NCBI RefSeq assembly: GCF_900103535.1
Contig: NZ_FNHQ01000007.1
Location: forward strand, 1-64,000
DNA: 64,000 bases
Reading direction: 5' to 3'
DNA from: Megasphaera paucivorans
Lineage (GTDB): Bacteria > Bacillota > Negativicutes > Veillonellales > Megasphaeraceae
The notes under the pieces are model-generated. The model saw only the letters and a list, made by a program, of their open reading frames with translations. It did no database searches and was not told the DNA's origin. A program made the position numbers and the translations under genes. Shown here piece by piece: positions 1 through 64,000 of the stretch. Position 1 is the stretch's first letter. The number at the start of each line of letters is the position of its first letter.

Positions 1-276
1 CAAGGGCGTCATTGGAGTCGGACGGGAGGGACTGCGATGGTGAAAGTGATTACGGCCATACGAAACAAGGAATTAGATCAGGCGTTTGCCGACTGGACCA
101 AGGGGTTTACCGCTCCAGTCAGCCGCACTTTCCGTGGGACGATGAGACGAGTCATGCGGAAGATTCCCTTTCAAACGCATGTAGGGATTCATCACGGACG
201 CATTTGCAATAATGGCCCGTCCAGCAGTGCCATAGGGAAGTTAGCTAACAGTTTCTCAACGCCTGCATTTTTATAA
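1..276 (+). mobile_element. C-terminal end of a probable ISLre2-family (UPF0236) transposase, cut by the window edge
   Basis: The frame is open from base 1 to a TAA at 274-276, so this is the tail of a longer gene. The visible start, including GRHWSRTGGTAMVKV, resembles the C-terminal part of ISLre2/UPF0236 transposases, where a G-x-x-W-S-x-x-G-x-x-A-M pattern precedes the last helices. The next 60 residues are basic and unremarkable. No inverted repeat was identified, so the edge of the element is unknown. It could instead be the end of another DNA-binding protein; the family call rests on one short motif. Confidence 0.45.
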
Positions 277-333
277 AAAAACGATGTCGATGAGGCTAGC
301 TATTATCTAGGTCAATACATTCACCGAGAACTT

Positions 334-394
334 CTTGACACATACAAAATAAAGAAAACACTTGACATGACGCAGAATTTATGGGTACTTGACT
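334..394 (+). repeat. Three CTTGAC(A/T) repeats spaced exactly 27 bp
   Basis: CTTGACA starts at 334 and at 361, and CTTGACT at 388, giving an exact 27-bp period. The third copy supplies the -35 element of the predicted nrdJ promoter. The first two have no good -10 element at 16-18 bp. They may be upstream regulator sites, decayed promoters or part of the end of the insertion element; chance is also possible. Confidence 0.4.
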
Positions 395-417
395 GTGTTT
401 GTATAAACTGATAAGAT
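389..417 (+). promoter_or_regulatory. Predicted promoter of nrdJ
   Basis: TTGACT (389-394), a 17-bp spacer and TAAGAT (412-417) give a housekeeping-type promoter. The start point would be near 424, leaving a leader of about 60 nt before the ATG at 485. Confidence 0.45.
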
Positions 418-428
418 ATGAAAGTAAA

Positions 429-450
429 TACAACATATGGTATATGTGTA
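429..450 (+). promoter_or_regulatory. Imperfect palindrome at the nrdJ start point, possible NrdR-type operator
   Basis: An AT-rich imperfect inverted repeat (TACAACATATG followed by GTATATGTGTA) lies just after the predicted transcription start. NrdR boxes are AT-rich palindromes near ribonucleotide reductase promoters, so position and composition fit. Only one box is clear, whereas NrdR usually binds a pair, so this is tentative. Confidence 0.25.
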
Positions 451-484
451 ACTATATAATTACAATATAAGGAGGAAATGCGTC

Positions 485-2761
485 ATGGATGAGAAAGAAT
501 GGCTGGGACAAAGTAACCAAATTGGTATTGATATTTGGCAGAATAAATATCGTAATGATAGTGAGAGTTTTGACCAGTGGGTAGAGCGTGTCAGTGCGAA
601 AAATCAAGAAGTAGCAGCGTTGATAAAAAATCAAAAGTTTTTATTCGGTGGTCGTATTTTGGCTAATCGCGGATTGGAATATGCGGGCAAGAAAATAACT
701 CTTTCCAATTGCTACGTTATGACTCCACCGGAAGATAATATTGAAAGTATATTCGATCGAGCAGGTAAATTAGCTAGGACTTATAGTTACGGTGGGGGAT
801 GCGGCATTGATATTTCGCAGTTAAGTCCCAAAGGGGCACGTATTAATAATGCGGCTAAGGAAACCAGCGGCTCTATTTCTTTTATGACACTGTATTCCCT
901 TGTTACAGAATTGATTGGGCAGAATGGACGCCGCGGAGCGTTGATGATTTCCATTGATTGTCATCATCCTGATATTTTGGAATTTATTAAATTGAAAACC
1001 GACTTACATAAAGTTACAAAGGCTAATATTTCTATTCGTTTGAGCAATGAATTTATGGAGGCTGTCAAAGAGCGAAAACAATTCCGTCTTCACTATACGC
1101 GTGAAGAAACAGGACAGACTATTGAGAGTTTGGTAGATGCCGCCGACGTATTCCGCCTTATTGCTGAAACTAATTGGGATTATGCCGAACCGGGGGCATT
1201 ATTTTGGGACCGCATATGTAGCTGGAACTTATTAGCGCATACGCAGGAGTTTTCTTATGCAGGTGTCAATCCTTGTGCGGAGGAACCGTTGCCCGCAGGA
1301 GGAAGTTGTCTTCTTGGTAGTATCAATTTAGCGAACTTTGTAAATGATCCATTTACGGAAGAGGCAGCTTTTGATTTTGAAGATTTTAAACATTGTGTTG
1401 CCGTTTCCGTACGAGCTTTAAATGATGTCTTAGATGAAGGACTGCCATTGCATCCATTGCAAGAACAACGAGATAGTGTTCAACAATGGCGCCAAATCGG
1501 TCTTGGCATTATGGGGTTAGGCGATATGCTTATTAAAATGGGTTTGACTTATGGCAGTGAAGAGGCAGTTTCTTTCTGTCATGACATAGGGTTCACCATG
1601 GCGGATACGGCAATTGCAGCTTCCGCGGTGTTGGCGGAAGAAAAAGGACCATTCCCCAAATGCAATACGGCTGAAATTATGGGTACACCCTATTTTCAGG
1701 CGAATACAACCGAGAAGACAGCAGAATTAGTACGTTGCAGCGGACTGCGTAATTCACAGTTGTTGACAATAGCACCTACGGGAACATTATCTACCATGCT
1801 GGGAATTTCTGGCGGAATTGAACCGATTTATGCCAATTATTATGAACGTAAGACAGAGTCACTGCATGCTGCTGATGTATATTATAAGATTTATACACCT
1901 ATAGTTGCGCGTTATATGAAACAATATGGTATTTCAGATGATGCAGAACTGCCGGAATATTTTGTAACTGCCATGACGCTGCAATATCAGGAACGTGTTG
2001 CTATGCAAGCTGCATGGCAGACTCATATTGATGCGTCTATCAGTTCCACCGTCAATGTACCTAACAACTTTACTGTAGAAGATACAGAAAAACTCTATAT
2101 GTTGGCCTATGAGAGCGGATGCAAGGGGCTTACTATTTTTCGGGATGGGTGTAAACGTGCCGGCATACTTAGTACGCATTCAGAAGAAAATGCAGTTCCG
2201 ATTGCCGGAGCGGGGCTCGAACGTGGTGAGATTGTCTGCATCGATGATAATGTGATTGGCAAAAAACGTAAGTTGGTAACAGGGTGCGGCAATCTTCACT
2301 GTATGGCATTTTTTGATCCGGAGACAGGCGCATTGTTAGAAACCTATTTAAGCAAAGGATCTACGGGCGGATGCAATAATTTTATGATTGGACTATCGCG
2401 GATGATCTCTATTAGTGCCCGTGCCGGAATCGATATTTATACTATTGTAGACCAGCTTAATTCTACGGGGAATTGTCCGTCTTACTCCGTTCGGCGTGCC
2501 ACGCGGGGCGATACGAGCCGCGGCTCTTGCTGTCCCATGGCGGTAGGTAATGCGCTCATCGATATGTATAATGAAGTGCAAAAGGAATTGAATCCCAGTG
2601 AAAAGACGGCTGCACAGGAAATAAAAAGATTACCTGTCAGGCCTAAAGCTGAAACAAAAAAAACGGCTGAAAGTATTTTTTGTCCACAATGTGGAGAACC
2701 GCTTGTTTTTGAAGGAGGGTGTAACACCTGTAAAAATTGCGGCTGGAGCAAATGTTATTGA
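485..2761 (+). CDS. nrdJ: Adenosylcobalamin-dependent (class II) ribonucleotide reductase
   Basis: Reduces ribonucleotides to deoxyribonucleotides using a B12-derived radical, without oxygen and without a second subunit. The 758-residue protein has an N-terminal redox Cys in SNCYV (C76), the active-site NPCAE motif (N262, C264, E266) and the APTGTLS loop. A TSCPD-type domain follows (about 575-700), and the C-terminus has a CPQCG...CKNCGWSKC cluster expected to serve as redox cysteines or a zinc ribbon. The ATG at 485 follows a strong GGAGGAAA site. The gene is monocistronic upstream. No terminator follows it: the TGA stop lies inside the -35 box of the next promoter, so transcripts probably run into the T-box leader. 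Confidence 0.93.
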   Translation: MDEKEWLGQSNQIGIDIWQNKYRNDSESFDQWVERVSAKNQEVAALIKNQKFLFGGRILANRGLEYAGKKITLSNCYVMTPPEDNIESIFDRAGKLARTYSYGGGCGIDISQLSPKGARINNAAKETSGSISFMTLYSLVTELIGQNGRRGALMISIDCHHPDILEFIKLKTDLHKVTKANISIRLSNEFMEAVKERKQFRLHYTREETGQTIESLVDAADVFRLIAETNWDYAEPGALFWDRICSWNLLAHTQEFSYAGVNPCAEEPLPAGGSCLLGSINLANFVNDPFTEEAAFDFEDFKHCVAVSVRALNDVLDEGLPLHPLQEQRDSVQQWRQIGLGIMGLGDMLIKMGLTYGSEEAVSFCHDIGFTMADTAIAASAVLAEEKGPFPKCNTAEIMGTPYFQANTTEKTAELVRCSGLRNSQLLTIAPTGTLSTMLGISGGIEPIYANYYERKTESLHAADVYYKIYTPIVARYMKQYGISDDAELPEYFVTAMTLQYQERVAMQAAWQTHIDASISSTVNVPNNFTVEDTEKLYMLAYESGCKGLTIFRDGCKRAGILSTHSEENAVPIAGAGLERGEIVCIDDNVIGKKRKLVTGCGNLHCMAFFDPETGALLETYLSKGSTGGCNNFMIGLSRMISISARAGIDIYTIVDQLNSTGNCPSYSVRRATRGDTSRGSCCPMAVGNALIDMYNEVQKELNPSEKTAAQEIKRLPVRPKAETKKTAESIFCPQCGEPLVFEGGCNTCKNCGWSKCY

Positions 2762-2786
2762 CAAATTAGAAAAAGATGCTTATAAT
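2758..2786 (+). promoter_or_regulatory. Consensus promoter of the serine T-box operon
   Basis: TTGACA (2758-2763), 17 bp, TATAAT (2781-2786): a perfect sigma-A-type promoter. The -35 hexamer overlaps the nrdJ stop codon. Transcription should start near 2793, just before the T-box leader. Confidence 0.8.
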
Positions 2787-2979
2787 ATATCTAATTTCAA
2801 AAAAACGTGATGATGGAGAAGCAATTTATAAACCTTGTCAGAGAGTCGGCGGTTGGTGCGAGTCGATATGGTTATAAAAAGTTCCGCTCCGGAACGGCAA
2901 ATGAAGAATTTGACAGGGTTCGCCTGATATAGCGACTAAAGATGGCCGTATGGCAATTTGGGTGGCAACGCGGGAATAT

Positions 2980-3015
2980 AACTCTCGTCCCTATAGGGGG
3001 ACGGGAGTTTTTTTT
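2980..3015 (+). terminator. First T-box terminator
   Basis: AACTCTCGTCCC pairs with GGGGACGGGAGTT, followed by a run of T to 3015. Its 5' arm contains the strand that would form the antiterminator. Confidence 0.85.
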
Positions 3016-3071
3016 ATTTTGATGCCCGCGGATGTACAAAAACTACGGCAATTTGGGTGGTACCGCGAGGA

Positions 3072-3110
3072 TAGAGAAGCTCGTCCCAATGGACAAGACT
3101 TCTCTATTTT
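3072..3110 (+). terminator. Second T-box terminator
   Basis: TAGAGAAG (3072-3079) pairs with CTTCTCTA (3099-3106), with inner pairing of GTCC and GGAC, then TTTT. It ends about 25 nt before serC. Confidence 0.8.
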
Positions 3111-3134
3111 ATTTCAGAAAAGAGTGTGAAGGGA

Positions 3135-4208
3135 ATGAAGAGGGTATATAATTTTAATGCCGGTCCTTCGGCAATGCCTCTGGAGGTATTGAAACAGGTT
3201 CAACAAGAATTTCTTGATTTCGCGGGTACCGGTATGAGTATTGTGGAAATTAGTCATCGCAGTGCTGTGTATCAAGACATGCAGGATGATACGGTGGCGA
3301 TGCTTCGCAGATTGTTGGAAGTCCCCGCGGGATATCACGTAGTGTTTATGCAAGGGGGAGGGAGCATGCAGTTTCTTATGCATGGGGCAAACTTTTTGAA
3401 ACAGCGCGGAGGATATATTAATACGGGAGTTTGGTCAACAAAAGCTATGCAGGCAGCTGCTTTTGTTGGTGAAGTCTATGAAATAGCAACAAGCGGTGAT
3501 AAAAATTTTTCTTATATTCCTCGATCCGATACGTTCGTTATACGACCTGATACAGATTATGTGTATATTACTTCGAATAATACCATACACGGTACAGAAT
3601 GGAAGAAATTCCCAAAATTCAATATACCCGTTATATGTGACATGTCCAGCGATTTTCTGGCACGGCCCATTGATGTTTCCCGTTTTGATTTAATTTATGC
3701 CGGTGTACAAAAAAATCTAGGGCCGGCAGGGGTAGTAGCGGCTATTATAAAAGATTCTTTTCTTGAAACAGCGAGAACGGATATTCCCGTCATGCTGCAA
3801 TACAAGACTTTTACAGAACATGATTCGACATATAATACGCCTCCTGTGTTTTGCATTTATTTCGTCAATAAAGTCCTTCACTGGCTGGAAAATCAAGGTG
3901 GGCTTGAAAAAATGCAAGAGAGAAATGCTCATAAAGCGCAAATCGTATATAAAACGATTGATGATAGTGCAGGATTCTACATAGGGCATGCCGCAATGGA
4001 TTCCCGCAGCAACATGAATGTAACATTTAATCTCAGAACACCGGAATTAGAAAAAAAATTTTTAATTGAGGCAGATGCGGCAGGTTTTGTCGGCATAAAA
4101 GGACATCGCTCTATCGGTGGTTGTCGTGCTTCTCTCTATAATGCGGTTACAGAAGAGGCTTGTGCGGCGCTTTCTGAATTCATGCAAAACTTTCAGAAAA
4201 ATAATTAA
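3135..4208 (+). CDS. serC: Phosphoserine aminotransferase
   Basis: Second step of serine synthesis: transfers an amino group from glutamate to 3-phosphohydroxypyruvate, PLP-dependent. The N-terminus MKRVYNFNAGPSAMP is typical, and the PLP lysine is expected in YAGVQKNLGPAGV. The length of 357 residues is normal for the family. ATG 3135 was chosen because it matches family N-termini; an in-frame GTG at 3126 would add three residues, and neither has an ideal SD sequence. First gene after the T-box leader and 36 nt ahead of serA, so it should be induced when serine or charged tRNA-Ser is short. Confidence 0.95.
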   Translation: MKRVYNFNAGPSAMPLEVLKQVQQEFLDFAGTGMSIVEISHRSAVYQDMQDDTVAMLRRLLEVPAGYHVVFMQGGGSMQFLMHGANFLKQRGGYINTGVWSTKAMQAAAFVGEVYEIATSGDKNFSYIPRSDTFVIRPDTDYVYITSNNTIHGTEWKKFPKFNIPVICDMSSDFLARPIDVSRFDLIYAGVQKNLGPAGVVAAIIKDSFLETARTDIPVMLQYKTFTEHDSTYNTPPVFCIYFVNKVLHWLENQGGLEKMQERNAHKAQIVYKTIDDSAGFYIGHAAMDSRSNMNVTFNLRTPELEKKFLIEADAAGFVGIKGHRSIGGCRASLYNAVTEEACAALSEFMQNFQKNN

Positions 4209-4244
4209 TCATAATATATATTATTTCCTTTAGGAGGCTATGAA

Positions 4245-5840
4245 ATGAAAATCTTGGTCAGTGATGATGTATCTGAAAAAGGGGTTGAGCTGCTGCGGCA
4301 GCATTATGATGTAGATGTGAAAATTAACTTGGATGAAGATGCACTTGTAGCATGTATTGGTGAATATGATGGTCTTGTAACCCGATCCATGACCCATGTA
4401 ACGAAGCGTGTGATTGATGCGGCAGTAAAGTTAAAAGTCATAGGCCGGGCAGGAGTAGGCGTTGATAGTATTGACTTAAAGGCGGCGACAGAGCGCGGTA
4501 TTATTGTTGTCAATGCACCTACGAGCAATACTATTGCTGCAACAGAACACACTGTTGCCATGATTATGGCGATAACCCGGCATGTTCCACAAGCTCATAA
4601 TTCTCTTATGTCGGGAGAATGGGATCGCAGTTCTTTTACAGGCATCCAATTACAAAATAAGACAATGGGGATTATTGGCGTTGGGCGTATTGGGTCTCGC
4701 ATTGCCAAACGGATGCAGGCTATGGAAATGAAAGTTATCGGATATGATCCGTATATTCCGGAAGAACGTTTTAAGCAACTCGGTATGGAATCAGTGGATT
4801 TAGATACCTTGCTGCAAAATTCGGATTATATTACGATGCATACTCCGCTTACTAAAGAAACACGTGGCATGATCAGTGCAGATGAAATAGCTAAGATGAA
4901 AGAAGGCGTCCGTGTTATCAATGTATCCCGCGGTAAAGTACTGGATATTTTTGCTTTGGCAGAAGCACTGAAGAGTGGTCATGTTGCGGGAGCAGCAGTT
5001 GATGTGTTTCCCGAAGAACCTCTTACTAAAGAAAAAAATCCGTTTTTAGGCATGACTAATGTTGTTATAACTCCTCATCTGGGAGCATCGACCATTGAAG
5101 CGCAAATTGGTGTTTCTGTTGATGTGGCAACTAGCGTTATTGCGGCGTTGAATGGGGAACCCGTTACCTCGGCAGTTAATATGGCACCTATTCCTGCTAA
5201 TATTTACACAACGATTCATCCATATTTTGATCTTATGGAAAAGATGGGGATTATTGGTGTGTATTTGGCAGATGGACCGATGAAGGAAATCAGTGTAGAA
5301 TATACAGGTGAGTTAGCAGAAACAGAAACAGGCATTTTAACAACGGCGGTTCTTAAAGGTGCGTTAAACCCTATTTTGCAGGACACGGTCAATTTCGTCA
5401 ATGCACCGGAGGTTGCTAAATCCCGTCATATTGCTGTAAAAGAAGTAAAATCACAGGATAGTGATACTTTTCTTGATGCAGTTACGGTAAAGGTAGCAAC
5501 TGATAAAGGACAGCACCGTATTGTGGGAATGTTGTTCAACAAGACAGAAGCTAAAATTGTAGAGATCGATGAATATCGTGTTGACTTTACCCCGGAAGGC
5601 TATTTGCTTTTAGCACCTCATGTGGATCAGCCCAATATGATTGGTCAAATATCCACCATTCTTGGACAAGCCGGAATCAATATTACAGGAATGCAGGTTG
5701 GTAAAACGACTACTACCGGCACAAATATTATGGCTATTGCTGTGCGGGACGACATTCCAAATGATGTTATGCTTAAACTTAAAGCTATTGATGGTATTTT
5801 AGACATGAATCTTATTAATTGCAATTTGCATAACGATTAG
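4245..5840 (+). CDS. serA: D-3-phosphoglycerate dehydrogenase
   Basis: Committing step of serine synthesis: oxidises 3-phosphoglycerate with NAD+. The 531-residue protein is the long form. It has a catalytic domain with the dinucleotide loop GVGRIGSR, catalytic Arg in VSRGK and catalytic His in TPHLGAST. An allosteric substrate-binding (ASB) domain lies at about 320-450, and a C-terminal ACT domain (from about 455, [11 protein letters not shown]) suggests serine feedback. The SD TAGGAGG precedes ATG 4245. Same operon as serC; 14 nt from the next gene. Confidence 0.96.
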
Positions 5841-5854
5841 CAGGGGGAAACTAC

Positions 5855-6499
5855 ATGATACGCATTATACTTGTACGCCATGGTGAAACAAAATGGAACA
5901 TTGAAGGTCGCTATCAGGGACAGGAAGATACAGAGCTTAGTGAACGAGGATTGCAGCAGGGGCGTATGCTGGCTGAGGGGTTACGCAATATACCCATTGA
6001 TTTTTGTGTTGCTAGTCCGTTGCAGCGATCTTATATGACTTGCCGGTTTTGTGCTGATTTACATGATCTTAATGTGGAAACAGATGAACGGCTGAAAGAA
6101 ATCAATCATGGTGATTGGGAAGGACGATTGGCAGATGATATTGCATCCCAATATCCCCGACAGTTTGCTCAGTGGCATACTCATCCGGAATTAGTTATGA
6201 TGCCCGGACCGGGGGGGGGAAGTTTAGAAGATGTACGTATCCGTGTTCGTTCTGCCTTTGATGACTATGCGCGCCGCTTCGATGGGAAAACAGTACTTGT
6301 GGCTGCACATGATGCGGTTAATAAAGCGGCTATTTGTGATATAATGGGACTTGATATGAGCCATTTCTGGCAAATTAAACAGGATAATACGTGTATTAAT
6401 GTTATGGAATGTTGCGAAGGTATATGGCGTATGGTATTGCTTAATTCTACTAATCATATGGGATATTTGTTTAGCGGAATTGAACAAAAAGGCTTATAA
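5855..6499 (+). CDS. Histidine phosphatase family protein, candidate phosphoserine phosphatase
   Basis: Member of the phosphoglycerate-mutase-like superfamily: LVRHGET near the N-terminus supplies the phosphorylated His, SPLQRS the phosphate pocket, and VAAHDAV the second His. The 214-residue length fits cofactor-dependent phosphatases. It sits between serA and serS, 14 nt after serA, and no HAD-type SerB lies in the operon. Metal-independent phosphoserine phosphatases of this superfamily are known (for example in Hydrogenobacter), so the third step of serine synthesis is a reasonable inference. Other substrates of this broad family, such as alpha-ribazole phosphate, cannot be excluded from sequence. 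Confidence 0.8.
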   Translation: MIRIILVRHGETKWNIEGRYQGQEDTELSERGLQQGRMLAEGLRNIPIDFCVASPLQRSYMTCRFCADLHDLNVETDERLKEINHGDWEGRLADDIASQYPRQFAQWHTHPELVMMPGPGGGSLEDVRIRVRSAFDDYARRFDGKTVLVAAHDAVNKAAICDIMGLDMSHFWQIKQDNTCINVMECCEGIWRMVLLNSTNHMGYLFSGIEQKGL

Positions 6500-6555
6500 T
6501 TGTATTCAAGAATGTTTTCTCATGATTATTTAGAAGAGAAAGGAAGTATTTTATT

Positions 6556-7833
6556 ATGTTGGATGTAAAATTTATACGCGAACACGCTGCGGAAGTAAAG
6601 GAAAATATTATAAACCGACATGCTAAGGCAGATGTAGACCGTTTTTTGAGTTTAGATGAACAGCGTCGGAATTTACTGCAGAAAGTAGAAGCGTTAAAAA
6701 GTCAGCGCAATATAGTGACTGCTGAAATCAGTCAGTTGAAAAGAAATAAAGAGAATGCAGATGTTCAGATTGCAGAAATGAAAAAAGTAGGTACCGAAAT
6801 AACGGAACTTGACCGTAGTGTTCGTGAAGCGGAAGAGGAAATGAAGGATATTCAGTTGATGATACCTAATATGTGTCATCAGTCAGTGCCATTGGGGAAT
6901 GATGATAATGATAATCCGGAACAACGTAAATGGGGTGAAATTCCTGCGTTTGATTTTGAACCAAAAAATCATTGGGATATTGGGGCAGCACTGGGTATTC
7001 TTGATGTAGAACGAGCATCTAAAGTTACAGGATCTCGGTTTACCTATTATATGGGACAGGGCGCACGGTTGGAACGAGCAGTGTATAATTTTATGCTTGA
7101 TATGCATACGGAAAAAGATGGATATACAGAGGTCATTCCACCGTATATAGTTAATCGTGATTCCATGACAGGAACGGGTCAATTGCCGAAATTTTATGAA
7201 GATATGTTCCGGTTGGAATCTATGGAGTATTTTCTTATTCCGACAGCAGAAGTGCCGCTTACTAATTACCATCGAGGAGAAATTCTTGATGGTAATAGAC
7301 TGCCGTTGTACTATACTGCCCTTACCCCTTGCTTTCGTGCTGAAGCCGGATCGGCAGGCCGTGATACACGGGGGCTTATTCGTCAGCATCAGTTCCATAA
7401 GGTTGAAATGGTTAAATTTACAACTCCGGAAACCAGCTATGATGAATTAGAAAAGTTGACAAACAATGCAGAAGCTATTTTACAGGCACTGAAATTGCCA
7501 TATCATGTTGTTACTTTATGCACGGGCGATATTGGTTTCTCAGCAGCTAAAACATATGATATTGAAGTATGGCTTCCTGGACAGAATAAGTATAGGGAAA
7601 TTTCTTCGTGTTCCAACACAGAAGATTTTCAAGCTCGTCGTGCTAATATCCGTTTTCGCCGTACACCGGCATCTAAACCGGAATATGTACATACTTTAAA
7701 CGGATCGGGTCTTGCTGTAGGACGGACTGTGGCTGCTATATTGGAAAATTATCAGCAGAAAGATGGAACGGTTATTGTTCCGGAGGCTTTGCGTCCATAC
7801 ATGCATTGTGATATTATTACAGTACAGAAGTAA
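6556..7833 (+). CDS. serS: Seryl-tRNA synthetase
   Basis: Charges tRNA-Ser with serine in the cytoplasm. The 425-residue class II synthetase has an N-terminal coiled-coil arm that grips the tRNA long variable arm (about 30-105), motif 2 around [15 protein letters not shown] and motif 3 around [18 protein letters not shown] 6556 follows an AGAAAGGAAG site. It closes the serine operon, 56 nt after the phosphatase gene, so T-box control would raise serine supply and charging capacity together. Confidence 0.95.
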
Positions 7834-7922
7834 AAAATCAGTTTTTACATAGTATAAATGGAATACGGGCGGCAGGATTTTTTGTTCCTAATGTAGAACT
7901 ATTAGGCAGAGGAGTGAGCGTT

Positions 7923-8540
7923 ATGGTTATACATACGGAGGTTTCTGCCGCTTTATATTGTCCTGCCTGTGGAGGTATTTCTGTTCTTCAATTGAATCAA
8001 TTTATACCTGTGGGGGCGTCTTGGAAATCTGTGTACTGCGGTTGTGGACAGTACATCGGTTCTGTGCGGCATATTCAAGAAAACTTGTGGCTGCTCAAGC
8101 ATTCCTGTTCTTTTTGTAATCAAAAACATTATACGCTTATAAACAGTCGATTTTTGAGAACTTTACATCAAGTGAACCGGATTTATTGTACGAATTATTA
8201 TGCGGAATTGGGATATTGCGGTACTTCTGCCGTTGTAGCTGCATATATAGGCCGGCAACGCTGCAACTATTCTCGTCTATTATTTGAATGGGGTATTAAG
8301 GACGATCCGGGAATTATGCTGGCAGGGTATAATCGTATTACTGATATGCTTGCAGCGGGAAATATTACATGTTCCTGCAGCAAGCAGCATATTATTTTAT
8401 ATTTTGATTCGGGGGCGATTGTTCTTCAATGCAAAAATTGCGGCCGCAGCCGTCGTATTGTTTTGCACGGTGGTAACGATGTTTTTTCGTTGCAAAAAAG
8501 TAGGGCCATCGTACTTACGAAGTTTGGATTACCAGGTTAA
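7923..8540 (+). CDS. Cysteine-rich putative zinc-binding protein of unknown function
   Basis: Not recognised. The 205-residue protein has several cysteine pairs: CPAC near residue 13, CGCG near 39, CSFC near 62, CSC near 150 and CKNC near 171. This suggests two zinc-ribbon-like units flanking a hydrophobic middle section. There is no signal peptide or clear membrane segment. ATG 7923 is preferred because GAGGAG at 7908-7914 is a good SD for it; the in-frame GTG at 7914 overlaps that SD. It follows serS by 89 nt with no obvious terminator and precedes the transaldolase gene by 19 nt. Confidence 0.6.
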
Positions 8541-8559
8541 TAAAAAAGGAGGCACATCC

Positions 8560-9204
8560 ATGAAATTTTTTATTGATACGGCAAATGTAGAAGAAATCAA
8601 GGCAGCTTATGAAATGGGAGTTATTTGCGGGGTTACGACGAATCCGTCTCTTGTTGCTAAAGAAGGCCGTGATTTTCATGAAGTGATTAAAGAAATAACG
8701 GCAATTGTCAATGGACCTGTCAGTGCAGAGGTATTAGCCGATGACGCACAGGGAATGATAAAGGAAGCAAAAGTGTTGGCGGCGCTTGATGAACATGTAG
8801 TTGTAAAAATTCCTATGACAGCAGAAGGACTTAAAGCTGTAGCGGCATTACATATGTTAGGGATTCAAACGAATGTGACTCTTGTTTTTTCAGCGAATCA
8901 GGCGTTGATGGCAGCGCGGGCAGGTGCCAGTTATGTGAGCCCCTTTGTGGGCCGGCTCGAAGATATAGGACAGGATGGAATTGCTCTTATTGCGGAAATT
9001 GCTGATATTTTTGCTGTACATGGCATTGCTACAGAAATTATTGCTGCCAGTATCCGCAGGCCGACGCATATCACGGAATGTGCAAAAGCAGGTGCAAATA
9101 TTGCGACGGTTCCATATAAGATTATCATGCAGGCTTTGCACCACCCTCTGACAGATGCAGGCATCAAACGATTTAAAGAAGACTGGGCAGAGGCAAATCA
9201 ATAG
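8560..9204 (+). CDS. Transaldolase / fructose-6-phosphate aldolase family protein
   Basis: Moves a three-carbon dihydroxyacetone unit between sugar phosphates, or cleaves fructose 6-phosphate. The 214-residue short form ([22 protein letters not shown]) carries the Schiff-base lysine in VVKIPMT. Short proteins like this occur both as true transaldolases and as FSA-type aldolases, and sequence alone does not separate them. ATG 8560 follows AAAGGAGG. The frame is open well upstream inside the preceding gene, but family alignment and the SD fix this start. It lies 12 nt before glpX, suggesting a joint role in pentose phosphate and gluconeogenic carbon flow. Confidence 0.9.
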
Positions 9205-9216
9205 GGAGGTACAAAA

Positions 9217-10182
9217 ATGGATAGAGTATTAACATTAGAATTTGTGCGAGTAACAGAAGCCGCAGCAGTAAAAAGCGGACGTCTCATGGGAATGGGAAAT
9301 AAAATAGGGGCGGATCAGCTGGCGGTTGATGGTATGCATTCAATTTTATCCAGCGTACCTGTAGATGGAACGGTTGTTATCGGGGAAGGCGAATTGGATG
9401 AAGCCCCGATGCTTTACATAGGTGAAAAAGTCGGAGCCGGCGGAATTCCCGTAGATATTGCAGTTGATCCGCTGGAAGGTACGAATTTGGTTGCCAAGGG
9501 ACAGGATGGCGCTATTGCTGTGATAGCAATAGCTGGTAAAGGAAGCCTTCTTCATGCCCCAGACATGTACATGGAAAAACTTTGCGTTGGACCGCGGGCT
9601 AAAGGGTGTATCGATTTAAATATGCCGGTAAAGGAAAATTTACGTCGCATTGCTGAAGGATTGCAACGTGGTATTGATGATTTAACCGTTGTTATTCTCG
9701 GCAGGGAACGTCATGCTGATATTATTCATGAATGTCGGGAAGCGGGCGCACGTATTAAGCTTATCAGTGATGGAGATGTATCTCCGGCTGTGGATGTTGG
9801 GATAGAAGGATCTGGTGCACATGTTCTTATGGGTATCGGCGGAGCTCCAGAAGGAGTTCTTGGTGCAGCAGCCTTGAAATGTTTAGGCGGTGATATGCAG
9901 GCACGTCTAATTCCGTATACGGAAGAAGAAAGAAAACGTTGTGAAGCTATGGGAATTACGGATGTTAACAAGATCCTTACTATTGATGATCTGGTAAAAG
10001 GTGATGATTGTATTTTTTCAGCGACGGCTGTTACCAATACACCTATGATGAAAGGGATTCAATACTTTGGCAGTGGTGCGCGAACTTCTTCTGTTGTTAT
10101 GCGCTATAAGAGCGGAACGATTCGTTTTGTTGATACAATTCATCGTTTTGATAATAAAGCAAAATGGAGTGTTCATATTTAG
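9217..10182 (+). CDS. glpX: Class II fructose-1,6-bisphosphatase
   Basis: Hydrolyses fructose 1,6-bisphosphate to fructose 6-phosphate in gluconeogenesis. The 321-residue GlpX-type enzyme has the metal-binding pattern DPLEGTNLVAKG around residues 86-97 and a GEGELDEAP acidic loop. The SD AGGGAGG precedes ATG 9217. It shares an operon with the transaldolase-like gene and ends before a strong terminator. Confidence 0.95.
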   Translation: MDRVLTLEFVRVTEAAAVKSGRLMGMGNKIGADQLAVDGMHSILSSVPVDGTVVIGEGELDEAPMLYIGEKVGAGGIPVDIAVDPLEGTNLVAKGQDGAIAVIAIAGKGSLLHAPDMYMEKLCVGPRAKGCIDLNMPVKENLRRIAEGLQRGIDDLTVVILGRERHADIIHECREAGARIKLISDGDVSPAVDVGIEGSGAHVLMGIGGAPEGVLGAAALKCLGGDMQARLIPYTEEERKRCEAMGITDVNKILTIDDLVKGDDCIFSATAVTNTPMMKGIQYFGSGARTSSVVMRYKSGTIRFVDTIHRFDNKAKWSVHI

Positions 10183-10195
10183 TGAAGTTATGAAT

Positions 10196-10256
10196 AAAAC
10201 ACCTTTTGTAAGGAATATGTTTATTGTAAACACATCCCTTATGAAAGGTGTTTTTT
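10196..10256 (+). terminator. Rho-independent terminator after glpX
   Basis: AAACACCTTT near 10197 pairs with AAAGGTGTTT near 10245, extended by GTAAGG with CCCTTAT, then a T run. The stretch from 10257 to about 10460 is AT-rich with no supported gene. Confidence 0.85.
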
Positions 10257-10461
10257 AAAAATAAAAATTGTAATATAGTTTACATTGAAAAAGCGAATGT
10301 ATACGGAGAAGATAGATAGATAGTGTCTGAAAATATTTTTTCTCCTCTCATGATCAATAAATTGACAGTGAATATGTTTTATCAAAATTGATGGGTTAAT
10401 CATATGTTTTATTATAATATAAAATAAGCCGAGAAAAATTTTTAACATTTGAAATGATGCC

Positions 10462-10490
10462 TTTTCGTTTATGCGCTTTTATGGTACAAT
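10462..10490 (+). promoter_or_regulatory. Predicted extended -10 promoter of the murA operon
   Basis: TGGTACAAT gives an extended -10 element (TACAAT at 10485-10490). A weak -35, TTTTCG, lies 17 bp upstream. The leader to murA would be about 100 nt. Confidence 0.5.
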
Positions 10491-10599
10491 GACTTGATAG
10501 TAAAAATTAATGAAAATGGTAGATTATGACTATATATGAATAGCAATCTATCATTGTCTATATAAGAGATCTTTTGAATCTATTTAGGAGGCACCAGAA

Positions 10600-11862
10600 T
10601 TGGAGAAACTGGTTATTCATGGTGGAAATCCCTTACAGGGGACTGTGCGGGTCAGTGGGGCTAAAAATGCCGTACTGCCGATTATTGTAGCGTCTATGCT
10701 GGCGACAACCGAAAGTACATTGCAGGAAATTCCTCAATTGGATGATGTACATACAGTATGTGAGGTTATTTCCTCACTTGGTGTGAAAATTGACTCTTCC
10801 CAGGAGGGAACATTAGTCATTGACGCGGCGAATCTTGATTCGTTCTCAGCACCGTATGATTTGGTGCGCCGTATGCGTGCGTCTTTTTTGGTTATGGGAC
10901 CTTTGCTGGCCCGTAAACGGAGAGGGAAAATATCTCTTCCGGGCGGATGTTCAATAGGCGCTCGACCTATTGATTTGCATCTTAAGGCGTTTGAAGCAAT
11001 GGGAGCAAAAGTAAATTTGGAAAATGGTTATATTGAGGCCAGTGTTCCGGAAGGATTAAAAGGAGCACAGATTTATCTTGATTTCCCTAGTGTGGGAGCA
11101 ACGGAAAATATTTTGATGGCGGCGTCCATGGCTGAAGGCCGTACGGTACTGGAGAATGCAGCTGAGGAACCAGAAATCGTTGATTTGGCAACCTATTTGA
11201 ACAGTATGGGAGCAAATATCCGCGGTGCCGGAACGAATATTATCCGCATTGAAGGAGTAAAAGAACTTCATGGTGCAGTCCACTCGGTTATTCCTGATCG
11301 TATTGAAGCGGGAACCTTTATGGTTGGCGCTGCAATGACTGGGGGAAATGTGTATGTGGAGAATGCTTTATCTGAACATTTAAAACCTCTTGTATCCAAG
11401 TTGAAAGAAGTAGGCGCCATAGTGGAAGAAGATATTGATGGAATCCGGGTTATTGGCAAATCTCCGCTTCGTCCTACTGATATTAAAACGCTTCCGTACC
11501 CAGGTTTTCCGACTGATATGCAGGCTCAATTTATGGCTCTCACGACAATTTGCCAAGGTACGAGTGTGATTACGGAAACTGTATTTGAAAATCGATTTAT
11601 GCATGTAGATGAATTTAAGCGTATGGGTGCAAAAATACGGATTGAAGGACGCAGCGCTATCGTTGAAGGGGTACGGGCTCTGGAAGGCTGTCAGGTCAAT
11701 GCTACAGATTTGCGGGCAGGAGCGGCATTGGTTTTGGCTGGATTGGTCGCTTTGGGAGAAACTGAAGTGGGCTATTTACATCATATTGATCGCGGATATG
11801 ATCATTTGGTATTGAAATTACAAAGGCTAGGTGCGGATATTGTTCGGGTCAACAAAGAATAA
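10600..11862 (+). CDS. murA: UDP-N-acetylglucosamine 1-carboxyvinyltransferase
   Basis: First committed step of peptidoglycan synthesis: adds enolpyruvate to UDP-GlcNAc; the target of fosfomycin. The catalytic Cys is C117 in [10 protein letters not shown], so the protein should be fosfomycin-sensitive at this residue. The KNA motif (K22, N23) is present and the 420-residue length is normal. The start is TTG at 10600, directly after TTAGGAGG; no ATG fits the family N-terminus. The 3' end overlaps the next gene by 32 nt, pairing murA with an mreB-type gene as in the murAA-mbl region of Bacillus. Confidence 0.96.
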
Positions 11863-12925
11863 AAACAAAAGGAATAAAGAGCGTCAGTCTAAGCGGTCCC
11901 ATTCTTTTTTTCTTTCCCGGTGGTTTGGTAATGACTTGGCTATTGATCTAGGAACAGCCAACGTGGTCGTTTATGTAAAGGGCCGGGGAATTGTTGTCAA
12001 TGAACCAGCTGTGATGGCTGTTGATGCAACTGTCCATCGTGTTGTGGCTATTGGGAAAAAAGCACAGGAAATGTTAGGTCGGACACCACGGAATATTTGT
12101 GCGTTCCATCCGCTGCATAACGGTGTTATTGCTGATTATGATGCAACGGAGTATATGCTGCGATATTTTATCCGCAAAGCGGTTGGCAAATCATATGTTT
12201 TTAAACCTCGTGTTATTATTTGTGTTCCTTCGGGAGTTACAAATGTGGAACGGCGGGCAGTTGTTGAAGCGGTACTGCAAGCTGGAGTCAGAAAGGTTGT
12301 TGTTATGGAAGAACCTCTGGCGGCAGCTATTGGAGCAGGACTGGATATTGCTAAATCCAATGGTTCTATGGTTATTGACATTGGCGGTGGGACCACAGAT
12401 GTGGCTGTACTCAGTTTGAGCGGTATTGTTATCAGTGAATCGTTGAAAATTGGCAGCAATACTTTTGATGAAGCAATCATGCGTTATTTGGAAAAACAAA
12501 AACACATTATTATTGGACAACGAACAGCGGAAGAACTTAAAATACTTATTGGGACTGCTTTGCCTGATGGTCGTGATTTGACCGCAGATGTGAGAGGACG
12601 CAGTACGGAAACTGGTCTCCCAATCATGGTAGATGTTGATTCCAAGGAAATTTGCATGGCTTTGCAGGAAACAATACATCCAATTTTGCGTGCGGCTGTT
12701 TCTATTTTAGAAAAAACACCACCAGAACTAGCGGCGGATATTGCTGATCACGGCATCGTTTTAACAGGAGGCGGCTTTCTTCTTGACGGATTGGATCGTC
12801 TTGTTTCGGAAGCAACAGGGATGGCAGCCTATCTTTGTGATGAGCCGTTATTGTGTGTAACTCTTGGAGCAGGTAAAGCTCTTAATGAGATGGAACATCT
12901 AAAAGATAGTTTTGATGATTTATGA
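11831..12925 (+). CDS. MreB/Mbl-family rod-shape actin homologue
   Basis: Bacterial actin that guides lateral wall synthesis at the inner membrane face. The 364-residue protein has the phosphate-1 loop [13 protein letters not shown], phosphate-2 loop [14 protein letters not shown] and the adenosine motif [12 protein letters not shown]. The N-terminus has about 25 extra, very basic residues rich in K, R and S before the usual [13 protein letters not shown] start. No ATG is available: GTG 11831 (inside murA) or TTG 11840 are the possible starts. Which MreB paralogue it is (MreB, Mbl, MreBH) cannot be settled here; mreC and mreD are not adjacent. Confidence 0.9.
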
Positions 12926-12941
12926 TAAGGAGTGAATTATC

Positions 12942-13238
12942 ATGAAGATGAAAAAGAAACTAGCAGTCATACTGGGAATAATAAGCTCTTTAACTATTAC
13001 AGCTGCTGCCTTAGCGGCAGATGTGCAGCATGTAGCAACATTGGGTGGAACTGTTGCATCGGTTATGCCTGTAGGAGCAGCGGTAAAGGAAGGGGATGTG
13101 CTTATGACAGTGATGGCTTTAGCAGGCCCGATGCCTGCCACACGTGCATCAGCAGGTGGTATAGTAAAAGCAGTTATGGTACATCCGGGAAGTAAAGTGC
13201 AGCCTGGTGAGGTCGTTGTCATTGTGGAATCGAAGTAA
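12942..13238 (+). CDS. Secreted biotinyl/lipoyl-like domain protein lacking the modified lysine
   Basis: 98 residues: a signal peptide (about 1-25, ending ALA-A) and one hammerhead-type biotinyl/lipoyl fold (GGTVASVMPVG, VKEGDVL, ASAGGIVKAVMVHPGSKVQPGEVVV). In carrier proteins the hairpin turn holds EAMKM with the biotinylated lysine. Here the turn reads VMALAGPM, so no lysine is available. Export across the membrane also argues against a carboxylase role. It may be a structural domain of an export or envelope complex, as in periplasmic adaptors. ATG 12942 follows AAGGAG; 16 nt after the mreB-type gene and 10 nt before the peptidase gene. Confidence 0.75.
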   Translation: MKMKKKLAVILGIISSLTITAAALAADVQHVATLGGTVASVMPVGAAVKEGDVLMTVMALAGPMPATRASAGGIVKAVMVHPGSKVQPGEVVVIVESK

Positions 13239-13248
13239 GAGGAGAATT

Positions 13249-15231
13249 ATGGTGAAAAAAATTAACTGGCGGCGGTTGGCTGTAAGAGCTACAATGGTAG
13301 CTCTGTGTTGTGCTTTTTCTATTATTTCATATGCAGAAGAATTTATGTCCGTCAGTGAGGTTCAACCTGGAATGACGGGATATGCTAAGACAGTGACACA
13401 TGGTACCGATATAGAGAGCTTCCCTGTAGAAATATTGGGAGTTATGAAAAATAGTGGTCCTTCCGGCGATTTGATTTTAGCTAAATTTTCGGGTCCGCTT
13501 ATTGATCAAACAGGTGGCATTGCGCAGGGAATGAGCGGCAGTCCTGTATATATTAACGGTAAATTGTTGGGCGCAATCGCTTATGGCTGGTCATTCACCA
13601 ATTCAAAAATTGGGATGATTACACCGATTGGTGATATGTTGAAACTGTGGAATGTGCCATCTAAAGAAGAAATACAGCCATTTAATGCCCGAGAAACTTC
13701 TTTGGTACCTATTTCGACACCTTTGATGGCGTCTGGATTTGATGCAGCCTCTATGGCATGGATGCAGGAAAAATTGCCGCAATATAAATTTGTTCCTGTT
13801 GATACAGCTACTGCGGCAACCGATAATGCGGCATTTCCTTTGGAACCAGGCAGCTCTGTAGCCGCTGCATTGGTCAACGGTGATTTAAAACTAGGAGCTA
13901 TTGGTACGGTAACTTATATTGATAATGATCATATTGTTGCGTTTGGGCATCCATTTTTAAAAAAAGGCAGCATTAATTATTTTATGCACAATGCCTATAT
14001 TTTTACGATTGTCAATAGTATGTCTAGTTCTTTTAAGCTGGGTTCTGTTGGAGCTGAAATTGGCAAAATAGAACAGGATCGCGGTGCGGGGATTGCAGGA
14101 GAGTACGGTAGACTTGCTCCGGGAATTCCTGTAATTATTCACGTTCATGATGATGATACGGGTGCGCAAAGTCTAAAACGGGTAAAAATTATTGAAGACA
14201 ATGAGTTAACACCGGTATTGACGGCGACCAGTGTGTATAACGTTGTGAACAAGACGATTGACCGTTCTGGCGGAGGTACGGTGGAATTTGCCTATACTAT
14301 CCGTTCTTCTAAAGGTCGCGACAAGGATATTACACGTCATAATATGTATTATTCCGAAGATAATGTGAATGAAAAAAGTATTGATGAATTATATAATGTA
14401 CTGGATATTTTAAAGCATAATGAATTTATTGATTATCCGATTCTTGATGTGGATATGTCAGTTGATATTACGCAGGCGAAAAAATCAGCCCGTATTATTG
14501 CAGCGACAGCAGCACCTGTTGTAGCTAGTCCGGGAGATACGATTTATTTTAAGGTAACATTGCATCCGTACCGGGGGGCTGATGAAGTAAAAACCATGAC
14601 ATATACCGTACCGGAGGATCAGCCGTTTGGTACTATGATGCTTGAAGTACGAGGCGGAGGCATTGTACCGCTGCCGTATCTGATTGAAAAACAGCGATAT
14701 AATTTGACAGATGAGATTATCGAGCGGCTGCGGCATTTTAAAGATTTTGGGCAGCTCAAGAAGGAAATCGAAACGAATGATGCGAATAATGACTTGGTTA
14801 TTGAACCATTAGATCCCGGTGTAAGCATGATCAATGATGGTCATCAAACCATGAAAAAAGAAAAAATAAAAGGCAAGGAACCGGCAGAACCTTCAAAAGA
14901 TATTATTAAGCCGGCAAAGAAGGGCGTTGTAGAAGAAACAGATGGTGATAAAAAATCTACGTTATCTACCCCTTATATTGTAACGGGTGATGGGCAGATT
15001 GGTATCAAAATAGTGTCCAAGGAAAAAAGAGATGCGTTGCTAGCTAAAAGCCATCAACTTAATGAAGGAAAAGCTATTATCGGAGAAGAACCCGATAATA
15101 CAGACGATACAGCAGCTGTTGAAAATAGCGGCTTGCTGGGAAAACAGTCAAGTGCAAACAAAAAGGGCAGTCACGATAATAAAGATAACAGCAGTAAAGA
15201 TGACAGGAGTGTCATCTTTAGCGGCTATTAA
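13249..15231 (+). CDS. SpoIVB-type peptidase S55 domain protein, exported
   Basis: 660 residues with an N-terminal signal or anchor segment (about 12-30). A peptidase S55 domain (about 35-260) has MTGYAKTVTHG and the serine motif QGMSGSPVYINGKLLGAIAYGW. A second beta-rich region follows (about 280-520), then a low-complexity, Lys/Asp-rich tail. In Bacillus, SpoIVB is a sporulation signalling protease, but S55 domains also occur in non-spore-formers. The neighbours here (murA, mreB type, then outer-membrane genes) suggest an envelope role. ATG 13249 follows AGAGGAG. Substrate unknown. Confidence 0.8.
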   Translation: MVKKINWRRLAVRATMVALCCAFSIISYAEEFMSVSEVQPGMTGYAKTVTHGTDIESFPVEILGVMKNSGPSGDLILAKFSGPLIDQTGGIAQGMSGSPVYINGKLLGAIAYGWSFTNSKIGMITPIGDMLKLWNVPSKEEIQPFNARETSLVPISTPLMASGFDAASMAWMQEKLPQYKFVPVDTATAATDNAAFPLEPGSSVAAALVNGDLKLGAIGTVTYIDNDHIVAFGHPFLKKGSINYFMHNAYIFTIVNSMSSSFKLGSVGAEIGKIEQDRGAGIAGEYGRLAPGIPVIIHVHDDDTGAQSLKRVKIIEDNELTPVLTATSVYNVVNKTIDRSGGGTVEFAYTIRSSKGRDKDITRHNMYYSEDNVNEKSIDELYNVLDILKHNEFIDYPILDVDMSVDITQAKKSARIIAATAAPVVASPGDTIYFKVTLHPYRGADEVKTMTYTVPEDQPFGTMMLEVRGGGIVPLPYLIEKQRYNLTDEIIERLRHFKDFGQLKKEIETNDANNDLVIEPLDPGVSMINDGHQTMKKEKIKGKEPAEPSKDIIKPAKKGVVEETDGDKKSTLSTPYIVTGDGQIGIKIVSKEKRDALLAKSHQLNEGKAIIGEEPDNTDDTAAVENSGLLGKQSSANKKGSHDNKDNSSKDDRSVIFSGY

Positions 15232-15281
15232 AAAATAACGATTATGATAATGCGTAATAGCTGTCATGATCGTTATTTTTA
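15231..15281 (+). terminator. Terminator closing the murA operon
   Basis: AAAAATAACGAT (15231-15242) pairs perfectly with ATCGTTATTTTT (15269-15280); the stem contains the T run. Confidence 0.8.
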
Positions 15282-15358
15282 ATACTGCTTTTTATAACGT
15301 AGCATCCTGATCGATAATTTAAAAAATCTGTAAAATATAACTTTGAACAGGCGTCAAC

Positions 15359-15387
15359 TTGATATTTACTTATATCCATGGTATCAT
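15359..15387 (+). promoter_or_regulatory. Predicted promoter of the mla/outer-membrane gene cluster
   Basis: TTGATA (15359-15364), 17 bp, TATCAT (15382-15387) preceded by TGG, an extended -10. The start would be near 15394, leaving a leader of about 125 nt in which no clear structure was seen. No strong terminator was found between here and 33250, so it may drive most of the 18-kb cluster. Confidence 0.65.
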
Positions 15388-15517
15388 CTATTTTATGGAA
15401 ACTCAAAAAGGTTTAAAAGTTTTCTAACGTATAGGAGATAGTCTATTTAAGGGTTTTACATCTACTTCCAATGATGGTATAGTAAAATTGATAAGACATG
15501 ATGGAGGAGGGGTGCTT

Positions 15518-16282
15518 GTGCAGGAAATATTAGAGAAAATAGGCCGTTTTACTTTACATGTATTTGAACATGTAGGAGTTATTGCGATCCTTTTTATACA
15601 GACATTGCGACAGCTTCCCAAAATCAATAGAAAGCTTACCATTGTTCAAATGGCACATCTTGGAGTTGATTCATTACCGATTGTTAGTTTAACACTGCTG
15701 TTTGCAGGGATGGTCATGACGTTGCAAATTGTGGATATATTACTGCGTTATGGAGCGCAATCCACGTTAGGCGGAATTATGTCGGTTGGGATGGGACGGG
15801 AATTAGGACCCATCTTAACAGGTGTTGTTGTTGCCGGGCGTTGTGGAGCTGCGATGACAGCCGAAATAGGTACAATGAAAGTGACTGAACAAATTGATGC
15901 ACTTCGCTGTATGGCAACCGATCCGGTAGCATATCTTGTTGTTCCGCGTTTTGCGGCTTGTATTATTATGGTACCTATTCTTGCATTATATGGATATATT
16001 ATCGGTACTGGCGGCGGATATGTCGTATCTACTTTTTTAGCTGGACTTACGACGTATACCTATATCAATTCTATCGAAATTTTTACTGCAGTCAGTGATG
16101 TGGTATATGGTATGATTAAGGCTATGTTTTTCGGGGGCATTATTTCTCTGATAGCCTGTCATGAAGGAATGCACTGCAAAAGCGGGGCCGAAGGAGTTGG
16201 ACAGGCTACGACCCGATCCGTTGTGACATCCATTATCTTTATTTTTATTTGTAATTATTTGTTATCTATTATTTTATACTAG
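15518..16282 (+). CDS. mlaE: MlaE-family ABC transporter permease
   Basis: Inner-membrane permease of the Mla phospholipid transport system. 254 residues with about five hydrophobic segments and the conserved loop ELGPILTGVVVAGRCGAAMTAEIGTM. The start is GTG 15518 (a GTG at 15512 is also possible) after GGAGGAGGG; a TTG at 15488 in frame lacks an SD. It lies 9 nt before the ATPase gene. No mlaA, mlaB or mlaC lies nearby, matching the minimal MlaEFD seen in Negativicutes. Confidence 0.93.
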   Translation: MQEILEKIGRFTLHVFEHVGVIAILFIQTLRQLPKINRKLTIVQMAHLGVDSLPIVSLTLLFAGMVMTLQIVDILLRYGAQSTLGGIMSVGMGRELGPILTGVVVAGRCGAAMTAEIGTMKVTEQIDALRCMATDPVAYLVVPRFAACIIMVPILALYGYIIGTGGGYVVSTFLAGLTTYTYINSIEIFTAVSDVVYGMIKAMFFGGIISLIACHEGMHCKSGAEGVGQATTRSVVTSIIFIFICNYLLSIILY

Positions 16283-16291
16283 GAGACGTAT

Positions 16292-17044
16292 ATGATCAGA
16301 TTGCAAGATGTAACCGTGGTGTATGGCAGCCGGGTTATCCTGGACCATATCAACCTAGATGTCCGAAAGGGTGAAACCCTAGCCATTCTAGGGGCCAGCG
16401 GATCTGGTAAGAGTACAATATTAAAACTTATTATTGGGTTGCAGAAACCTACCAGCGGACATATTTTTATTGATGATGTAGATGTGACAAATTATACAGA
16501 AGAACAAATGATTGCTGTTAGACAGCGCATGGGGATGGTTTTTCAGTATTCTGCACTTTTTGATTCTATGTCTGTTGAAGAAAATGTAGCATTTGGCCTT
16601 AGGCAGCATACTAAATATAACGATGAGAAAATTCAAGCCATTGTTAAAGAAAAATTGCATTTAGTAGGATTAGATACTATTGAACAGATGATGCCGAACG
16701 ATTTGTCCGGGGGGATGAAAAAAAGAGTCAGTCTGGCACGGGCTATTGTTTTAGACCCATCACTTATTCTTTATGATGAACCGACAGCAGGACTGGATCC
16801 ACTCCGCTGCATGGATATTAATAAACTTATTGTTGGCATGCAGCAGCATTTGAAAGCAACTTCTATTGTGGTTACACATGATATGGATTCGGCGTTTTAC
16901 GTTGCCGACCGATTGGCTCTTTTACAGGATGGAAAATTTTTAATTGTTGCTCCTAAGGAAGAATTTCGTAGGTGCGAAAATAGGGATGTACAGTTGTTTA
17001 TCCATGGCGGGGTACTTCCGGAAGAAGGAGGACGAGCTAAATGA
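16292..17044 (+). CDS. mlaF: MlaF-family ABC transporter ATP-binding protein
   Basis: Powers lipid movement through MlaE. 250 residues with Walker A GASGSGKST, Q-loop VFQYSALFDSM, signature DLSGGM and Walker B LILYDEPTAGLDP, then the switch His in VVTHD. ATG 16292 follows AGGAGACG. Its TGA overlaps the ATG of mlaD by 4 nt, implying translational coupling. Confidence 0.94.
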   Translation: MIRLQDVTVVYGSRVILDHINLDVRKGETLAILGASGSGKSTILKLIIGLQKPTSGHIFIDDVDVTNYTEEQMIAVRQRMGMVFQYSALFDSMSVEENVAFGLRQHTKYNDEKIQAIVKEKLHLVGLDTIEQMMPNDLSGGMKKRVSLARAIVLDPSLILYDEPTAGLDPLRCMDINKLIVGMQQHLKATSIVVTHDMDSAFYVADRLALLQDGKFLIVAPKEEFRRCENRDVQLFIHGGVLPEEGGRAK

Positions 17045-18294
17045 AATGGACTGCAGAAGCAAAAGTTGGATTAGTAACGGTCATTGGTATCATAGTATTC
17101 ACCTATGTGATTCTTGACCTTGCTCATGCGGAAATTTTTGGCAAGCCTGGTTTTGAAATACATGCCGTGTTTGCCGATGCCAATGGCTTGAAGTCTGGAA
17201 ACGCTGTCCGATATGTAGGTGTCCATGTCGGGAAGGTGGAAAGCATATCAACCACTAAATATGGGGTCGATGCTAAAATTAAATTAGATAAGGGAACCGA
17301 AATTCCAAAAGATTCCAAAGTTATCGTAGCAACCGATGGATTGTTGGGTGAAAAGATTATTCAGATTACTCCGGGAGAAGATTCCAATCATTTATTAACA
17401 AACGGAGACTATATATATGGAACAGCTGGTCAAAGTATGGATGACATGATGAAGAGTGCCAACACATTAATGACGAGTGTGAATGATATGATGAAGAATG
17501 TTAACGCCGTGATCGGTGATGATAAAACACAGGAGGCCATGCGCGGGACGATTCGCAATTCAGAACTATTGACAGGAAATATGAATGCAATCGTACAGGG
17601 AAATGCCGGAAATATACAGGCTATTACGGCGAACATGGCAGCCATTACGACATCTATGAATAATGTGGCCTCACAGCTACAGCAATCAGCGCAGACAATA
17701 GATGGGGATGGCGTGACTTCACAGAACATCAGGGCAACGGCTGTCAATGTGAAAGACATTACAGAACGAGTTGAAAAAATAGCGGCTTCTATGGAGAAAA
17801 TCACTAATGATCCGGCGAGTCAGGCGGATTTAAAAACGACACTGCACAATACCGCGCAGATTTCTACAAAAGTAAATAACATTCTAGGAAATGGTAAAAT
17901 TACGGTACAAGGTGAAGCCGGAATGTTGTATAATGATACTAAGGGTGAAAGTGGTGCCAATGTAAATTTTAAGGTGTACCGTGACAAGTCTTTTGCTCTT
18001 ATTGGAGCGGAAAGTATTGGAAACGGTACGGCACTGAATTTACAGTATGGTTATCATGAAAATTTATTTGAACGGCGAATAGGAATCATTAATGGCAATT
18101 TAGGTGCCGGTATTGATTTTGGAGTCAATGGTCCGTTTCGTATATCGTTGGAAGGATATGATCCTAACGATTGGCGCTATCGCATTAAAGCGCAGTATAA
18201 AATTTTACCGAATATCTATCTTTTTGGTCAATTTACACGGCCAATGGGACGTAACGATGGCGGTAATTATTATGGTGTCAACTATACTTTTTAA
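17041..18294 (+). CDS. mlaD: MlaD-type MCE protein with a C-terminal outer-membrane beta-barrel-like domain
   Basis: 417 residues. An N-terminal membrane anchor (about 7-28) precedes an MCE domain (about 37-115: VFADANGLKSGNAVRYVGV, ATDGLLGEKIIQI). A long helical section (about 130-300) is rich in N, M, T and A. The last 120 residues have alternating aromatic strands and end in GVNYTF, the terminal Phe typical of outer-membrane barrels. E. coli MlaD (about 180 residues) lacks these extra parts. In Veillonella parvula a comparable protein has been described as an inner-to-outer membrane bridge, so this one probably spans the envelope and would not need MlaC or MlaA. Confidence 0.9.
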   Translation: MKWTAEAKVGLVTVIGIIVFTYVILDLAHAEIFGKPGFEIHAVFADANGLKSGNAVRYVGVHVGKVESISTTKYGVDAKIKLDKGTEIPKDSKVIVATDGLLGEKIIQITPGEDSNHLLTNGDYIYGTAGQSMDDMMKSANTLMTSVNDMMKNVNAVIGDDKTQEAMRGTIRNSELLTGNMNAIVQGNAGNIQAITANMAAITTSMNNVASQLQQSAQTIDGDGVTSQNIRATAVNVKDITERVEKIAASMEKITNDPASQADLKTTLHNTAQISTKVNNILGNGKITVQGEAGMLYNDTKGESGANVNFKVYRDKSFALIGAESIGNGTALNLQYGYHENLFERRIGIINGNLGAGIDFGVNGPFRISLEGYDPNDWRYRIKAQYKILPNIYLFGQFTRPMGRNDGGNYYGVNYTF

Positions 18295-18340
18295 AAAGCA
18301 TAGTCATAATATTAAGATATAAATGATGGGGGTACCCAAG

Positions 18341-19948
18341 ATGAACCAGAAATTGTATAAACAGTTATTTATTGCGATGATGATTACAGCAGCAGGGGCT
18401 GTTAGTGCCAGCGCGGCAGATACGACTGCTGGTGTAGAACCGGTTATTTTACCTACCGACAGTCAACTTGCTGCGGCAAAGAAACAGGCAGAGACTAAAA
18501 CAGTCAAATCTCTTAGTGCGGTATCCGCCAGAGATGATGTATCTCCGGCACTGCGGGAATCAATAGCGCAAAAGATGTATGAAGAAAGACAGGCAGCTCT
18601 GGCAAAAGCTAAGAAAAACGGAGAAGAACCGGTTATAACAGTAGGTCGTGTTTCCCCGAATCAAACAGTAGAACTGACATTGCCAAAAACAATTGCTATG
18701 GCACTCAATTATAATCGTGATATCAAGATTGCACATTATGATTTAAAGCAGTCAGAATATTCTATTGATCAGGCGCGAGCCGGCTTAATGCCCAATGTCG
18801 ATTACACGTGGTCGGGTGCTCGGGCAGAGACACATACAAAAGTGTTAGGTCTTACTCCGACCGGTATAATAACACGGAATATTGACTCTATCGGAAATAG
18901 TTTTACAAATACGCTTTCTGTTAGTATTCCCTTATATACGGGGGGGTTAGTGGAAGGTAATATTGCGGTAGCCAAGCTGAGTAAGGTTTCTTCTCAAGAA
19001 GATATTTTACGTGTGGAACAGGCGACGAAATTATCAGCGGTAGAAGGATATTTCGGGTTATTGGCGTATCAAGAATTAAAAGATGTTTATGATGAATCCG
19101 TAACAAATTTACAGGGACATGTTGATAATGTTACTGCTCAGTATAATGTAGGAACCGTAGCTAAATTAGATGTTTTGAGTTCTGATGTATCTTTGGCAAA
19201 TGCCAAGACTAATGCTGTCACGGCGGCAAATAATGTTGCCAATGCGGAAGCCAATTTAAATAATATTTTAGGGTTACCACTGCAAACTAAACTTGTGGTT
19301 TCCGACCATCGCCTTCCTTTTGATGCATATAATATTTCTTTGGATGAAGCAATTGATTATGCCATGAAATATCGCCCGGAAGTTATTCAAGCTGATTTGG
19401 CGGTACGTGAAGCGAATGAGAATATTGGCATTGCTGAAGCAGGACATAAACCTACCGTATCTGTGGGAGCTTCCAATGATTGGTCCAATAGTGATTTTCC
19501 AGGCAGTGGGAACGGTGCGTGGACGATTAGCGGCGGTATTACATACAGCCTTTTTGATGGTGGGGCTACTAATGCAAAGATAAAAATCGCTAAGGAGAAG
19601 TATTTAGCGGCATTGGAAACTGAACAGAAGACACGAGAATCAGTACAATTACAGGTAAAAGAAGCGTATTTAGCTATTCGCAGTGCGGCACAGCGTGTCG
19701 AAGCTACAAAGACCTCTGTAAATCAAGCGGAAGAAAGCTTTAAAATTGCTCGGGTACGGTATCAGGCAGGTGTTGGCATTAACTTGGATGTTTTGGATGC
19801 ACAATTAAATTTAAATCAAGCTAAAACTAATAATATACAGGCACTATATGATTATAATGTCGGAATCGCAACCTTGGAACAAGTTATGGGGGTAGATGTC
19901 CGATCCGGTGTAGTCCATCCGGCAGCGGATGTAGCTGGTAATTCGTAA
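18341..19948 (+). CDS. TolC-family outer membrane efflux protein
   Basis: Outer-membrane channel for type I secretion or efflux. 535 residues with a signal peptide (about 1-28, SASAAD), an N-terminal extension rich in A and K, then two OEP repeats with long helices (about 110-315 and 330-525) and DVLSSDVSLANAKTN-like heptads. ATG 18341 is preferred (GGGGGT 7-12 nt upstream); ATGs at 18323 and 18326 are in frame and would add a short MMGVPK leader. It lies between mlaD and tamB, and no inner-membrane efflux pump is adjacent, so its partner is unknown. Confidence 0.9.
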   Translation: MNQKLYKQLFIAMMITAAGAVSASAADTTAGVEPVILPTDSQLAAAKKQAETKTVKSLSAVSARDDVSPALRESIAQKMYEERQAALAKAKKNGEEPVITVGRVSPNQTVELTLPKTIAMALNYNRDIKIAHYDLKQSEYSIDQARAGLMPNVDYTWSGARAETHTKVLGLTPTGIITRNIDSIGNSFTNTLSVSIPLYTGGLVEGNIAVAKLSKVSSQEDILRVEQATKLSAVEGYFGLLAYQELKDVYDESVTNLQGHVDNVTAQYNVGTVAKLDVLSSDVSLANAKTNAVTAANNVANAEANLNNILGLPLQTKLVVSDHRLPFDAYNISLDEAIDYAMKYRPEVIQADLAVREANENIGIAEAGHKPTVSVGASNDWSNSDFPGSGNGAWTISGGITYSLFDGGATNAKIKIAKEKYLAALETEQKTRESVQLQVKEAYLAIRSAAQRVEATKTSVNQAEESFKIARVRYQAGVGINLDVLDAQLNLNQAKTNNIQALYDYNVGIATLEQVMGVDVRSGVVHPAADVAGNS

Positions 19949-20024
19949 ATTAAGATATAATTGTAGAAAAATTGCATATATGGCGGTTTTCCTTGATTTT
20001 AGTAAGGAGCATGTCGTAAAATGG

Positions 20025-20054
20025 AGAGAGAATTGTATGAAAGCAGTTCTCTCT
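20025..20054 (+). terminator. Hairpin between the tolC-like gene and tamB, possible attenuator
   Basis: AGAGAGAA (20025-20032) pairs with TTCTCTCT (20047-20054), followed by a short T-rich stretch. The stem lacks GC strength, so it is more likely a partial terminator or mRNA processing signal than a full stop. It lies 26 nt upstream of the tamB start. Confidence 0.35.
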
Positions 20055-20080
20055 TTCTTATATCTGATGGAGGCCGGCGG

Positions 20081-23000
20081 ATGAAACGGAAATGGATTGC
20101 CTTAGCTGTCATTGCATCTTTTTTGATGGTGCTTTTTTCCTTGTGGCGGGAAAAACCGGTTTTGATACAATACGTATCTACGACCATTACAACAACATTA
20201 AATGAACATATTAACGGGACTGTTTCTTTTTCTGCTATGGATGTGTCGTTAACTGGGAAAATATTTCTGTATGATCCGTTAATTAAGGATACGCAGGGAA
20301 AGACTGTTATTACAGGAGACAACGTGGAAATACAGGTTAACCCTTGGCAGATGGCAAAGTTGGCAGCATCCGGTGATAATGTGGTTTCTTCTATTCAGAC
20401 TGTTACTGTCGTTGCTCCAGTGGTTCATATTTGGGAAAAAACGCCGGGAGAATGGAACCTCGCTTCTCTTATTAAAAAAGATACAAATGCGGGTGATCCG
20501 GGCTTTCGGGCGGTAGTTTATGCCAGAAAGGGTACTATTAAGGCATCCGCGATCGAGGGGGTGTCTCTCCAAGCAGATTCTTGTGAGGGAATGGTTGATT
20601 TTTCTTCGTATCCGGAACTGTATGGACAAATAACAATGCATATTGATGGAAAACCAATAGTTGCTTCAGGCTATTATACTTCCATGCGCAAGTATGATAT
20701 AAAACTTCATGGGGATTCTGTAAAAGCTACTTATGTAATGCCTTTTATGTCTACTACGTCAGATGTCAAAGTTGAAGATGGTACGATTGAAAATATCAGC
20801 GCCCATATTGTGCAAAACCACCGGGGAATAATGATTTCCGGCAATGGAGATATTCAAAATGGTACTGCGAATGTGCATGGGTATAAATTAGACGCCTTGA
20901 CCGGCAAGGTTGGGGTCAGTACTGATGAAATCAGCTTAAAAAATATCAGTGGAAATATTAATGGACAAGCAGTGCACCTTGATGGTATTGTTAAGACCAA
21001 TGCAGAAACACCGGTTTTTCAGTTAGATGTACAAGCTCCGTCAGTAGATATAGCTGCGGTGATTCCCGATAGGAGTGTCCCTGTCAGCGGTTCTGTTGGT
21101 ATACGCGCTCGCTTGTGGGGAACTCTGGATGCACCGAATGCATCTGGTACGATTGCGCTGGAATCTGGCGATATACAAGGTGTTGCAGTGCAAAATAGTC
21201 ATGCAGATTTTTCTTATGAAAATGAGACTTTCTTTGTTAGACAGGCAGAGGCTCATATTGCGGGAGGGCTTGTTCAAGGCAGCGGATCGTATTCTTGGAA
21301 AAGCAGCAATTACAATGTGAACGTTCAATTGGAAAATGTACGTCTCGAGGATATTCCACAGATTCCTGTTTCAATAACGGGTACCGTTTCCGGTACGATT
21401 GAGGCGGCAGGGAATATTGCCCGCCACGCTATATCTGGACAAGGACAGGTAAGTGCTGCTGTCCTTTCTTATGATGGAGTGGAAGCACAACAGGCACAAA
21501 TTGGCTTTTCCTATACGGATGGTCTGTTGCATATTTTGAATGCAAAAGCGGATGTGCAAGGGGGAACAATACAGGCAGATGGGACGTATGATTGGAATAA
21601 AGGCATAGCTGATATTCGCTTCAGTGCTGTCAATGTACCGCTTTCTTTATTCAGTGCGTATGTATCGATACCTTTGACGGGAAATATTTCTGCTATGGGA
21701 CGTGTATATGGGGCAGAACCTAAATGGGATATGAATTTTCATGCTGTATCCGGTTCAATTAAAAATGTCCCATTTGATAATATGAACGGAGTTCTTAACG
21801 GGGAGGGGCAGCATATTGACATACCGCGTATACAATGGCAGTATAAGGATGGATATCAAAAGGCTATGGGTACGATCGACCTTGATACAAGAGAAATTGA
21901 ACTTTCTCTTGATACCTATCATATGCGATTGGAAAGATTGCTATCTTTGGCGGAAGTGGATATGCCTCTTACAGGATGGGTGCAAAATCATGTGGAAGTG
22001 AAGGGAACTTTAGATGATCCGTCTGCTGTAGGCGAAGTTCAATTGACGGATGGATCTGCTTATGGATATTTGTATAAAAGCATAGCCGCTAATTATACCC
22101 TTTCTAAAGGAACAGTTACTCTTTCTAATGGTGATGTTGCTGCTTATGATTCACATGTTAGATTTTATGGTACAGCGGGTGATCGACTGGCTATTCATGT
22201 CGAATCTCCTGATCTTGACGTTTCTCGCATTATGCCGAGCATACAAACTCAAAAATCAGGTATTGTCAATATATCTGCATATATTGGAGGAACGTTTGAT
22301 AATCCGACGGCAGCCGGTGTTGTCAGGTCGCAGCTTCTGGTCATCAACCATATTCCGGTAACAGAATTGAAAAGTGATTTTGGCTATTATGATGGTATTG
22401 TACGTCTGCAAGACCTGCAGTTTAAACAAAATGGTGGTTTTTATCAAGCCAATGCTAGTTATAAACCCTCGACAGACTGGATTAAAGCGAGAGCTTCCGT
22501 CATGTCAGGAGATATAGAAAGTTGGCTGAAACTGTTGAATCTGCCAATAAAAGATGTCAGTGGAAAAATAGATGGCAATATTTCTATTGATGGAACAGTA
22601 CATGATCCGCAGGGTAAAATACAAGGCAAGATAACACAGGCTGTCATGGCGGGTTTTCCGGTGCAGCCTACAGATATTGATATACAACTTGATAAAGGTG
22701 TTGTTGAAGTAAATAAACTGACTGTTTTGGTTGATAACGGAATGTTGATAGCGCAAGGAACCTATGCTTTGCATGGTCCCGTGAATTTACAGGTAGGGAG
22801 CCGTAATTTTTCTTCAAAAATTTTGACAGATATTTTTGGGAGAAATAATATTGATATAGATACACGGATTGATTGTGCAGCGGATGTCAGCGGTACAAGT
22901 GATCATCCACAGGTTGATATGTCTGTACAGTTGAATGGGGGTACAATCAATGGAATTTCATTTACAAATGTATTTGGACTGATAAATGTCCGTGATGGCA

Positions 23001-24370
23001 TTATTCATATCAATCAGGCTTTTATCTCCCGCGATCCTTATAAGGCGAGTGCGTATGGTACTATTCCCGTTGGAGCATTGATGGGGAATCAAAATTCTGA
23101 TGAATCCATGGATGTAACTTTTAAGCTGGAAAATGCAGGCTTAGATATTCTGGCATTTATAACACCACTTGTAACACAAGGAAGCGGGGGACTTAATGGA
23201 TCTGTAAAATTAACGGGAACGTTGGCTGAACCGCAATTAACAGGAAATTTGTCTGTCCATCATGGAACAATTCAATTTCGCGACCTCAAGAATCCAATGG
23301 AAAATATTGAGGCAGCTATTGTATTAGATGGGACAAAGGCAACCATTACAAGCAGTGGAACGATGGATAAAAAAGGGAAGAAAAACAAAGGATCCTATTT
23401 ATTAAACGGGATGGTGTATTGGAAAGGATGGAAGATACATTCATATCAAGGCAGTTTAGAGTTAAATAAACTAGGTATAGATTGTGATTATTTTAAAGGT
23501 CCTTTGAGCGGACAGCTAGCAATCGAGGAAGGACATAATTTTCCACTTCTCAAAGGAAATATTGAAATAGCTGATGCTATGCTTAATATACCGCTTATAG
23601 CAATAAATACAGGAAACAGCCCTGATCTGGAAATGGATATGACCATATCTTTGGGAAAAAATGTAAGATTGTATAATCCTGTATTATATGATTTAATAGT
23701 AACGGGTGCCGCAACTTTTCATGGCACTGTTTCTCACCCTATACCATCAGGACAGTTTGAAGCATTGCGGGGGTCTGTGCGTTATCTGGATACGAAATTT
23801 AATGTTACTAAAGGGCAAGCTGATTTTTCACAGGCAGATTCTTTTATACCTTATATGATGGTAGAAGGGAATGGACGTGTGGGACAATATACCATTATGT
23901 TAACGTTGCGCGGTCCTGCTGATAATATGAATATGCTTCTTCGCTCACAGCCGCCACTGACGAGACAACAGATTGTGTCACTCATTACCTTACGTAATGG
24001 CGGACGCAACAGCAGTTCACTAAAAAGTGATGATGTGTCTGGACTGATAGGGACAGGTGTACGTATGACTTTGGATAGTTTGGGTGTTACGAGCACGCTG
24101 GAACGTGCGTTTTCGTTAGATATGCTTAATGTTACATCAGGATCTTTAAATATGAATGAAAGGCTTTCTAATGAAAATAAAAATTATTATAATATAGAGA
24201 TGGGCAAATATTTGTTCAATGATTTTATGCTTACGGCGGCTTTTGGTTTAAATCATAGAGATAATCGTGCCGGTCTTCGGTATGATGTTAGCAATCATAT
24301 GAGTATCAATGCGTGGAAAGCCAGTGATGATTCATATATCGGCGGTCAATATCGATACAGCTTTTACTAG
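20081..24370 (+). CDS. tamB: TamB-family translocation and assembly module protein
   Basis: Very long periplasm-spanning protein (1429 residues) of the AsmA/TamB group, thought to carry lipids or assist outer-membrane protein insertion. An N-terminal membrane anchor (about 5-25) is followed by many repeated beta-strand units (patterns such as G-x-I-x-A-x-G-x-Y) that form a groove. The DUF490/TamB C-terminal domain lies at about 1090-1429 and ends in a Phe-Tyr strand. ATG 20081 follows GATGGAGG; an in-frame ATG at 20021 would add 20 residues ahead of the anchor. No tamA lies beside it; bamA downstream may be the partner, as proposed for diderm Firmicutes. Confidence 0.92.
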   Translation: MKRKWIALAVIASFLMVLFSLWREKPVLIQYVSTTITTTLNEHINGTVSFSAMDVSLTGKIFLYDPLIKDTQGKTVITGDNVEIQVNPWQMAKLAASGDNVVSSIQTVTVVAPVVHIWEKTPGEWNLASLIKKDTNAGDPGFRAVVYARKGTIKASAIEGVSLQADSCEGMVDFSSYPELYGQITMHIDGKPIVASGYYTSMRKYDIKLHGDSVKATYVMPFMSTTSDVKVEDGTIENISAHIVQNHRGIMISGNGDIQNGTANVHGYKLDALTGKVGVSTDEISLKNISGNINGQAVHLDGIVKTNAETPVFQLDVQAPSVDIAAVIPDRSVPVSGSVGIRARLWGTLDAPNASGTIALESGDIQGVAVQNSHADFSYENETFFVRQAEAHIAGGLVQGSGSYSWKSSNYNVNVQLENVRLEDIPQIPVSITGTVSGTIEAAGNIARHAISGQGQVSAAVLSYDGVEAQQAQIGFSYTDGLLHILNAKADVQGGTIQADGTYDWNKGIADIRFSAVNVPLSLFSAYVSIPLTGNISAMGRVYGAEPKWDMNFHAVSGSIKNVPFDNMNGVLNGEGQHIDIPRIQWQYKDGYQKAMGTIDLDTREIELSLDTYHMRLERLLSLAEVDMPLTGWVQNHVEVKGTLDDPSAVGEVQLTDGSAYGYLYKSIAANYTLSKGTVTLSNGDVAAYDSHVRFYGTAGDRLAIHVESPDLDVSRIMPSIQTQKSGIVNISAYIGGTFDNPTAAGVVRSQLLVINHIPVTELKSDFGYYDGIVRLQDLQFKQNGGFYQANASYKPSTDWIKARASVMSGDIESWLKLLNLPIKDVSGKIDGNISIDGTVHDPQGKIQGKITQAVMAGFPVQPTDIDIQLDKGVVEVNKLTVLVDNGMLIAQGTYALHGPVNLQVGSRNFSSKILTDIFGRNNIDIDTRIDCAADVSGTSDHPQVDMSVQLNGGTINGISFTNVFGLINVRDGIIHINQAFISRDPYKASAYGTIPVGALMGNQNSDESMDVTFKLENAGLDILAFITPLVTQGSGGLNGSVKLTGTLAEPQLTGNLSVHHGTIQFRDLKNPMENIEAAIVLDGTKATITSSGTMDKKGKKNKGSYLLNGMVYWKGWKIHSYQGSLELNKLGIDCDYFKGPLSGQLAIEEGHNFPLLKGNIEIADAMLNIPLIAINTGNSPDLEMDMTISLGKNVRLYNPVLYDLIVTGAATFHGTVSHPIPSGQFEALRGSVRYLDTKFNVTKGQADFSQADSFIPYMMVEGNGRVGQYTIMLTLRGPADNMNMLLRSQPPLTRQQIVSLITLRNGGRNSSSLKSDDVSGLIGTGVRMTLDSLGVTSTLERAFSLDMLNVTSGSLNMNERLSNENKNYYNIEMGKYLFNDFMLTAAFGLNHRDNRAGLRYDVSNHMSINAWKASDDSYIGGQYRYSFY

Positions 24371-24375
24371 GGGGA

Positions 24376-25014
24376 ATGACGTTGCTTGATGCATATTTGA
24401 AGGAATTACAAAAAATCACATTATTAGAACCCGCAGAAGAGCGAGCTTTGTGGATTGCTTATAAAGAAAAAGGAGATTTAGAAAGCAGAGGCAGATTGAT
24501 TGAACAGTATCAACCCCTGGTTTTTAAAGAAGTTATGCATTGGCATGTAAAAGAAGATTTTTTACAGGACGCATTGCAAGAAGGAACACTGGGGCTCATT
24601 GAAGCGGTAGAACATTATGAATATAGTCGTAATGTTGCGTTCCCTTTGTACGCCATTCACAGGATACGTGGTGAAATTATCGATTATTTGAATCGAGAAG
24701 GGAAAAGTAAATCTGTTTCTCTTGATGAACCAGATGAAAACGGTGTGGCTTTGCGAGATATGTTACCTGATGAGCGTATTGATATTGCGGATCAGGCAGG
24801 ACGTAAATTTTTATTTGATTATGTGGCACAAATGCTGCAGCGTCTTCCGGAAAAGGAACAGATTGTGTTGGAGAGTGTTTATTTACATGATAAACAGCAG
24901 AAAATTATTGCTCAGGATATGGATTTGAGCTTGACCTATGTGTATCGTTTGCAGAAGCGGGGAATACGGCGTGTACGGGGGATGTTAAGCCGCTTTATTC
25001 ATGAAAATAAATGA
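24376..25014 (+). CDS. Sigma-70 family RNA polymerase sigma factor
   Basis: 212 residues. Sigma region 2 lies at about 40-110 (LVFKEVMHWHVKEDFLQDAL, then EGTLGLIEAVEHYE and AIHRIRGEIIDYLNR). A short linker (KSVSLDEP) follows, then region 4 at about 150-205 with helix-turn-helix KIIAQDMDLSLTYVYRLQKRGIRRVR. Region 1.1 is absent and region 3 is short, as in group 3 or 4 alternative sigma factors. It starts 5 nt after tamB and lies inside the outer-membrane assembly cluster. A role in envelope gene control is an inference from position; no anti-sigma factor is recognisable, although the next gene encodes a one-TM protein. Confidence 0.88.
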   Translation: MTLLDAYLKELQKITLLEPAEERALWIAYKEKGDLESRGRLIEQYQPLVFKEVMHWHVKEDFLQDALQEGTLGLIEAVEHYEYSRNVAFPLYAIHRIRGEIIDYLNREGKSKSVSLDEPDENGVALRDMLPDERIDIADQAGRKFLFDYVAQMLQRLPEKEQIVLESVYLHDKQQKIIAQDMDLSLTYVYRLQKRGIRRVRGMLSRFIHENK

Positions 25015-25161
25015 GAAAAGAAAAATAGGCGAAATATCAACAAAAAACGTGATAATTAAAGAAATAAATAGATGAATGTGCAAATTTGCTGAAATATTCT
25101 CGTTGGAAAAAGATAAACCTTTTAGGAGTTTATAAGTATGCTTAGAAGGGAGGTACTCTGC

Positions 25162-25734
25162 ATGAGAATATCTGATAAAGATAGAGCTGATCATGTCAGA
25201 TCAGCTAAAACATGGCTTGAAAAAGCAGAACAATCATTTGATCGGCAGGCCGGCATTAAAGGAGAGCTAAACCTTATGCTGGCAGAAGCAGAAATGAAAA
25301 ATCTGCGCAAGAAACGTACTATTGGACAGAAATTTCTCAAAGTAGGGGCTATTCTAACAGCTTTTGTATTAGCCGCTGGATTTTGGTATATTTTTACACC
25401 GCGTAATCAATCGGAACCAATGACTCCGATAACAGCTACCAGTAATAAGGCTGAACGGATTAATTCACAATGGGTGTCAATGCCTAAGCTTAATTATAGT
25501 GAGGACACTTCGGCAGTAAAACATATGGAAGGTGCGGTAACGCATACAAGGATAAACACAACGAGTCAGGAGACGGGATCAGAAGAAAGCGATTCTCATA
25601 TAAAGGAAACTATGCAAGAATCTCCACAGATAGTTGTGCAGCCTTCCGAATCGTCACATGGTACTACGGTCATGACAGATCGACAGGTACAAAAAGCTGT
25701 ACAAGATGCGCAGCACAGCTTGCGCGGTAAATAA
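25162..25734 (+). CDS. Single-pass membrane protein of unknown function
   Basis: Not recognised. 190 residues: a charged helical N-terminal part (1-55, probably cytoplasmic), one membrane segment (about 60-78, VGAILTAFVLAAGFWYIF), then a Ser/Thr/Glu-rich, probably disordered periplasmic tail. The layout (short cytoplasmic helical domain, one TM, periplasmic tail) resembles anti-sigma factors in outline, and a sigma gene precedes it by 147 nt, but there is no zinc-binding HxxxCxxC motif. ATG 25162 follows AAGGGAGG; an ATG at 25138 is in frame but lacks an SD. Confidence 0.65.
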   Translation: MRISDKDRADHVRSAKTWLEKAEQSFDRQAGIKGELNLMLAEAEMKNLRKKRTIGQKFLKVGAILTAFVLAAGFWYIFTPRNQSEPMTPITATSNKAERINSQWVSMPKLNYSEDTSAVKHMEGAVTHTRINTTSQETGSEESDSHIKETMQESPQIVVQPSESSHGTTVMTDRQVQKAVQDAQHSLRGK

Positions 25735-25756
25735 GAACAGATAACGGAGGATTTCC

Positions 25757-28069
25757 ATGAACAACAACAGAAACAAAAAAATTCTTGTCATGATGATTAC
25801 AAGTACTTTGATGACTTTCCCAGCATGGGTTAACGGGCAGGAGCCCGCTGCAACGGTAACAGCAGCTGCGGCAGATGAAACGGGATATGAACCTTCTTCG
25901 GGAGAAACTATACCAGATATTTCTTCTGAAAAAACACCAACGATAAAAAAAGCATCTGCAGTGACTGCTCCGGATACGACGAAACCAGTAGCAGAAGCAC
26001 CCGCAGCAGATTCGGGATATACAGGTTATGAGTCTGCGGAAGAATTACATGCTGCCGCAGTAAGTGCTCCGACAACGGCACCGAAAACAACGACAGCGGT
26101 ATCAGCCGCGAATGCAGATGATAATGCACCAGTGAATGCTAATGATCAAACCGGTTATGAACCGGATACGGGAACCGTGTCAAGCGGTGTGGAGGCAAAA
26201 ACTGGGAACGTTGAAGGAACTGCAGCAGCACCTGCAGCAGAAACGGAAATGTCGGCTGATCAGAATAATGGCAGGAAAGTAGGATATCTATCCAGTACAA
26301 GTACGGCGGTTATAGATACGACGACATTTCCCAAGTATCCAATTGCTACGTTATCTCAGGCAGAACAGGCTGGATTACCGTATGGTGATGCAGTAAGCGA
26401 TCAGGATATAGCACCCTATGTAGGAAAAACAGCAACGGCGGTTACTATTTCTCCCTTACCGGATCCGCAGTTGGGAACTGTACTGCAGCATAGTTTAGCT
26501 ATGCGTGTTGGAGATGCGGTAAATCCCGATTATATCCGTCACGACGTAAATGTTATTGGTGCGACAGGTTTATTTTCGACAGTATCTCCGGCGTTTACTT
26601 CTGTTCCCGAGGGAGTTATGCTGGATTATCAGGTCAAAATTAATCCAGTTGTTGCTAAAATAGAAATTACTGGGAATGAGACATATCCTACGGATCAACT
26701 ATTGAAATTGATTACGACAAAACCGGGAATGACATTAAATACCGTTATGGTTAGCAAAGATGTTTCAGCTATTAATGCTCAATTTGGCAATAACGGATAT
26801 TTTTTAAGTCATGTGACTAGTGTTAATATGGATGATAAGGGAGTTCTCCATATTGATATTGCCGAAGGACGGCTACAGGATATCATCGTGAAGGGCAATA
26901 CGAAAACTAAGACATATGTTATTATGCGGGAACTGAAAATAAAAAAAGGTCAGATTTTCAATAAAAATTTGGCGAGCCGCAGTATCGAACGTATTTACAA
27001 TACAGGATATTTTGAAGATGTCAATGTGAGACTCCTGCCGGGAAGCAATAAAAATGATGTTATCATGGAAATTGATGTAGCAGAACAAAAGACGGGATCA
27101 ATTACTATTGGCGGCGGATATTCCGATTCTGATGGTCTTGTCGGGATTTTGGGACTCAGCGAGACAAATCTCAAAGGAACTGGCGATAAAGTTAGTATTA
27201 ATTGGGAATTTGGCGGTACGACGAATTCTATGAGAAATTATATTTTTTCCTATACCCGGCCTTGGATTAATGATCACGGCGATTCTATCGGATTCAGTAT
27301 TTTTGATCGTGAATCTGATTATGATGATTATGATCAAAAGGGAAATTCTGTTGCAGAATATTATAAGCGGACCAAAGGTGGAAATATTACATATGGACGA
27401 GTTCGCAGTGAATATGTCAGTGACTATGTAACGTTGGAAACAAAAACAACCGATTATACTAATTATGTAAGTGGATATAATTACAATAATTATCCGGGAT
27501 ATTTACACAAGAACTTTGGACGTACGAACAGTTTAACTTGGTCGCATGTATTTGACAATCGTGATAATGTTTATGATCCTACACGTGGCAAACGGCTATC
27601 CTTTGCAGGTTCGATTGCGGGTCATGGATTAGGCGGTGATTTTGACTTTTATAAGTTTACAGCTGAAAGCCGTACCTATTATAAAGTAGGGCATGCACAA
27701 GTTATTGCGGTTCGTCTTATGGGCGGTGTTGGCTTTGGCGACATGCCGTACGATAATCTGTTCTCTTTGGGCGGTGCGGATACGCTGCGTGGATATGAAG
27801 ATGATGAATTCCGCGGCAATCATTTTTATGAAGGAACCATTGAATACCGATTCCCGATGGCTAAAAAAGTTCAAGGTGTCCTCTTTACTGATGCCGGCAA
27901 TGCCTGGGGGGGTACAGATCAAATGTTTTGGTATGAAGATAACAACAAACTTCATTATTCAGGCGGCGTAGGCGTTCGTATTACAACACCAATCGGTCCG
28001 ATTCGGCTTGATTATGGGTATGGTGAAGAAGGCGGTAAATTCCACTTCAGCTTTGGAGGTAAATTCTAA
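25757..28069 (+). CDS. bamA: BamA-family outer membrane protein assembly factor
   Basis: Folds and inserts outer-membrane beta-barrel proteins. 770 residues: signal peptide (about 1-28), a long Ala/Thr/Pro-rich region (about 30-205) with repeated TGYEP-type motifs, and three POTRA-like domains (about 222-296, 297-371, 372-445) instead of the five in E. coli. A 16-strand barrel follows, with the conserved LRGYEDDEFRG motif (IRGF/VRGY type), ending FSFGGKF. ATG 25757 follows ACGGAGG. It sits in the centre of the outer-membrane cluster, upstream of the OmpH chaperone genes. Confidence 0.94.
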   Translation: MNNNRNKKILVMMITSTLMTFPAWVNGQEPAATVTAAAADETGYEPSSGETIPDISSEKTPTIKKASAVTAPDTTKPVAEAPAADSGYTGYESAEELHAAAVSAPTTAPKTTTAVSAANADDNAPVNANDQTGYEPDTGTVSSGVEAKTGNVEGTAAAPAAETEMSADQNNGRKVGYLSSTSTAVIDTTTFPKYPIATLSQAEQAGLPYGDAVSDQDIAPYVGKTATAVTISPLPDPQLGTVLQHSLAMRVGDAVNPDYIRHDVNVIGATGLFSTVSPAFTSVPEGVMLDYQVKINPVVAKIEITGNETYPTDQLLKLITTKPGMTLNTVMVSKDVSAINAQFGNNGYFLSHVTSVNMDDKGVLHIDIAEGRLQDIIVKGNTKTKTYVIMRELKIKKGQIFNKNLASRSIERIYNTGYFEDVNVRLLPGSNKNDVIMEIDVAEQKTGSITIGGGYSDSDGLVGILGLSETNLKGTGDKVSINWEFGGTTNSMRNYIFSYTRPWINDHGDSIGFSIFDRESDYDDYDQKGNSVAEYYKRTKGGNITYGRVRSEYVSDYVTLETKTTDYTNYVSGYNYNNYPGYLHKNFGRTNSLTWSHVFDNRDNVYDPTRGKRLSFAGSIAGHGLGGDFDFYKFTAESRTYYKVGHAQVIAVRLMGGVGFGDMPYDNLFSLGGADTLRGYEDDEFRGNHFYEGTIEYRFPMAKKVQGVLFTDAGNAWGGTDQMFWYEDNNKLHYSGGVGVRITTPIGPIRLDYGYGEEGGKFHFSFGGKF

Positions 28070-28097
28070 TGCAAGTTAGGGATAGGTGGGGAGGAGT

Positions 28098-29390
28098 ATG
28101 ATCCGCTCATATCTATTGGCAGGGTTGGTTTTTCTTATGGGTGCGGGTAATGCGTTAGCGGCACCGGTTACACATGTAACGGTTCAATTGACATCGGCGG
28201 AGGCACCGATTCCACTGTTAGTGCAAAAACGAATTGCAGCTAGCATACAGACGGTAGGTAATCATGTTTTTCTTGATAAAGATGATGCTGAAATAAATGC
28301 GTCTGCCGACTCTTATAAAAGAGTAGTTGATGATATCATTAACCGGGTGCTGATTGGATATACTGTTGATGATATAAATATTTCAGCGGGACCTGATACG
28401 ATAATGGCAGTACGTGTCCGTCCTTGGGGAGATACAATTCATACGGTGAATGTCACTGTTGATTATGGCTCTTTGCCAAGTATGGGAGTACAGATGGCTG
28501 CAGGCGATCTCCATGATATTCAGCCTATGGTGGAAAATTTATTGATTGGGTTGCCTGTAGATTCACTGGATTGGGCTAATGGAGTAGTAAAATCGGTATT
28601 GGAAAATGAATTGATCGGTATGCTGCCTGAATTCTATCCGCATATTGTTATTACACCGGGAATACATACGGAGGTGCAAATTTATTTAATGCCGCAGCTT
28701 CCTGTTATTCGTAATGTCAATGTTATTCTTGATGCTGAAAATTTGCCAAAAGTGATTTTTCTGAATACGCGGAAAAATATAGAACAAAAATATGCGGGAC
28801 TTGAAGGACTGCCAATTACCTTTGTGCGGCGTCATGAGCGTGACATTTTAACTGATTTGCAAAAAACGATTGCTAAGCAATGGGTTATTAAACAATATAA
28901 ACTTCGTGTGATACCCACGGTTGCCATCGGTGAAAATCTGGAGATTCATTTAAAATCGGAAACAGATTTTTATGATATTCAGGCAGGCGCATATATCGAT
29001 ATGAACCGTAATGATAAATATCATAACAGGAATATATCAGATGAACATACCGTGATTATGGCTCATGTAGGACGGAAAGTGGGCCAGCATCATGAGTTTT
29101 TCACTGAAGTGGAATTTAAGCCTTCTTCTGTAAAGTGGGATTTTATCCCCGGGTATTTTTATCGATGGGGCAAAACAACCACGTTAGGGTATCAATTTGA
29201 AACGGAAGATACAAGCAACCATCTTTGGCTGAAACAGAATTTAGGCAGCCGGTGGGGAATCCGTTATGATCGCGATCTTACCAATCGGGATAATGAATTT
29301 GGTCTTTCTTATAAACTTCATGAATATGTCAGCCTTGAATATATTGTATCCGACCATGATAGGTGGCTTCGGGTAATAGGCTATTTATAA
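28098..29390 (+). CDS. Unrecognised exported protein, probable outer-membrane-associated beta-barrel
   Basis: Not recognised. 430 residues: signal peptide (about 1-22, NALAAP), then about 270 residues of mixed alpha/beta repeats that look POTRA-like (VTHVTVQL, IHTVNVTVDYG, IRNVNVILDAE each start a strand). The last 130 residues consist of alternating polar/aromatic strands (FTEVEFKPSSVKWDFIPGYF, LGYQFETED, WGIRYDRDL, FGLSYKLHEYV). The layout resembles a small Omp85-like protein, but no BamA barrel motif is seen. ATG 28098 follows GGGGAGGAG; a GTG at 28086 overlaps that SD. It lies between bamA and ompH and 21 nt before the latter. Confidence 0.7.
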   Translation: MIRSYLLAGLVFLMGAGNALAAPVTHVTVQLTSAEAPIPLLVQKRIAASIQTVGNHVFLDKDDAEINASADSYKRVVDDIINRVLIGYTVDDINISAGPDTIMAVRVRPWGDTIHTVNVTVDYGSLPSMGVQMAAGDLHDIQPMVENLLIGLPVDSLDWANGVVKSVLENELIGMLPEFYPHIVITPGIHTEVQIYLMPQLPVIRNVNVILDAENLPKVIFLNTRKNIEQKYAGLEGLPITFVRRHERDILTDLQKTIAKQWVIKQYKLRVIPTVAIGENLEIHLKSETDFYDIQAGAYIDMNRNDKYHNRNISDEHTVIMAHVGRKVGQHHEFFTEVEFKPSSVKWDFIPGYFYRWGKTTTLGYQFETEDTSNHLWLKQNLGSRWGIRYDRDLTNRDNEFGLSYKLHEYVSLEYIVSDHDRWLRVIGYL

Positions 29391-29411
29391 AAGAAAAGGG
29401 GAAATGTAATA

Positions 29412-29891
29412 ATGATGTCAGAAATGGGTAAGAAAAAGAATGTTAAAATTTTTTCGGCGGCGGTAGCACTGATTTTTGTTTTGAGTATCGCAGCCATTGC
29501 TGTAATGCAGATGGGGAATCCTGTAAATGCGGCACCTTCCAGCAATATTGGAATAGTAGATATGAGCAAGGTATTTGCTCCGGATAATGCGGATTTGCAG
29601 AATGCGCAAAAAGAAATGCAGCAGGCATCTCAGGATATGCAGAAAAAGTTTGAAGAACAATCGGCTAGCATGAATGATGAACAAAAAGGACAGCTGTATC
29701 AAACTATGCAAGGTGAAATGGCTAAAAAACAGGAAGAAATTCAAAAAGGGCTGAAGGATAAAGTAGATAACGCGGTTAACAGTGTAGCAAGTACCAAAGG
29801 CCTCAGCCTTGTTGTAGATAAACGCGTAGTATTGTATGGTGGTACGGATATTACGGATCAAGTTGCGAAAAAATTGAGTGAATCGAAATAA
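29412..29891 (+). CDS. OmpH/Skp-family periplasmic chaperone (paralogue 1)
   Basis: Holds unfolded outer-membrane proteins in the periplasm. 159 residues: signal or anchor (about 13-38), SNIGIVDMSKVF first strand, a long coiled-coil arm (about 60-125, rich in Q, E, K) and a returning strand LSLVVDKRVVLYGGTDITDQV. Length and layout are those of Skp. It follows the orphan envelope gene and is the first of three tandem OmpH-type genes. Cleavage after VNAAP is plausible. Confidence 0.9.
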   Translation: MMSEMGKKKNVKIFSAAVALIFVLSIAAIAVMQMGNPVNAAPSSNIGIVDMSKVFAPDNADLQNAQKEMQQASQDMQKKFEEQSASMNDEQKGQLYQTMQGEMAKKQEEIQKGLKDKVDNAVNSVASTKGLSLVVDKRVVLYGGTDITDQVAKKLSESK

Positions 29892-29901
29892 GGATGATTT
29901 T

Positions 29902-30840
29902 ATGAAGCGGATATATGTGGCAGTCGTCGGTGCAGTCCTTGTTGTGGGATTTCTTTTTGCGGGGTATATGGGTTTGCACAATCGGGGAGGCAGCATACAG
30001 GATGCTGAAACTGCCGGCCCTGTTTATGCATATGCAGATGTAGAGCATATTATGATGAGTCATCCTGAATATAGCAAATATCACCATCTGGAATTGCAAT
30101 ATAATGCGATGATTGCCCAGTATCAGTTTGAACAGTGGAATTATTCACAAAAAGCGGCAGCGCAGAATCAAGTTTTTCAGACTCTCGGCGGTAATGCGGT
30201 GTTGATGTCTGCGGCTCTTGATCAAGAGCTGCATGCCCGCGTTGCTTTAAAAGAAAATGAATTAAATATGGGATTGCAGAAAAAATATCAGGAATTGCTA
30301 AAAACAAAAAAAGAACTGCAACCCCAGAGATTCAAGGGAAATGAGTTGAAAATTATCAATTTGAAGTTAAAATTAGGGACACTTTCCCTTAGTGCGGAAG
30401 AACGAGCTGCAGCAAACGCGCAATTAACGTCACTGCTCAAAGGAAATGATGCAGAAACGGAAACATCGCTGACAGAAGCTGAAATAACTTCAGCTATGGC
30501 TCCTTATAAAGCGCAGGCACAGCAAGAAATGGCTGCATATACAGAACAAGTTAAACAAGAATTGAAAGGGCGGCAGCAGGAAAGTTATAACCTTTTTCAA
30601 CAACATATGAATAGTATGGATAATAGACCGGAACCGGCAATATGGAATAAGGAATGGCAGGATAAACTTGCTGCAAAAGAAAAAGAAATAAATGAAGTAA
30701 AAGATAATATTATGGCAGATGTCAGAGAAAAAGCCGCTGCTGTTGCTCAGGAACAAGGAATTACTATGATTTTTAGTGATTATTTAGGAACAGGGTCGGC
30801 GCAAGATGTAACAGATGATATTATTGCCAAGCTGGCATAA
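29902..30840 (+). CDS. OmpH-like periplasmic protein, enlarged (paralogue 2)
   Basis: 312 residues with an N-terminal membrane segment (about 3-25). The core repeats the OmpH plan: a first strand (PVYAYADVEHIM), a much longer coiled coil (about 75-270) and the closing ITMIFSDYLGTGSAQDVTDDII. The helical arm is nearly twice that of Skp, so a deeper cavity or a fixed inner-membrane position is possible. ATG 29902 follows AAGGATG; the gene begins 10 nt after paralogue 1. Confidence 0.78.
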   Translation: MKRIYVAVVGAVLVVGFLFAGYMGLHNRGGSIQDAETAGPVYAYADVEHIMMSHPEYSKYHHLELQYNAMIAQYQFEQWNYSQKAAAQNQVFQTLGGNAVLMSAALDQELHARVALKENELNMGLQKKYQELLKTKKELQPQRFKGNELKIINLKLKLGTLSLSAEERAAANAQLTSLLKGNDAETETSLTEAEITSAMAPYKAQAQQEMAAYTEQVKQELKGRQQESYNLFQQHMNSMDNRPEPAIWNKEWQDKLAAKEKEINEVKDNIMADVREKAAAVAQEQGITMIFSDYLGTGSAQDVTDDIIAKLA

Positions 30841-30856
30841 CAGGAGGCATTAAAGA

Positions 30857-31276
30857 ATGAAAAAAATGTGGAAGCGCTTTGCGGCGCTGATGATGATTAC
30901 CCTTATCGCAGGGATGCTTGCCGGCTGCGGCGGAGCAGATAAAGTAGGTGTGGTGGACATGACACGGGTAAGTAAGGAAGCACCACAGGCGCAGCAGTTA
31001 CAGCAAAAGTTAAAAGATAAACAAGATGCCGTGGAAAAAGAATTAAATGAAGCAAAGAAAACTATGTCGGCAGAAGATTATCAAAAAAAGCAACAGCAAT
31101 CACAGCAGGAACTGCAAATTTTCGGTTCCAGCATGCAGCAGCAATTTGTTCGTGATGTACAGGGCAAATTAGGTGAAATTGCTAAGGAAAAAAATATTGG
31201 GACTATTGTATATACAGAAGCGGTTCAAAAGGGCGGAATTGACGTGACTGATGATTTGATTAAAAAAATGCAGTAA
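30857..31276 (+). CDS. OmpH/Skp-family lipoprotein (paralogue 3)
   Basis: 139 residues with a type II signal peptide and lipobox LAGC near residue 23, so the mature protein should be lipid-anchored. The OmpH fold is clear: VGVVDMTRVSKE, a coiled-coil arm (about 45-95), then IGTIVYTEAVQKGGIDVTDDLI. Asp does not follow the Cys (CGGAD), so export to the outer membrane or retention cannot be told from E. coli rules. The SD CAGGAGG precedes ATG 30857, 16 nt after paralogue 2. Confidence 0.85.
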   Translation: MKKMWKRFAALMMITLIAGMLAGCGGADKVGVVDMTRVSKEAPQAQQLQQKLKDKQDAVEKELNEAKKTMSAEDYQKKQQQSQQELQIFGSSMQQQFVRDVQGKLGEIAKEKNIGTIVYTEAVQKGGIDVTDDLIKKMQ

Positions 31277-31290
31277 AGGACGTGGAACTA

Positions 31291-32310
31291 TTGAAGAAAA
31301 CGGTACAGGAATTGGCTGAATTTTTAGGAGGCACTGTTATCGGAAACGGTGAGACCGTTGTTGAAGATATTCGAAGTTTGGCAGAAGCGGGAAAAAATGA
31401 TATTACTTTTGCGGTGGACCCATATATAGAATATCTCCCACAAGTGCATGCGGGAGCAGTAATAGTAGAAAAGGAAGTTCCTTGCGGGGACAATACGCTG
31501 GTTATTGTAGAAAATCCAAGGCTGGCTTTCTCAAAACTTCTTGTTTTATTTCATCCTCGTCAATCTGTGACGGTGGGAATTCATTCTGCGGCTATTGTAG
31601 ATGAAAGCGCAATTATTGGTGCTGAAACAACTATTATGGCGTATGCTGTTATTGGTAAAAATGTACGTGTGGGAAAGCATTGCATTATATATCCCTCAGT
31701 TTTCATTGGAGACAATGTTATTATTGGAGATGAGACGGTACTATATCCAGGTGCAGTTATTCATGAGAATTGTGTTCTTGGCAGCCGTAACGTTATACGG
31801 GCACATGCGGTTATTGGCGGCGAAGGATTTGGGTTTGCCACAAAAGATGGAAAACATACGCGAATACCTCAAATTGGTAATGTGGAAATTGGTGATGATG
31901 TAGAAATCGGAGCTTGTACCACTATTGATAATGCAACGCTGGGTAGTACGAAAGTAAAACGGGGAACCAAAATAGATAATTTAGTCCATTTGGGACATAA
32001 TTGTGAAATTGGTGAAGATTGTTTTATTATTGCACAAGATGGACTTGCGGGAAGTACCATTGTTGGTGATCATGTTATTTTTGCCGGTCAAGTAGCTACA
32101 AAAGGGCATATTTCGATTTGCTCGGATACAGTTTTTGCTGGCAGGAGCGGCATTACCAGAGATATCACAAAGCCAGGAATTTATGGTGGATTTCCTGCCC
32201 GGCCGCACATGGAGTGGAGTCGGCAAGAAGCTTATATTAAACATTTGCCGCAAATGGCAAAACGCTTAAAGGCTTTAGAAAAAAAGCTGTCTGAATTGGA
32301 AAATAAATAA
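31291..32310 (+). CDS. lpxD: UDP-3-O-acylglucosamine N-acyltransferase
   Basis: Third step of lipid A synthesis: adds the N-linked hydroxyacyl chain to UDP-3-O-acyl-glucosamine. 339 residues: N-terminal uridine-binding domain (about 1-100), then a left-handed beta-helix of hexapeptide repeats and the catalytic His in NLVHLGHNCEIG. A C-terminal helix follows. TTG 31291 is preferred, 10 nt after AAAGGA; the GTG at 31282 is too close to that SD. Its presence shows that the organism makes lipopolysaccharide. lpxC, lpxA and lpxB are outside this window. Confidence 0.95.
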   Translation: MKKTVQELAEFLGGTVIGNGETVVEDIRSLAEAGKNDITFAVDPYIEYLPQVHAGAVIVEKEVPCGDNTLVIVENPRLAFSKLLVLFHPRQSVTVGIHSAAIVDESAIIGAETTIMAYAVIGKNVRVGKHCIIYPSVFIGDNVIIGDETVLYPGAVIHENCVLGSRNVIRAHAVIGGEGFGFATKDGKHTRIPQIGNVEIGDDVEIGACTTIDNATLGSTKVKRGTKIDNLVHLGHNCEIGEDCFIIAQDGLAGSTIVGDHVIFAGQVATKGHISICSDTVFAGRSGITRDITKPGIYGGFPARPHMEWSRQEAYIKHLPQMAKRLKALEKKLSELENK

Positions 32311-32322
32311 AGAGGCTATACC

Positions 32323-33225
32323 ATGTATATCTTTATGAAGTGTTTAAGTTATTTTATTTGCCATGTGCCAGAAACTATTCGCCGCGGTATTGGTTCTTTT
32401 TTAGGGATATTTTTTTGGACGTTTGTACCTAAACGGCGTAAGTTATTAGCACAGCGTCAGATAATAGAATGTGGAATTACAGATGATCCACAGACAGCAA
32501 TGGCTATTGCACGAGCCAGCAGTGTGCGATTTGGTCCTATGATAGTAGAAGTTTTATCGTATCCTATTTATACTAAGGAAAAACTTGATGAAAAAATTAC
32601 TTTTCATGGGAAAGAATATCTGGATGCATTGAAAGAAAGCGGTGAAGGTAGTATCTTTATGGCATCTCATGCCGGGAATTGGGAACTTCTCGGTGCCGTG
32701 CTTGCTATGAATGGATATCCACTTATTTCTGTTGCACAAGAACAGAATAATCATAGTGCCGATAAATTTATCAATGAATATCGTTGTATGATGAAACAAC
32801 ACGTTACATATAAAACGGGTGTTCGGGACATGATACGATTTTTATCAGAAGGCTGTTATATAGGACTGCTGATGGATCAAGATCCATCGACATCGGGTAT
32901 TATGGTTAAATTATTTGGACGGGATACCTTAACGGCGGATGGGCCGGCTAAATTGGCTGGTATTCATAATTATCCTATTCTTACTACGTTTATTCATGAA
33001 GATAGACCATATCATCATATTATCGAGGTTTTACCGCCGATTCGACCATATAATAGCGGGGAAAAACTATCTAAAGCAGAAAAAAAGAAAATTATGTATG
33101 AAACGACACAAAAGTTGAATGATCGGCTGGAGTCATATATACGGCGATATCCGGAGGATTGGTTTTGGCTTCATGACCGTTGGAAATGGACAAAGCGGTT
33201 GCAGGAAAAAGAACAGCTTAATTAA
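32323..33225 (+). CDS. LpxL/HtrB-family lipid A acyltransferase
   Basis: Adds a secondary acyl chain to lipid A at the inner membrane. 300 residues: an N-terminal hydrophobic segment (about 5-28), the catalytic HxxxxE motif in SHAGNWELLG, and the conserved DQDPSTSG loop. The C-terminus is basic (WLHDRWK, then a K/R-rich tail). It starts 12 nt after lpxD and is the last gene of the cluster, ending before a shared terminator. Which acyl chain it adds is not decidable here. Confidence 0.9.
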   Translation: MYIFMKCLSYFICHVPETIRRGIGSFLGIFFWTFVPKRRKLLAQRQIIECGITDDPQTAMAIARASSVRFGPMIVEVLSYPIYTKEKLDEKITFHGKEYLDALKESGEGSIFMASHAGNWELLGAVLAMNGYPLISVAQEQNNHSADKFINEYRCMMKQHVTYKTGVRDMIRFLSEGCYIGLLMDQDPSTSGIMVKLFGRDTLTADGPAKLAGIHNYPILTTFIHEDRPYHHIIEVLPPIRPYNSGEKLSKAEKKKIMYETTQKLNDRLESYIRRYPEDWFWLHDRWKWTKRLQEKEQLN

Positions 33226-33250
33226 CAAAATTTTGTTTGGAGAATGTAAA

Positions 33251-33287
33251 GAAGGCTCTCGGCAGATCAATCTGCCGAAAGCCTTCT
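33251..33287. terminator. Bidirectional terminator between convergent genes
   Basis: GAAGGCT plus TCGGCAGA pairs with TCTGCCGA plus AGCCTTC around a TCAA loop, flanked by A-rich sequence on the left and T-rich on the right. It serves the outer-membrane cluster on the + strand and the HAD gene on the - strand. Confidence 0.9.
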
Positions 33288-33300
33288 TTACATATAAAAA

Positions 33301-34059
33301 TTATAGCCAGCCGTATTTTTGACAGGCATGCAAGATTCCTCCCGTATCGCAGGTATCTGTAATATAGTTTGCTTTTTCTTTAAGTTCTGGACAAGCATTT
33401 CCCATGGCAATGGAGAACCATGCAGGAGTGAACATGTTGATATCGTTTAATCCATCACCGAATACGACGACATCATGCAGAGGAGCATTGATTTTTTTCA
33501 TCATGCGGCGAATGCCTGCCGCTTTATCTGTTGGTTCAACGAGAAGGGAGTTTTCTGTATAAGGAATATGAGAAAGACCGTGCTTCTGTGGTTGAGGAAC
33601 AGCGTGAGACGGGTTTATATAGAAAATTTTGTAAATTGTATGTAATTTCAGGGGATCTAATGGACAAACAATTGTTTTAAAATAACTTTTTTTTTCGTTA
33701 TTGGCAAAAGCTGTAGAACGAGTATATCGTATGGTTTTATTTTCCAATGTAACAGCCCAGGAAATATGACAAGAATCAAGATCTTGGAGTAAGGAAATAG
33801 CTTGCTGCCGAGGAAGTCCGGACATCTCCAGCAGTTTGCCGTTATACGTCAAACTGCTGCCGCCGTCGGCGACGAAAGAGTTGATGTGCAGCGGCAATGA
33901 AAATTGCAAAGTGTCACATTGCAGCCGACCTGTGGCAATTGCTACAAAATGACCGGCTTGTTTTAATTGATTTAAACAAAATATCGTATCTTTTGGGATT
34001 AGTTTAGTTGTTCCCACAGCCAAAGTCCCGTCAATATCAAAAAAAAAATATTTTTTCAT
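33301..34059 (-). CDS. Cof-type HAD-IIB family hydrolase
   Basis: Predicted sugar-phosphate or nucleotide-cofactor phosphatase. 252 residues with catalytic FFDIDGTLA at the N-terminus, the IATGR motif 2, lysine in PTDKAAGIRRM and VVFGDGLNDINMF as motif 4, with a cap domain between (about 80-180). The only clear minus-strand gene in the window, with its own consensus promoter. Substrate unknown. Confidence 0.88.
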   Translation of the reverse strand: MKKYFFFDIDGTLAVGTTKLIPKDTIFCLNQLKQAGHFVAIATGRLQCDTLQFSLPLHINSFVADGGSSLTYNGKLLEMSGLPRQQAISLLQDLDSCHISWAVTLENKTIRYTRSTAFANNEKKSYFKTIVCPLDPLKLHTIYKIFYINPSHAVPQPQKHGLSHIPYTENSLLVEPTDKAAGIRRMMKKINAPLHDVVVFGDGLNDINMFTPAWFSIAMGNACPELKEKANYITDTCDTGGILHACQKYGWL

Positions 34060-34095
34060 AAAAGTGGAATTCCTTTCTAGTATTTCATATAAATT

Positions 34096-34123
34096 ATTAT
34101 AACTAAAATTTAAAGGTTGTCAA
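34096..34123 (-). promoter_or_regulatory. Promoter of the HAD hydrolase gene
   Basis: Read on the minus strand: TTGACA (34118-34123), 16-bp spacer, TATAAT (34096-34101). Divergent from the 6S RNA promoter about 50 bp away. Confidence 0.75.
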
Positions 34124-34171
34124 AACAAGAAAAATAAAAAAAGAAATACAATTCTGTGTATTTGTCAAGGC

Positions 34172-34200
34172 TTGATTTTTTTTATGTATTTGATTATACT
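34172..34200 (+). promoter_or_regulatory. Promoter of 6S RNA
   Basis: TTGATT (34172-34177), 17 bp, TATACT (34195-34200); the start would be near 34207, where the closing stem of the RNA begins. Confidence 0.7.
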
Positions 34201-34206
34201 GTAGTC

Positions 34207-34396
34207 AAGAAGCAACCCTGCTGTGTGCGTAAAATGGTCTCGATGTTTTGAACCAACATCTTTTACATTGGGAGTCTGGGCTTCGTGAGCGTAAAACAAC
34301 GCCTGGCACAGGACTGTTGGAACTCATGAGAGGACACCCACCTGCTTAGGCAGGCTCAAAACTCGGTTTATAAACGGCATGGTGGGGCTTCTTTTC
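34207..34396 (+). ncRNA. ssrS: 6S RNA
   Basis: About 190 nt with no coding frame. AAGAAGC at the 5' end pairs with GCTTCTT at the 3' end, giving the long closing stem of 6S RNA. A large, loosely paired centre lies between. The GGACACCCACCTGC region is like that of Firmicute 6S RNAs, followed by a GCAGG hairpin partner. It has its own promoter, and rarA lies next, a neighbourhood also seen for the Bacillus 6S-1 gene. It binds housekeeping RNA polymerase and mimics an open promoter. End points are approximate. Confidence 0.8.
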
Positions 34397-34415
34397 TTGT
34401 ATATAGTTGATTGAA

Positions 34416-34446
34416 ATGCCGCTGAGTATTCTTGGCGGCATTCTAT
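34416..34446 (+). terminator. Hairpin terminator after 6S RNA
   Basis: ATGCCGC pairs with GCGGCAT and is followed by TCTATTT. It lies between the 6S RNA and the rarA start codon, so it can end the small RNA or release it from a longer rarA transcript. Confidence 0.55.
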
Positions 34447-34466
34447 TTACCATGGGGAGCAAACAA

Positions 34467-35783
34467 ATGAACGGAGACGATTTATTTTCTATGGCTAATG
34501 CGAAGGACAGTGGACATTTTGAACCACTGGCTGTACGTATGCGTCCTAAAACGTTAGATGAAATATATGGACAAAATGAAATAATTGGTAAAGATAGTTT
34601 TTTACGGGCAATGATTGAACGCGATACAATTCCATCGTTGTTATTATATGGACCATCTGGAGTGGGGAAAACAACATTAGCCCATGTTATTGCGATGGAA
34701 ACACAAAGCCGATTTGTTAAAGTAAATGCCGTTACCGCAGGAACTGCAGACTTGCGTAAGTTGATCGGCGAGGCGAAGGACGCTGTTTGTATGTATCAAA
34801 AACGGACGATTCTCTTTATTGATGAAATACACCGTTTTAATAAAGCACAACAAGATGTACTGCTTCCTTATGTTGAAGATGGCACAATCATTTTGATTGG
34901 AGCCACTACTGAAAATCCGTATTTCGAGGTAAATCGGCCGCTGTTGTCGCGCTTACGGGTCATGCAGCTTAACGCTCTTACTAAAGAGGCGGTGGCATCT
35001 GTTTTGCGAAGAGCATTGCAGGATGAAATCAATGGCTTGGGAAAAATGGAAATCACGGCGACATCCGATATACTTATGACAATTGCCTCTTATGCAGATC
35101 GAGATGCCCGAATGGGACTTAACCTTTTGGAACAAATTTGTATGCTGGTGCCTCGACGTGGTACAATTACACAGGAGATTGTAGAAAAAGTAGTAGGGCA
35201 TAGAATTTATACATACGACAAAAAAGGTGATGCTCATTATGATACTATTTCTGCGTTTATTAAGAGTATGCGAGGTTCAGATCCTGATGCAGCACTGCAT
35301 TACTTGGCCAGAATGATTGAGGCGGGAGAACAGCCTTCGTTTATTGCCCGGCGTCTTGTAATATGCGCGGCCGAAGATGTAGGGCTTGCAGATCCACAAG
35401 CTTTGCTTGTTGCTAATGCTGCAGCCCAGGCAGTACAATTTGTGGGATGGCCGGAAGGAAGAATTATTCTTTCGGAAGCAGTTATTTATATCGCCTGTGC
35501 TCCTAAGAGTAATAGTGCATATGTTGCTGTTGACAGCGCTATCGCTGATGTTCGAAAAGGTGATTGCGGAGATATTCCTGACTATTTGCGCGATAGCCAC
35601 TATCAGGGGGCCGCAGCTTTGGGACACGGTATTCATTATAAATATCCCCATAATTATCCTGAAGGGTGGATCGAACAGCAATATTTGCCGGATCCTTTAA
35701 AAAATAAAGTATATTATCATCCTTTAGATCATGGACAGGAAAAAAATATGACGGAACATTGGAAATATCGTCGTGGGAAGTAA
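34467..35783 (+). CDS. rarA: Replication-associated recombination protein A (AAA+ ATPase)
   Basis: Clamp-loader-like ATPase (also MgsA) acting at stalled replication forks. 438 residues: Walker A GPSGVGKTT, Walker B LFIDEIHRFN, sensor 1 GATTENP, then the C-terminal tetramerisation region with ALHYLARMIEAGEQP. ATG 34467 follows GGGGAGC; ATGs upstream at 34416 and 34452 lie in or beside the terminator hairpin and are less likely. Confidence 0.93.
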   Translation: MNGDDLFSMANAKDSGHFEPLAVRMRPKTLDEIYGQNEIIGKDSFLRAMIERDTIPSLLLYGPSGVGKTTLAHVIAMETQSRFVKVNAVTAGTADLRKLIGEAKDAVCMYQKRTILFIDEIHRFNKAQQDVLLPYVEDGTIILIGATTENPYFEVNRPLLSRLRVMQLNALTKEAVASVLRRALQDEINGLGKMEITATSDILMTIASYADRDARMGLNLLEQICMLVPRRGTITQEIVEKVVGHRIYTYDKKGDAHYDTISAFIKSMRGSDPDAALHYLARMIEAGEQPSFIARRLVICAAEDVGLADPQALLVANAAAQAVQFVGWPEGRIILSEAVIYIACAPKSNSAYVAVDSAIADVRKGDCGDIPDYLRDSHYQGAAALGHGIHYKYPHNYPEGWIEQQYLPDPLKNKVYYHPLDHGQEKNMTEHWKYRRGK

Positions 35784-35801
35784 GTTTTGGAAGGTGAAAA
35801 A

Positions 35802-38249
35802 ATGGCACAGCGTAAAATATCCAGCCGTACACAAAAATTGACCGGCAAAAAGCGAGGGCGTCGGACGACAAAAAAAACACAAGGGCCATCACTCTTAAAA
35901 TATGAAATTATGGGTCTTGTTTTTATTTTTATGGGTCTTTTTGCGGCTATAGGCATCATTGGTATAGATACGGGCAGCATCGGAACGGTTATAGATGACG
36001 TGCTTGCGTATATATTTGGCGTTGGGCGTATTTTGGCAGCATTGCTGCTGGTTGTGTTAGGATTAAAGTATATTATGCTTCGTAAGGCTATTCCGGTAAC
36101 GGGAAATTGGGCGTTGGGAACACTCTTGTTTATTATGTTTCTGGGGATGATACATTTGTTTTTTGTTCCCGAAGGGGCTGAATTTATGCCGGCTGTTATG
36201 TCTATCAGCGGAGGTGCAATCGGTGGATTGGTAGCTGTTTTGCTGCGACAGTTTTTTGGACAGGCCGGGGGTTTTTTAGTTTTGGCAATAGGCATGATAG
36301 TGACAGTAATGGCTTGGAAAAAATGGTCTATTTCTAACAGTGTTACGACTGTTTCTGTTAAAGCAACAGAAGAAATCCAAGTTGCGTCTCAATCTATTCA
36401 TAGCCAATGGCAGGAACACAAAACACAATGGCAGGAAAATAGAAAAAAGCATAAAATATTTGATTTGGAAAAGGTTGGTAATTGTGATGAAGTACCGAAA
36501 ATGAATGCGGCATTGGCAGAAAATTCGGAATCCTCAGAAATACCTGTACATATAATAAATTCTGATCAAGAAGACAGCAACAAGGAAAAACAAGTGTTCT
36601 TGCAGGAAGCAATTCAGGAAATAGATGCAGAAGACAAAACAATAGCAATGGAACGTAACACAGTGGAAGAACCTGAAAAATCTGTATCGAAAAAGGTGGC
36701 AGAAGGTATCGCAGATATTGCTGAAAAAGACCTTGAAGACTTAAAGCCTGTAGAAGTTGAAAGACAGCCGACAGCTGTGGATTTGGCTCCAGAAGGAAAA
36801 TTGCCTATACCCAAGGAAAAAATGGAAAAAGCATATATTTTGCCGTCTATATCTATCTTAAAACCAGGACGGCTTATATCTACCGCTGCTAATGATGAGG
36901 TTCGCACCAATGCCCGCATTTTACAAGAAACACTTTCTAGTTTTAATATTGATGCTAAAATTATCAATGCCAGTAAAGGCCCTGCTGTTACGAGATATGA
37001 ACTGGAACCGGCAGCAGGTGTCAAAGTTAGTAAAATTGTACATTTATCTGACGATATTGCCTTAAAATTGGCGGCAACGGACATTCGCATTGAAGCTCCG
37101 ATTCCTGGAAAAGCAGCCATTGGTATTGAAGTTCCGAATAAGCAGGTCGCCGGGGTTAATCTACGAGATGTACTGGACTCGGAAGAATTTAAGCGAGCAG
37201 CAGGGGGCGTGCCGGTTGGATTGGGAAAAGATATTGCCGGTAATTCGGTAATTGCTGATTTAACAAAGATGCCGCATTTACTAGTAGCAGGTTCTACGGG
37301 ATCAGGAAAAAGCGTATGTATTAATACCTTGATTGCCAGTATTTTGTTTAAACAACGGCCCTGTGATGTAAAATTAATTTTAATTGATCCTAAAGTGGTC
37401 GAACTTTCTAATTATAACGGCATTCCTCATCTCATGACACCTGTTGTCACGGATGCTAAAAAGGCGGCTCGTGTATTGCGTTGGGCTGTGCGGGAAATGG
37501 ACAATCGTTATCATCGGTTTGCAGAGACAAGCACTCGGGATATTGCACGGTATAATCATCTTCATCCGGAGGAAGCATTCCCATTTGTCGTTATTATTAT
37601 TGATGAATTAGCTGATTTAATGATGGTTGCATCTACGGATGTAGAAGATTCTATTTGCCGACTGGCACAAAAGGCAAGAGCTTGTGGAATGCACCTTGTT
37701 CTGGCAACACAGCGGCCTTCTGTTGATGTTTTGACTGGTATTATTAAAGCCAATGTACCAAGCCGCATTTCATTTGCTGTATCGAGTCAGGTAGATTCCA
37801 GAACAATTCTCGACATGTCCGGGGCAGAAAAACTTTTGGGTAAGGGTGATATGCTGTTCTATCCTATGGGAGCTTCCAAACCTTTACGAGTACAGGGCGC
37901 ATTTATTTCTGATTCGGAAATTGATCAAATGGTAAATTTCATAAAAAAACAAAGTGAACCAGAATATGATGCGGATGTGCAGCAAGCACAATCAGAAGAA
38001 CAAACGGAACAACATACTTTTTTCGAAGATGAATTAATGGAACAGGCAATTAATATGGTTTTAGAAACAGGACAGGCTTCGGCGTCTATGCTGCAGCGAC
38101 GCTTCCGGATTGGGTATACACGCGCGGCACGCTTGGTGGATACGATGGAAGCTATGCAGATAGTGGGACCCAGTAATGGAAGCAAGGCGCGGGATATTTT
38201 GATGCCTGCTGAAGAGGTACAACGGAAATTTTTTAGCGGACAGACATGA
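35802..38249 (+). CDS. ftsK: FtsK/SpoIIIE-family DNA translocase
   Basis: Pumps chromosomal DNA across the division septum. 815 residues: four hydrophobic segments (about 35-180), an acidic and charged linker (about 190-350), then the motor with Walker A GSTGSGKS and Walker B VVIIIDELADLMM. The C-terminal winged-helix gamma domain (about 735-800) reads KOPS/SRS-type guide sequences. ATG 35802 follows GGAAGGTG and lies 18 nt after rarA. Confidence 0.95.
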   Translation: MAQRKISSRTQKLTGKKRGRRTTKKTQGPSLLKYEIMGLVFIFMGLFAAIGIIGIDTGSIGTVIDDVLAYIFGVGRILAALLLVVLGLKYIMLRKAIPVTGNWALGTLLFIMFLGMIHLFFVPEGAEFMPAVMSISGGAIGGLVAVLLRQFFGQAGGFLVLAIGMIVTVMAWKKWSISNSVTTVSVKATEEIQVASQSIHSQWQEHKTQWQENRKKHKIFDLEKVGNCDEVPKMNAALAENSESSEIPVHIINSDQEDSNKEKQVFLQEAIQEIDAEDKTIAMERNTVEEPEKSVSKKVAEGIADIAEKDLEDLKPVEVERQPTAVDLAPEGKLPIPKEKMEKAYILPSISILKPGRLISTAANDEVRTNARILQETLSSFNIDAKIINASKGPAVTRYELEPAAGVKVSKIVHLSDDIALKLAATDIRIEAPIPGKAAIGIEVPNKQVAGVNLRDVLDSEEFKRAAGGVPVGLGKDIAGNSVIADLTKMPHLLVAGSTGSGKSVCINTLIASILFKQRPCDVKLILIDPKVVELSNYNGIPHLMTPVVTDAKKAARVLRWAVREMDNRYHRFAETSTRDIARYNHLHPEEAFPFVVIIIDELADLMMVASTDVEDSICRLAQKARACGMHLVLATQRPSVDVLTGIIKANVPSRISFAVSSQVDSRTILDMSGAEKLLGKGDMLFYPMGASKPLRVQGAFISDSEIDQMVNFIKKQSEPEYDADVQQAQSEEQTEQHTFFEDELMEQAINMVLETGQASASMLQRRFRIGYTRAARLVDTMEAMQIVGPSNGSKARDILMPAEEVQRKFFSGQT

Positions 38250-38311
38250 GATACCTTTTTAGTCTCAAATAGTATATAATAAATCTGTATATGTATAAGG
38301 AGGGATACATA

Positions 38312-38704
38312 TTGGTATCTGTCGGGAAAATTTTGCAATCTGAAAGAGAAGCGCAAAGAAGGACATTAAAAGAAGTTTCCGATACACTTAATATCAGAGA
38401 GGTATATTTATCTGCAGTGGAAAACGAGGAATTTAATAGGATACCGGGAGAGGTATTCGTTAAAGGATTTATTCGTAATTATGCAAATTTTCTAGGATTA
38501 GATGGAGATGCGTTGGTAAAAGAATATAAATCCGGCGTTTTTTCTGCTGAATGTAAGCCTTCCACACGTGCAATAGATAAAAAACAAATAAAAAAACCGC
38601 GTGTAATAGTGCGGGAGAAGCAGAAACATAAGCTGCTGCAGAAACTTACAATTATTGCCGGAGTGATACTGTTTTTGCTGCTTTGTATATGGTTGATTTT
38701 TTAG
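38312..38704 (+). CDS. Short RodZ-like protein: HTH domain plus C-terminal membrane segment
   Basis: 130 residues: an Xre/HTH_25-type helix-turn-helix (about 5-70, KEVSDTLNIREVYLSAVE), a basic linker and one membrane segment at the very end (IIAGVILFLLLCIWLIF). RodZ/YmfM proteins link MreB to the wall machinery, but they normally continue for more than 100 residues outside the membrane. That part is missing here, with no sign of a frameshift. The start is TTG 38312 after AAGGAGGG; an ATG at 38291 in frame lacks an SD. It follows ftsK by 62 nt. Confidence 0.75.
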   Translation: MVSVGKILQSEREAQRRTLKEVSDTLNIREVYLSAVENEEFNRIPGEVFVKGFIRNYANFLGLDGDALVKEYKSGVFSAECKPSTRAIDKKQIKKPRVIVREKQKHKLLQKLTIIAGVILFLLLCIWLIF

Positions 38705-38713
38705 AGGAAAATT

Positions 38714-40591
38714 ATGGCAAATGAATTTTTGGTTACCAGTCGTTCTGATATGGAACGGCGTGGTTGGGATATTTTGGATTTTGTGTTTATTAACGGGGAT
38801 GCCTATGTAGATCATCCCGGCTTTGCGGCAGCAGTTATTGGCCGTGTATTGGAGAGTCGGGGGTATCGCGTAGGCATTATTTCCCAACCGGATTGGCATA
38901 GTGCGGAACCTTTTAAGCAGCTTGGGAGACCACGTTTAGCGGCATTGATTACGGCAGGAAATCTTGATTCTATGCTGAATGAAAAAACGGCAGCTAAAAA
39001 ATTTCGAAACCGCGATAATTATTCTCCTGGTGGAATTACCGGACATCGTCCAGAGCGAGCAACCATTGTATATGCAAATCGCTGGCGGGAAGCGTACAAA
39101 GATGTGCCAGTAATTATTGGCGGAATCGAAGCTAGTTTAAGAAGGTTTGCCCATTATGATTATTGGTCCAATAAAGTCCGGCATTCGATTTTACTGGATA
39201 GTAAAGCGGACATACTGATATACGGCATGGGAGAACACCAAATTGTTGATATTGCGGATGCATTGGCAGAAGGGAAAAATGTTGCTGAAATGTATAATAT
39301 TCGTGGTATTTGTTATGTTGCTAATAAGTATCCGGTTACAGAAAAGACAATTCTTTGTCCTTCTTATGAGGAAGTAGCTGCTGATAAAAAATGTTTTGCT
39401 GCAGCTTTTAAAATCCAATATGAAGAACAGGATGCTTTTTATGGAAAAACGATAGTTCAACCTTCAGGCAGTCGGTTTCTTGTACAGACTCCGCCTGCAC
39501 TTCCGCTTACGACGGAGGAAATGGATGCTGTTTATGAACTGCCGTTTACTCGCCGCTGGCATCCTGAGTATGACACACTTGGCGGGGTGCCGGCACTGCA
39601 GGAAGTACAGTTTAGCTTGACTAGCCAGCGTGGATGTTTTGGTCATTGCAATTTTTGTGCGATTACGAGCCATCAGGGGAAGATTATTCAACACCGGAGT
39701 CATTCTTCACTTGTCCGTGAAGCTGAAAAAATGACCACTCTGCCGGATTTCAAGGGATATATACATGATGTAGGCGGACCTACCGCTAATTTTCGTCATA
39801 TGGCATGTGCTAAACAGCAAATAGCAGGAGCCTGTCGCAAAAAACAGTGCATTGGCAGCGATATTTGTTCTAATTTGGATACATCTCATGCTGATTATTT
39901 AAAACTATTGCGGGAAATACGGCAAATAAAGGGTGTAAAAAAAGTTTTTGTACGTTCGGGATTGCGATACGATTATGTATTAGCAGACCATAATAAAAAA
40001 TTTGTAGAAGAATTATGTAAATATCATGTCAGCGGACAGCTTAAAGTAGCTCCCGAACATGTTGTTAAGCATGTCACGGATATAATGGGAAAAGCAGGAA
40101 TTGAAACTTTTCTCGAATTTAAAAAATGGTTTGAGGCAGCGAATGTCAAGGTAGGGAAGAAGCAGTATCTTGTCCCTTATTTTATGTCTAGTCATCCAGG
40201 ATGCACGTTAGAGGATGCCGTGGCGTTGGCAGAATTTTTACGGGATATGCATATGCAGCCGGAACAAGTTCAGGATTTTATTCCTACGCCGGGGAGTTTA
40301 TCTACAGCAATGTATTATACAGGAATAAATCCCTTAACAGGTAAGACGATATATGTTGCCAGACAACAGCAGGAAAAACAGATGCAGCGTGCGTTAATGC
40401 AATATAAAAACCCGGACAATTATGATGTGGTATATAAAGCATTATGTCTAACGGGTAGGCAAGATTTGATTGGATATGGACCTAAATGCCTGATTCCACC
40501 GCGACGCAGCCGAGCTCGTTTTTCACGTGATCAGCGAGACGTTGATACTGGACGGTCACCGCGGAAATTTATGAAGAATAGAAATAGATAA
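38714..40591 (+). CDS. YgiQ-family radical SAM protein
   Basis: 625 residues: an N-terminal UPF0313-type domain, a radical SAM core with the cluster motif CFGHCNFC in TSQRGCFGHCNFCA near residue 315, and a C-terminal extension with GFIP-like FIPTPGSLSTAMYYTG. The reaction of this family is not established. The gene starts 9 nt after the RodZ-like gene and ends 9 nt before the solute-binding protein gene. Confidence 0.9.
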   Translation: MANEFLVTSRSDMERRGWDILDFVFINGDAYVDHPGFAAAVIGRVLESRGYRVGIISQPDWHSAEPFKQLGRPRLAALITAGNLDSMLNEKTAAKKFRNRDNYSPGGITGHRPERATIVYANRWREAYKDVPVIIGGIEASLRRFAHYDYWSNKVRHSILLDSKADILIYGMGEHQIVDIADALAEGKNVAEMYNIRGICYVANKYPVTEKTILCPSYEEVAADKKCFAAAFKIQYEEQDAFYGKTIVQPSGSRFLVQTPPALPLTTEEMDAVYELPFTRRWHPEYDTLGGVPALQEVQFSLTSQRGCFGHCNFCAITSHQGKIIQHRSHSSLVREAEKMTTLPDFKGYIHDVGGPTANFRHMACAKQQIAGACRKKQCIGSDICSNLDTSHADYLKLLREIRQIKGVKKVFVRSGLRYDYVLADHNKKFVEELCKYHVSGQLKVAPEHVVKHVTDIMGKAGIETFLEFKKWFEAANVKVGKKQYLVPYFMSSHPGCTLEDAVALAEFLRDMHMQPEQVQDFIPTPGSLSTAMYYTGINPLTGKTIYVARQQQEKQMQRALMQYKNPDNYDVVYKALCLTGRQDLIGYGPKCLIPPRRSRARFSRDQRDVDTGRSPRKFMKNRNR

Positions 40592-40600
40592 GGTGAAAGT

Positions 40601-41650
40601 ATGAGAAAATATTTACCAGTCATGGCTGTCGTGGTATTTGTCGTGGCATTGCTGGGACTAAGCAATTATATATGGATAGGACAGGAACAAGTGCGTGCTG
40701 AACGAATTCGAGAAGCTGAACGTCATCTTGTGGTGTACTCTGATATGCCAATTGATGTTAACAATGATTTGGCGAAAAAGTTTTATGAACAGACTCATTT
40801 GCGCGTACAAATTATAACTAAAAATGACGGAGATATACAGTCTTATCTAAAGTCAAATAGCAAAGATACGGCTGATCCTGATATTCTTATCGCTGTGCAG
40901 CCATTGCTGCAGACGGCTGCAAAGCAGGGACGATTGAAGCCATATGCTTCAGAGGCTACGGATCAAGTTGCTTATGCGCATAAGGATGCAGACGGATATT
41001 GGGTGGGATTATGGTATGATCCTATGGTTTTAGTTATTAGTAGAGAATATTACGCTCATCATGGATTGCAATTACAGAATTGGAATGATTTATTGGCTGA
41101 TCCAGATGTGCGGATTGCTTTTCCAGATTTGGCAGCAACGGATATTGCCGGAGATTTTCTTTGTACTTTTGTGGAAATTTATGGGCAGGAAAATGCTATG
41201 CGCTACTTTAAAAATATACAGCGGCATGTTGCTGTATATTCTAAATCAATGACACCAGCAGTATGGCGTGTCGCTTCGGGAGAAGCCGATGTAGGTGTGG
41301 TGGATGCGGTAACAGCGCGGCAGCTTGTTAAAGATGCAGCCCCGATTTACATTTTATATCCACAAGATGGAACCTCCTGCTGGCTTGTTGGAGCAGGTGT
41401 TACTGTGACTTGTCAAGATGAAGAGTTATCAGGGAAGTTTATGGATTGGCTTTTATCAAAAGATACTATAGATATTCTGCGTAAAAGTCATTTATATTTG
41501 GACTATACAGCAAATCGTCAGGGAAATGAATTAGATGCCAAGGGACAGCAGCTTGTGCTGTTTCAAGCACAGAAAAATTATACAGAACAAGGCCGGAAAG
41601 AAATGCAGGATTGGTGGATTAAGATGGTCCGTTTTGGAAAGGAATCATAA
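40601..41650 (+). CDS. Extracellular solute-binding protein, orphan
   Basis: 349 residues with an N-terminal membrane segment (about 5-27) and no lipobox, so it may stay anchored. The body is a periplasmic-binding fold resembling the iron/Fe(III) and putrescine-type group (HLVVYSDMPI start, ADPDILIAVQP, GEADVGVVDAVTARQ). No permease or ATPase gene is nearby. The ligand cannot be read from sequence. Its stop is adjacent to the rimO start, so it is probably co-transcribed. Confidence 0.78.
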   Translation: MRKYLPVMAVVVFVVALLGLSNYIWIGQEQVRAERIREAERHLVVYSDMPIDVNNDLAKKFYEQTHLRVQIITKNDGDIQSYLKSNSKDTADPDILIAVQPLLQTAAKQGRLKPYASEATDQVAYAHKDADGYWVGLWYDPMVLVISREYYAHHGLQLQNWNDLLADPDVRIAFPDLAATDIAGDFLCTFVEIYGQENAMRYFKNIQRHVAVYSKSMTPAVWRVASGEADVGVVDAVTARQLVKDAAPIYILYPQDGTSCWLVGAGVTVTCQDEELSGKFMDWLLSKDTIDILRKSHLYLDYTANRQGNELDAKGQQLVLFQAQKNYTEQGRKEMQDWWIKMVRFGKES

Positions 41651-42989
41651 ATGGAAAAAGTGGGTTTTGTTAGTTTAGGTTGTTCAAAAAATCTTATCGA
41701 TACAGAAGTAATGCTAGGTATTTTAAAAGATCGGCATATGGAAATCACGGAGGAACTTTCTGCTGCCGATATTATTATTGTCAATACGTGTACCTTTATT
41801 GAGAAAGCCAAAGAAGAATCTATCCAGACAATTCTTCAAGCTGCCCGTTATAAGGAAGAGGGAAATTGCAAGACGCTTATTGTTACGGGGTGTTTAAGCC
41901 AGCAATACAAGAAACAATTAATGGAAGAAATGCCGGAAATTGATGCGTTGCTGGGAACTGGATCCTGGGACCGGATTTGGGATGCCGTTGATATGGCCCG
42001 TCATGGAAAAAAAGGCTTGTTATATGGATGATGTTAGTCATCTGTATGATGATAAAACGAAACGATTGCGAACAACGCCATCCTATAGCGCATATGTGAA
42101 AATTGCTGAAGGATGTAATAATGGATGTACTTTTTGTATTATTCCACATGTACGTGGTACCTTATGCAGCCGCCCCATAGCTTCTGTGGTAGATGAAGTA
42201 AAGCAGCTTGTATCAGAGGGTGTCTTAGAAATTAACTTGATTGCTCAAGATACAACTAGTTATGGTGTGGATATAGCCGGTAAGCCATTATTGCCGGAAT
42301 TGCTGCGTCAGCTGGTAAAAATTGATAATCTTCGCTGGATTCGTTTATTTTATCTCTATCCTCATTATTTTACGGACGAGTTAATGGAACTTATTATTAA
42401 AGAAGAAAAAATTTGTCCGTATGTTGATTTGCCATTGCAGCATATCTCCCCGACTGTTTTAAGAAGAATGAAGCGTCGTGATACAAAGGAAGATATTTTG
42501 ACACTGATGCAGAAACTTTGTGAGCATGGGAGAAAACTAACTCTCCGTTCCACTTTCATTGTGGGGTTTCCTGGGGAAACGGAAGCGGAATTCCAAGAAC
42601 TTTGTGATTTTGTGGAAAAATTTGAATTTGATGATGTAGGCGTTTTTACATATTCTCGCGAAGACGGTACACCAGCGGCATTGATGCAGGATCAAATTTC
42701 AGAAGAAACTAAAGAAGAGCGGTATCATAAACTCATGTCCCTTCAGGCGAAAGTATCGGAAAAACGAAATCAGGAAATGGAAAATACGATTCATACTATG
42801 TTGATAGAAAAGATAACAGAGCAAGATGACTGCCGCCAAGCAGTTGGCCGCATCGAGACACAAGCTCCTGATGTAGATGGGTTAACTTATTTGGAAAATC
42901 CAGGCGCGTTGCAGCCGGGAGATATGGTTAAAGTGCAAATTGCACAAGGATTTGCGTATGATTTGGTAGCGGATTTAGTAGAAGACTAA
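41651..42989 (+). pseudogene. rimO: Ribosomal protein S12 methylthiotransferase RimO, interrupted by a +1 frameshift
   Basis: RimO adds a methylthio group to an Asp of ribosomal protein S12. Part 1 (41651-42031) holds the UPF0004 domain with its three cluster cysteines (SLGCSKN, NTCTF, VTGCLSQ) and ends at TGA 42029-42031. Part 2, in the next frame, carries the radical SAM motif CNNGCTFC and a C-terminal TRAM domain up to 42989. The frames meet at a run of seven A at 42008-42014. Removing one A restores a continuous 445-codon gene, the normal length, reading HGKKACYMDDVSHLYD across the joint. Either a real mutation, a sequencing error in the homopolymer, or slippage on A7 that yields some full-length protein. 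Confidence 0.88.
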
Positions 42990-43001
42990 AGGTGTGATAT
43001 T

Positions 43002-44249
43002 ATGTTTGTTGAAATTGTTACAACTGGCTCAGAGTTGCTATTAGGTGAAATAATAAATGATAATTCTCGCTTTTTATCAGAAGAATTGAATAAATTGGGA
43101 TATTTTGTTATTTATCATACTACAGTAGGTGATAATCCGCAGCGGATGGAAGAAGTATTACAAACGGCGATTTCTCGCGCTGATATAATCATCACAACAG
43201 GTGGATTGGGACCTACGCAAGGCGATATGACAAAGGAAATCGCAGCAAAGGTGTTGCACTTGCCTATGGAATATCATCCTGAATTAGAAGAACAGATTCG
43301 AAGATGGTTCTGTCATCGTCATAGATCTATGTCGCCGAATAATGAAAGACAAGCAATGGCAGCCAAGGGAGCCTATATTTTTACGAATGAAGCTGGTACA
43401 GCACCTGGAATGGCAATCCATCAAAATGGCAAGCTGATCGTTCATCTTCCGGGTCCACCGCGAGAAATGCGCTGGATGTATGAACATCGATTAAAACTCT
43501 ATTTATTGGAAAACTTTGGTTCGCAAGGATGCATTAAGTCTCTGATTCTCAAAGTATATGATATGGGTGAAAGTGATATGGAACAGGCTGTTATGGATTT
43601 GGTGAAGGGGCAGTCTAATCCAACGCTGGCGTTATATGCTAAACCGGGATATGTAGAACTTCGTATTACAGCTAGAGCGGCTACAGAGGAAGCGGCGGCT
43701 GCTTTATTAAGACCGATGGAATATCAATTGCAGCAGCGACTGCATAGATCTGTTATAGCATATAATAAAGAAACGATGGCGGAAGTATTGGGCCGGACGT
43801 TGCTATCAGCAAGGCGGACGGTTAGTTGTGCAGAATCTTGTACGGGTGGACTTTTGGGTTCTTATATTACAGATGTTCCCGGGAGTTCAGCTTATTTTCT
43901 TGGCTCGGCAGTCACATATTGTGATACAGTAAAGCATCATATATTAGGTGTTTCTACCGATACGCTGGAACAATTCAGTGCTGTTAGTGAACAAACTGCC
44001 GGAGAAATGGCACGAGGAAGCCGAAGTTTGTACCATGCAGATATTGCTATTAGCACGACCGGAATTGCCGGACCAGAAGGCGGTACAGAAGAAAAACCTG
44101 TTGGGTTGGTGTATACAGGTATTGATGGACCTTGGGGAATGAAAGTATATAAGGACATTTATGTTGGCGATCGGCCGGAAGTTAAGCGGCGTGCTGCTAT
44201 ACGTGCGATGTATTATGCAGTAGTGTATTTATTAGAAAATAAAGAATAG
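43002..44249 (+). CDS. cinA: CinA family protein (competence/damage-inducible type; NMN deamidase)
   Basis: 415 residues: an N-terminal MoCF-like domain (about 1-170, TTGSELLLGEIINDN and TTGGLGPTQGDMT) and a C-terminal CinA domain (about 255-410, SCAESCTGGLLGSYITDVPG, then TTGIAGPEGGTEEKPVG). The C-terminal domain hydrolyses nicotinamide mononucleotide and the N-terminal one ADP-ribose in characterised members. The order cinA-recA with 9 nt between is common in Firmicutes. Confidence 0.93.
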   Translation: MFVEIVTTGSELLLGEIINDNSRFLSEELNKLGYFVIYHTTVGDNPQRMEEVLQTAISRADIIITTGGLGPTQGDMTKEIAAKVLHLPMEYHPELEEQIRRWFCHRHRSMSPNNERQAMAAKGAYIFTNEAGTAPGMAIHQNGKLIVHLPGPPREMRWMYEHRLKLYLLENFGSQGCIKSLILKVYDMGESDMEQAVMDLVKGQSNPTLALYAKPGYVELRITARAATEEAAAALLRPMEYQLQQRLHRSVIAYNKETMAEVLGRTLLSARRTVSCAESCTGGLLGSYITDVPGSSAYFLGSAVTYCDTVKHHILGVSTDTLEQFSAVSEQTAGEMARGSRSLYHADIAISTTGIAGPEGGTEEKPVGLVYTGIDGPWGMKVYKDIYVGDRPEVKRRAAIRAMYYAVVYLLENKE

Positions 44250-44258
44250 GAGACGAAT

Positions 44259-45293
44259 ATGGAAGAGAAAAAAACAGCACTGGAAAATGCAATGCGAAAG
44301 ATTGAAAAAGATTTTGGCAAAGGGGCTATTATGCGCCTTGGTGATGCAGCTGATAAAATGAATATGGAGGTCATTTCTTCCGGATCGCTGGCGGTTGACC
44401 TGGCAGTTGGCATTGGGGGATATCCAAGAGGGAGAGTCATTGAGATATATGGTCCGGAATCATCTGGGAAAACAACCTTGGCTCTTCATGCTATTGCGTC
44501 AGCACAGCGGAATGGAGGTATTGCTGCCTTTATTGATGCGGAACATGCGCTTGATCCTGTATATGCCCGGCATTTGGGTGTTGATACCGCGAATCTGCTT
44601 ATTTCTCAGCCGGATAATGGAGAGCAGGCGCTGGAAATTACAGAAGAACTTGTTCGAAGCGGCGCTGTTGATATCATTGTAGTGGATTCTGTTGCCGCAT
44701 TGGTTCCAAAAGCTGAAATAGAAGGAGAAATGGGTGATTCTCATGTAGGGTTGCAGGCAAGACTTATGAGTCAGGCCTTACGTAAACTTACTGGCATTAT
44801 TTCAAAATCTAAGGCTATTGTTATTTTCATTAATCAATTACGTGAAAAAGTTGGAATTATGTTTGGTAATCCAGAAACGACAACAGGTGGCCGTGCATTG
44901 AAATTTTATGCCTCTATCCGCATTGAAATTCGAAAAGGGGAGGCAATTAAATCTGGAAATGATGTTATAGGAAACCGGGCCCGTATAAAAATTGTAAAAA
45001 ATAAGGTAGCCCCGCCTTTTAAAAACTGTGAAGTTGATATTATGTATGGGAAAGGAATCTCTCGGGAAGGTACAATTCTAGATTTGGCAGCCTCTATGGA
45101 TATTATTGAAAAAAGCGGTACATGGTATTCGTATAAAGGTGAACGTATGGGGCAAGGCAAGGAAAATGTAAAAAAATTCCTACAGGAACATAAGGATATT
45201 TCTGATGAAATTGAAAGTATTATTCGAGATACATTAGCAGCGGAACCGGAAAAGTTTGAAGAGGTTTTGGAAATTCCTCCGGAAATGGAATAA
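44259..45293 (+). CDS. recA: Recombinase RecA
   Basis: Strand-exchange protein and SOS co-protease. 344 residues: Walker [10 protein letters not shown] near residue 65, Walker [16 protein letters not shown]-binding loops L1 ([18 protein letters not shown]) and L2 ([20 protein letters not shown]), and an acidic C-terminus. The SD TAGGAGACG precedes ATG 44259. No LexA-type site was recognised upstream; the gene appears to be co-transcribed with cinA. Confidence 0.97.
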
Positions 45294-45296
45294 GCT

Positions 45297-45716
45297 ATGG
45301 ATTATAATGAGGCCTATGGACAAGCCCTGCGTTTTTTGAATGTGCGGTTTCTCAGTGAAGGAGAGCTACGTAAAAAATTAAAAAATAAAGATATCGATAC
45401 GCCGATCATTGAAGAAGTTATCGTTCAGCTAAAAGAGGAACGGTTTATCGATGATATGCGTTTGGCTTATGATGTATATCATTATTTTGCCAAGAAAGAG
45501 CAGTATGGACATGTATATATCTGCCAGCGTTTAAAGCACCGAATGCTGCCGATTCCTGAAAATTTGGAAAAGATAGATGAATATGCCGTTGCAAAAAAAA
45601 TTTTAACTAAAAAATTTTCTCAACTGCCGGAAGATCCACGTAAAATTGCACGTTTCCTGCAATATAGAGGATTTTCGCTAAATATTATTTCTGATATATT
45701 GGGAAATAGGTCTTAA
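45297..45716 (+). CDS. recX: Regulatory protein RecX
   Basis: Inhibitor and modulator of RecA filaments. 139 residues, all helical, with repeated three-helix units (ALRFLNVRFLSEGELRKKL, IIEEVIVQLKEERFIDD, IARFLQYRGFSLNII). ATG 45297 starts 3 nt after the recA stop, so translation is probably coupled. No SD is needed or obvious beyond the end of recA. Confidence 0.9.
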   Translation: MDYNEAYGQALRFLNVRFLSEGELRKKLKNKDIDTPIIEEVIVQLKEERFIDDMRLAYDVYHYFAKKEQYGHVYICQRLKHRMLPIPENLEKIDEYAVAKKILTKKFSQLPEDPRKIARFLQYRGFSLNIISDILGNRS

Positions 45717-45751
45717 ATATAGTTTATCAATCATATTGTATGGTAAATTTC

Positions 45752-45780
45752 TTGACAGTATCTCCAAAAAAAATTACAAT
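45752..45780 (+). promoter_or_regulatory. Consensus promoter of rny
   Basis: TTGACA (45752-45757), 17 bp, TACAAT (45775-45780). The start near 45787 gives a leader of about 137 nt that contains a terminator. Two TTGCATA repeats lie in the early leader. Confidence 0.7.
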
Positions 45781-45864
45781 TAAAATAGCCGGTTTGCATA
45801 CTGGCATTTATTTTGCATAGTGTAGGTTTTTGAAGATGAAGTGAATGAAATAATTACTCATATA

Positions 45865-45895
45865 AAAAAGCCGAACAGGTAAGTTCGGCTTTTTG
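45865..45895 (+). terminator. Strong hairpin terminator in the rny leader
   Basis: AAAAAGCCGAAC (45865-45876) pairs perfectly over 12 bp with GTTCGGCTTTTT (45883-45894) around AGGTAA. It stands downstream of the rny promoter and only about 10 nt ahead of the rny SD, so rny must be expressed by read-through or regulated antitermination. It also ends recX transcripts. Confidence 0.85.
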
Positions 45896-45923
45896 TTGTG
45901 AAAAAGGAGGTGAAATAAAAAAT

Positions 45924-47459
45924 ATGATGACTATCATTGCGGCAGCAGTAGTTTGTGGTATTATTGGAATTGGCGCCGGTTATTTTTATCGAATGAAAAT
46001 TGCTGAGGGGAAACTGGGACAGGCTGAGGTGGAAGCACAGCGCATCATTTCTTCGGCACAGCAGAATGCGGAATCAAAGAAAAAGGAACTTGTTTTGGAA
46101 GGTAAAGAAGAAGTTCATAAATTGCGTGTGGATGCTGAAAAGGAAAATAAGGAACGGCGGACAGAATTACAGCGTTTGGAACGACGCTTACTGCAGAAGG
46201 AAGAGCATCTCGATAAAAAGTCTGATTCTATAGAAAAAAAAGAAGAATCTTTGCAGCATAAGGAAGAAGAGATTACAAAGGTTCAAGATAAAATTTCTAT
46301 GTTACATGAACAGCAAATGGCAGAATTGGAACGAATTTCTGGCCTTACATACGATGATGCGAAGGAATTATTACTGAATAATGTTAAAACTGAAGTTAAG
46401 CATGAAACAGCCATGATGATTAAAGATCTGGAACAGGAAGCAAAGGAAGAAGCGGACGGAAAAGCTCGGGAAATTATTTCTACAGCAATTCAGCGTTGTG
46501 CAGCGGATCATGTAGCTGAAACAACGGTTTCCGTTGTGGCCTTGCCGAATGATGAAATGAAAGGCCGGATTATTGGCCGGGAAGGTCGTAACATCAGAGC
46601 GATTGAAACATTAACAGGTGTAGATTTAATCATTGATGATACACCGGAAGCAGTTATTTTATCTTGTTTTGATCCAATTCGTCGGGAAGTTGCACGAATT
46701 GCGCTGGAAAAATTAATTGCTGATGGTCGTATTCATCCGGCAAGAATTGAAGAAATGGTTGAAAAAGCTCGTAAAGAAGTAAATCAAAAAATCCGTGAAG
46801 CCGGTGAACAGGCCACTTATGAAACAGGTGTTCATGGTCTGCATCCAGAATTAATGAAAATTTTGGGACGGCTGCGGTATCGTACCAGCTATGGACAGAA
46901 TGTACTTCGTCATTCAATTGAAGTATCACAGTTGGCAGGGGTTATGGCAGCTGAATTAGGTGTAGATGAAAATCTTGCCAAACGGGCTGGATTAATTCAT
47001 GATATTGGTAAAGCATTGGATCATGAAATGGAAGGCACGCATGTTTCTATTGGTGCAGAATTTGCCAAAAAATATGGTGAATCCAAGGTAATAGTGAATT
47101 GTATCGCGTCTCATCACGGTGATGAAGAACCACGCAGCATTGAAGCAGTTCTTGTTGCGGCGGCAGATGCTGTTTCGGCAGCACGTCCGGGTGCAAGAAG
47201 AGAAACATTGGAAAATTATTTAAAACGATTAACGAAACTGGAAGAGATTGCAGAATCTTTCGATGGTGTCGAAGATTGTTTTGCTATACAGGCAGGACGC
47301 GAAATTCGCGTTATGGTAAAGCCTGAAAAGATTGATGAAGCCGATTGTGTCATGCTCGTTAGAGATATTGTGAAACGAATCGAAGCGGAGCTTGAATATC
47401 CTGGCCAAATCAAAGTTGTTGTCATTCGTGAAACACGAATGATTGATTATGCAAAATAA
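45924..47459 (+). CDS. rny: Ribonuclease Y
   Basis: Membrane-anchored endoribonuclease that starts mRNA decay in Firmicutes. 511 residues: N-terminal membrane segment (about 3-20), a long coiled coil (about 25-180), a KH domain (about 205-265, [15 protein letters not shown]) and an HD domain (about 330-425) with catalytic HD in LIHDIGKA. The SD AAGGAGGTGA is very strong. Its leader terminator raises the possibility that the enzyme controls its own mRNA. Confidence 0.96.
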
Positions 47460-47472
47460 TGATGAATACATG

Positions 47473-47499
47473 CCCCTTGATTTTTTCAAGGGGTTTTTT
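47473..47499 (+). terminator. Terminator after rny
   Basis: CCCCTTGA (47473-47480) pairs with TCAAGGGG (47486-47493), then six T. Confidence 0.9.
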
Positions 47500-47517
47500 A
47501 TTTCTTTAAATTAAGTC

Positions 47518-47546
47518 TTGCCAAAAAGGTTATACCATGATACAAT
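47518..47546 (+). promoter_or_regulatory. Promoter of the tRNA cluster
   Basis: TTGCCA (47518-47523), 17 bp, TACAAT (47541-47546), about 40 bp before the first tRNA. Confidence 0.65.
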
Positions 47547-47585
47547 ATTATTCGTTCGAGACACTAGTTTTGGAACAGAAAATAC

Positions 47586-47662
47586 GGCCTCGTGGTGTAG
47601 CGGTTTAACATGTCGCCCTGTCACGGCGAAGATCGTCGGTTCAAATCCGATCGAGGTCGCCA
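47586..47662 (+). tRNA. tRNA-Asp (GTC)
   Basis: 77-nt cloverleaf: acceptor GGCCTCG with CGAGGTC (one G-T pair), anticodon loop CTGTCAC with GTC, T-loop TTCAAAT, encoded CCA end. First of five tandem tRNAs. Confidence 0.95.
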
Positions 47663-47667
47663 TACTT

Positions 47668-47743
47668 GCTTAGGTAGCTCAGTCGGTAGAGCAGGGGACT
47701 GAAAATCCCCGTGTCGGCGGTTCAATTCCGTCCCTAAGCACCA
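47668..47743 (+). tRNA. tRNA-Phe (GAA)
   Basis: 76-nt cloverleaf: acceptor GCTTAGG with CCTAAGC, anticodon stem GGGGA/TCCCC around CTGAAAA with GAA, discriminator A, encoded CCA. Confidence 0.96.
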
Positions 47744-47747
47744 ATTT

Positions 47748-47822
47748 GCGGAAGTAGCTCAGTGGTAGAGCACCACCTTGCCAAGGTGGGGGTCGCGAGT
47801 TCGAGCCTCGTTTTCCGCTCCA
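47748..47822 (+). tRNA. tRNA-Gly (GCC)
   Basis: 75-nt cloverleaf: acceptor GCGGAAG with TTTCCGC (G-T at 7:66), anticodon GCC in CTTGCCAAG, T-loop TTCGAGC, encoded CCA. Confidence 0.95.
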
Positions 47823-47828
47823 TATGAT

Positions 47829-47902
47829 GGCGGCATAGCCAAGCGGTAAGGCAGAGGTCTGCAAAACCTTTATCCCCAGTTCGATTCTGGGTGCCGCCTC
47901 CA
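47829..47902 (+). tRNA. tRNA-Cys (GCA)
   Basis: 74-nt cloverleaf: acceptor GGCGGCA with TGCCGCC, anticodon GCA in TCTGCAAAA, discriminator T as usual for Cys, encoded CCA. Confidence 0.95.
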
Positions 47903-47918
47903 TATTTTTTTTCGTCAT

Positions 47919-48007
47919 GCCGAGGTGGCGGAACTGGCAGACGCAACGGACTTAAAATCCGTCGGATAGAAATATCCGTACCGGTTCGATTCCGGTCCCC
48001 GGCACCA
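47919..48007 (+). tRNA. tRNA-Leu (TAA)
   Basis: 89-nt class II tRNA with a long variable arm (CGGATA/TATCCG). Anticodon TAA in ACTTAAAAT, T-arm ACCGG/CCGGT, discriminator A and encoded CCA. The acceptor GCCGAGG faces CCCCGGC, leaving an A-C mismatch at 5:68. Confidence 0.93.
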
Positions 48008-48078
48008 TTTCCTAACAGTACATTGTGATGAAGCCTGCATTTTATTAAAAATGTTGGGCTTTATTACGGGTGACCAAG

Positions 48079-48108
48079 AGGTTTGGATTATATATCCAAA
48101 CCTTTTTT
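48079..48108 (+). terminator. Terminator after the tRNA cluster
   Basis: AGGTTTGGAT pairs with ATCCAAACCT across a short TATAT loop, then six T. Its T run is followed at once by the -35 box of the scpA promoter. Confidence 0.88.
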
Positions 48109-48135
48109 GTAATTTTTTGTTTTTTATTTTATAAT
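48107..48135 (+). promoter_or_regulatory. Predicted promoter of the scpA operon
   Basis: TTGTAA (48107-48112), 17 bp, TATAAT (48130-48135). The start near 48142 lies only about 7 nt before the scpA ATG, so the message would be nearly leaderless. Confidence 0.6.
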
Positions 48136-48148
48136 AAAAAAGACAACT

Positions 48149-48877
48149 ATGGATGAGTATAAATATAAAGTATCAGATTTTGAAGGACCATTGGATCTGC
48201 TGCTGTATTTAATTGAAAAAAACAAAGTGGATATTTACAATATTCCTATTGTAAAAATAACAGATCAATTCAACGAATATGTGGAACAAATTGATATATT
48301 TGATGTTGATTATGCCAGTAAATTTTTTGTTATGGCAGCTACTTTGCTGCAAATCAAATCACGCCTTCTGCTGCCAAAACAGATACACCCAGTTGAGGAA
48401 GCGGAGGAAGATCCACAAGATGTCTTGGTAAGACAATTAGTGGAGTATAAACGGGTAAAGCAGATTTCTGCAGTGATGGCGTCGATGTGGGAAAAAAGAA
48501 GTTATATGCTTGATCGGCCGCATACACCGATGACGTATACTCCGCAATTTAAAGGCGACATTGATAAAAAGGCATTATTTGATGCATTTCGTATGGTATA
48601 TCAAACGCTGCCTGAAAAAGAGAAAGCAGAAATCCACATTCAACAGGAAGAATACAGTGTGGATGAATGTATGTCACGAGTCGTTTCTATATTACGCCAT
48701 GCATCGGGAGCGGTGGAAGTACTGTCCGTATTCCAAACATGTCATTCTCGGGTGGAGCTGGTTGTTACTTTTCTTGCTGTTTTAGAATTATTGAAATGTG
48801 GTCAATGTTGTACCATATCAGAAGGAGAGGATGGGAATACCATTGCCTTACGATTTATTTCAAAAAGAGAAACATGA
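48149..48877 (+). CDS. scpA: Segregation and condensation protein A
   Basis: Kleisin subunit that bridges the SMC heads in chromosome condensation. 242 residues: N-terminal kleisin helices (YKVSDFEGPLDLLLYLIEKNKVDIY), a linker and a C-terminal winged helix (about 160-240). No SD precedes ATG 48149; the predicted promoter puts the 5' end only a few nt away, so a leaderless mode of initiation is possible. Its 3' end overlaps scpB by 47 nt. Confidence 0.94.
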   Translation: MDEYKYKVSDFEGPLDLLLYLIEKNKVDIYNIPIVKITDQFNEYVEQIDIFDVDYASKFFVMAATLLQIKSRLLLPKQIHPVEEAEEDPQDVLVRQLVEYKRVKQISAVMASMWEKRSYMLDRPHTPMTYTPQFKGDIDKKALFDAFRMVYQTLPEKEKAEIHIQQEEYSVDECMSRVVSILRHASGAVEVLSVFQTCHSRVELVVTFLAVLELLKCGQCCTISEGEDGNTIALRFISKRET

Positions 48878-49454
48878 ACCGACTGCCGTTATGGAGGCCT
48901 TGTTGTTTTTAAGCGGACAACCTATGAGTATTGCTGATTTATGTGAACATACGGGATGGACAGAAACTGAAGTTACAAGTATTGCAGAGACGCTGCGGCA
49001 ACTTTTATCTGATCAGAATCGAGGTATTATGCTTATTCGTGTATCTGGCGGATATCAGCTGGTAACTAAACCTGAGCTTCATGACATGATAAAATGGGTG
49101 CGTACCGGACATTCCCAGTTGTCTCCCATGGCACTGGAAGTGTTGGCTATTATTGCATTTAAACAACCTGTAACGAGAGCTGAAGTTGAGAAAATAAGAG
49201 GTGTGTCTTCAGAACGAATTATGTATTCTTTGATGCAGCAAGGCTTAATCGTTGACTTAGGGCGCAAAGATAGTCCGGGACGCCCGATTATTTATGGAAC
49301 ATCTCCTTATTTTTTGGAATGCCTGGGAATGAATTCTTTGGCTGAACTGGCTGGACAAGTTCCCGCTAAAGAGAAAATCACTGTAGTAGAGATGAATCAG
49401 AATCAAGAAAATAAAGAAGGAGAAATTCCTGTGGACGGAGAATTACATAAATAG
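48831..49454 (+). CDS. scpB: Segregation and condensation protein B
   Basis: Partner of ScpA in the SMC complex; 207 residues forming two winged helices (EALLFLSGQPMSIADL, KQPVTRAEVEKIRGV). ATG 48831 is preferred, shortly after AGAAGGAGAGG; it gives about 20 residues more than the shortest family members. A GTG at 48798 lacks an SD, and ATG 48892 has none either. Confidence 0.92.
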   Translation: MGIPLPYDLFQKEKHEPTAVMEALLFLSGQPMSIADLCEHTGWTETEVTSIAETLRQLLSDQNRGIMLIRVSGGYQLVTKPELHDMIKWVRTGHSQLSPMALEVLAIIAFKQPVTRAEVEKIRGVSSERIMYSLMQQGLIVDLGRKDSPGRPIIYGTSPYFLECLGMNSLAELAGQVPAKEKITVVEMNQNQENKEGEIPVDGELHK

Positions 49455-49478
49455 GAGAAATATTAGCGGAGGGTATAA

Positions 49479-50195
49479 ATGGAACGATTACAAAAAGCAA
49501 TCAGCAATTGTGGAGTTGCTTCAAGACGAACAGCCGAAAAAATGATACTTGATGGGCGCGTGCGCGTAAATGGTGTACTTGTACGTCAATTAGGAACGAA
49601 GGTAGATCTTGCTAAGGACGTGGTTCTTGTCGATGGCAAACGCTTAGAAAGCGTTGTAAAGAAATATTTTTTGTTTAATAAACCGAAAGGAATTATTACA
49701 ACTTCCAGTGACGATCAAAATAGACCGACTGTTCTTGATTATTTTAAAAATATAGAAGAACGAATTTATGCTGTTGGCCGGTTAGACCAGAATACAGAAG
49801 GTCTTTTGCTTATGACAAATGATGGAGAACTGGCTAATATATTAATGCATCCCAGCATGATGGTAGATAAAACTTATGAAGTAAAAATAAAAGGGCATGT
49901 GCCAGACACCGTATTGGAAAAATTGGCTGCAGGAGTTCCGCTGATAGATGGAATGACGTCACCCGCTATAATTTCTTATAATGGATTTGATAATAAAACC
50001 GGTATTACTTCACTGGATATTACGATACATGAAGGCCGTAATCGGCAGGTACGCCGCATGGTTGAATATTTTGGCTTTCAGATTCATAATCTGCGGCGCA
50101 TACAGTATGCATTTTTAACGCTCAGCGGGGTTAAGCGGGGGGCTTATCGTTCGTTAACGAAGGATGAAGTCGCAGAGTTATATAAATATAAGTAA
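49479..50195 (+). CDS. rluB: RluB/RsuA-family pseudouridine synthase
   Basis: Converts a uridine of rRNA to pseudouridine. 238 residues: an N-terminal S4 RNA-binding domain (RLQKAISNCGVASRRTAEKM) and a catalytic domain with the active Asp in VGRLDQNTEGLLLMTNDG. Linkage with scpAB is the usual Firmicute order and supports RluB (23S rRNA) over RsuA. ATG 49479 follows GGAGGG. Confidence 0.88.
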   Translation: MERLQKAISNCGVASRRTAEKMILDGRVRVNGVLVRQLGTKVDLAKDVVLVDGKRLESVVKKYFLFNKPKGIITTSSDDQNRPTVLDYFKNIEERIYAVGRLDQNTEGLLLMTNDGELANILMHPSMMVDKTYEVKIKGHVPDTVLEKLAAGVPLIDGMTSPAIISYNGFDNKTGITSLDITIHEGRNRQVRRMVEYFGFQIHNLRRIQYAFLTLSGVKRGAYRSLTKDEVAELYKYK

Positions 50196-50207
50196 TCAGG
50201 AGTGTCT

Positions 50208-51452
50208 ATGAATAAAGTGTTAGTCGTAGGTGCTGGTGCAGCCGGTATCTTAGTGGCTTTGACAGCGGCAGAAAATGGTGCGGCTGTGAGCCTTTTTGAA
50301 AAAAATGATATTGTAGGCAAAAAGATGGGAATTACCGGAAAAGGACGATGTAATTTAACCAATATTTGTTCTATGTCTGATTTTATTGTGCATACCCCAG
50401 GGCATGGTAAGTTTTTATTTAGTGCTTACGAACGGTTTACAAATAAAGATTTATTGGATAAGCTTCACAAATGGGGATTGGAAACGAAGGAAGAGAGAGG
50501 CGGGCGTGTATTTCCGCAATCGGATAGTGCTGTTGAGGTGCGCAAGCTTTTTTATTATAGATTGCGTCATATGGGTGTGGAAATACACTTGAATGAATCG
50601 GTAGAATCTGTTCGGACATTAAATGAAAAAATGATTGTAACCACTAGCAAGGGAAGTTATGAAGGAACTGCCTGTGTTGTTACGACAGGTGGAATGTCCT
50701 ATCCTGTAACAGGTTCAACGGGTGATGGATATAGATTTGCACAGTCTCTAGGACATACTATAATGGATCTTAAACCTGCATTAATTCCATTTACTGCCCA
50801 AGAAAACTGGGTTCACGAACTTTCCGGATTATCTTTGCGCAATGTGGAAATTTCTATCTGGAAGCAGGGGAAAAAAGAAGCGATTCAGTTCGGTGAAATG
50901 CTTTTTACACATTTTGGCGTATCCGGACCTGCAGTTTTGATGTTGAGCAGTGCTATTTTACGTAAAAAAAGATGTACATATCCGCTGCAAATGCAAATTA
51001 ATCTAAAGCCGGCATTGACGAAGGACGTTCTTGATGGACGGATACAACGTGATTTTCAAAAATATATTCGCAAGCAAGTTGAAAACGGCATGAAAGATTT
51101 ATTGCCGCAGCGATTAATTCCGGTGGTGCTTGATCAAGCCGGTGTTGATGGACATCTTCCGGTTAATCAGATATCAAAAGTGCAGCGTCAGAATATTGTA
51201 GATACGATGCAGGCACTGAAATTAACGCTTACAGGAACAAGACCTTTGGCAGAAGCTATCGTTACAGCCGGTGGAATCAGTATCAAGGAAATTAATCCTA
51301 AAACAATGGAGTCAAAGTTAGTTCCGCATCTTTATTTTGCCGGAGAAGTTATTGATATCGACGCGTATACGGGCGGATATAATCTTCAGGCAGCTTTTTC
51401 AACCGGATATGTAGCCGGCATAAGCGCTGCCGGAGGGGAGCAGTCAAGATGA
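50208..51452 (+). CDS. NAD(P)/FAD-dependent oxidoreductase, HI0933/YhiN (BaiN-like) family
   Basis: 414-residue flavoprotein. It has an N-terminal FAD loop VVGAGAAGILVALTAAENG, the GITGKGRCNLTN motif typical of the HI0933 family and a C-terminal FAD contact FAGEVIDIDAYTGGYNLQAAFSTG. Substrate unknown for most members. ATG 50208 follows CAGGAG; the GTG at 50202 overlaps the SD. The stop overlaps cmk by 4 nt (ATGA). Confidence 0.9.
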   Translation: MNKVLVVGAGAAGILVALTAAENGAAVSLFEKNDIVGKKMGITGKGRCNLTNICSMSDFIVHTPGHGKFLFSAYERFTNKDLLDKLHKWGLETKEERGGRVFPQSDSAVEVRKLFYYRLRHMGVEIHLNESVESVRTLNEKMIVTTSKGSYEGTACVVTTGGMSYPVTGSTGDGYRFAQSLGHTIMDLKPALIPFTAQENWVHELSGLSLRNVEISIWKQGKKEAIQFGEMLFTHFGVSGPAVLMLSSAILRKKRCTYPLQMQINLKPALTKDVLDGRIQRDFQKYIRKQVENGMKDLLPQRLIPVVLDQAGVDGHLPVNQISKVQRQNIVDTMQALKLTLTGTRPLAEAIVTAGGISIKEINPKTMESKLVPHLYFAGEVIDIDAYTGGYNLQAAFSTGYVAGISAAGGEQSR

Positions 51453-52132
51453 AAGAAAAGTTAAAAAAGATATCAATTGCTATAGATGGTCCTGCAGGTG
51501 CTGGAAAAAGCAGTGTTGCTAAGTTAGTGGCAAATAGGTTAAACTATTTATATATTGATACGGGAGCTATGTATCGTGCTTTTACATGGGCGGTGATGCA
51601 CCGGAATATTGATATTGCAGATGAGAAGGCAGTACAAGCTCTTGCAGAAACGCTAGAAATACGGTTGGAAGCAGACGTGGAGTTGTGCCGTGTATATGTT
51701 GACGGACAAGAAGTGACTAATGATATTCGTATGCCCGAAGTATCTGCTCAGGTTTCTTCTGTTGCTGCACTTGCAGTAGTACGGGAAAAACTGGTACAAT
51801 TGCAGAAGGAGATGTCTATGGCAGGTGGTGTCATTCTGGATGGCCGCGATATAGGAACGGTCGTACTGCCAAAGGCAGATTTAAAGATATTTTTGACGGC
51901 TTCGGCAGACGCACGGGCAAAAAGGCGCTGGCTGGAATTAAAAAATCGTGGTACGGTAGAATCATTACAGCAAATAGCTGATAATATTCAGGCACGGGAT
52001 AAAATGGATTCACATCGGGCCGTGTCTCCTTTACGTCAGGCGGAAGATGCTGTCTTAGTAGATAACAGCGAAATAAGTCTACAGGAAACAGCAGAAATGA
52101 TTGTAAAAATGGCAGAGGAAAAAATGCGATGA
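51449..52132 (+). CDS. cmk: Cytidylate kinase
   Basis: Phosphorylates CMP and dCMP. 227 residues with P-loop IDGPAGAGKSSVAK, the NMP-binding DTGAMYRAFTW and GRDIGTVVLP motifs, and the lid RAKRRWLEL. It overlaps both neighbours by 4 nt in an ATGA arrangement. Confidence 0.95.
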   Translation: MKEKLKKISIAIDGPAGAGKSSVAKLVANRLNYLYIDTGAMYRAFTWAVMHRNIDIADEKAVQALAETLEIRLEADVELCRVYVDGQEVTNDIRMPEVSAQVSSVAALAVVREKLVQLQKEMSMAGGVILDGRDIGTVVLPKADLKIFLTASADARAKRRWLELKNRGTVESLQQIADNIQARDKMDSHRAVSPLRQAEDAVLVDNSEISLQETAEMIVKMAEEKMR

Positions 52133-52749
52133 GAAATTTCTGGTATAATGTTATCCGTTCTATTTTTAATATTTTTACATATGGATTACTGGGAATGAGA
52201 GTTTACGGAGAAGAAAATATTCCGAAACGCGGTCCATTTATTTTAGCCAGCAATCATGCCAGTAATTTTGATCCACCTCTCATTGGGACTGCCATGAAAC
52301 ATCATCTTATTCATTTTATGGCAAAAGAAGAGTTGTTTCATAATCCGGTTATGCGGTGGTTTCTTCGTTACATACAAACATTCCCTGTCCACCGTGGTCA
52401 TATTGATCGGATGGCAATCAAGGAATCCTTCCATATTTTACAGATGGGTGGTGTTCTGGGAATTTTTCCGCAAGGAACGCGCGTCCGTCCGGGGAATCTC
52501 GGCAGGTTTCACGAAGGAATGGCGGCGATTGCTTTGAAATCAAGGACAGTGGTTTTGCCGACAGCTATTATTGGATCTTGGGATTTGCCAAAAAAAACGG
52601 GGCCGCTATTGGTAGTATTTGGAAAGCCTATTATTCCGGATACGGCAGGAACGGATAAACAGGCGATACAGGTTTTTAATGATAAAGTAAAACGTGCAAT
52701 TGCCGATTTAATCGATCAATATGGAGGCAGCCGCTATGAAGGTAATTAA
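52129..52749 (+). CDS. plsC: 1-acyl-sn-glycerol-3-phosphate acyltransferase
   Basis: Makes phosphatidic acid from lysophosphatidic acid at the inner membrane. 206 residues with the catalytic HxxxxD in ASNHASNFDPPL and the acceptor motif FPQGTRVRPG. A hydrophobic N-terminus anchors it. The tail overlaps the next gene by 14 nt. cmk-plsC-ispH is a standard Firmicute block. Confidence 0.92.
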   Translation: MRNFWYNVIRSIFNIFTYGLLGMRVYGEENIPKRGPFILASNHASNFDPPLIGTAMKHHLIHFMAKEELFHNPVMRWFLRYIQTFPVHRGHIDRMAIKESFHILQMGGVLGIFPQGTRVRPGNLGRFHEGMAAIALKSRTVVLPTAIIGSWDLPKKTGPLLVVFGKPIIPDTAGTDKQAIQVFNDKVKRAIADLIDQYGGSRYEGN

Positions 52750-54724
52750 AGCTGAAGCTTGCGGGTTTTGCTATGGTGTGCGGCGAGCCGTGGAAATGGC
52801 TGAAAATGCCGAGGCAGGGACTCATACGCTGGGACCTATTATACATAATCCGCAGGTTGTCAACCGTTTGGCGGCACAAGGAGTTATTCCCATTGAAACA
52901 TTGGATGAGGTAATGGATGGATCTATCGTACTCATTCGTTCCCATGGAGTAGGGCCGGATTCATATGAACAAGCAAAGCAAAAAAACATAGTAATTTTAG
53001 ATGCGACTTGTCCACATGTTAAAAAAGCACAGCTGGATGCAAAACGAATTATTGATCAAGATGAAAAATTAGTTATTATTGGAGAAAAATTTCATCCTGA
53101 AGTAATTAGTATTTCACAATGGGGTGCAAATCGTGCTATTATTATAGAGACAGAAAAAGAAGCTGAAAAAGTTTCTTTTTCAGCAAATTTGGGAGTTGTT
53201 GCACAGACGACATTTTCTCAGGAATTATTCAAACGGATAGTCGCTATATTGGAAACGAAAACCAATCATTTGGATTTAAATATGACGATCTGTACAGCAA
53301 CGCAGCAGCGGCAAAATGCGGCTATTGCTTTATCTAAGCAAGTCGATGCAATGATTGTTGTAGGAGGCAGAAACAGTGCTAACACGCGACGTCTTGCTCA
53401 GGTGTGTGAGGAACAGCAATGCCCGACGTATCACATTGAGACAGCAGAAGAACTCCAGCCGCTGAGGTTTAAGGGAATGAAAAAAATAGGCATTACAGCC
53501 GGTGCTTCAACGCCGGATTGGATAATACAGGAGGTTGTTAAGATTATGGAAAATTTGCAAGCAGATGGCACAGAAGTAATGAGTGAAGAATTGTTGGACC
53601 AGTATGATTATGAAGAAAATCCAAAGAAAGGCGACGTAGTGGAAGGCACGGTTATTTCTGTGAATGATGATGCTGCCTATGTTTCCATCGGTACGAAAGC
53701 AGAAGCGATTTTACCGAAACGAGAAATGGCTGTTCCTGAACCCGCTTCGGCGAAAGATTTTGTGAAAGTAGGAGACACATTAACTGTAGAAATTGCCAAT
53801 AATATTAAAGAAGAAGGTTCTATAGTTGTTTCTGTAGTAAAAATGAAAAAGATTGAAGATTGGAATGAAGTTCGGGATGCATTTGAAAAAGGGGAACTTA
53901 TCGAATGTACCGGTAAAGAAACTAATAAAGCAGGCCTTGTTGTTTCTATCAAATCTTTACGTGGATTTATTCCTCTTTCCCAAGGGGATATCAAGTTCGT
54001 GAAATCATTGGATTATCTTGTAGGGCAGACATTCTCTGTCAAAGTTATTGATATTGACGAACACAAGAATCGCTTGGTATTATCCCGCAAGGCTGTTCTT
54101 GAAGTGGAACGGGAACAGAAACGGACTGAAGCTTTTGAACATATTCAGGAAGGTGCTGTAATAGAAGGTACTGTTGTAAAGATTATGCCTTATGGTGCAT
54201 TTATTGATCTTGGCGGAGTGGAAGGGCTGCTTCATATTTCGGATATATCCTGGAAACGGATTAGTTCTGTTGATGCAGTACTTAAGACCGGGGATACCTT
54301 ACAGGTTTTAGTTCAGAAATTTGATGAAGAACGCAATCGCATTTCTTTATCATTAAAGGCGTTGCAGAAGAATCCTTGGATTGCGGCTATTGAAAAATTT
54401 GAAATCGGCGATGTTGTTAAAGCAGAAGTAAAAAAATTGCTTCCGTTCGGCGCAATTCTTGCTATTGATCCTGAATTGCAGGGACTGCTCCATGTTTCCG
54501 AAATTACGGACAAACGTGGTGCTGCTGTTAAGGATTTAGTCAATGTTGGCGATGTCATGGATGTTAAGATTATCGGTATAGATACAGATAAAAAGAAAAT
54601 ATCTTTGAGTGTCTTGGCTTTGGAAAAAGATAAAGAAGAAAAAGAAATCCAAAATTATTTGGAACAAAACAACCAAAGCGAAGAATCGGCAACAATCGGG
54701 GACGCTATTGACGAAAATAAATAA
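52736..54724 (+). CDS. ispH: IspH-ribosomal protein S1 fusion (HMB-PP reductase / S1-domain protein)
   Basis: 662 residues joining two proteins. Residues 1-280 are IspH, the last enzyme of the MEP isoprenoid pathway, with iron-sulfur cysteines in CGFCYGV (C12), DATCPHV and TICTATQQRQ. Residues 300-640 hold four S1 RNA-binding repeats (GDVVEGTVISV, ECTGKETNKAGLVV, GAVIEGTVVKIMPYGAFIDL, GDVVKAEVKKLLPFGAIL). This fusion is well known in Clostridia and Negativicutes. ATG 52736 follows TGGAGG; an ATG at 52721 is part of that SD. A terminator follows. Confidence 0.95.
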   Translation: MKVIKAEACGFCYGVRRAVEMAENAEAGTHTLGPIIHNPQVVNRLAAQGVIPIETLDEVMDGSIVLIRSHGVGPDSYEQAKQKNIVILDATCPHVKKAQLDAKRIIDQDEKLVIIGEKFHPEVISISQWGANRAIIIETEKEAEKVSFSANLGVVAQTTFSQELFKRIVAILETKTNHLDLNMTICTATQQRQNAAIALSKQVDAMIVVGGRNSANTRRLAQVCEEQQCPTYHIETAEELQPLRFKGMKKIGITAGASTPDWIIQEVVKIMENLQADGTEVMSEELLDQYDYEENPKKGDVVEGTVISVNDDAAYVSIGTKAEAILPKREMAVPEPASAKDFVKVGDTLTVEIANNIKEEGSIVVSVVKMKKIEDWNEVRDAFEKGELIECTGKETNKAGLVVSIKSLRGFIPLSQGDIKFVKSLDYLVGQTFSVKVIDIDEHKNRLVLSRKAVLEVEREQKRTEAFEHIQEGAVIEGTVVKIMPYGAFIDLGGVEGLLHISDISWKRISSVDAVLKTGDTLQVLVQKFDEERNRISLSLKALQKNPWIAAIEKFEIGDVVKAEVKKLLPFGAILAIDPELQGLLHVSEITDKRGAAVKDLVNVGDVMDVKIIGIDTDKKKISLSVLALEKDKEEKEIQNYLEQNNQSEESATIGDAIDENK

Positions 54725-54734
54725 TTTTCTAAGA

Positions 54735-54766
54735 GGATAACCGGTAGTTTCCGGTTATCCTTTTTT
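54735..54766 (+). terminator. Terminator after ispH-S1
   Basis: GGATAACCGG (54735-54744) pairs perfectly with CCGGTTATCC (54751-54760), then six T. Confidence 0.92.
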
Positions 54767-54799
54767 GTTATGAGAAAGTATGGTAAATGAGGAGTAATT

Positions 54800-56131
54800 A
54801 TGTATAAACCGTTAGTGGCTGTTGTTGGCAGACCCAATGTGGGTAAATCGACATTATTTAATGCAATTGTAAAAAAGCGGATTTCAATTGTAGAAGATAT
54901 TCCGGGAGTTACCCGCGACCGCATTTATTTTGACGCAGAATGGCTGGGGCATGAATTTACGATGATCGATACCGGCGGTATTGAATTTATTGACTCTGAC
55001 AGCAACATTTTTACAAGTATGCGTTATCAGGCAGAATTGGCTATTCATGAAGCAGATGTCATTTTATATGTAGTGGATGGAAAAATGGGAATTCAACCAC
55101 AAGATCAAGAAATTGCCAATATTTTGCGATCTTCTGGAAAACCAATAATTCTTGTAGTTAATAAAATTGATAGTATAGAACAAGAAGTAAATATTTATGA
55201 ATTTTATAGTTTAGGTTTGGGAGACCCTATTGGGGTATCAGCTGTCAATTTAATGAATTTAGGAGATTTATTGGATCAAGTGCTGGAATATATTGGTAAA
55301 ACTCCTGTTGAAGAGGATGCAGAGGATGCAATACATATTGCTCTTATAGGGCGGCCTAACGTAGGTAAATCTTCTTTAACCAATGCTCTGTTGGGACAAG
55401 AACGTGTTATTGTCAGTAATATTCCTGGTACAACCAGGGATTCTATTGATACACACTGGCAACATGAGGGAACTGAATTTGTTCTCATTGATACAGCGGG
55501 GATGCGCCGCAAAGGGAAAATTGATATACCTGTAGAGCGTTATAGCGTTATCCGTGCGCTGCGGGCTGTAGATCGCTGTGATGTGGCCGTATTAGTGCTT
55601 GATGCAACAGAAGGCGTGACAGAACAAGATAAAAAAATCGCGGGGTATGCGCATGAGGCGGGCAAGGGAAGCATTATAGTTGTCAATAAGTGGGATCTTA
55701 TTGACAAGGATAGTAAAACTTCAGATAAATTCTCGGAGGACATTCGGCGAGAACTCGTGTTTATGCAGTATGCGCCAATTTTGTATGCTTCTGCTTTAAC
55801 GAAACAGAGAATTCATCGCTTGGCTGATTTAGTGAAGTTTGTTTCGGAACAGCAGAATATGCGAGTATCAACCAGCGTCCTTAATGAACTTATCAGTGAC
55901 GCACAGCTGATCAATCCGCCGCCGGCTAAAAATGGACATCCTCTGCGAATTTATTATATGACGCAGGCGTCTGTTAAACCGCCTACTTTTGTACTCTTTG
56001 TCAATGATCCACAGCTCATGCATTTTTCTTATCTGCGATTTTTGGAAAATAAACTGCGGGAAACCTTTGGCTTTGAGGGTACTCCTATTCATTTAATTTT
56101 GCGTGGCAAGAAAGATGGTGACCCGGAATGA
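54800..56131 (+). CDS. der: GTPase Der (EngA)
   Basis: Double GTPase needed for 50S ribosome assembly. 443 residues: G1 loops GRPNVGKSTLF (near 9) and GRPNVGKSSLT (near 183), DTGG and DTAG switch II motifs, NKID and NKWD specificity motifs, and a C-terminal KH-like domain (about 355-435). ATG 54800 follows GAGGAG. It overlaps plsY by 4 nt. Confidence 0.96.
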   Translation: MYKPLVAVVGRPNVGKSTLFNAIVKKRISIVEDIPGVTRDRIYFDAEWLGHEFTMIDTGGIEFIDSDSNIFTSMRYQAELAIHEADVILYVVDGKMGIQPQDQEIANILRSSGKPIILVVNKIDSIEQEVNIYEFYSLGLGDPIGVSAVNLMNLGDLLDQVLEYIGKTPVEEDAEDAIHIALIGRPNVGKSSLTNALLGQERVIVSNIPGTTRDSIDTHWQHEGTEFVLIDTAGMRRKGKIDIPVERYSVIRALRAVDRCDVAVLVLDATEGVTEQDKKIAGYAHEAGKGSIIVVNKWDLIDKDSKTSDKFSEDIRRELVFMQYAPILYASALTKQRIHRLADLVKFVSEQQNMRVSTSVLNELISDAQLINPPPAKNGHPLRIYYMTQASVKPPTFVLFVNDPQLMHFSYLRFLENKLRETFGFEGTPIHLILRGKKDGDPE

Positions 56132-56742
56132 TAACAGGAATACTGTTATTGCTGTTGGCTTATGTTGCAGGATCATTTCCCAGCGGACTTATTATCGGAA
56201 AAACTTTCTATCATGTAGATTTGCGTGATTACGGCAGTCATAATATCGGAGCGACGAATGCCTATCGCGTATTGGGTAAAGCTGCAGGAGCAGCGGTCTT
56301 GCTGTTAGATACCAGCAAGGGTGTATTGGGCGTATATTTAGGACAATGGAGTGGTGTTTGTTTTCCTGAATATATGACATATACCATGATTGCCGGAGGT
56401 TTATTAGCAATTGCAGGTCATTCCTGCTCATTGTTTTTGAAATTCAAGGGAGGAAAAGGAGTAGCGACCGGATTGGGTGTTATTTTATATTTGGCACCGC
56501 AGGAAACGCTGATTGTGTTTCTTATATGGGCGGTTATTGTCATGATTACTCGATTCGTATCCTTGGGATCAATTGTTGCGGCTCTTTTTGTACCTATTAC
56601 AATGTATCTATTTGGTGAACCGGCAGCAATTGTTGTTTTTGGAGTAATAGCAGCACTGTTTGTTATTATACGGCATAAAGATAATATTATTCGGTTGTTG
56701 CAGGGTAAAGAATTAAAGGTTAAACGGATTAATAAAAATTAA
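56128..56742 (+). CDS. plsY: Glycerol-3-phosphate acyltransferase PlsY
   Basis: Integral membrane enzyme that transfers the acyl group from acyl-phosphate to glycerol 3-phosphate, the first step of phospholipid synthesis. 204 residues with about five membrane segments and the loops GSFPSGLIIGK, DYGSHNIGATNAYRV and KFKGGKGVATGLG. ATGA overlap with der. Confidence 0.95.
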   Translation: MITGILLLLLAYVAGSFPSGLIIGKTFYHVDLRDYGSHNIGATNAYRVLGKAAGAAVLLLDTSKGVLGVYLGQWSGVCFPEYMTYTMIAGGLLAIAGHSCSLFLKFKGGKGVATGLGVILYLAPQETLIVFLIWAVIVMITRFVSLGSIVAALFVPITMYLFGEPAAIVVFGVIAALFVIIRHKDNIIRLLQGKELKVKRINKN

Positions 56743-56757
56743 TTGTTACATTAGTAT

Positions 56758-56785
56758 TTGATATGTAATAAAAAACGTGTATAAT
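56758..56785 (+). promoter_or_regulatory. Predicted promoter of rsmD-coaD
   Basis: TTGATA (56758-56763), 16 bp, TATAAT (56780-56785), with the start near 56792 and an AGGAGG site at 56800-56805 ahead of the rsmD GTG. Confidence 0.7.
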
Positions 56786-56809
56786 TATTGTGTACGAGCA
56801 GGAGGCTTT

Positions 56810-57364
56810 GTGAGAATAATAGCCGGAAGTGCTAAGGGCCGAATTTTAAAATCACCTAAAGGCATGCTGACACGACCCACATTGGATCGTACAAGAGAAA
56901 GCTTATTTAATATATTAGAAAATGATGGCTTTAATGGGGCTCAAGTTCTGGATATTTTTGCCGGAACAGGAGCACTTGGATTAGAGGCACTTAGCAGAGG
57001 TGCAGTACATTGCGTGTTTATCGATCACCGTACACATCGGCTTATTGCAGAAAATGCGAAAATATGCGGCTTTTCTGATATGTATGAAGTATTGCCGCTG
57101 GAAATGAGCCGCGCTGTATCTCGTTTGCAAGGGCAAAAATTTCAGTATATTTTTTCTGATCCTCCGTATGACAAGAATTTAGTGAATACAACTATCTTCA
57201 ACCTTGGAATTTACAATCTGCTGGCACCAGGCGGCTGTATTTTGATGGAACATAGCAGGCGGGAAGATATAATGTACAATCCACGATTTGAAGTAGTCAG
57301 AGAGAAAACCTATGGAAGCGACACGCGTATAAGTTTTATCCGTGCCACTCAGGAAGGGGTATAA
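56810..57364 (+). CDS. rsmD: 16S rRNA (guanine-966-N2)-methyltransferase
   Basis: Methylates G966 of 16S rRNA. 184 residues: RIIAGSAKGRILKSP start, SAM motif I VLDIFAGTGALGLEALSRGA and catalytic SDPPYDKN. GTG 56810 follows AGCAGGAGGC and matches family N-termini; a longer in-frame start at 56777 lies over the promoter and is rejected. Confidence 0.92.
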   Translation: MRIIAGSAKGRILKSPKGMLTRPTLDRTRESLFNILENDGFNGAQVLDIFAGTGALGLEALSRGAVHCVFIDHRTHRLIAENAKICGFSDMYEVLPLEMSRAVSRLQGQKFQYIFSDPPYDKNLVNTTIFNLGIYNLLAPGGCILMEHSRREDIMYNPRFEVVREKTYGSDTRISFIRATQEGV

Positions 57365-57366
57365 TT

Positions 57367-57852
57367 GTGCGAATTGGTATCTGTCCGGGCAGCTTTGATC
57401 CTGTTACGAATGGACATATTGATATATTTGAAAGAGGAAGTAAACTCGTAGACAAATTAATTGTTGCCGTGTTTGAAAATCCAACAAAAAAACCTTTGTT
57501 TACGATGGATGAACGAGAGGAGATGCTGCGGGAAACAACGCGGCATATATCCAACATTGAGGTAGTGAGCTTTGATGGCTTGTTAAACCAATATGCAAAG
57601 GAGCGTGGCGCTACTGTTATAATTCGCGGATTGCGGGCACTCAGTGATTTTGAATATGAATTTCAACGTGCATTACTTATGAAAAAAGTGGAACCGGATA
57701 TTGAAACGGTATTTATTATGACAAATAATAAATATTCCTATGTAAGTTCGACGGGTATTCGAGAATTAGCTTGTTTTGGCGGTAAACTTGATGATTTAGT
57801 GCCGGCATACGTCGAAAATCGACTTCAAACAAAATTTGCAGACAAATATTAA
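57367..57852 (+). CDS. coaD: Phosphopantetheine adenylyltransferase
   Basis: Fourth step of coenzyme A synthesis. 161 residues with the nucleotidyltransferase motif CPGSFDPVTNGHIDI and the C-terminal YSYVSSTGIREL (ISSTxIR) motif. GTG 57367 starts 2 nt after rsmD; the usual rsmD-coaD pair. Confidence 0.95.
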   Translation: MRIGICPGSFDPVTNGHIDIFERGSKLVDKLIVAVFENPTKKPLFTMDEREEMLRETTRHISNIEVVSFDGLLNQYAKERGATVIIRGLRALSDFEYEFQRALLMKKVEPDIETVFIMTNNKYSYVSSTGIRELACFGGKLDDLVPAYVENRLQTKFADKY

Positions 57853-57870
57853 GGCATAGGGGTGGATTAT

Positions 57871-58335
57871 ATGAATTCTGATAAGTTGTTGGAAGATTTG
57901 GAAAGCTTGGTTATGAATGCTTCGAAGATGCCGTTTACGAATAAAAAAATGGTAGAAGAAGAAGAAATTTTGCAGATAATCGATGATTTGAAGGCATCGA
58001 TGCCAGCGGAATTGGAACAAGCGAAAAAAGTTTTGGCAGAAAAAGAAAAAATTGTTGCTGATGCGCAGCGTCACGCGGATAGCATGGTGGCTCAAGCAAA
58101 GGATTATATTGCAAAATTAACGGAGGAAAGCGAACTGGTTCGTCAAGCTCAAGAACATGCCAATCAAATTATTTTGAATGCAAATACATCTTCAGAAGAA
58201 TTGAAAAGTAGTTCAGTCACATATGCCGGAGACGTGTTGAAATATGTAGAATCAACGTTGGAAAAGACTTTGACCAGTATTAAGTCAAATAGGGAAAGTC
58301 TGCTCCAGTCTAATAAGAAGAGTTCCAACAAGTAG
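57871..58335 (+). CDS. Coiled-coil protein of unknown function
   Basis: 154 residues, soluble, almost entirely helical: a short N-terminal section (EDLESLVMNASKMPF), then a heptad-rich stretch (about 45-110, AKKVLAEKEKIVADAQRHA) like the stalk of ATP synthase b subunits or DivIVA-type proteins, but without a membrane segment. ATG 57871 follows GGGGTGG; a GTG at 57862 overlaps it. It follows coaD by 18 nt. No function is assigned. Confidence 0.7.
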   Translation: MNSDKLLEDLESLVMNASKMPFTNKKMVEEEEILQIIDDLKASMPAELEQAKKVLAEKEKIVADAQRHADSMVAQAKDYIAKLTEESELVRQAQEHANQIILNANTSSEELKSSSVTYAGDVLKYVESTLEKTLTSIKSNRESLLQSNKKSSNK

Positions 58336-58365
58336 TAAAGAACAACATATTCGCATGGAACATGA

Positions 58366-58398
58366 GTGCAATATCCAGGAGCGGGTATTGCACTTTTT
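58366..58398 (+). terminator. Terminator after the coaD operon
   Basis: GTGCAATA (58366-58373) pairs with TATTGCAC (58385-58392), followed by six T. Confidence 0.88.
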
Positions 58399-58431
58399 TA
58401 TACAGGTGGAGAATATGGGGAAGGGTACAAG

Positions 58432-59253
58432 ATGAAGGAAATTTCTTCAAAAGATAACCAGTGGGTAAAATTAGCCTGCTCATTAAAAACTAAAAAAGGG
58501 CGTCAGGAACAGCGGCGGGTATTGGTAGAAGGAATTCGCATTATTTCAGATGCAGCGGTACATGGCATTCAGGATGTTACTTGCTTTATATCATCTAAAG
58601 GGCTGCAGCGTAAAGGGGCATCCCTATTGCAGGAAAAAGGAAAACAGTTGGGGTGGCGTTTTTTTTTCGTGACAGATGGCGTGTATGATAAATTGAAAGA
58701 TACACAAAATTCGCAGGGGATAGCAGCGATACTTCCTTTTTTTGAATATGCGGCAGCCGATGTGGTGAAACTTTCCGATATGCGGCTGATTTTATATTTG
58801 CAAGCTATTCAAGATCCTGGTAATTTAGGCACTATCATCAGAACGGCGGCGGCGGGAAATGTGGCAGCTATTTTCCTTAGTCCGGATAGTGTTGATTTAT
58901 ATAATGATAAAACTATGCGCAGTGCTATGGGAGCTTTGTTTAAAATTCCCGTGGTACAGCATGTAGAGCTGTCAGCGGTTTTGCATTTTTGCAAAGTCAG
59001 CGGACGACGTTTGTTAGGAACCAGTCCGCATGGGAAGAAATCTTATGCGGATATGGAATATTCTCAGCCCATAGTACTGGCGTTTGGCAATGAAGGGAAT
59101 GGGTTGACTGAGAATTTTTTGCAAGCGTGTGATGAACTGATTACCATTCCTATGTGTCATGATACGGAATCGCTGAATTTGTCAATGTCTGTAGGCATTG
59201 TGATATATAAAGCGTGGGAAATGCAGGAGTTCAGGGAGGATAGCGATGATTGA
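58432..59253 (+). CDS. TrmH/SpoU-family RNA 2'-O-methyltransferase
   Basis: 273 residues: an N-terminal substrate-binding domain (RVLVEGIRIISDAAV) and a SPOUT domain with the three knot motifs (LQAIQDPGNLGTIIRTAAA, VLAFGNEGNGLT, IPMCHDTESLNLSMSVGIVIYKAW). It modifies ribose in tRNA or rRNA; the site cannot be read from sequence. ATG 58432 follows GGGAAGGG. The frame is open upstream through the terminator, but that part is not coding. Confidence 0.88.
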   Translation: MKEISSKDNQWVKLACSLKTKKGRQEQRRVLVEGIRIISDAAVHGIQDVTCFISSKGLQRKGASLLQEKGKQLGWRFFFVTDGVYDKLKDTQNSQGIAAILPFFEYAAADVVKLSDMRLILYLQAIQDPGNLGTIIRTAAAGNVAAIFLSPDSVDLYNDKTMRSAMGALFKIPVVQHVELSAVLHFCKVSGRRLLGTSPHGKKSYADMEYSQPIVLAFGNEGNGLTENFLQACDELITIPMCHDTESLNLSMSVGIVIYKAWEMQEFREDSDD

Positions 59254-59992
59254 TATTGAAAGTGTTTTAAAGCAGTACAAGGAGGGAACAGTATCCCTTA
59301 AGGAAGCAGAGGCATTTCTGCGTTCAACAACGACTGCTGATTTAGGATTTGCAACGATTGATTTAGACAGGGAAAATCGCTGTGGATTTCCTGAAGTAGT
59401 ATATTGTGCAGGAAAAACCGTTGATCAATCCGTACAGATTTTACATCTTCTTATGAGCCAATATGATAATATCATTGGCACGCGGGCATCTAAGGAGATA
59501 TATGATAAACTCGTGAAGGATTTTCCCGATGTACGTTATAATGAAGACGCTCATATGGTCTATCAGCATAAAGGAATCGAAATAGTTAATGGAGACCGGG
59601 TTATTGCCGTTATTACAGCGGGAACGAGTGATATTCCTATTGCGGAAGAAGCTGCTTTGACGGCGGAAATTATGGGGAATTCGGTACAGCGTATATATGA
59701 TGTTGGAGTGGCGGGATTGCATCGATTGCTATTTCGCAGAGAAGAAATTTGCAAGGCGAATGTTTGTATTGTTGTAGCCGGTATGGAGGGCGCACTGGCC
59801 AGTGTAGTTGGAGGGTTAGTGAGTAAACCGGTTATTGCAGTGCCGACCAGTGTCGGCTATGGCGCTAATTTTCACGGATTGTCAGCGTTGCTGGCGATGC
59901 TTAATAGTTGTGCTTCCGGAATTGCTGTTGTTAATATTGATAATGGATTCGGTGCTGGGCGTATGGCACATAGTATTAATTCAATGAGGTAA
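59246..59992 (+). CDS. larB: Nickel pincer cofactor biosynthesis protein LarB
   Basis: Carboxylates and hydrolyses nicotinic acid adenine dinucleotide, the first step toward the nickel-pincer cofactor of lactate racemase. 248 residues with a C-terminal PurE-like domain (about 120-248, VITAGTSDIPIAEEAALTA, VAGMEGALASVVGGLVSKPVIAVPTSVGYG). It overlaps the methyltransferase gene by 8 nt and precedes a LarC fragment. Neither larA nor larE is visible here. Confidence 0.92.
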   Translation: MIDIESVLKQYKEGTVSLKEAEAFLRSTTTADLGFATIDLDRENRCGFPEVVYCAGKTVDQSVQILHLLMSQYDNIIGTRASKEIYDKLVKDFPDVRYNEDAHMVYQHKGIEIVNGDRVIAVITAGTSDIPIAEEAALTAEIMGNSVQRIYDVGVAGLHRLLFRREEICKANVCIVVAGMEGALASVVGGLVSKPVIAVPTSVGYGANFHGLSALLAMLNSCASGIAVVNIDNGFGAGRMAHSINSMR

Positions 59993-59998
59993 TAGGCA

Positions 59999-60442
59999 AT
60001 GGAAGAATTATGGCAGATAGAAGCAAATATTGATGATATGAATCCACAGGATATGGAATATGTTTTTCATCGTTTGTTTGCACTGGGAGTTAATGATGTT
60101 TGGGCCATGCCCATGATGATGAAAAAGTGCCGGATGGCAATGATGCTTTGTGTCTTATGCCGTCAGTCGCTGATAGAGACTGTGCTGGATAGTATATTTA
60201 AGGAAACGTCAACCATTGGAGTCCGATATTTTCCTGTGCAGCGGGTTGCCTGCGAACGAAGTATACGCACCGTTTGTATAGATAATATAATTATTCACGT
60301 GAAGATTTCATCATATCAGGGTGAAATAGTCAATATTTCGGCAGAATATGATGATTGCCGGGAAGCTGCAGTACATACAGGAAAATCAATCGAAGAATGG
60401 CGCAGACGGGCTAGGGAAGAAGCATATAAACAATATGGATAA
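59999..60442 (+). CDS. Stand-alone LarC C-terminal domain (LarC2-like, DUF111)
   Basis: 147 residues matching only the C-terminal third of LarC/DUF111 proteins: IEANIDDMNPQDMEYVFHRL, VNDVWAMPMMMKKCRMAMML, FKETSTIGVRYFPVQR. Full-length LarC inserts nickel and is about 400 residues; in lactobacilli it is made from larC1 and larC2 by frameshifting. No LarC1 part occurs before or after this gene. It starts 6 nt after larB and overlaps rnhC by 8 nt. It may be a reduced, separately encoded LarC2, or a relic. Confidence 0.82.
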   Translation: MEELWQIEANIDDMNPQDMEYVFHRLFALGVNDVWAMPMMMKKCRMAMMLCVLCRQSLIETVLDSIFKETSTIGVRYFPVQRVACERSIRTVCIDNIIIHVKISSYQGEIVNISAEYDDCREAAVHTGKSIEEWRRRAREEAYKQYG

Positions 60443-61370
60443 TACATTGATAGAATATATAGCAGTATGTAAAATAAAATTGGCAGAAAAAAGTGTGCAG
60501 GTAAAGCGGGAGAAAAAAATTAATTACGGACAGCAAGTTGTCTTTTGCAGAGGAGATATGGAGACTGCTGTTAATTTTTATTGCGGGAAAAAAGGTGTGT
60601 CAGCTGTTGTACAGGGAAAAGAGTCTCCTTTAAAATTACAAATTGAAGAGACGATAACCGCTAAATCTATTTTTGCTGAAAAGGTCCATATTTCTAAGAA
60701 TGAAGAGGAAATCGTGCCTGCCGGTACAGATAACTGGATGGGATGTGATGAATCCGGCAAAGGGGATGTATTTGGTCCTTTAGTATGTGCAGCCTGCATC
60801 GTGACGAAAGAAGAAGCTGCGGTGTTAAAAAAATCGGGAGTTTGTGACAGCAAGATGCTTACCGATAAAGTTATTGCGAACTTGGCCAAAGATATAGAAA
60901 AAATACTGCAGGGACGATGTATAACCAGAGTTGTTATGCCTGAAGAATATAATTCCTTGTATGATGATTATAAAAAAGAGCATAAAAATCTAAATAACTT
61001 ATTGGGTGATTTACATGCTAAAAATATACGTGTACTATTGTCAAAATACAATTGTCCATGTATAATAGTCGATAAGTTTGGAAAAGATCAGTATGTTTTG
61101 TCTGGTCTGGAAGGACTGGAAAAAAGTCATCAGATAATTCAAATTACAAAGGGAGAACGGGATACTGCCGTTGCGGCAGCCTCTATTTTGGCCCGGAATG
61201 GCTTTGTAAGGGCGATGACCGAATTAAGCAGGCGCTTTTGCATGGAACTTCCCAAAGGTGCCTATCTGGGCATTTCAGAAACGATTCAAGCAATTATACA
61301 AAAGCAAGGCATTCATGATTTACAATATGTGGGTAAGTTAAATTTTAAAAATTTTGATTTTTTGCGGTGA
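60435..61370 (+). CDS. rnhC: Ribonuclease HIII
   Basis: Cuts RNA in RNA-DNA hybrids. 311 residues: N-terminal TBP-like substrate-binding domain (about 1-85) and an RNase H fold with MGCDESGKGDVFGPLV (catalytic Asp-Glu), VVDKFGKDQ and ERDTAVAAASILAR. ATG 60435 overlaps the previous gene by 8 nt. Type III with this N-terminal domain is typical of Firmicutes. Confidence 0.93.
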   Translation: MDNTLIEYIAVCKIKLAEKSVQVKREKKINYGQQVVFCRGDMETAVNFYCGKKGVSAVVQGKESPLKLQIEETITAKSIFAEKVHISKNEEEIVPAGTDNWMGCDESGKGDVFGPLVCAACIVTKEEAAVLKKSGVCDSKMLTDKVIANLAKDIEKILQGRCITRVVMPEEYNSLYDDYKKEHKNLNNLLGDLHAKNIRVLLSKYNCPCIIVDKFGKDQYVLSGLEGLEKSHQIIQITKGERDTAVAAASILARNGFVRAMTELSRRFCMELPKGAYLGISETIQAIIQKQGIHDLQYVGKLNFKNFDFLR

Positions 61371-61378
61371 TGGATAGA

Positions 61379-62227
61379 ATGAATAGACTTATTATTAATG
61401 CTGATGATTTTGGTATTCATACAGAAGTGAACCATGCGGTTATCAATGCTCACAAGAAGGGAATTTTGACAAGTACCTCCTTACTGGCTTCCGGACCGGC
61501 TTTTGAAGAAGCAGTAGAACTAGCAAAAGGGTGTCCTAAATTAGGAATCGGAATACATTTATGTCTCGTGGGTGGATTGCCTGTCGTTTCAGACATACAG
61601 GAGGTATCAACCTTGGTGGACAAAAATGGACTTTTGCCGGAAAGCTATGTGGAATTTATAAAAAAAACCTACGAAGGCAAAATCGATTATGGACAAGTAT
61701 ACCAGGAATTGGATGCACAAATAGCAAAAATTTTGTCAGCCAATCTTCCAATTACGCATGTAGACAGCCATCAGCATCTGCATGTATTACCCCCGGTTTG
61801 GAAAATTGTACAGTCTTTAATGAAAAAATATAGATTGCATCGGTTGCGCATACCTGGAGAAGCCTATACATTTAAATTGTTCAATGCATCTCCTATGCGG
61901 ATTATGGGACGCAATGGCTTGACATGGCTGTCGCGTAAAGCCTTGCGGGATGTACATCGTTCGGCCTATACTACGACAGACTATTTTTGGGGAATGGTCG
62001 ATGGTGGAAATATGAATGAAAACAACTTAGCGTATATTATAAAGCAGCTGCCCTTTGGAATTCATGAAATAATGATGCATCCTGGAGCTAATACAAGCAC
62101 GCTGGCAAAAACATTTAGCTGGGGATATCATTGGGAGGATGAGTATCAGGCCCTGGTATCTGAAAAAATTTTCAATTTATTGAAGGACCGGCAGATTAAA
62201 TTGATTAATTACGGAGATTTGTCTTAA
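61379..62227 (+). CDS. ChbG/YdjC-family (HpnK-like) carbohydrate deacetylase
   Basis: 282 residues with the metal motif IINADDFGIH at the N-terminus and the His pair in THVDSHQHLHVLP, both diagnostic of the YdjC fold. It removes acetyl groups from N-acetylated sugars in known members; HpnK-type relatives sit in hopanoid clusters, but no hopanoid genes are visible here. ATG 61379 follows GGTGATGG; an ATG at 61370 overlapping the rnhC stop is also possible. Confidence 0.85.
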   Translation: MNRLIINADDFGIHTEVNHAVINAHKKGILTSTSLLASGPAFEEAVELAKGCPKLGIGIHLCLVGGLPVVSDIQEVSTLVDKNGLLPESYVEFIKKTYEGKIDYGQVYQELDAQIAKILSANLPITHVDSHQHLHVLPPVWKIVQSLMKKYRLHRLRIPGEAYTFKLFNASPMRIMGRNGLTWLSRKALRDVHRSAYTTTDYFWGMVDGGNMNENNLAYIIKQLPFGIHEIMMHPGANTSTLAKTFSWGYHWEDEYQALVSEKIFNLLKDRQIKLINYGDLS

Positions 62228-62255
62228 GGATAGCCATTACGAAGGAGTGAGTGTA

Positions 62256-63185
62256 TTGAATATATTAGTAACCGGCGGGGCCGGTTTTATTGGATCTCAT
62301 TTAACGGACGAACTGATATTGACCGGACATCATGTTACTATTGTTGATAATTTGAGTACAGGCACCATGAAAAATGTGAATGATCAGGCGGAATTTCACA
62401 ATATTGATATCCTTGACAAGGAAAAACTGGCAGCTGTATTTGACCAAGGACACTTTGATATTGTTTTTCATGAAGCAGCACAGACAATGGTTCCATATTC
62501 GATGGATCATCCTGTTGAAGATGCCGAATTGAATATTATGGGACTTTTAAATGTATTAGAAAATTGTCGTCGATATCATATCAAGAAAGTGATTTTTTCT
62601 TCTTCAGCAGCTGTGTATGGCGATAACCAAAAAGTGCCTATTAAGGAAAGTGAACCACTTAAACCGATGTCTTTTTACGGATTGACGAAAATCACAGCCG
62701 AACGATATTTACAACTGTATTATGAAAATTTTAACCTTCCTTACGTTGTATTACGATATTCAAATGTGTATGGGGAACGGCAAGGCAGTCATGGTGAAGG
62801 CGGGGTTGTTTTTGTTTTTTCCAAGGCACTGGCCCAGGGGAAAGATTTGACTATTTATGGTGATGGTGAACAATCGCGTGATTTTATTTATGTAAAGGAT
62901 ATTTCCCAGGCTAATATTGCGGCTATGTCCGAGAATGTACCTTGCGGCATTTATAATATCAGCACAAAGATTGAAACGACAATTAATGCATTAAAAGAAA
63001 TTCTTGTATATTTCGCCGGAACCGCAGTTCAAACAACGTATGAAGATGCACGGACGGGAGATATTTTTCGTTCGGCTTTAGATAACAGCAACGCTATTGA
63101 AGTACTAAAATGGCATCCTAAAACTAAATTGATGCCGGGATTAATGGCAACCTATGCATATTTTCAAGAGGAGGAATCGCATTGA
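62256..63185 (+). CDS. NAD-dependent epimerase/dehydratase, UDP-glucose 4-epimerase-like
   Basis: 309 residues of the extended SDR family: GGAGFIGSHLTDEL for NAD binding, catalytic Ser in SSSAAVYGD and YGLTKITAERY as the Tyr-x-x-x-Lys pair. Probably interconverts UDP-glucose/galactose or their N-acetyl forms for envelope polysaccharide. TTG 62256 follows AAGGAGTGAG; the GTG at 62247 overlaps that SD. The stop overlaps the next gene by 4 nt. Confidence 0.88.
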   Translation: MNILVTGGAGFIGSHLTDELILTGHHVTIVDNLSTGTMKNVNDQAEFHNIDILDKEKLAAVFDQGHFDIVFHEAAQTMVPYSMDHPVEDAELNIMGLLNVLENCRRYHIKKVIFSSSAAVYGDNQKVPIKESEPLKPMSFYGLTKITAERYLQLYYENFNLPYVVLRYSNVYGERQGSHGEGGVVFVFSKALAQGKDLTIYGDGEQSRDFIYVKDISQANIAAMSENVPCGIYNISTKIETTINALKEILVYFAGTAVQTTYEDARTGDIFRSALDNSNAIEVLKWHPKTKLMPGLMATYAYFQEEESH

Positions 63186-63631
63186 AGAAAGATACAAATC
63201 ATAAATTTTATTTGGTGCAGGAAGATATTCTGCCGGAAGCCATTAAAAAAACTATAAAAGTTAAAGAGATTTTAAAGCATCATCAAACAAAAACTATTAA
63301 TGAAGCTGTTAAGAAAATGGATTTGAGCCGTAGCGCGTATTATAAATATAAAGATTTTGTGTTTCCTTTTTATGATGTGACACAAGGGAAAATTGTTACG
63401 TTATCTATTATGATTTTTGATAAGCCCGGTTCATTATCTCAAGTTTTGAATGCGATCGCTTCTCATAATGGCAGTGTGCTAACCATTAATCAAGGGATTC
63501 CCCTGCAGGGAATAGCGAATGTGGCAATATCTGTGGAAACAAAAGATATGAAATGTACGATTGAAAATCTGATTAAGAAATTGGAAAAATTATCTGGAGT
63601 GAGCAAAGTAAACGTAATTGGACAAGCCTAG
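63182..63631 (+). CDS. UPF0735-type ACT domain protein
   Basis: 149 residues: an N-terminal helical part with a helix-turn-helix look (KTINEAVKKMDLSRSAYYKYKDFV) and a C-terminal ACT domain (about 70-148, TLSIMIFDKPGSLSQVLNAI). ACT domains bind amino acids. In many Firmicutes this gene (also called pheB) sits directly before hom, as here, suggesting a control role in threonine/methionine synthesis. The start is TTG 63182 after AGAGGAGG. Confidence 0.88.
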   Translation: MKKDTNHKFYLVQEDILPEAIKKTIKVKEILKHHQTKTINEAVKKMDLSRSAYYKYKDFVFPFYDVTQGKIVTLSIMIFDKPGSLSQVLNAIASHNGSVLTINQGIPLQGIANVAISVETKDMKCTIENLIKKLEKLSGVSKVNVIGQA

Positions 63632-63646
63632 AGGGGAGAGATGATG

Positions 63647-64000
63647 ATGAAAAATGTTTCAATTGCACTGTTGGGGTGCGGTACTGTTGGAAAAGGAGTC
63701 ATTGACTTGTTGGCTATGAATAAGTCGTTAATCGAAGAACAGCTGGATACGGCAATTAGTATTAAAAAGGTACTTGTTCGTGACCTGAAAAAATATAAGC
63801 AAATGAAGTTGCCAAAAAACATTGCGATTACCACTGATTTTGAAGATATTATTAATGATGATGAAATTAAAATTGTTGTTGAAGTCATGGGCAGTGCAGA
63901 TTTTGCGAAAAATTGCATTGAAAGTTGTTTTTTAAAAGGGAAAAGTGTTGTCAGTGCAAATAAAGATTTGATTGCTGATTATGGAATTCCTTTATTGAAA
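63647..64000 (+). CDS. hom: Homoserine dehydrogenase, 5' part (runs off the window)
   Basis: 118 residues visible and the frame is still open at 64000. NAD(P)-binding loop LLGCGTVGKGVIDLL and the conserved SANKDLIADYG identify homoserine dehydrogenase, which reduces aspartate semialdehyde to homoserine. ATG 63647 (with in-frame ATGs at 63641 and 63644) follows GAGGGGAGAG. It lies 15 nt after the ACT protein gene. Confidence 0.9.
   Translation, partial: MKNVSIALLGCGTVGKGVIDLLAMNKSLIEEQLDTAISIKKVLVRDLKKYKQMKLPKNIAITTDFEDIINDDEIKIVVEVMGSADFAKNCIESCFLKGKSVVSANKDLIADYGIPLLK

Follow-up and report, generated by a model that had tools for sequence, protein, structure and literature searches.

T-box leaders with duplicated terminator-antiterminator elements were reportedly described by Vitreschak et al. 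in 2008 (RNA 14:717). A review from 2020 refers to partially tandem T-boxes and calls their mode of action unknown (PMC7583486). It counts stem III, which needs an RRRxG string on its 5' side and AA on its 3' side, among the indispensable parts of the discriminator, and describes an antiterminator without stem III as a poor binder of tRNA. In fully tandem T-boxes and tandem riboswitches, a complete sensor is present for each terminator (PMC12452182, PMC9481103), and one scheme recognizes two categories, tandem riboswitches and adjacent aptamers (PMC12452182).

The leader considered here lies in the window, i.e., the whole 64,000-nucleotide stretch of Megasphaera paucivorans DNA that was analysed. 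It precedes the genes serC-serA-pspA-serS, which stand for serine synthesis and seryl-tRNA synthetase, and transcription is expected to start near 2793 on the basis of the promoter sequence. The window also contains a 6S RNA at 34212-34392 (RF00013, 85.8 bits) and a cluster of five tRNA genes (Asp, Phe, Gly, Cys and Leu) at 47586-48007. The features of the leader and its surroundings are as follows.

485-2761: B12-dependent ribonucleotide reductase gene, the upstream neighbour of the leader
2758-2786, + strand: sigma-A type promoter TTGACA-17-TATAAT, 12 of 12 consensus positions (a consensus match only)
2801-2995, + strand: complete T-box leader with stems I, II, IIA/B and III and antiterminator 1 (RF00230; refound by the whole-genome search)
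2815-2890, + strand: stem I (RF00230 alignment and sequence), with base GGAG 2815-2818 / CUCC 2887-2890, AG bulge AGAGA 2840-2844 and a GNUG-type distal loop near 2852-2858
2883-2885, + strand: specifier UCC (Ser), read from the sequence and the RF00230 alignment
2940-2954, + strand: purine string AGAUG (candidate RRRxG, putatively assigned by the motif definition of PMC7583486) and stem III of module 1 (GCC 2945-2947 / GGC 2952-2954, loop GUAU)
2945-2950, + strand: strand a, GCCGUA, the 5' strand of stem III, proposed to be shared; 6-bp complement of 3044-3049
2960-2972, + strand: T-box core 1, the 13-mer GGGUGGCAACGCG
2980-3019, + strand: terminator 1, a 13-bp stem (2980-3009) followed by TTTTTTATTT
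3044-3049, + strand: strand a', UACGGC, proposed second 3' partner of strand a, followed by AA 3050-3051
3055-3067, + strand: T-box core 2, the 13-mer GGGUGGUACCGCG
3054-3088, + strand: antiterminator 2, U/GGG-CCC/A plus GCGAG/CUCGU (partial RF00230 match and fold prediction)
3070-3114, + strand: terminator 2, a stem of about 3070-3108 (-18.8 kcal/mol) followed by TTATTT; U-rich tail
3126-4208, + strand: serC, phosphoserine transaminase (alternative ATG start at 3135)
4245-5840, + strand: serA, phosphoglycerate dehydrogenase
5855-6499, + strand: histidine-phosphatase family gene (best NCBIfam match phosphoserine phosphatase PspA, below its cutoff)
6556-7833, + strand: serS, seryl-tRNA synthetase

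The 5' part of the leader appears to be a T-box with all the usual parts. In a cmscan of 2740-3200, RF00230 matched 2801-2995 with 88.5 bits (E 5e-20) over model positions 1-219, which is just below the gathering score of 93. The specifier UCC fits a host tRNA-Ser(GGA) (L111), and serine is also the amino acid of the operon. The 3' end of this tRNA consists of the discriminator base G73 and CCA, and the UGGC bulge of core 1 is the full complement of this GCCA. It was predicted that antiterminator 1 folds with about -8 kcal/mol. Terminator 1 is strong, and its 13-bp stem was listed by the strict terminator scan.

A second RF00230 match was found by the same cmscan at 3028-3088 (31.1 bits, E 3e-5). 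It covers model positions 161-216 only, which correspond to the 3' part of the family alone, beginning shortly before stem III and including the antiterminator. A whole-genome search gave 28 T-box matches and, among the matches listed, this was the sole 3'-only one. The bulge of core 2, UGGU, can pair with the GCCA of tRNA-Ser with one G-U pair, at tRNA position 73, and the predicted stability of antiterminator 2 is also about -8 kcal/mol. Terminator 2 was not picked up by the strict terminator scan, its U tract being weaker than that of terminator 1. In both modules, the antiterminator and the intrinsic terminator are predicted to be mutually exclusive. None of 100 dinucleotide shuffles of the window contained two cores at a distance of 83 nt separated by a T run.

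A second stem I or specifier domain before terminator 2 was not found, as the second match spans model positions 161-216 only. The space from the T run of terminator 1 to core 2 is less than 40 nt in the window and just 16-21 nt in some relatives, for instance L062, L063 and L064. A reduced second stem I in this gap is ruled out by the length and by the range of the Rfam match, and since the second match lacks the stem I region and the space is so short, the leader is not a fully tandem T-box. It consists of one stem I, two antiterminators and two terminators, in series. The preliminary description had claimed one decoding domain with two T-box modules, each with its own terminator, and no space for a second stem I, and had suggested a covariance-model search with the Rfam T-box; the full and the 3'-only match, the folding of both modules and the spacing bear this out. 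The motif spans given there (2955-2974 and 3050-3068) mark real modules, but the cores proper are the 13-mers inside these slightly wider spans. Likewise, the idea of two complete platforms holds for the antiterminator/terminator pair, which is present twice, but module 2 is probably not independent and lacks a separate stem III hairpin. An origin of module 2 from a different T-box in this genome was ruled out, because the best match of module 2 is module 1 of the same leader, with a score of 31.5 compared to 20.5 for the best other leader.

A probable dependence of module 2 on module 1 became apparent from the flanks of the cores. Reading these across leaders revealed that the segment preceding core 2 complements the stem III 5' strand preceding core 1. 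Module 2 has the AA, while its 5' purine string and 5' strand are apparently absent. Second modules of Negativicutes usually have no stable hairpin of their own before the core (median -1.0 kcal/mol, compared to -10.9 kcal/mol for the composite helix of a and a'), and AA precedes core 2 in 97% of the Negativicutes cases. Module 2 apparently makes use of the 5' strand from stem III of module 1. Several leaders have variant strands that still pair: GCCGUAC/GUACGGC in L067, GCCGUAAG/CUUACGGC in L062, GCUAC/GUAGC in L033, UGAGAAAG/CUUUCUCA in L047 (trpD), GGAACACC/GGUGUUCC in L071 (livJ-like) and GCUUUCAG/CUGAAAGC in L072.

The pairing was evaluated by comparing matched strands with strands swapped between species. 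For the liv leaders (n = 14), the matched a/a' helix had -10.84 kcal/mol versus -5.59 kcal/mol (sd 0.89) after swapping, a difference reached in 0 of 5000 permutations. Matched strands were also stronger than swapped ones in the ser leaders (n = 39, P 0.0008) and the trp leaders (n = 6, P 0.0014), which amounts to group-level covariation between strands a and a' in liv, ser and trp. Both the Desulfosporosinus-type serC leaders, where the helices reach 9-10 bp in several species, and the trpE leaders gave P about 0.057. The test was negative in the aroF, Lactobacillales ABC, SSS and NSS groups; several of these carry a full copy of stem III, and in the NSS group the strands show too little variation. 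When compared with shuffles, 43% of the 61 dual leaders reached p < 0.05, but only 3% of the 32 single-module controls, and the two sets differed with a Mann-Whitney value of 1.7e-7. The helix slides by a few nt in the alignment. Run on the complete flanks, RNAduplex gave too much noise (median p 0.28), and a test for contiguous helices within limited distances of the cores took its place. As the test was changed after seeing the data, the single-module controls and the groups outside the Negativicutes weigh most.

In the window itself, the a/a' helix of 6 bp (p about 0.09 against shuffles) is suggestive of the pairing but not significant. When terminator 1, antiterminator 2 and the composite stem were imposed together, the constrained fold was less stable by 1.1 kcal/mol than one without the composite. 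With this p value and a fold that does not favour the composite, the case for strand exchange rests on the group. Both the unfavourable energy and the sequence of a' in ser leaders, which ends in GGC-AA as in module 1, fit another explanation, namely that the two modules act in series on the same tRNA without any exchange, a' being what is left of a duplicated stem III 3' strand and antiterminator 2 needing little or no stem III. Such a plain copy would not account for the liv leaders, in which the a' strands (6-8 bp) copy nothing in module 1 and yet match strand a species by species. Nor does it agree with the ser helices, which often extend into the loop bases of stem III and co-vary with them. 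This explanation is considered unlikely, and from the covariation we infer that a strand exchange takes place.

The leader is, with moderate confidence, an antitermination T-box that responds to tRNA-Ser(GGA) through a single decoding domain and two serial discriminators, between which a strand of stem III is exchanged. The order of events would be the following. Uncharged tRNA bound to stem I would stabilise antiterminator 1, and RNA polymerase would clear terminator 1. The emerging a' (3044-3049) would then displace GGC 2952-2954 as the partner of strand a (2945-2950), and the resulting composite stem III would loop out module 1. The looped-out module would be free to fold as terminator 1, since the polymerase is already beyond it. 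From the one 5' purine string, the composite stem III and antiterminator 2, the sensor may be rebuilt around the same tRNA molecule, as the borrowed 5' parts would give a working discriminator whose position with respect to stem I and the tRNA is unchanged, and a second decision would follow at terminator 2. Strand exchange would also remove a topological problem, because a tRNA end kept in antiterminator 1 would free terminator 2. As a charged tRNA would fail at either step, the leak-through values of the two steps would be expected to multiply, at least roughly. A steeper or doubly checked response, as put forward in the preliminary description, is a plausible prediction.

Leaders of serC were also gathered by SerC protein searches, independently of the two-core pattern described below. 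T-box cores were found in 25 serC leaders, 14 with two cores and 11 with one; the remaining serC leaders had no T-box core within 520 nt. The 11 leaders without module 2, together with at least five changes between the one- and two-module states on the SerC tree and the weak U tract of terminator 2 in the window, would agree with module 2 being a tRNA-independent backup terminator or a decaying relic, with regulation by module 1 only. All 14 second modules, however, have a tRNA-binding core with no more than one mismatch, and in all 14 dual leaders both modules are predicted to fold as an antiterminator competing with a terminator. A plain terminator needs neither a tRNA-binding core nor an antiterminator, which makes a backup or relic quite improbable. 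The conservation supports the view that both modules are kept and are likely meant for the same tRNA.

The history of module 2 can be read from the same collection. In a tree of modules, 13 of the 14 second modules form one clade (support 0.996) apart from all first modules, and the nearest neighbour of each of the 13 is the second module of another species; that of Sporomusa falls outside. Single-module serC leaders resemble module 1. A recent, repeated duplication is unsupported given this clustering. The pattern is read as an old second module that was probably lost repeatedly, although the change counts alone cannot separate gain from loss. In single-module Megasphaera serC leaders (L097-L102), a hairpin GAAGAC...GUCUUC without a U tract is located just after terminator 1, at the place of module 2, and is possibly a relic or a translation element. 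In another locus (L109/L110, G015:C8), serC is split over two reading frames, by a frameshift or an assembly error.

Two further explanations are very improbable. That one tRNA molecule binds stem I and module 1 and another binds module 2 alone would be allowed by the UGGN that both bulges offer, but no second decoding element fits, and a discriminator without stem III is poor at tRNA binding (PMC7583486). Just as hard to credit is a cross-pairing in which antiterminator 1 would join its 5' half to the CUCGUCCC of module 2 and one bulge would prevent both terminators: CUCGUCCC is indeed present in both modules, but the bulge of core 2 would then need no conservation, and it is conserved.

The distribution of dual leaders was determined with a pattern of two exact T-box cores separated by a T run. 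Of 380 Negativicutes genomes, 49 contained it, as did 22 of 398 genomes drawn from across the phylum, both counts being lower bounds since exact cores are required; the backwards pattern gave no match in the same 380 Negativicutes genomes. A scan of named genomes gave at least 120 stretches with the pattern. Among the matches listed are Megasphaera, Dialister, Phascolarctobacterium, Sporomusa, Desulfosporosinus, Paenibacillus and Lactobacillales, and the few in other phyla look like chance. Dual leaders occur in several Bacillota groups besides the Negativicutes, for the most part on amino-acid genes. The downstream genes, which were named by eye from translated starts and not by family search, include serC, serA, trpD, trpE and DAHP synthase, as well as branched-chain amino-acid ABC transporters and sodium-coupled transporters. 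The genome that contains the window carries another dual leader (L006; G000:C54:15931-16026, - strand) upstream of a sodium/solute-symporter-like gene; its strand pair is UGAUCUGAU/GUCAGAUUA, and the pairing is kept in the related L060 and L061 with one compensatory change. The preliminary description had called a duplicated platform alone rarer than tandem T-boxes with full aptamers. It is less common than the single T-box, but given these genome counts not very rare. Absence of the module in relatives, which was to count against it, holds in part: module 2 is missing from 11 of the 25 T-box-bearing serC leaders and present in 14.

Not all dual leaders are built alike. In the Lactobacillales ABC leaders L150, L181 and L202, the whole discriminator is repeated, including the stem III hairpin, and in some DAHP-synthase leaders (L174, L196 and L256) module 2 likewise comes with a complete stem III hairpin. 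Outside the Negativicutes, the signal of strand exchange is faint or missing where module 2 owns a full stem III. We propose two subtypes of dual T-boxes, one with a shared stem III strand and the other with a fully repeated discriminator. Three modules behind one stem I were found in L151, L240, L222 and L247 (Paenibacillus, Lysinibacillus and Priestia), and the next gene in L151, L240 and L247 looks like a sodium-dependent (NSS-type) transporter. Each downstream module there contains UCUUCAC or a near copy, the complement of GUGAAGA in the first stem III; these strands fit the model and give no test of it, since they hardly vary. A further three-module leader with one stem I (L085, the L168 locus) was seen in a Veillonellaceae MAG, 5' of a gene for a branched-chain amino-acid binding protein, with no clear strand pairing. 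We give even chances to the broader view that T-boxes with several platforms are a widespread subtype, in which stem III partner exchange hands one sensor along and two to three terminators are queried by one tRNA.

The comparative data offer a specific and testable mechanism, in which partner exchange of stem III would pass one tRNA between switches, and close relatives whose leaders for a given gene have either one module or two provide a natural experiment. If the mechanism is true, the OFF/ON ratio of an RNA switch could be multiplied without a second sensor, which would bear on cotranscriptional folding and riboswitch design.

With the canonical class I T-box (RF00230), the serC leader shares a stem I with specifier, AG bulge and distal loop, stems II and III, the T-box sequence, the antiterminator/terminator and a serine-pathway operon. 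Unlike it, the leader has an additional antiterminator/terminator module that lacks both a stem I and a full stem III of its own. Two serial terminators before one operon are also found in fully tandem T-boxes and tandem riboswitches, from which the leader differs in having no second stem I. The scheme of PMC12452182 has no slot for its layout of one aptamer and two platforms. The literature searched, which did not cover Vitreschak et al. (2008), contained no description of a shared stem III strand with covariation, and nothing further on duplicated or second antiterminators in T-boxes. Also close are the partially tandem T-boxes, with one sensing domain and duplicated terminator-antiterminator elements. 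The serC leader looks like a member of this class, as one stem I is followed by two antiterminator/terminator modules and this order is conserved in relatives. The architecture of one sensor with a duplicated switch is already known; the shared stem III, as far as searched, is apparently new.
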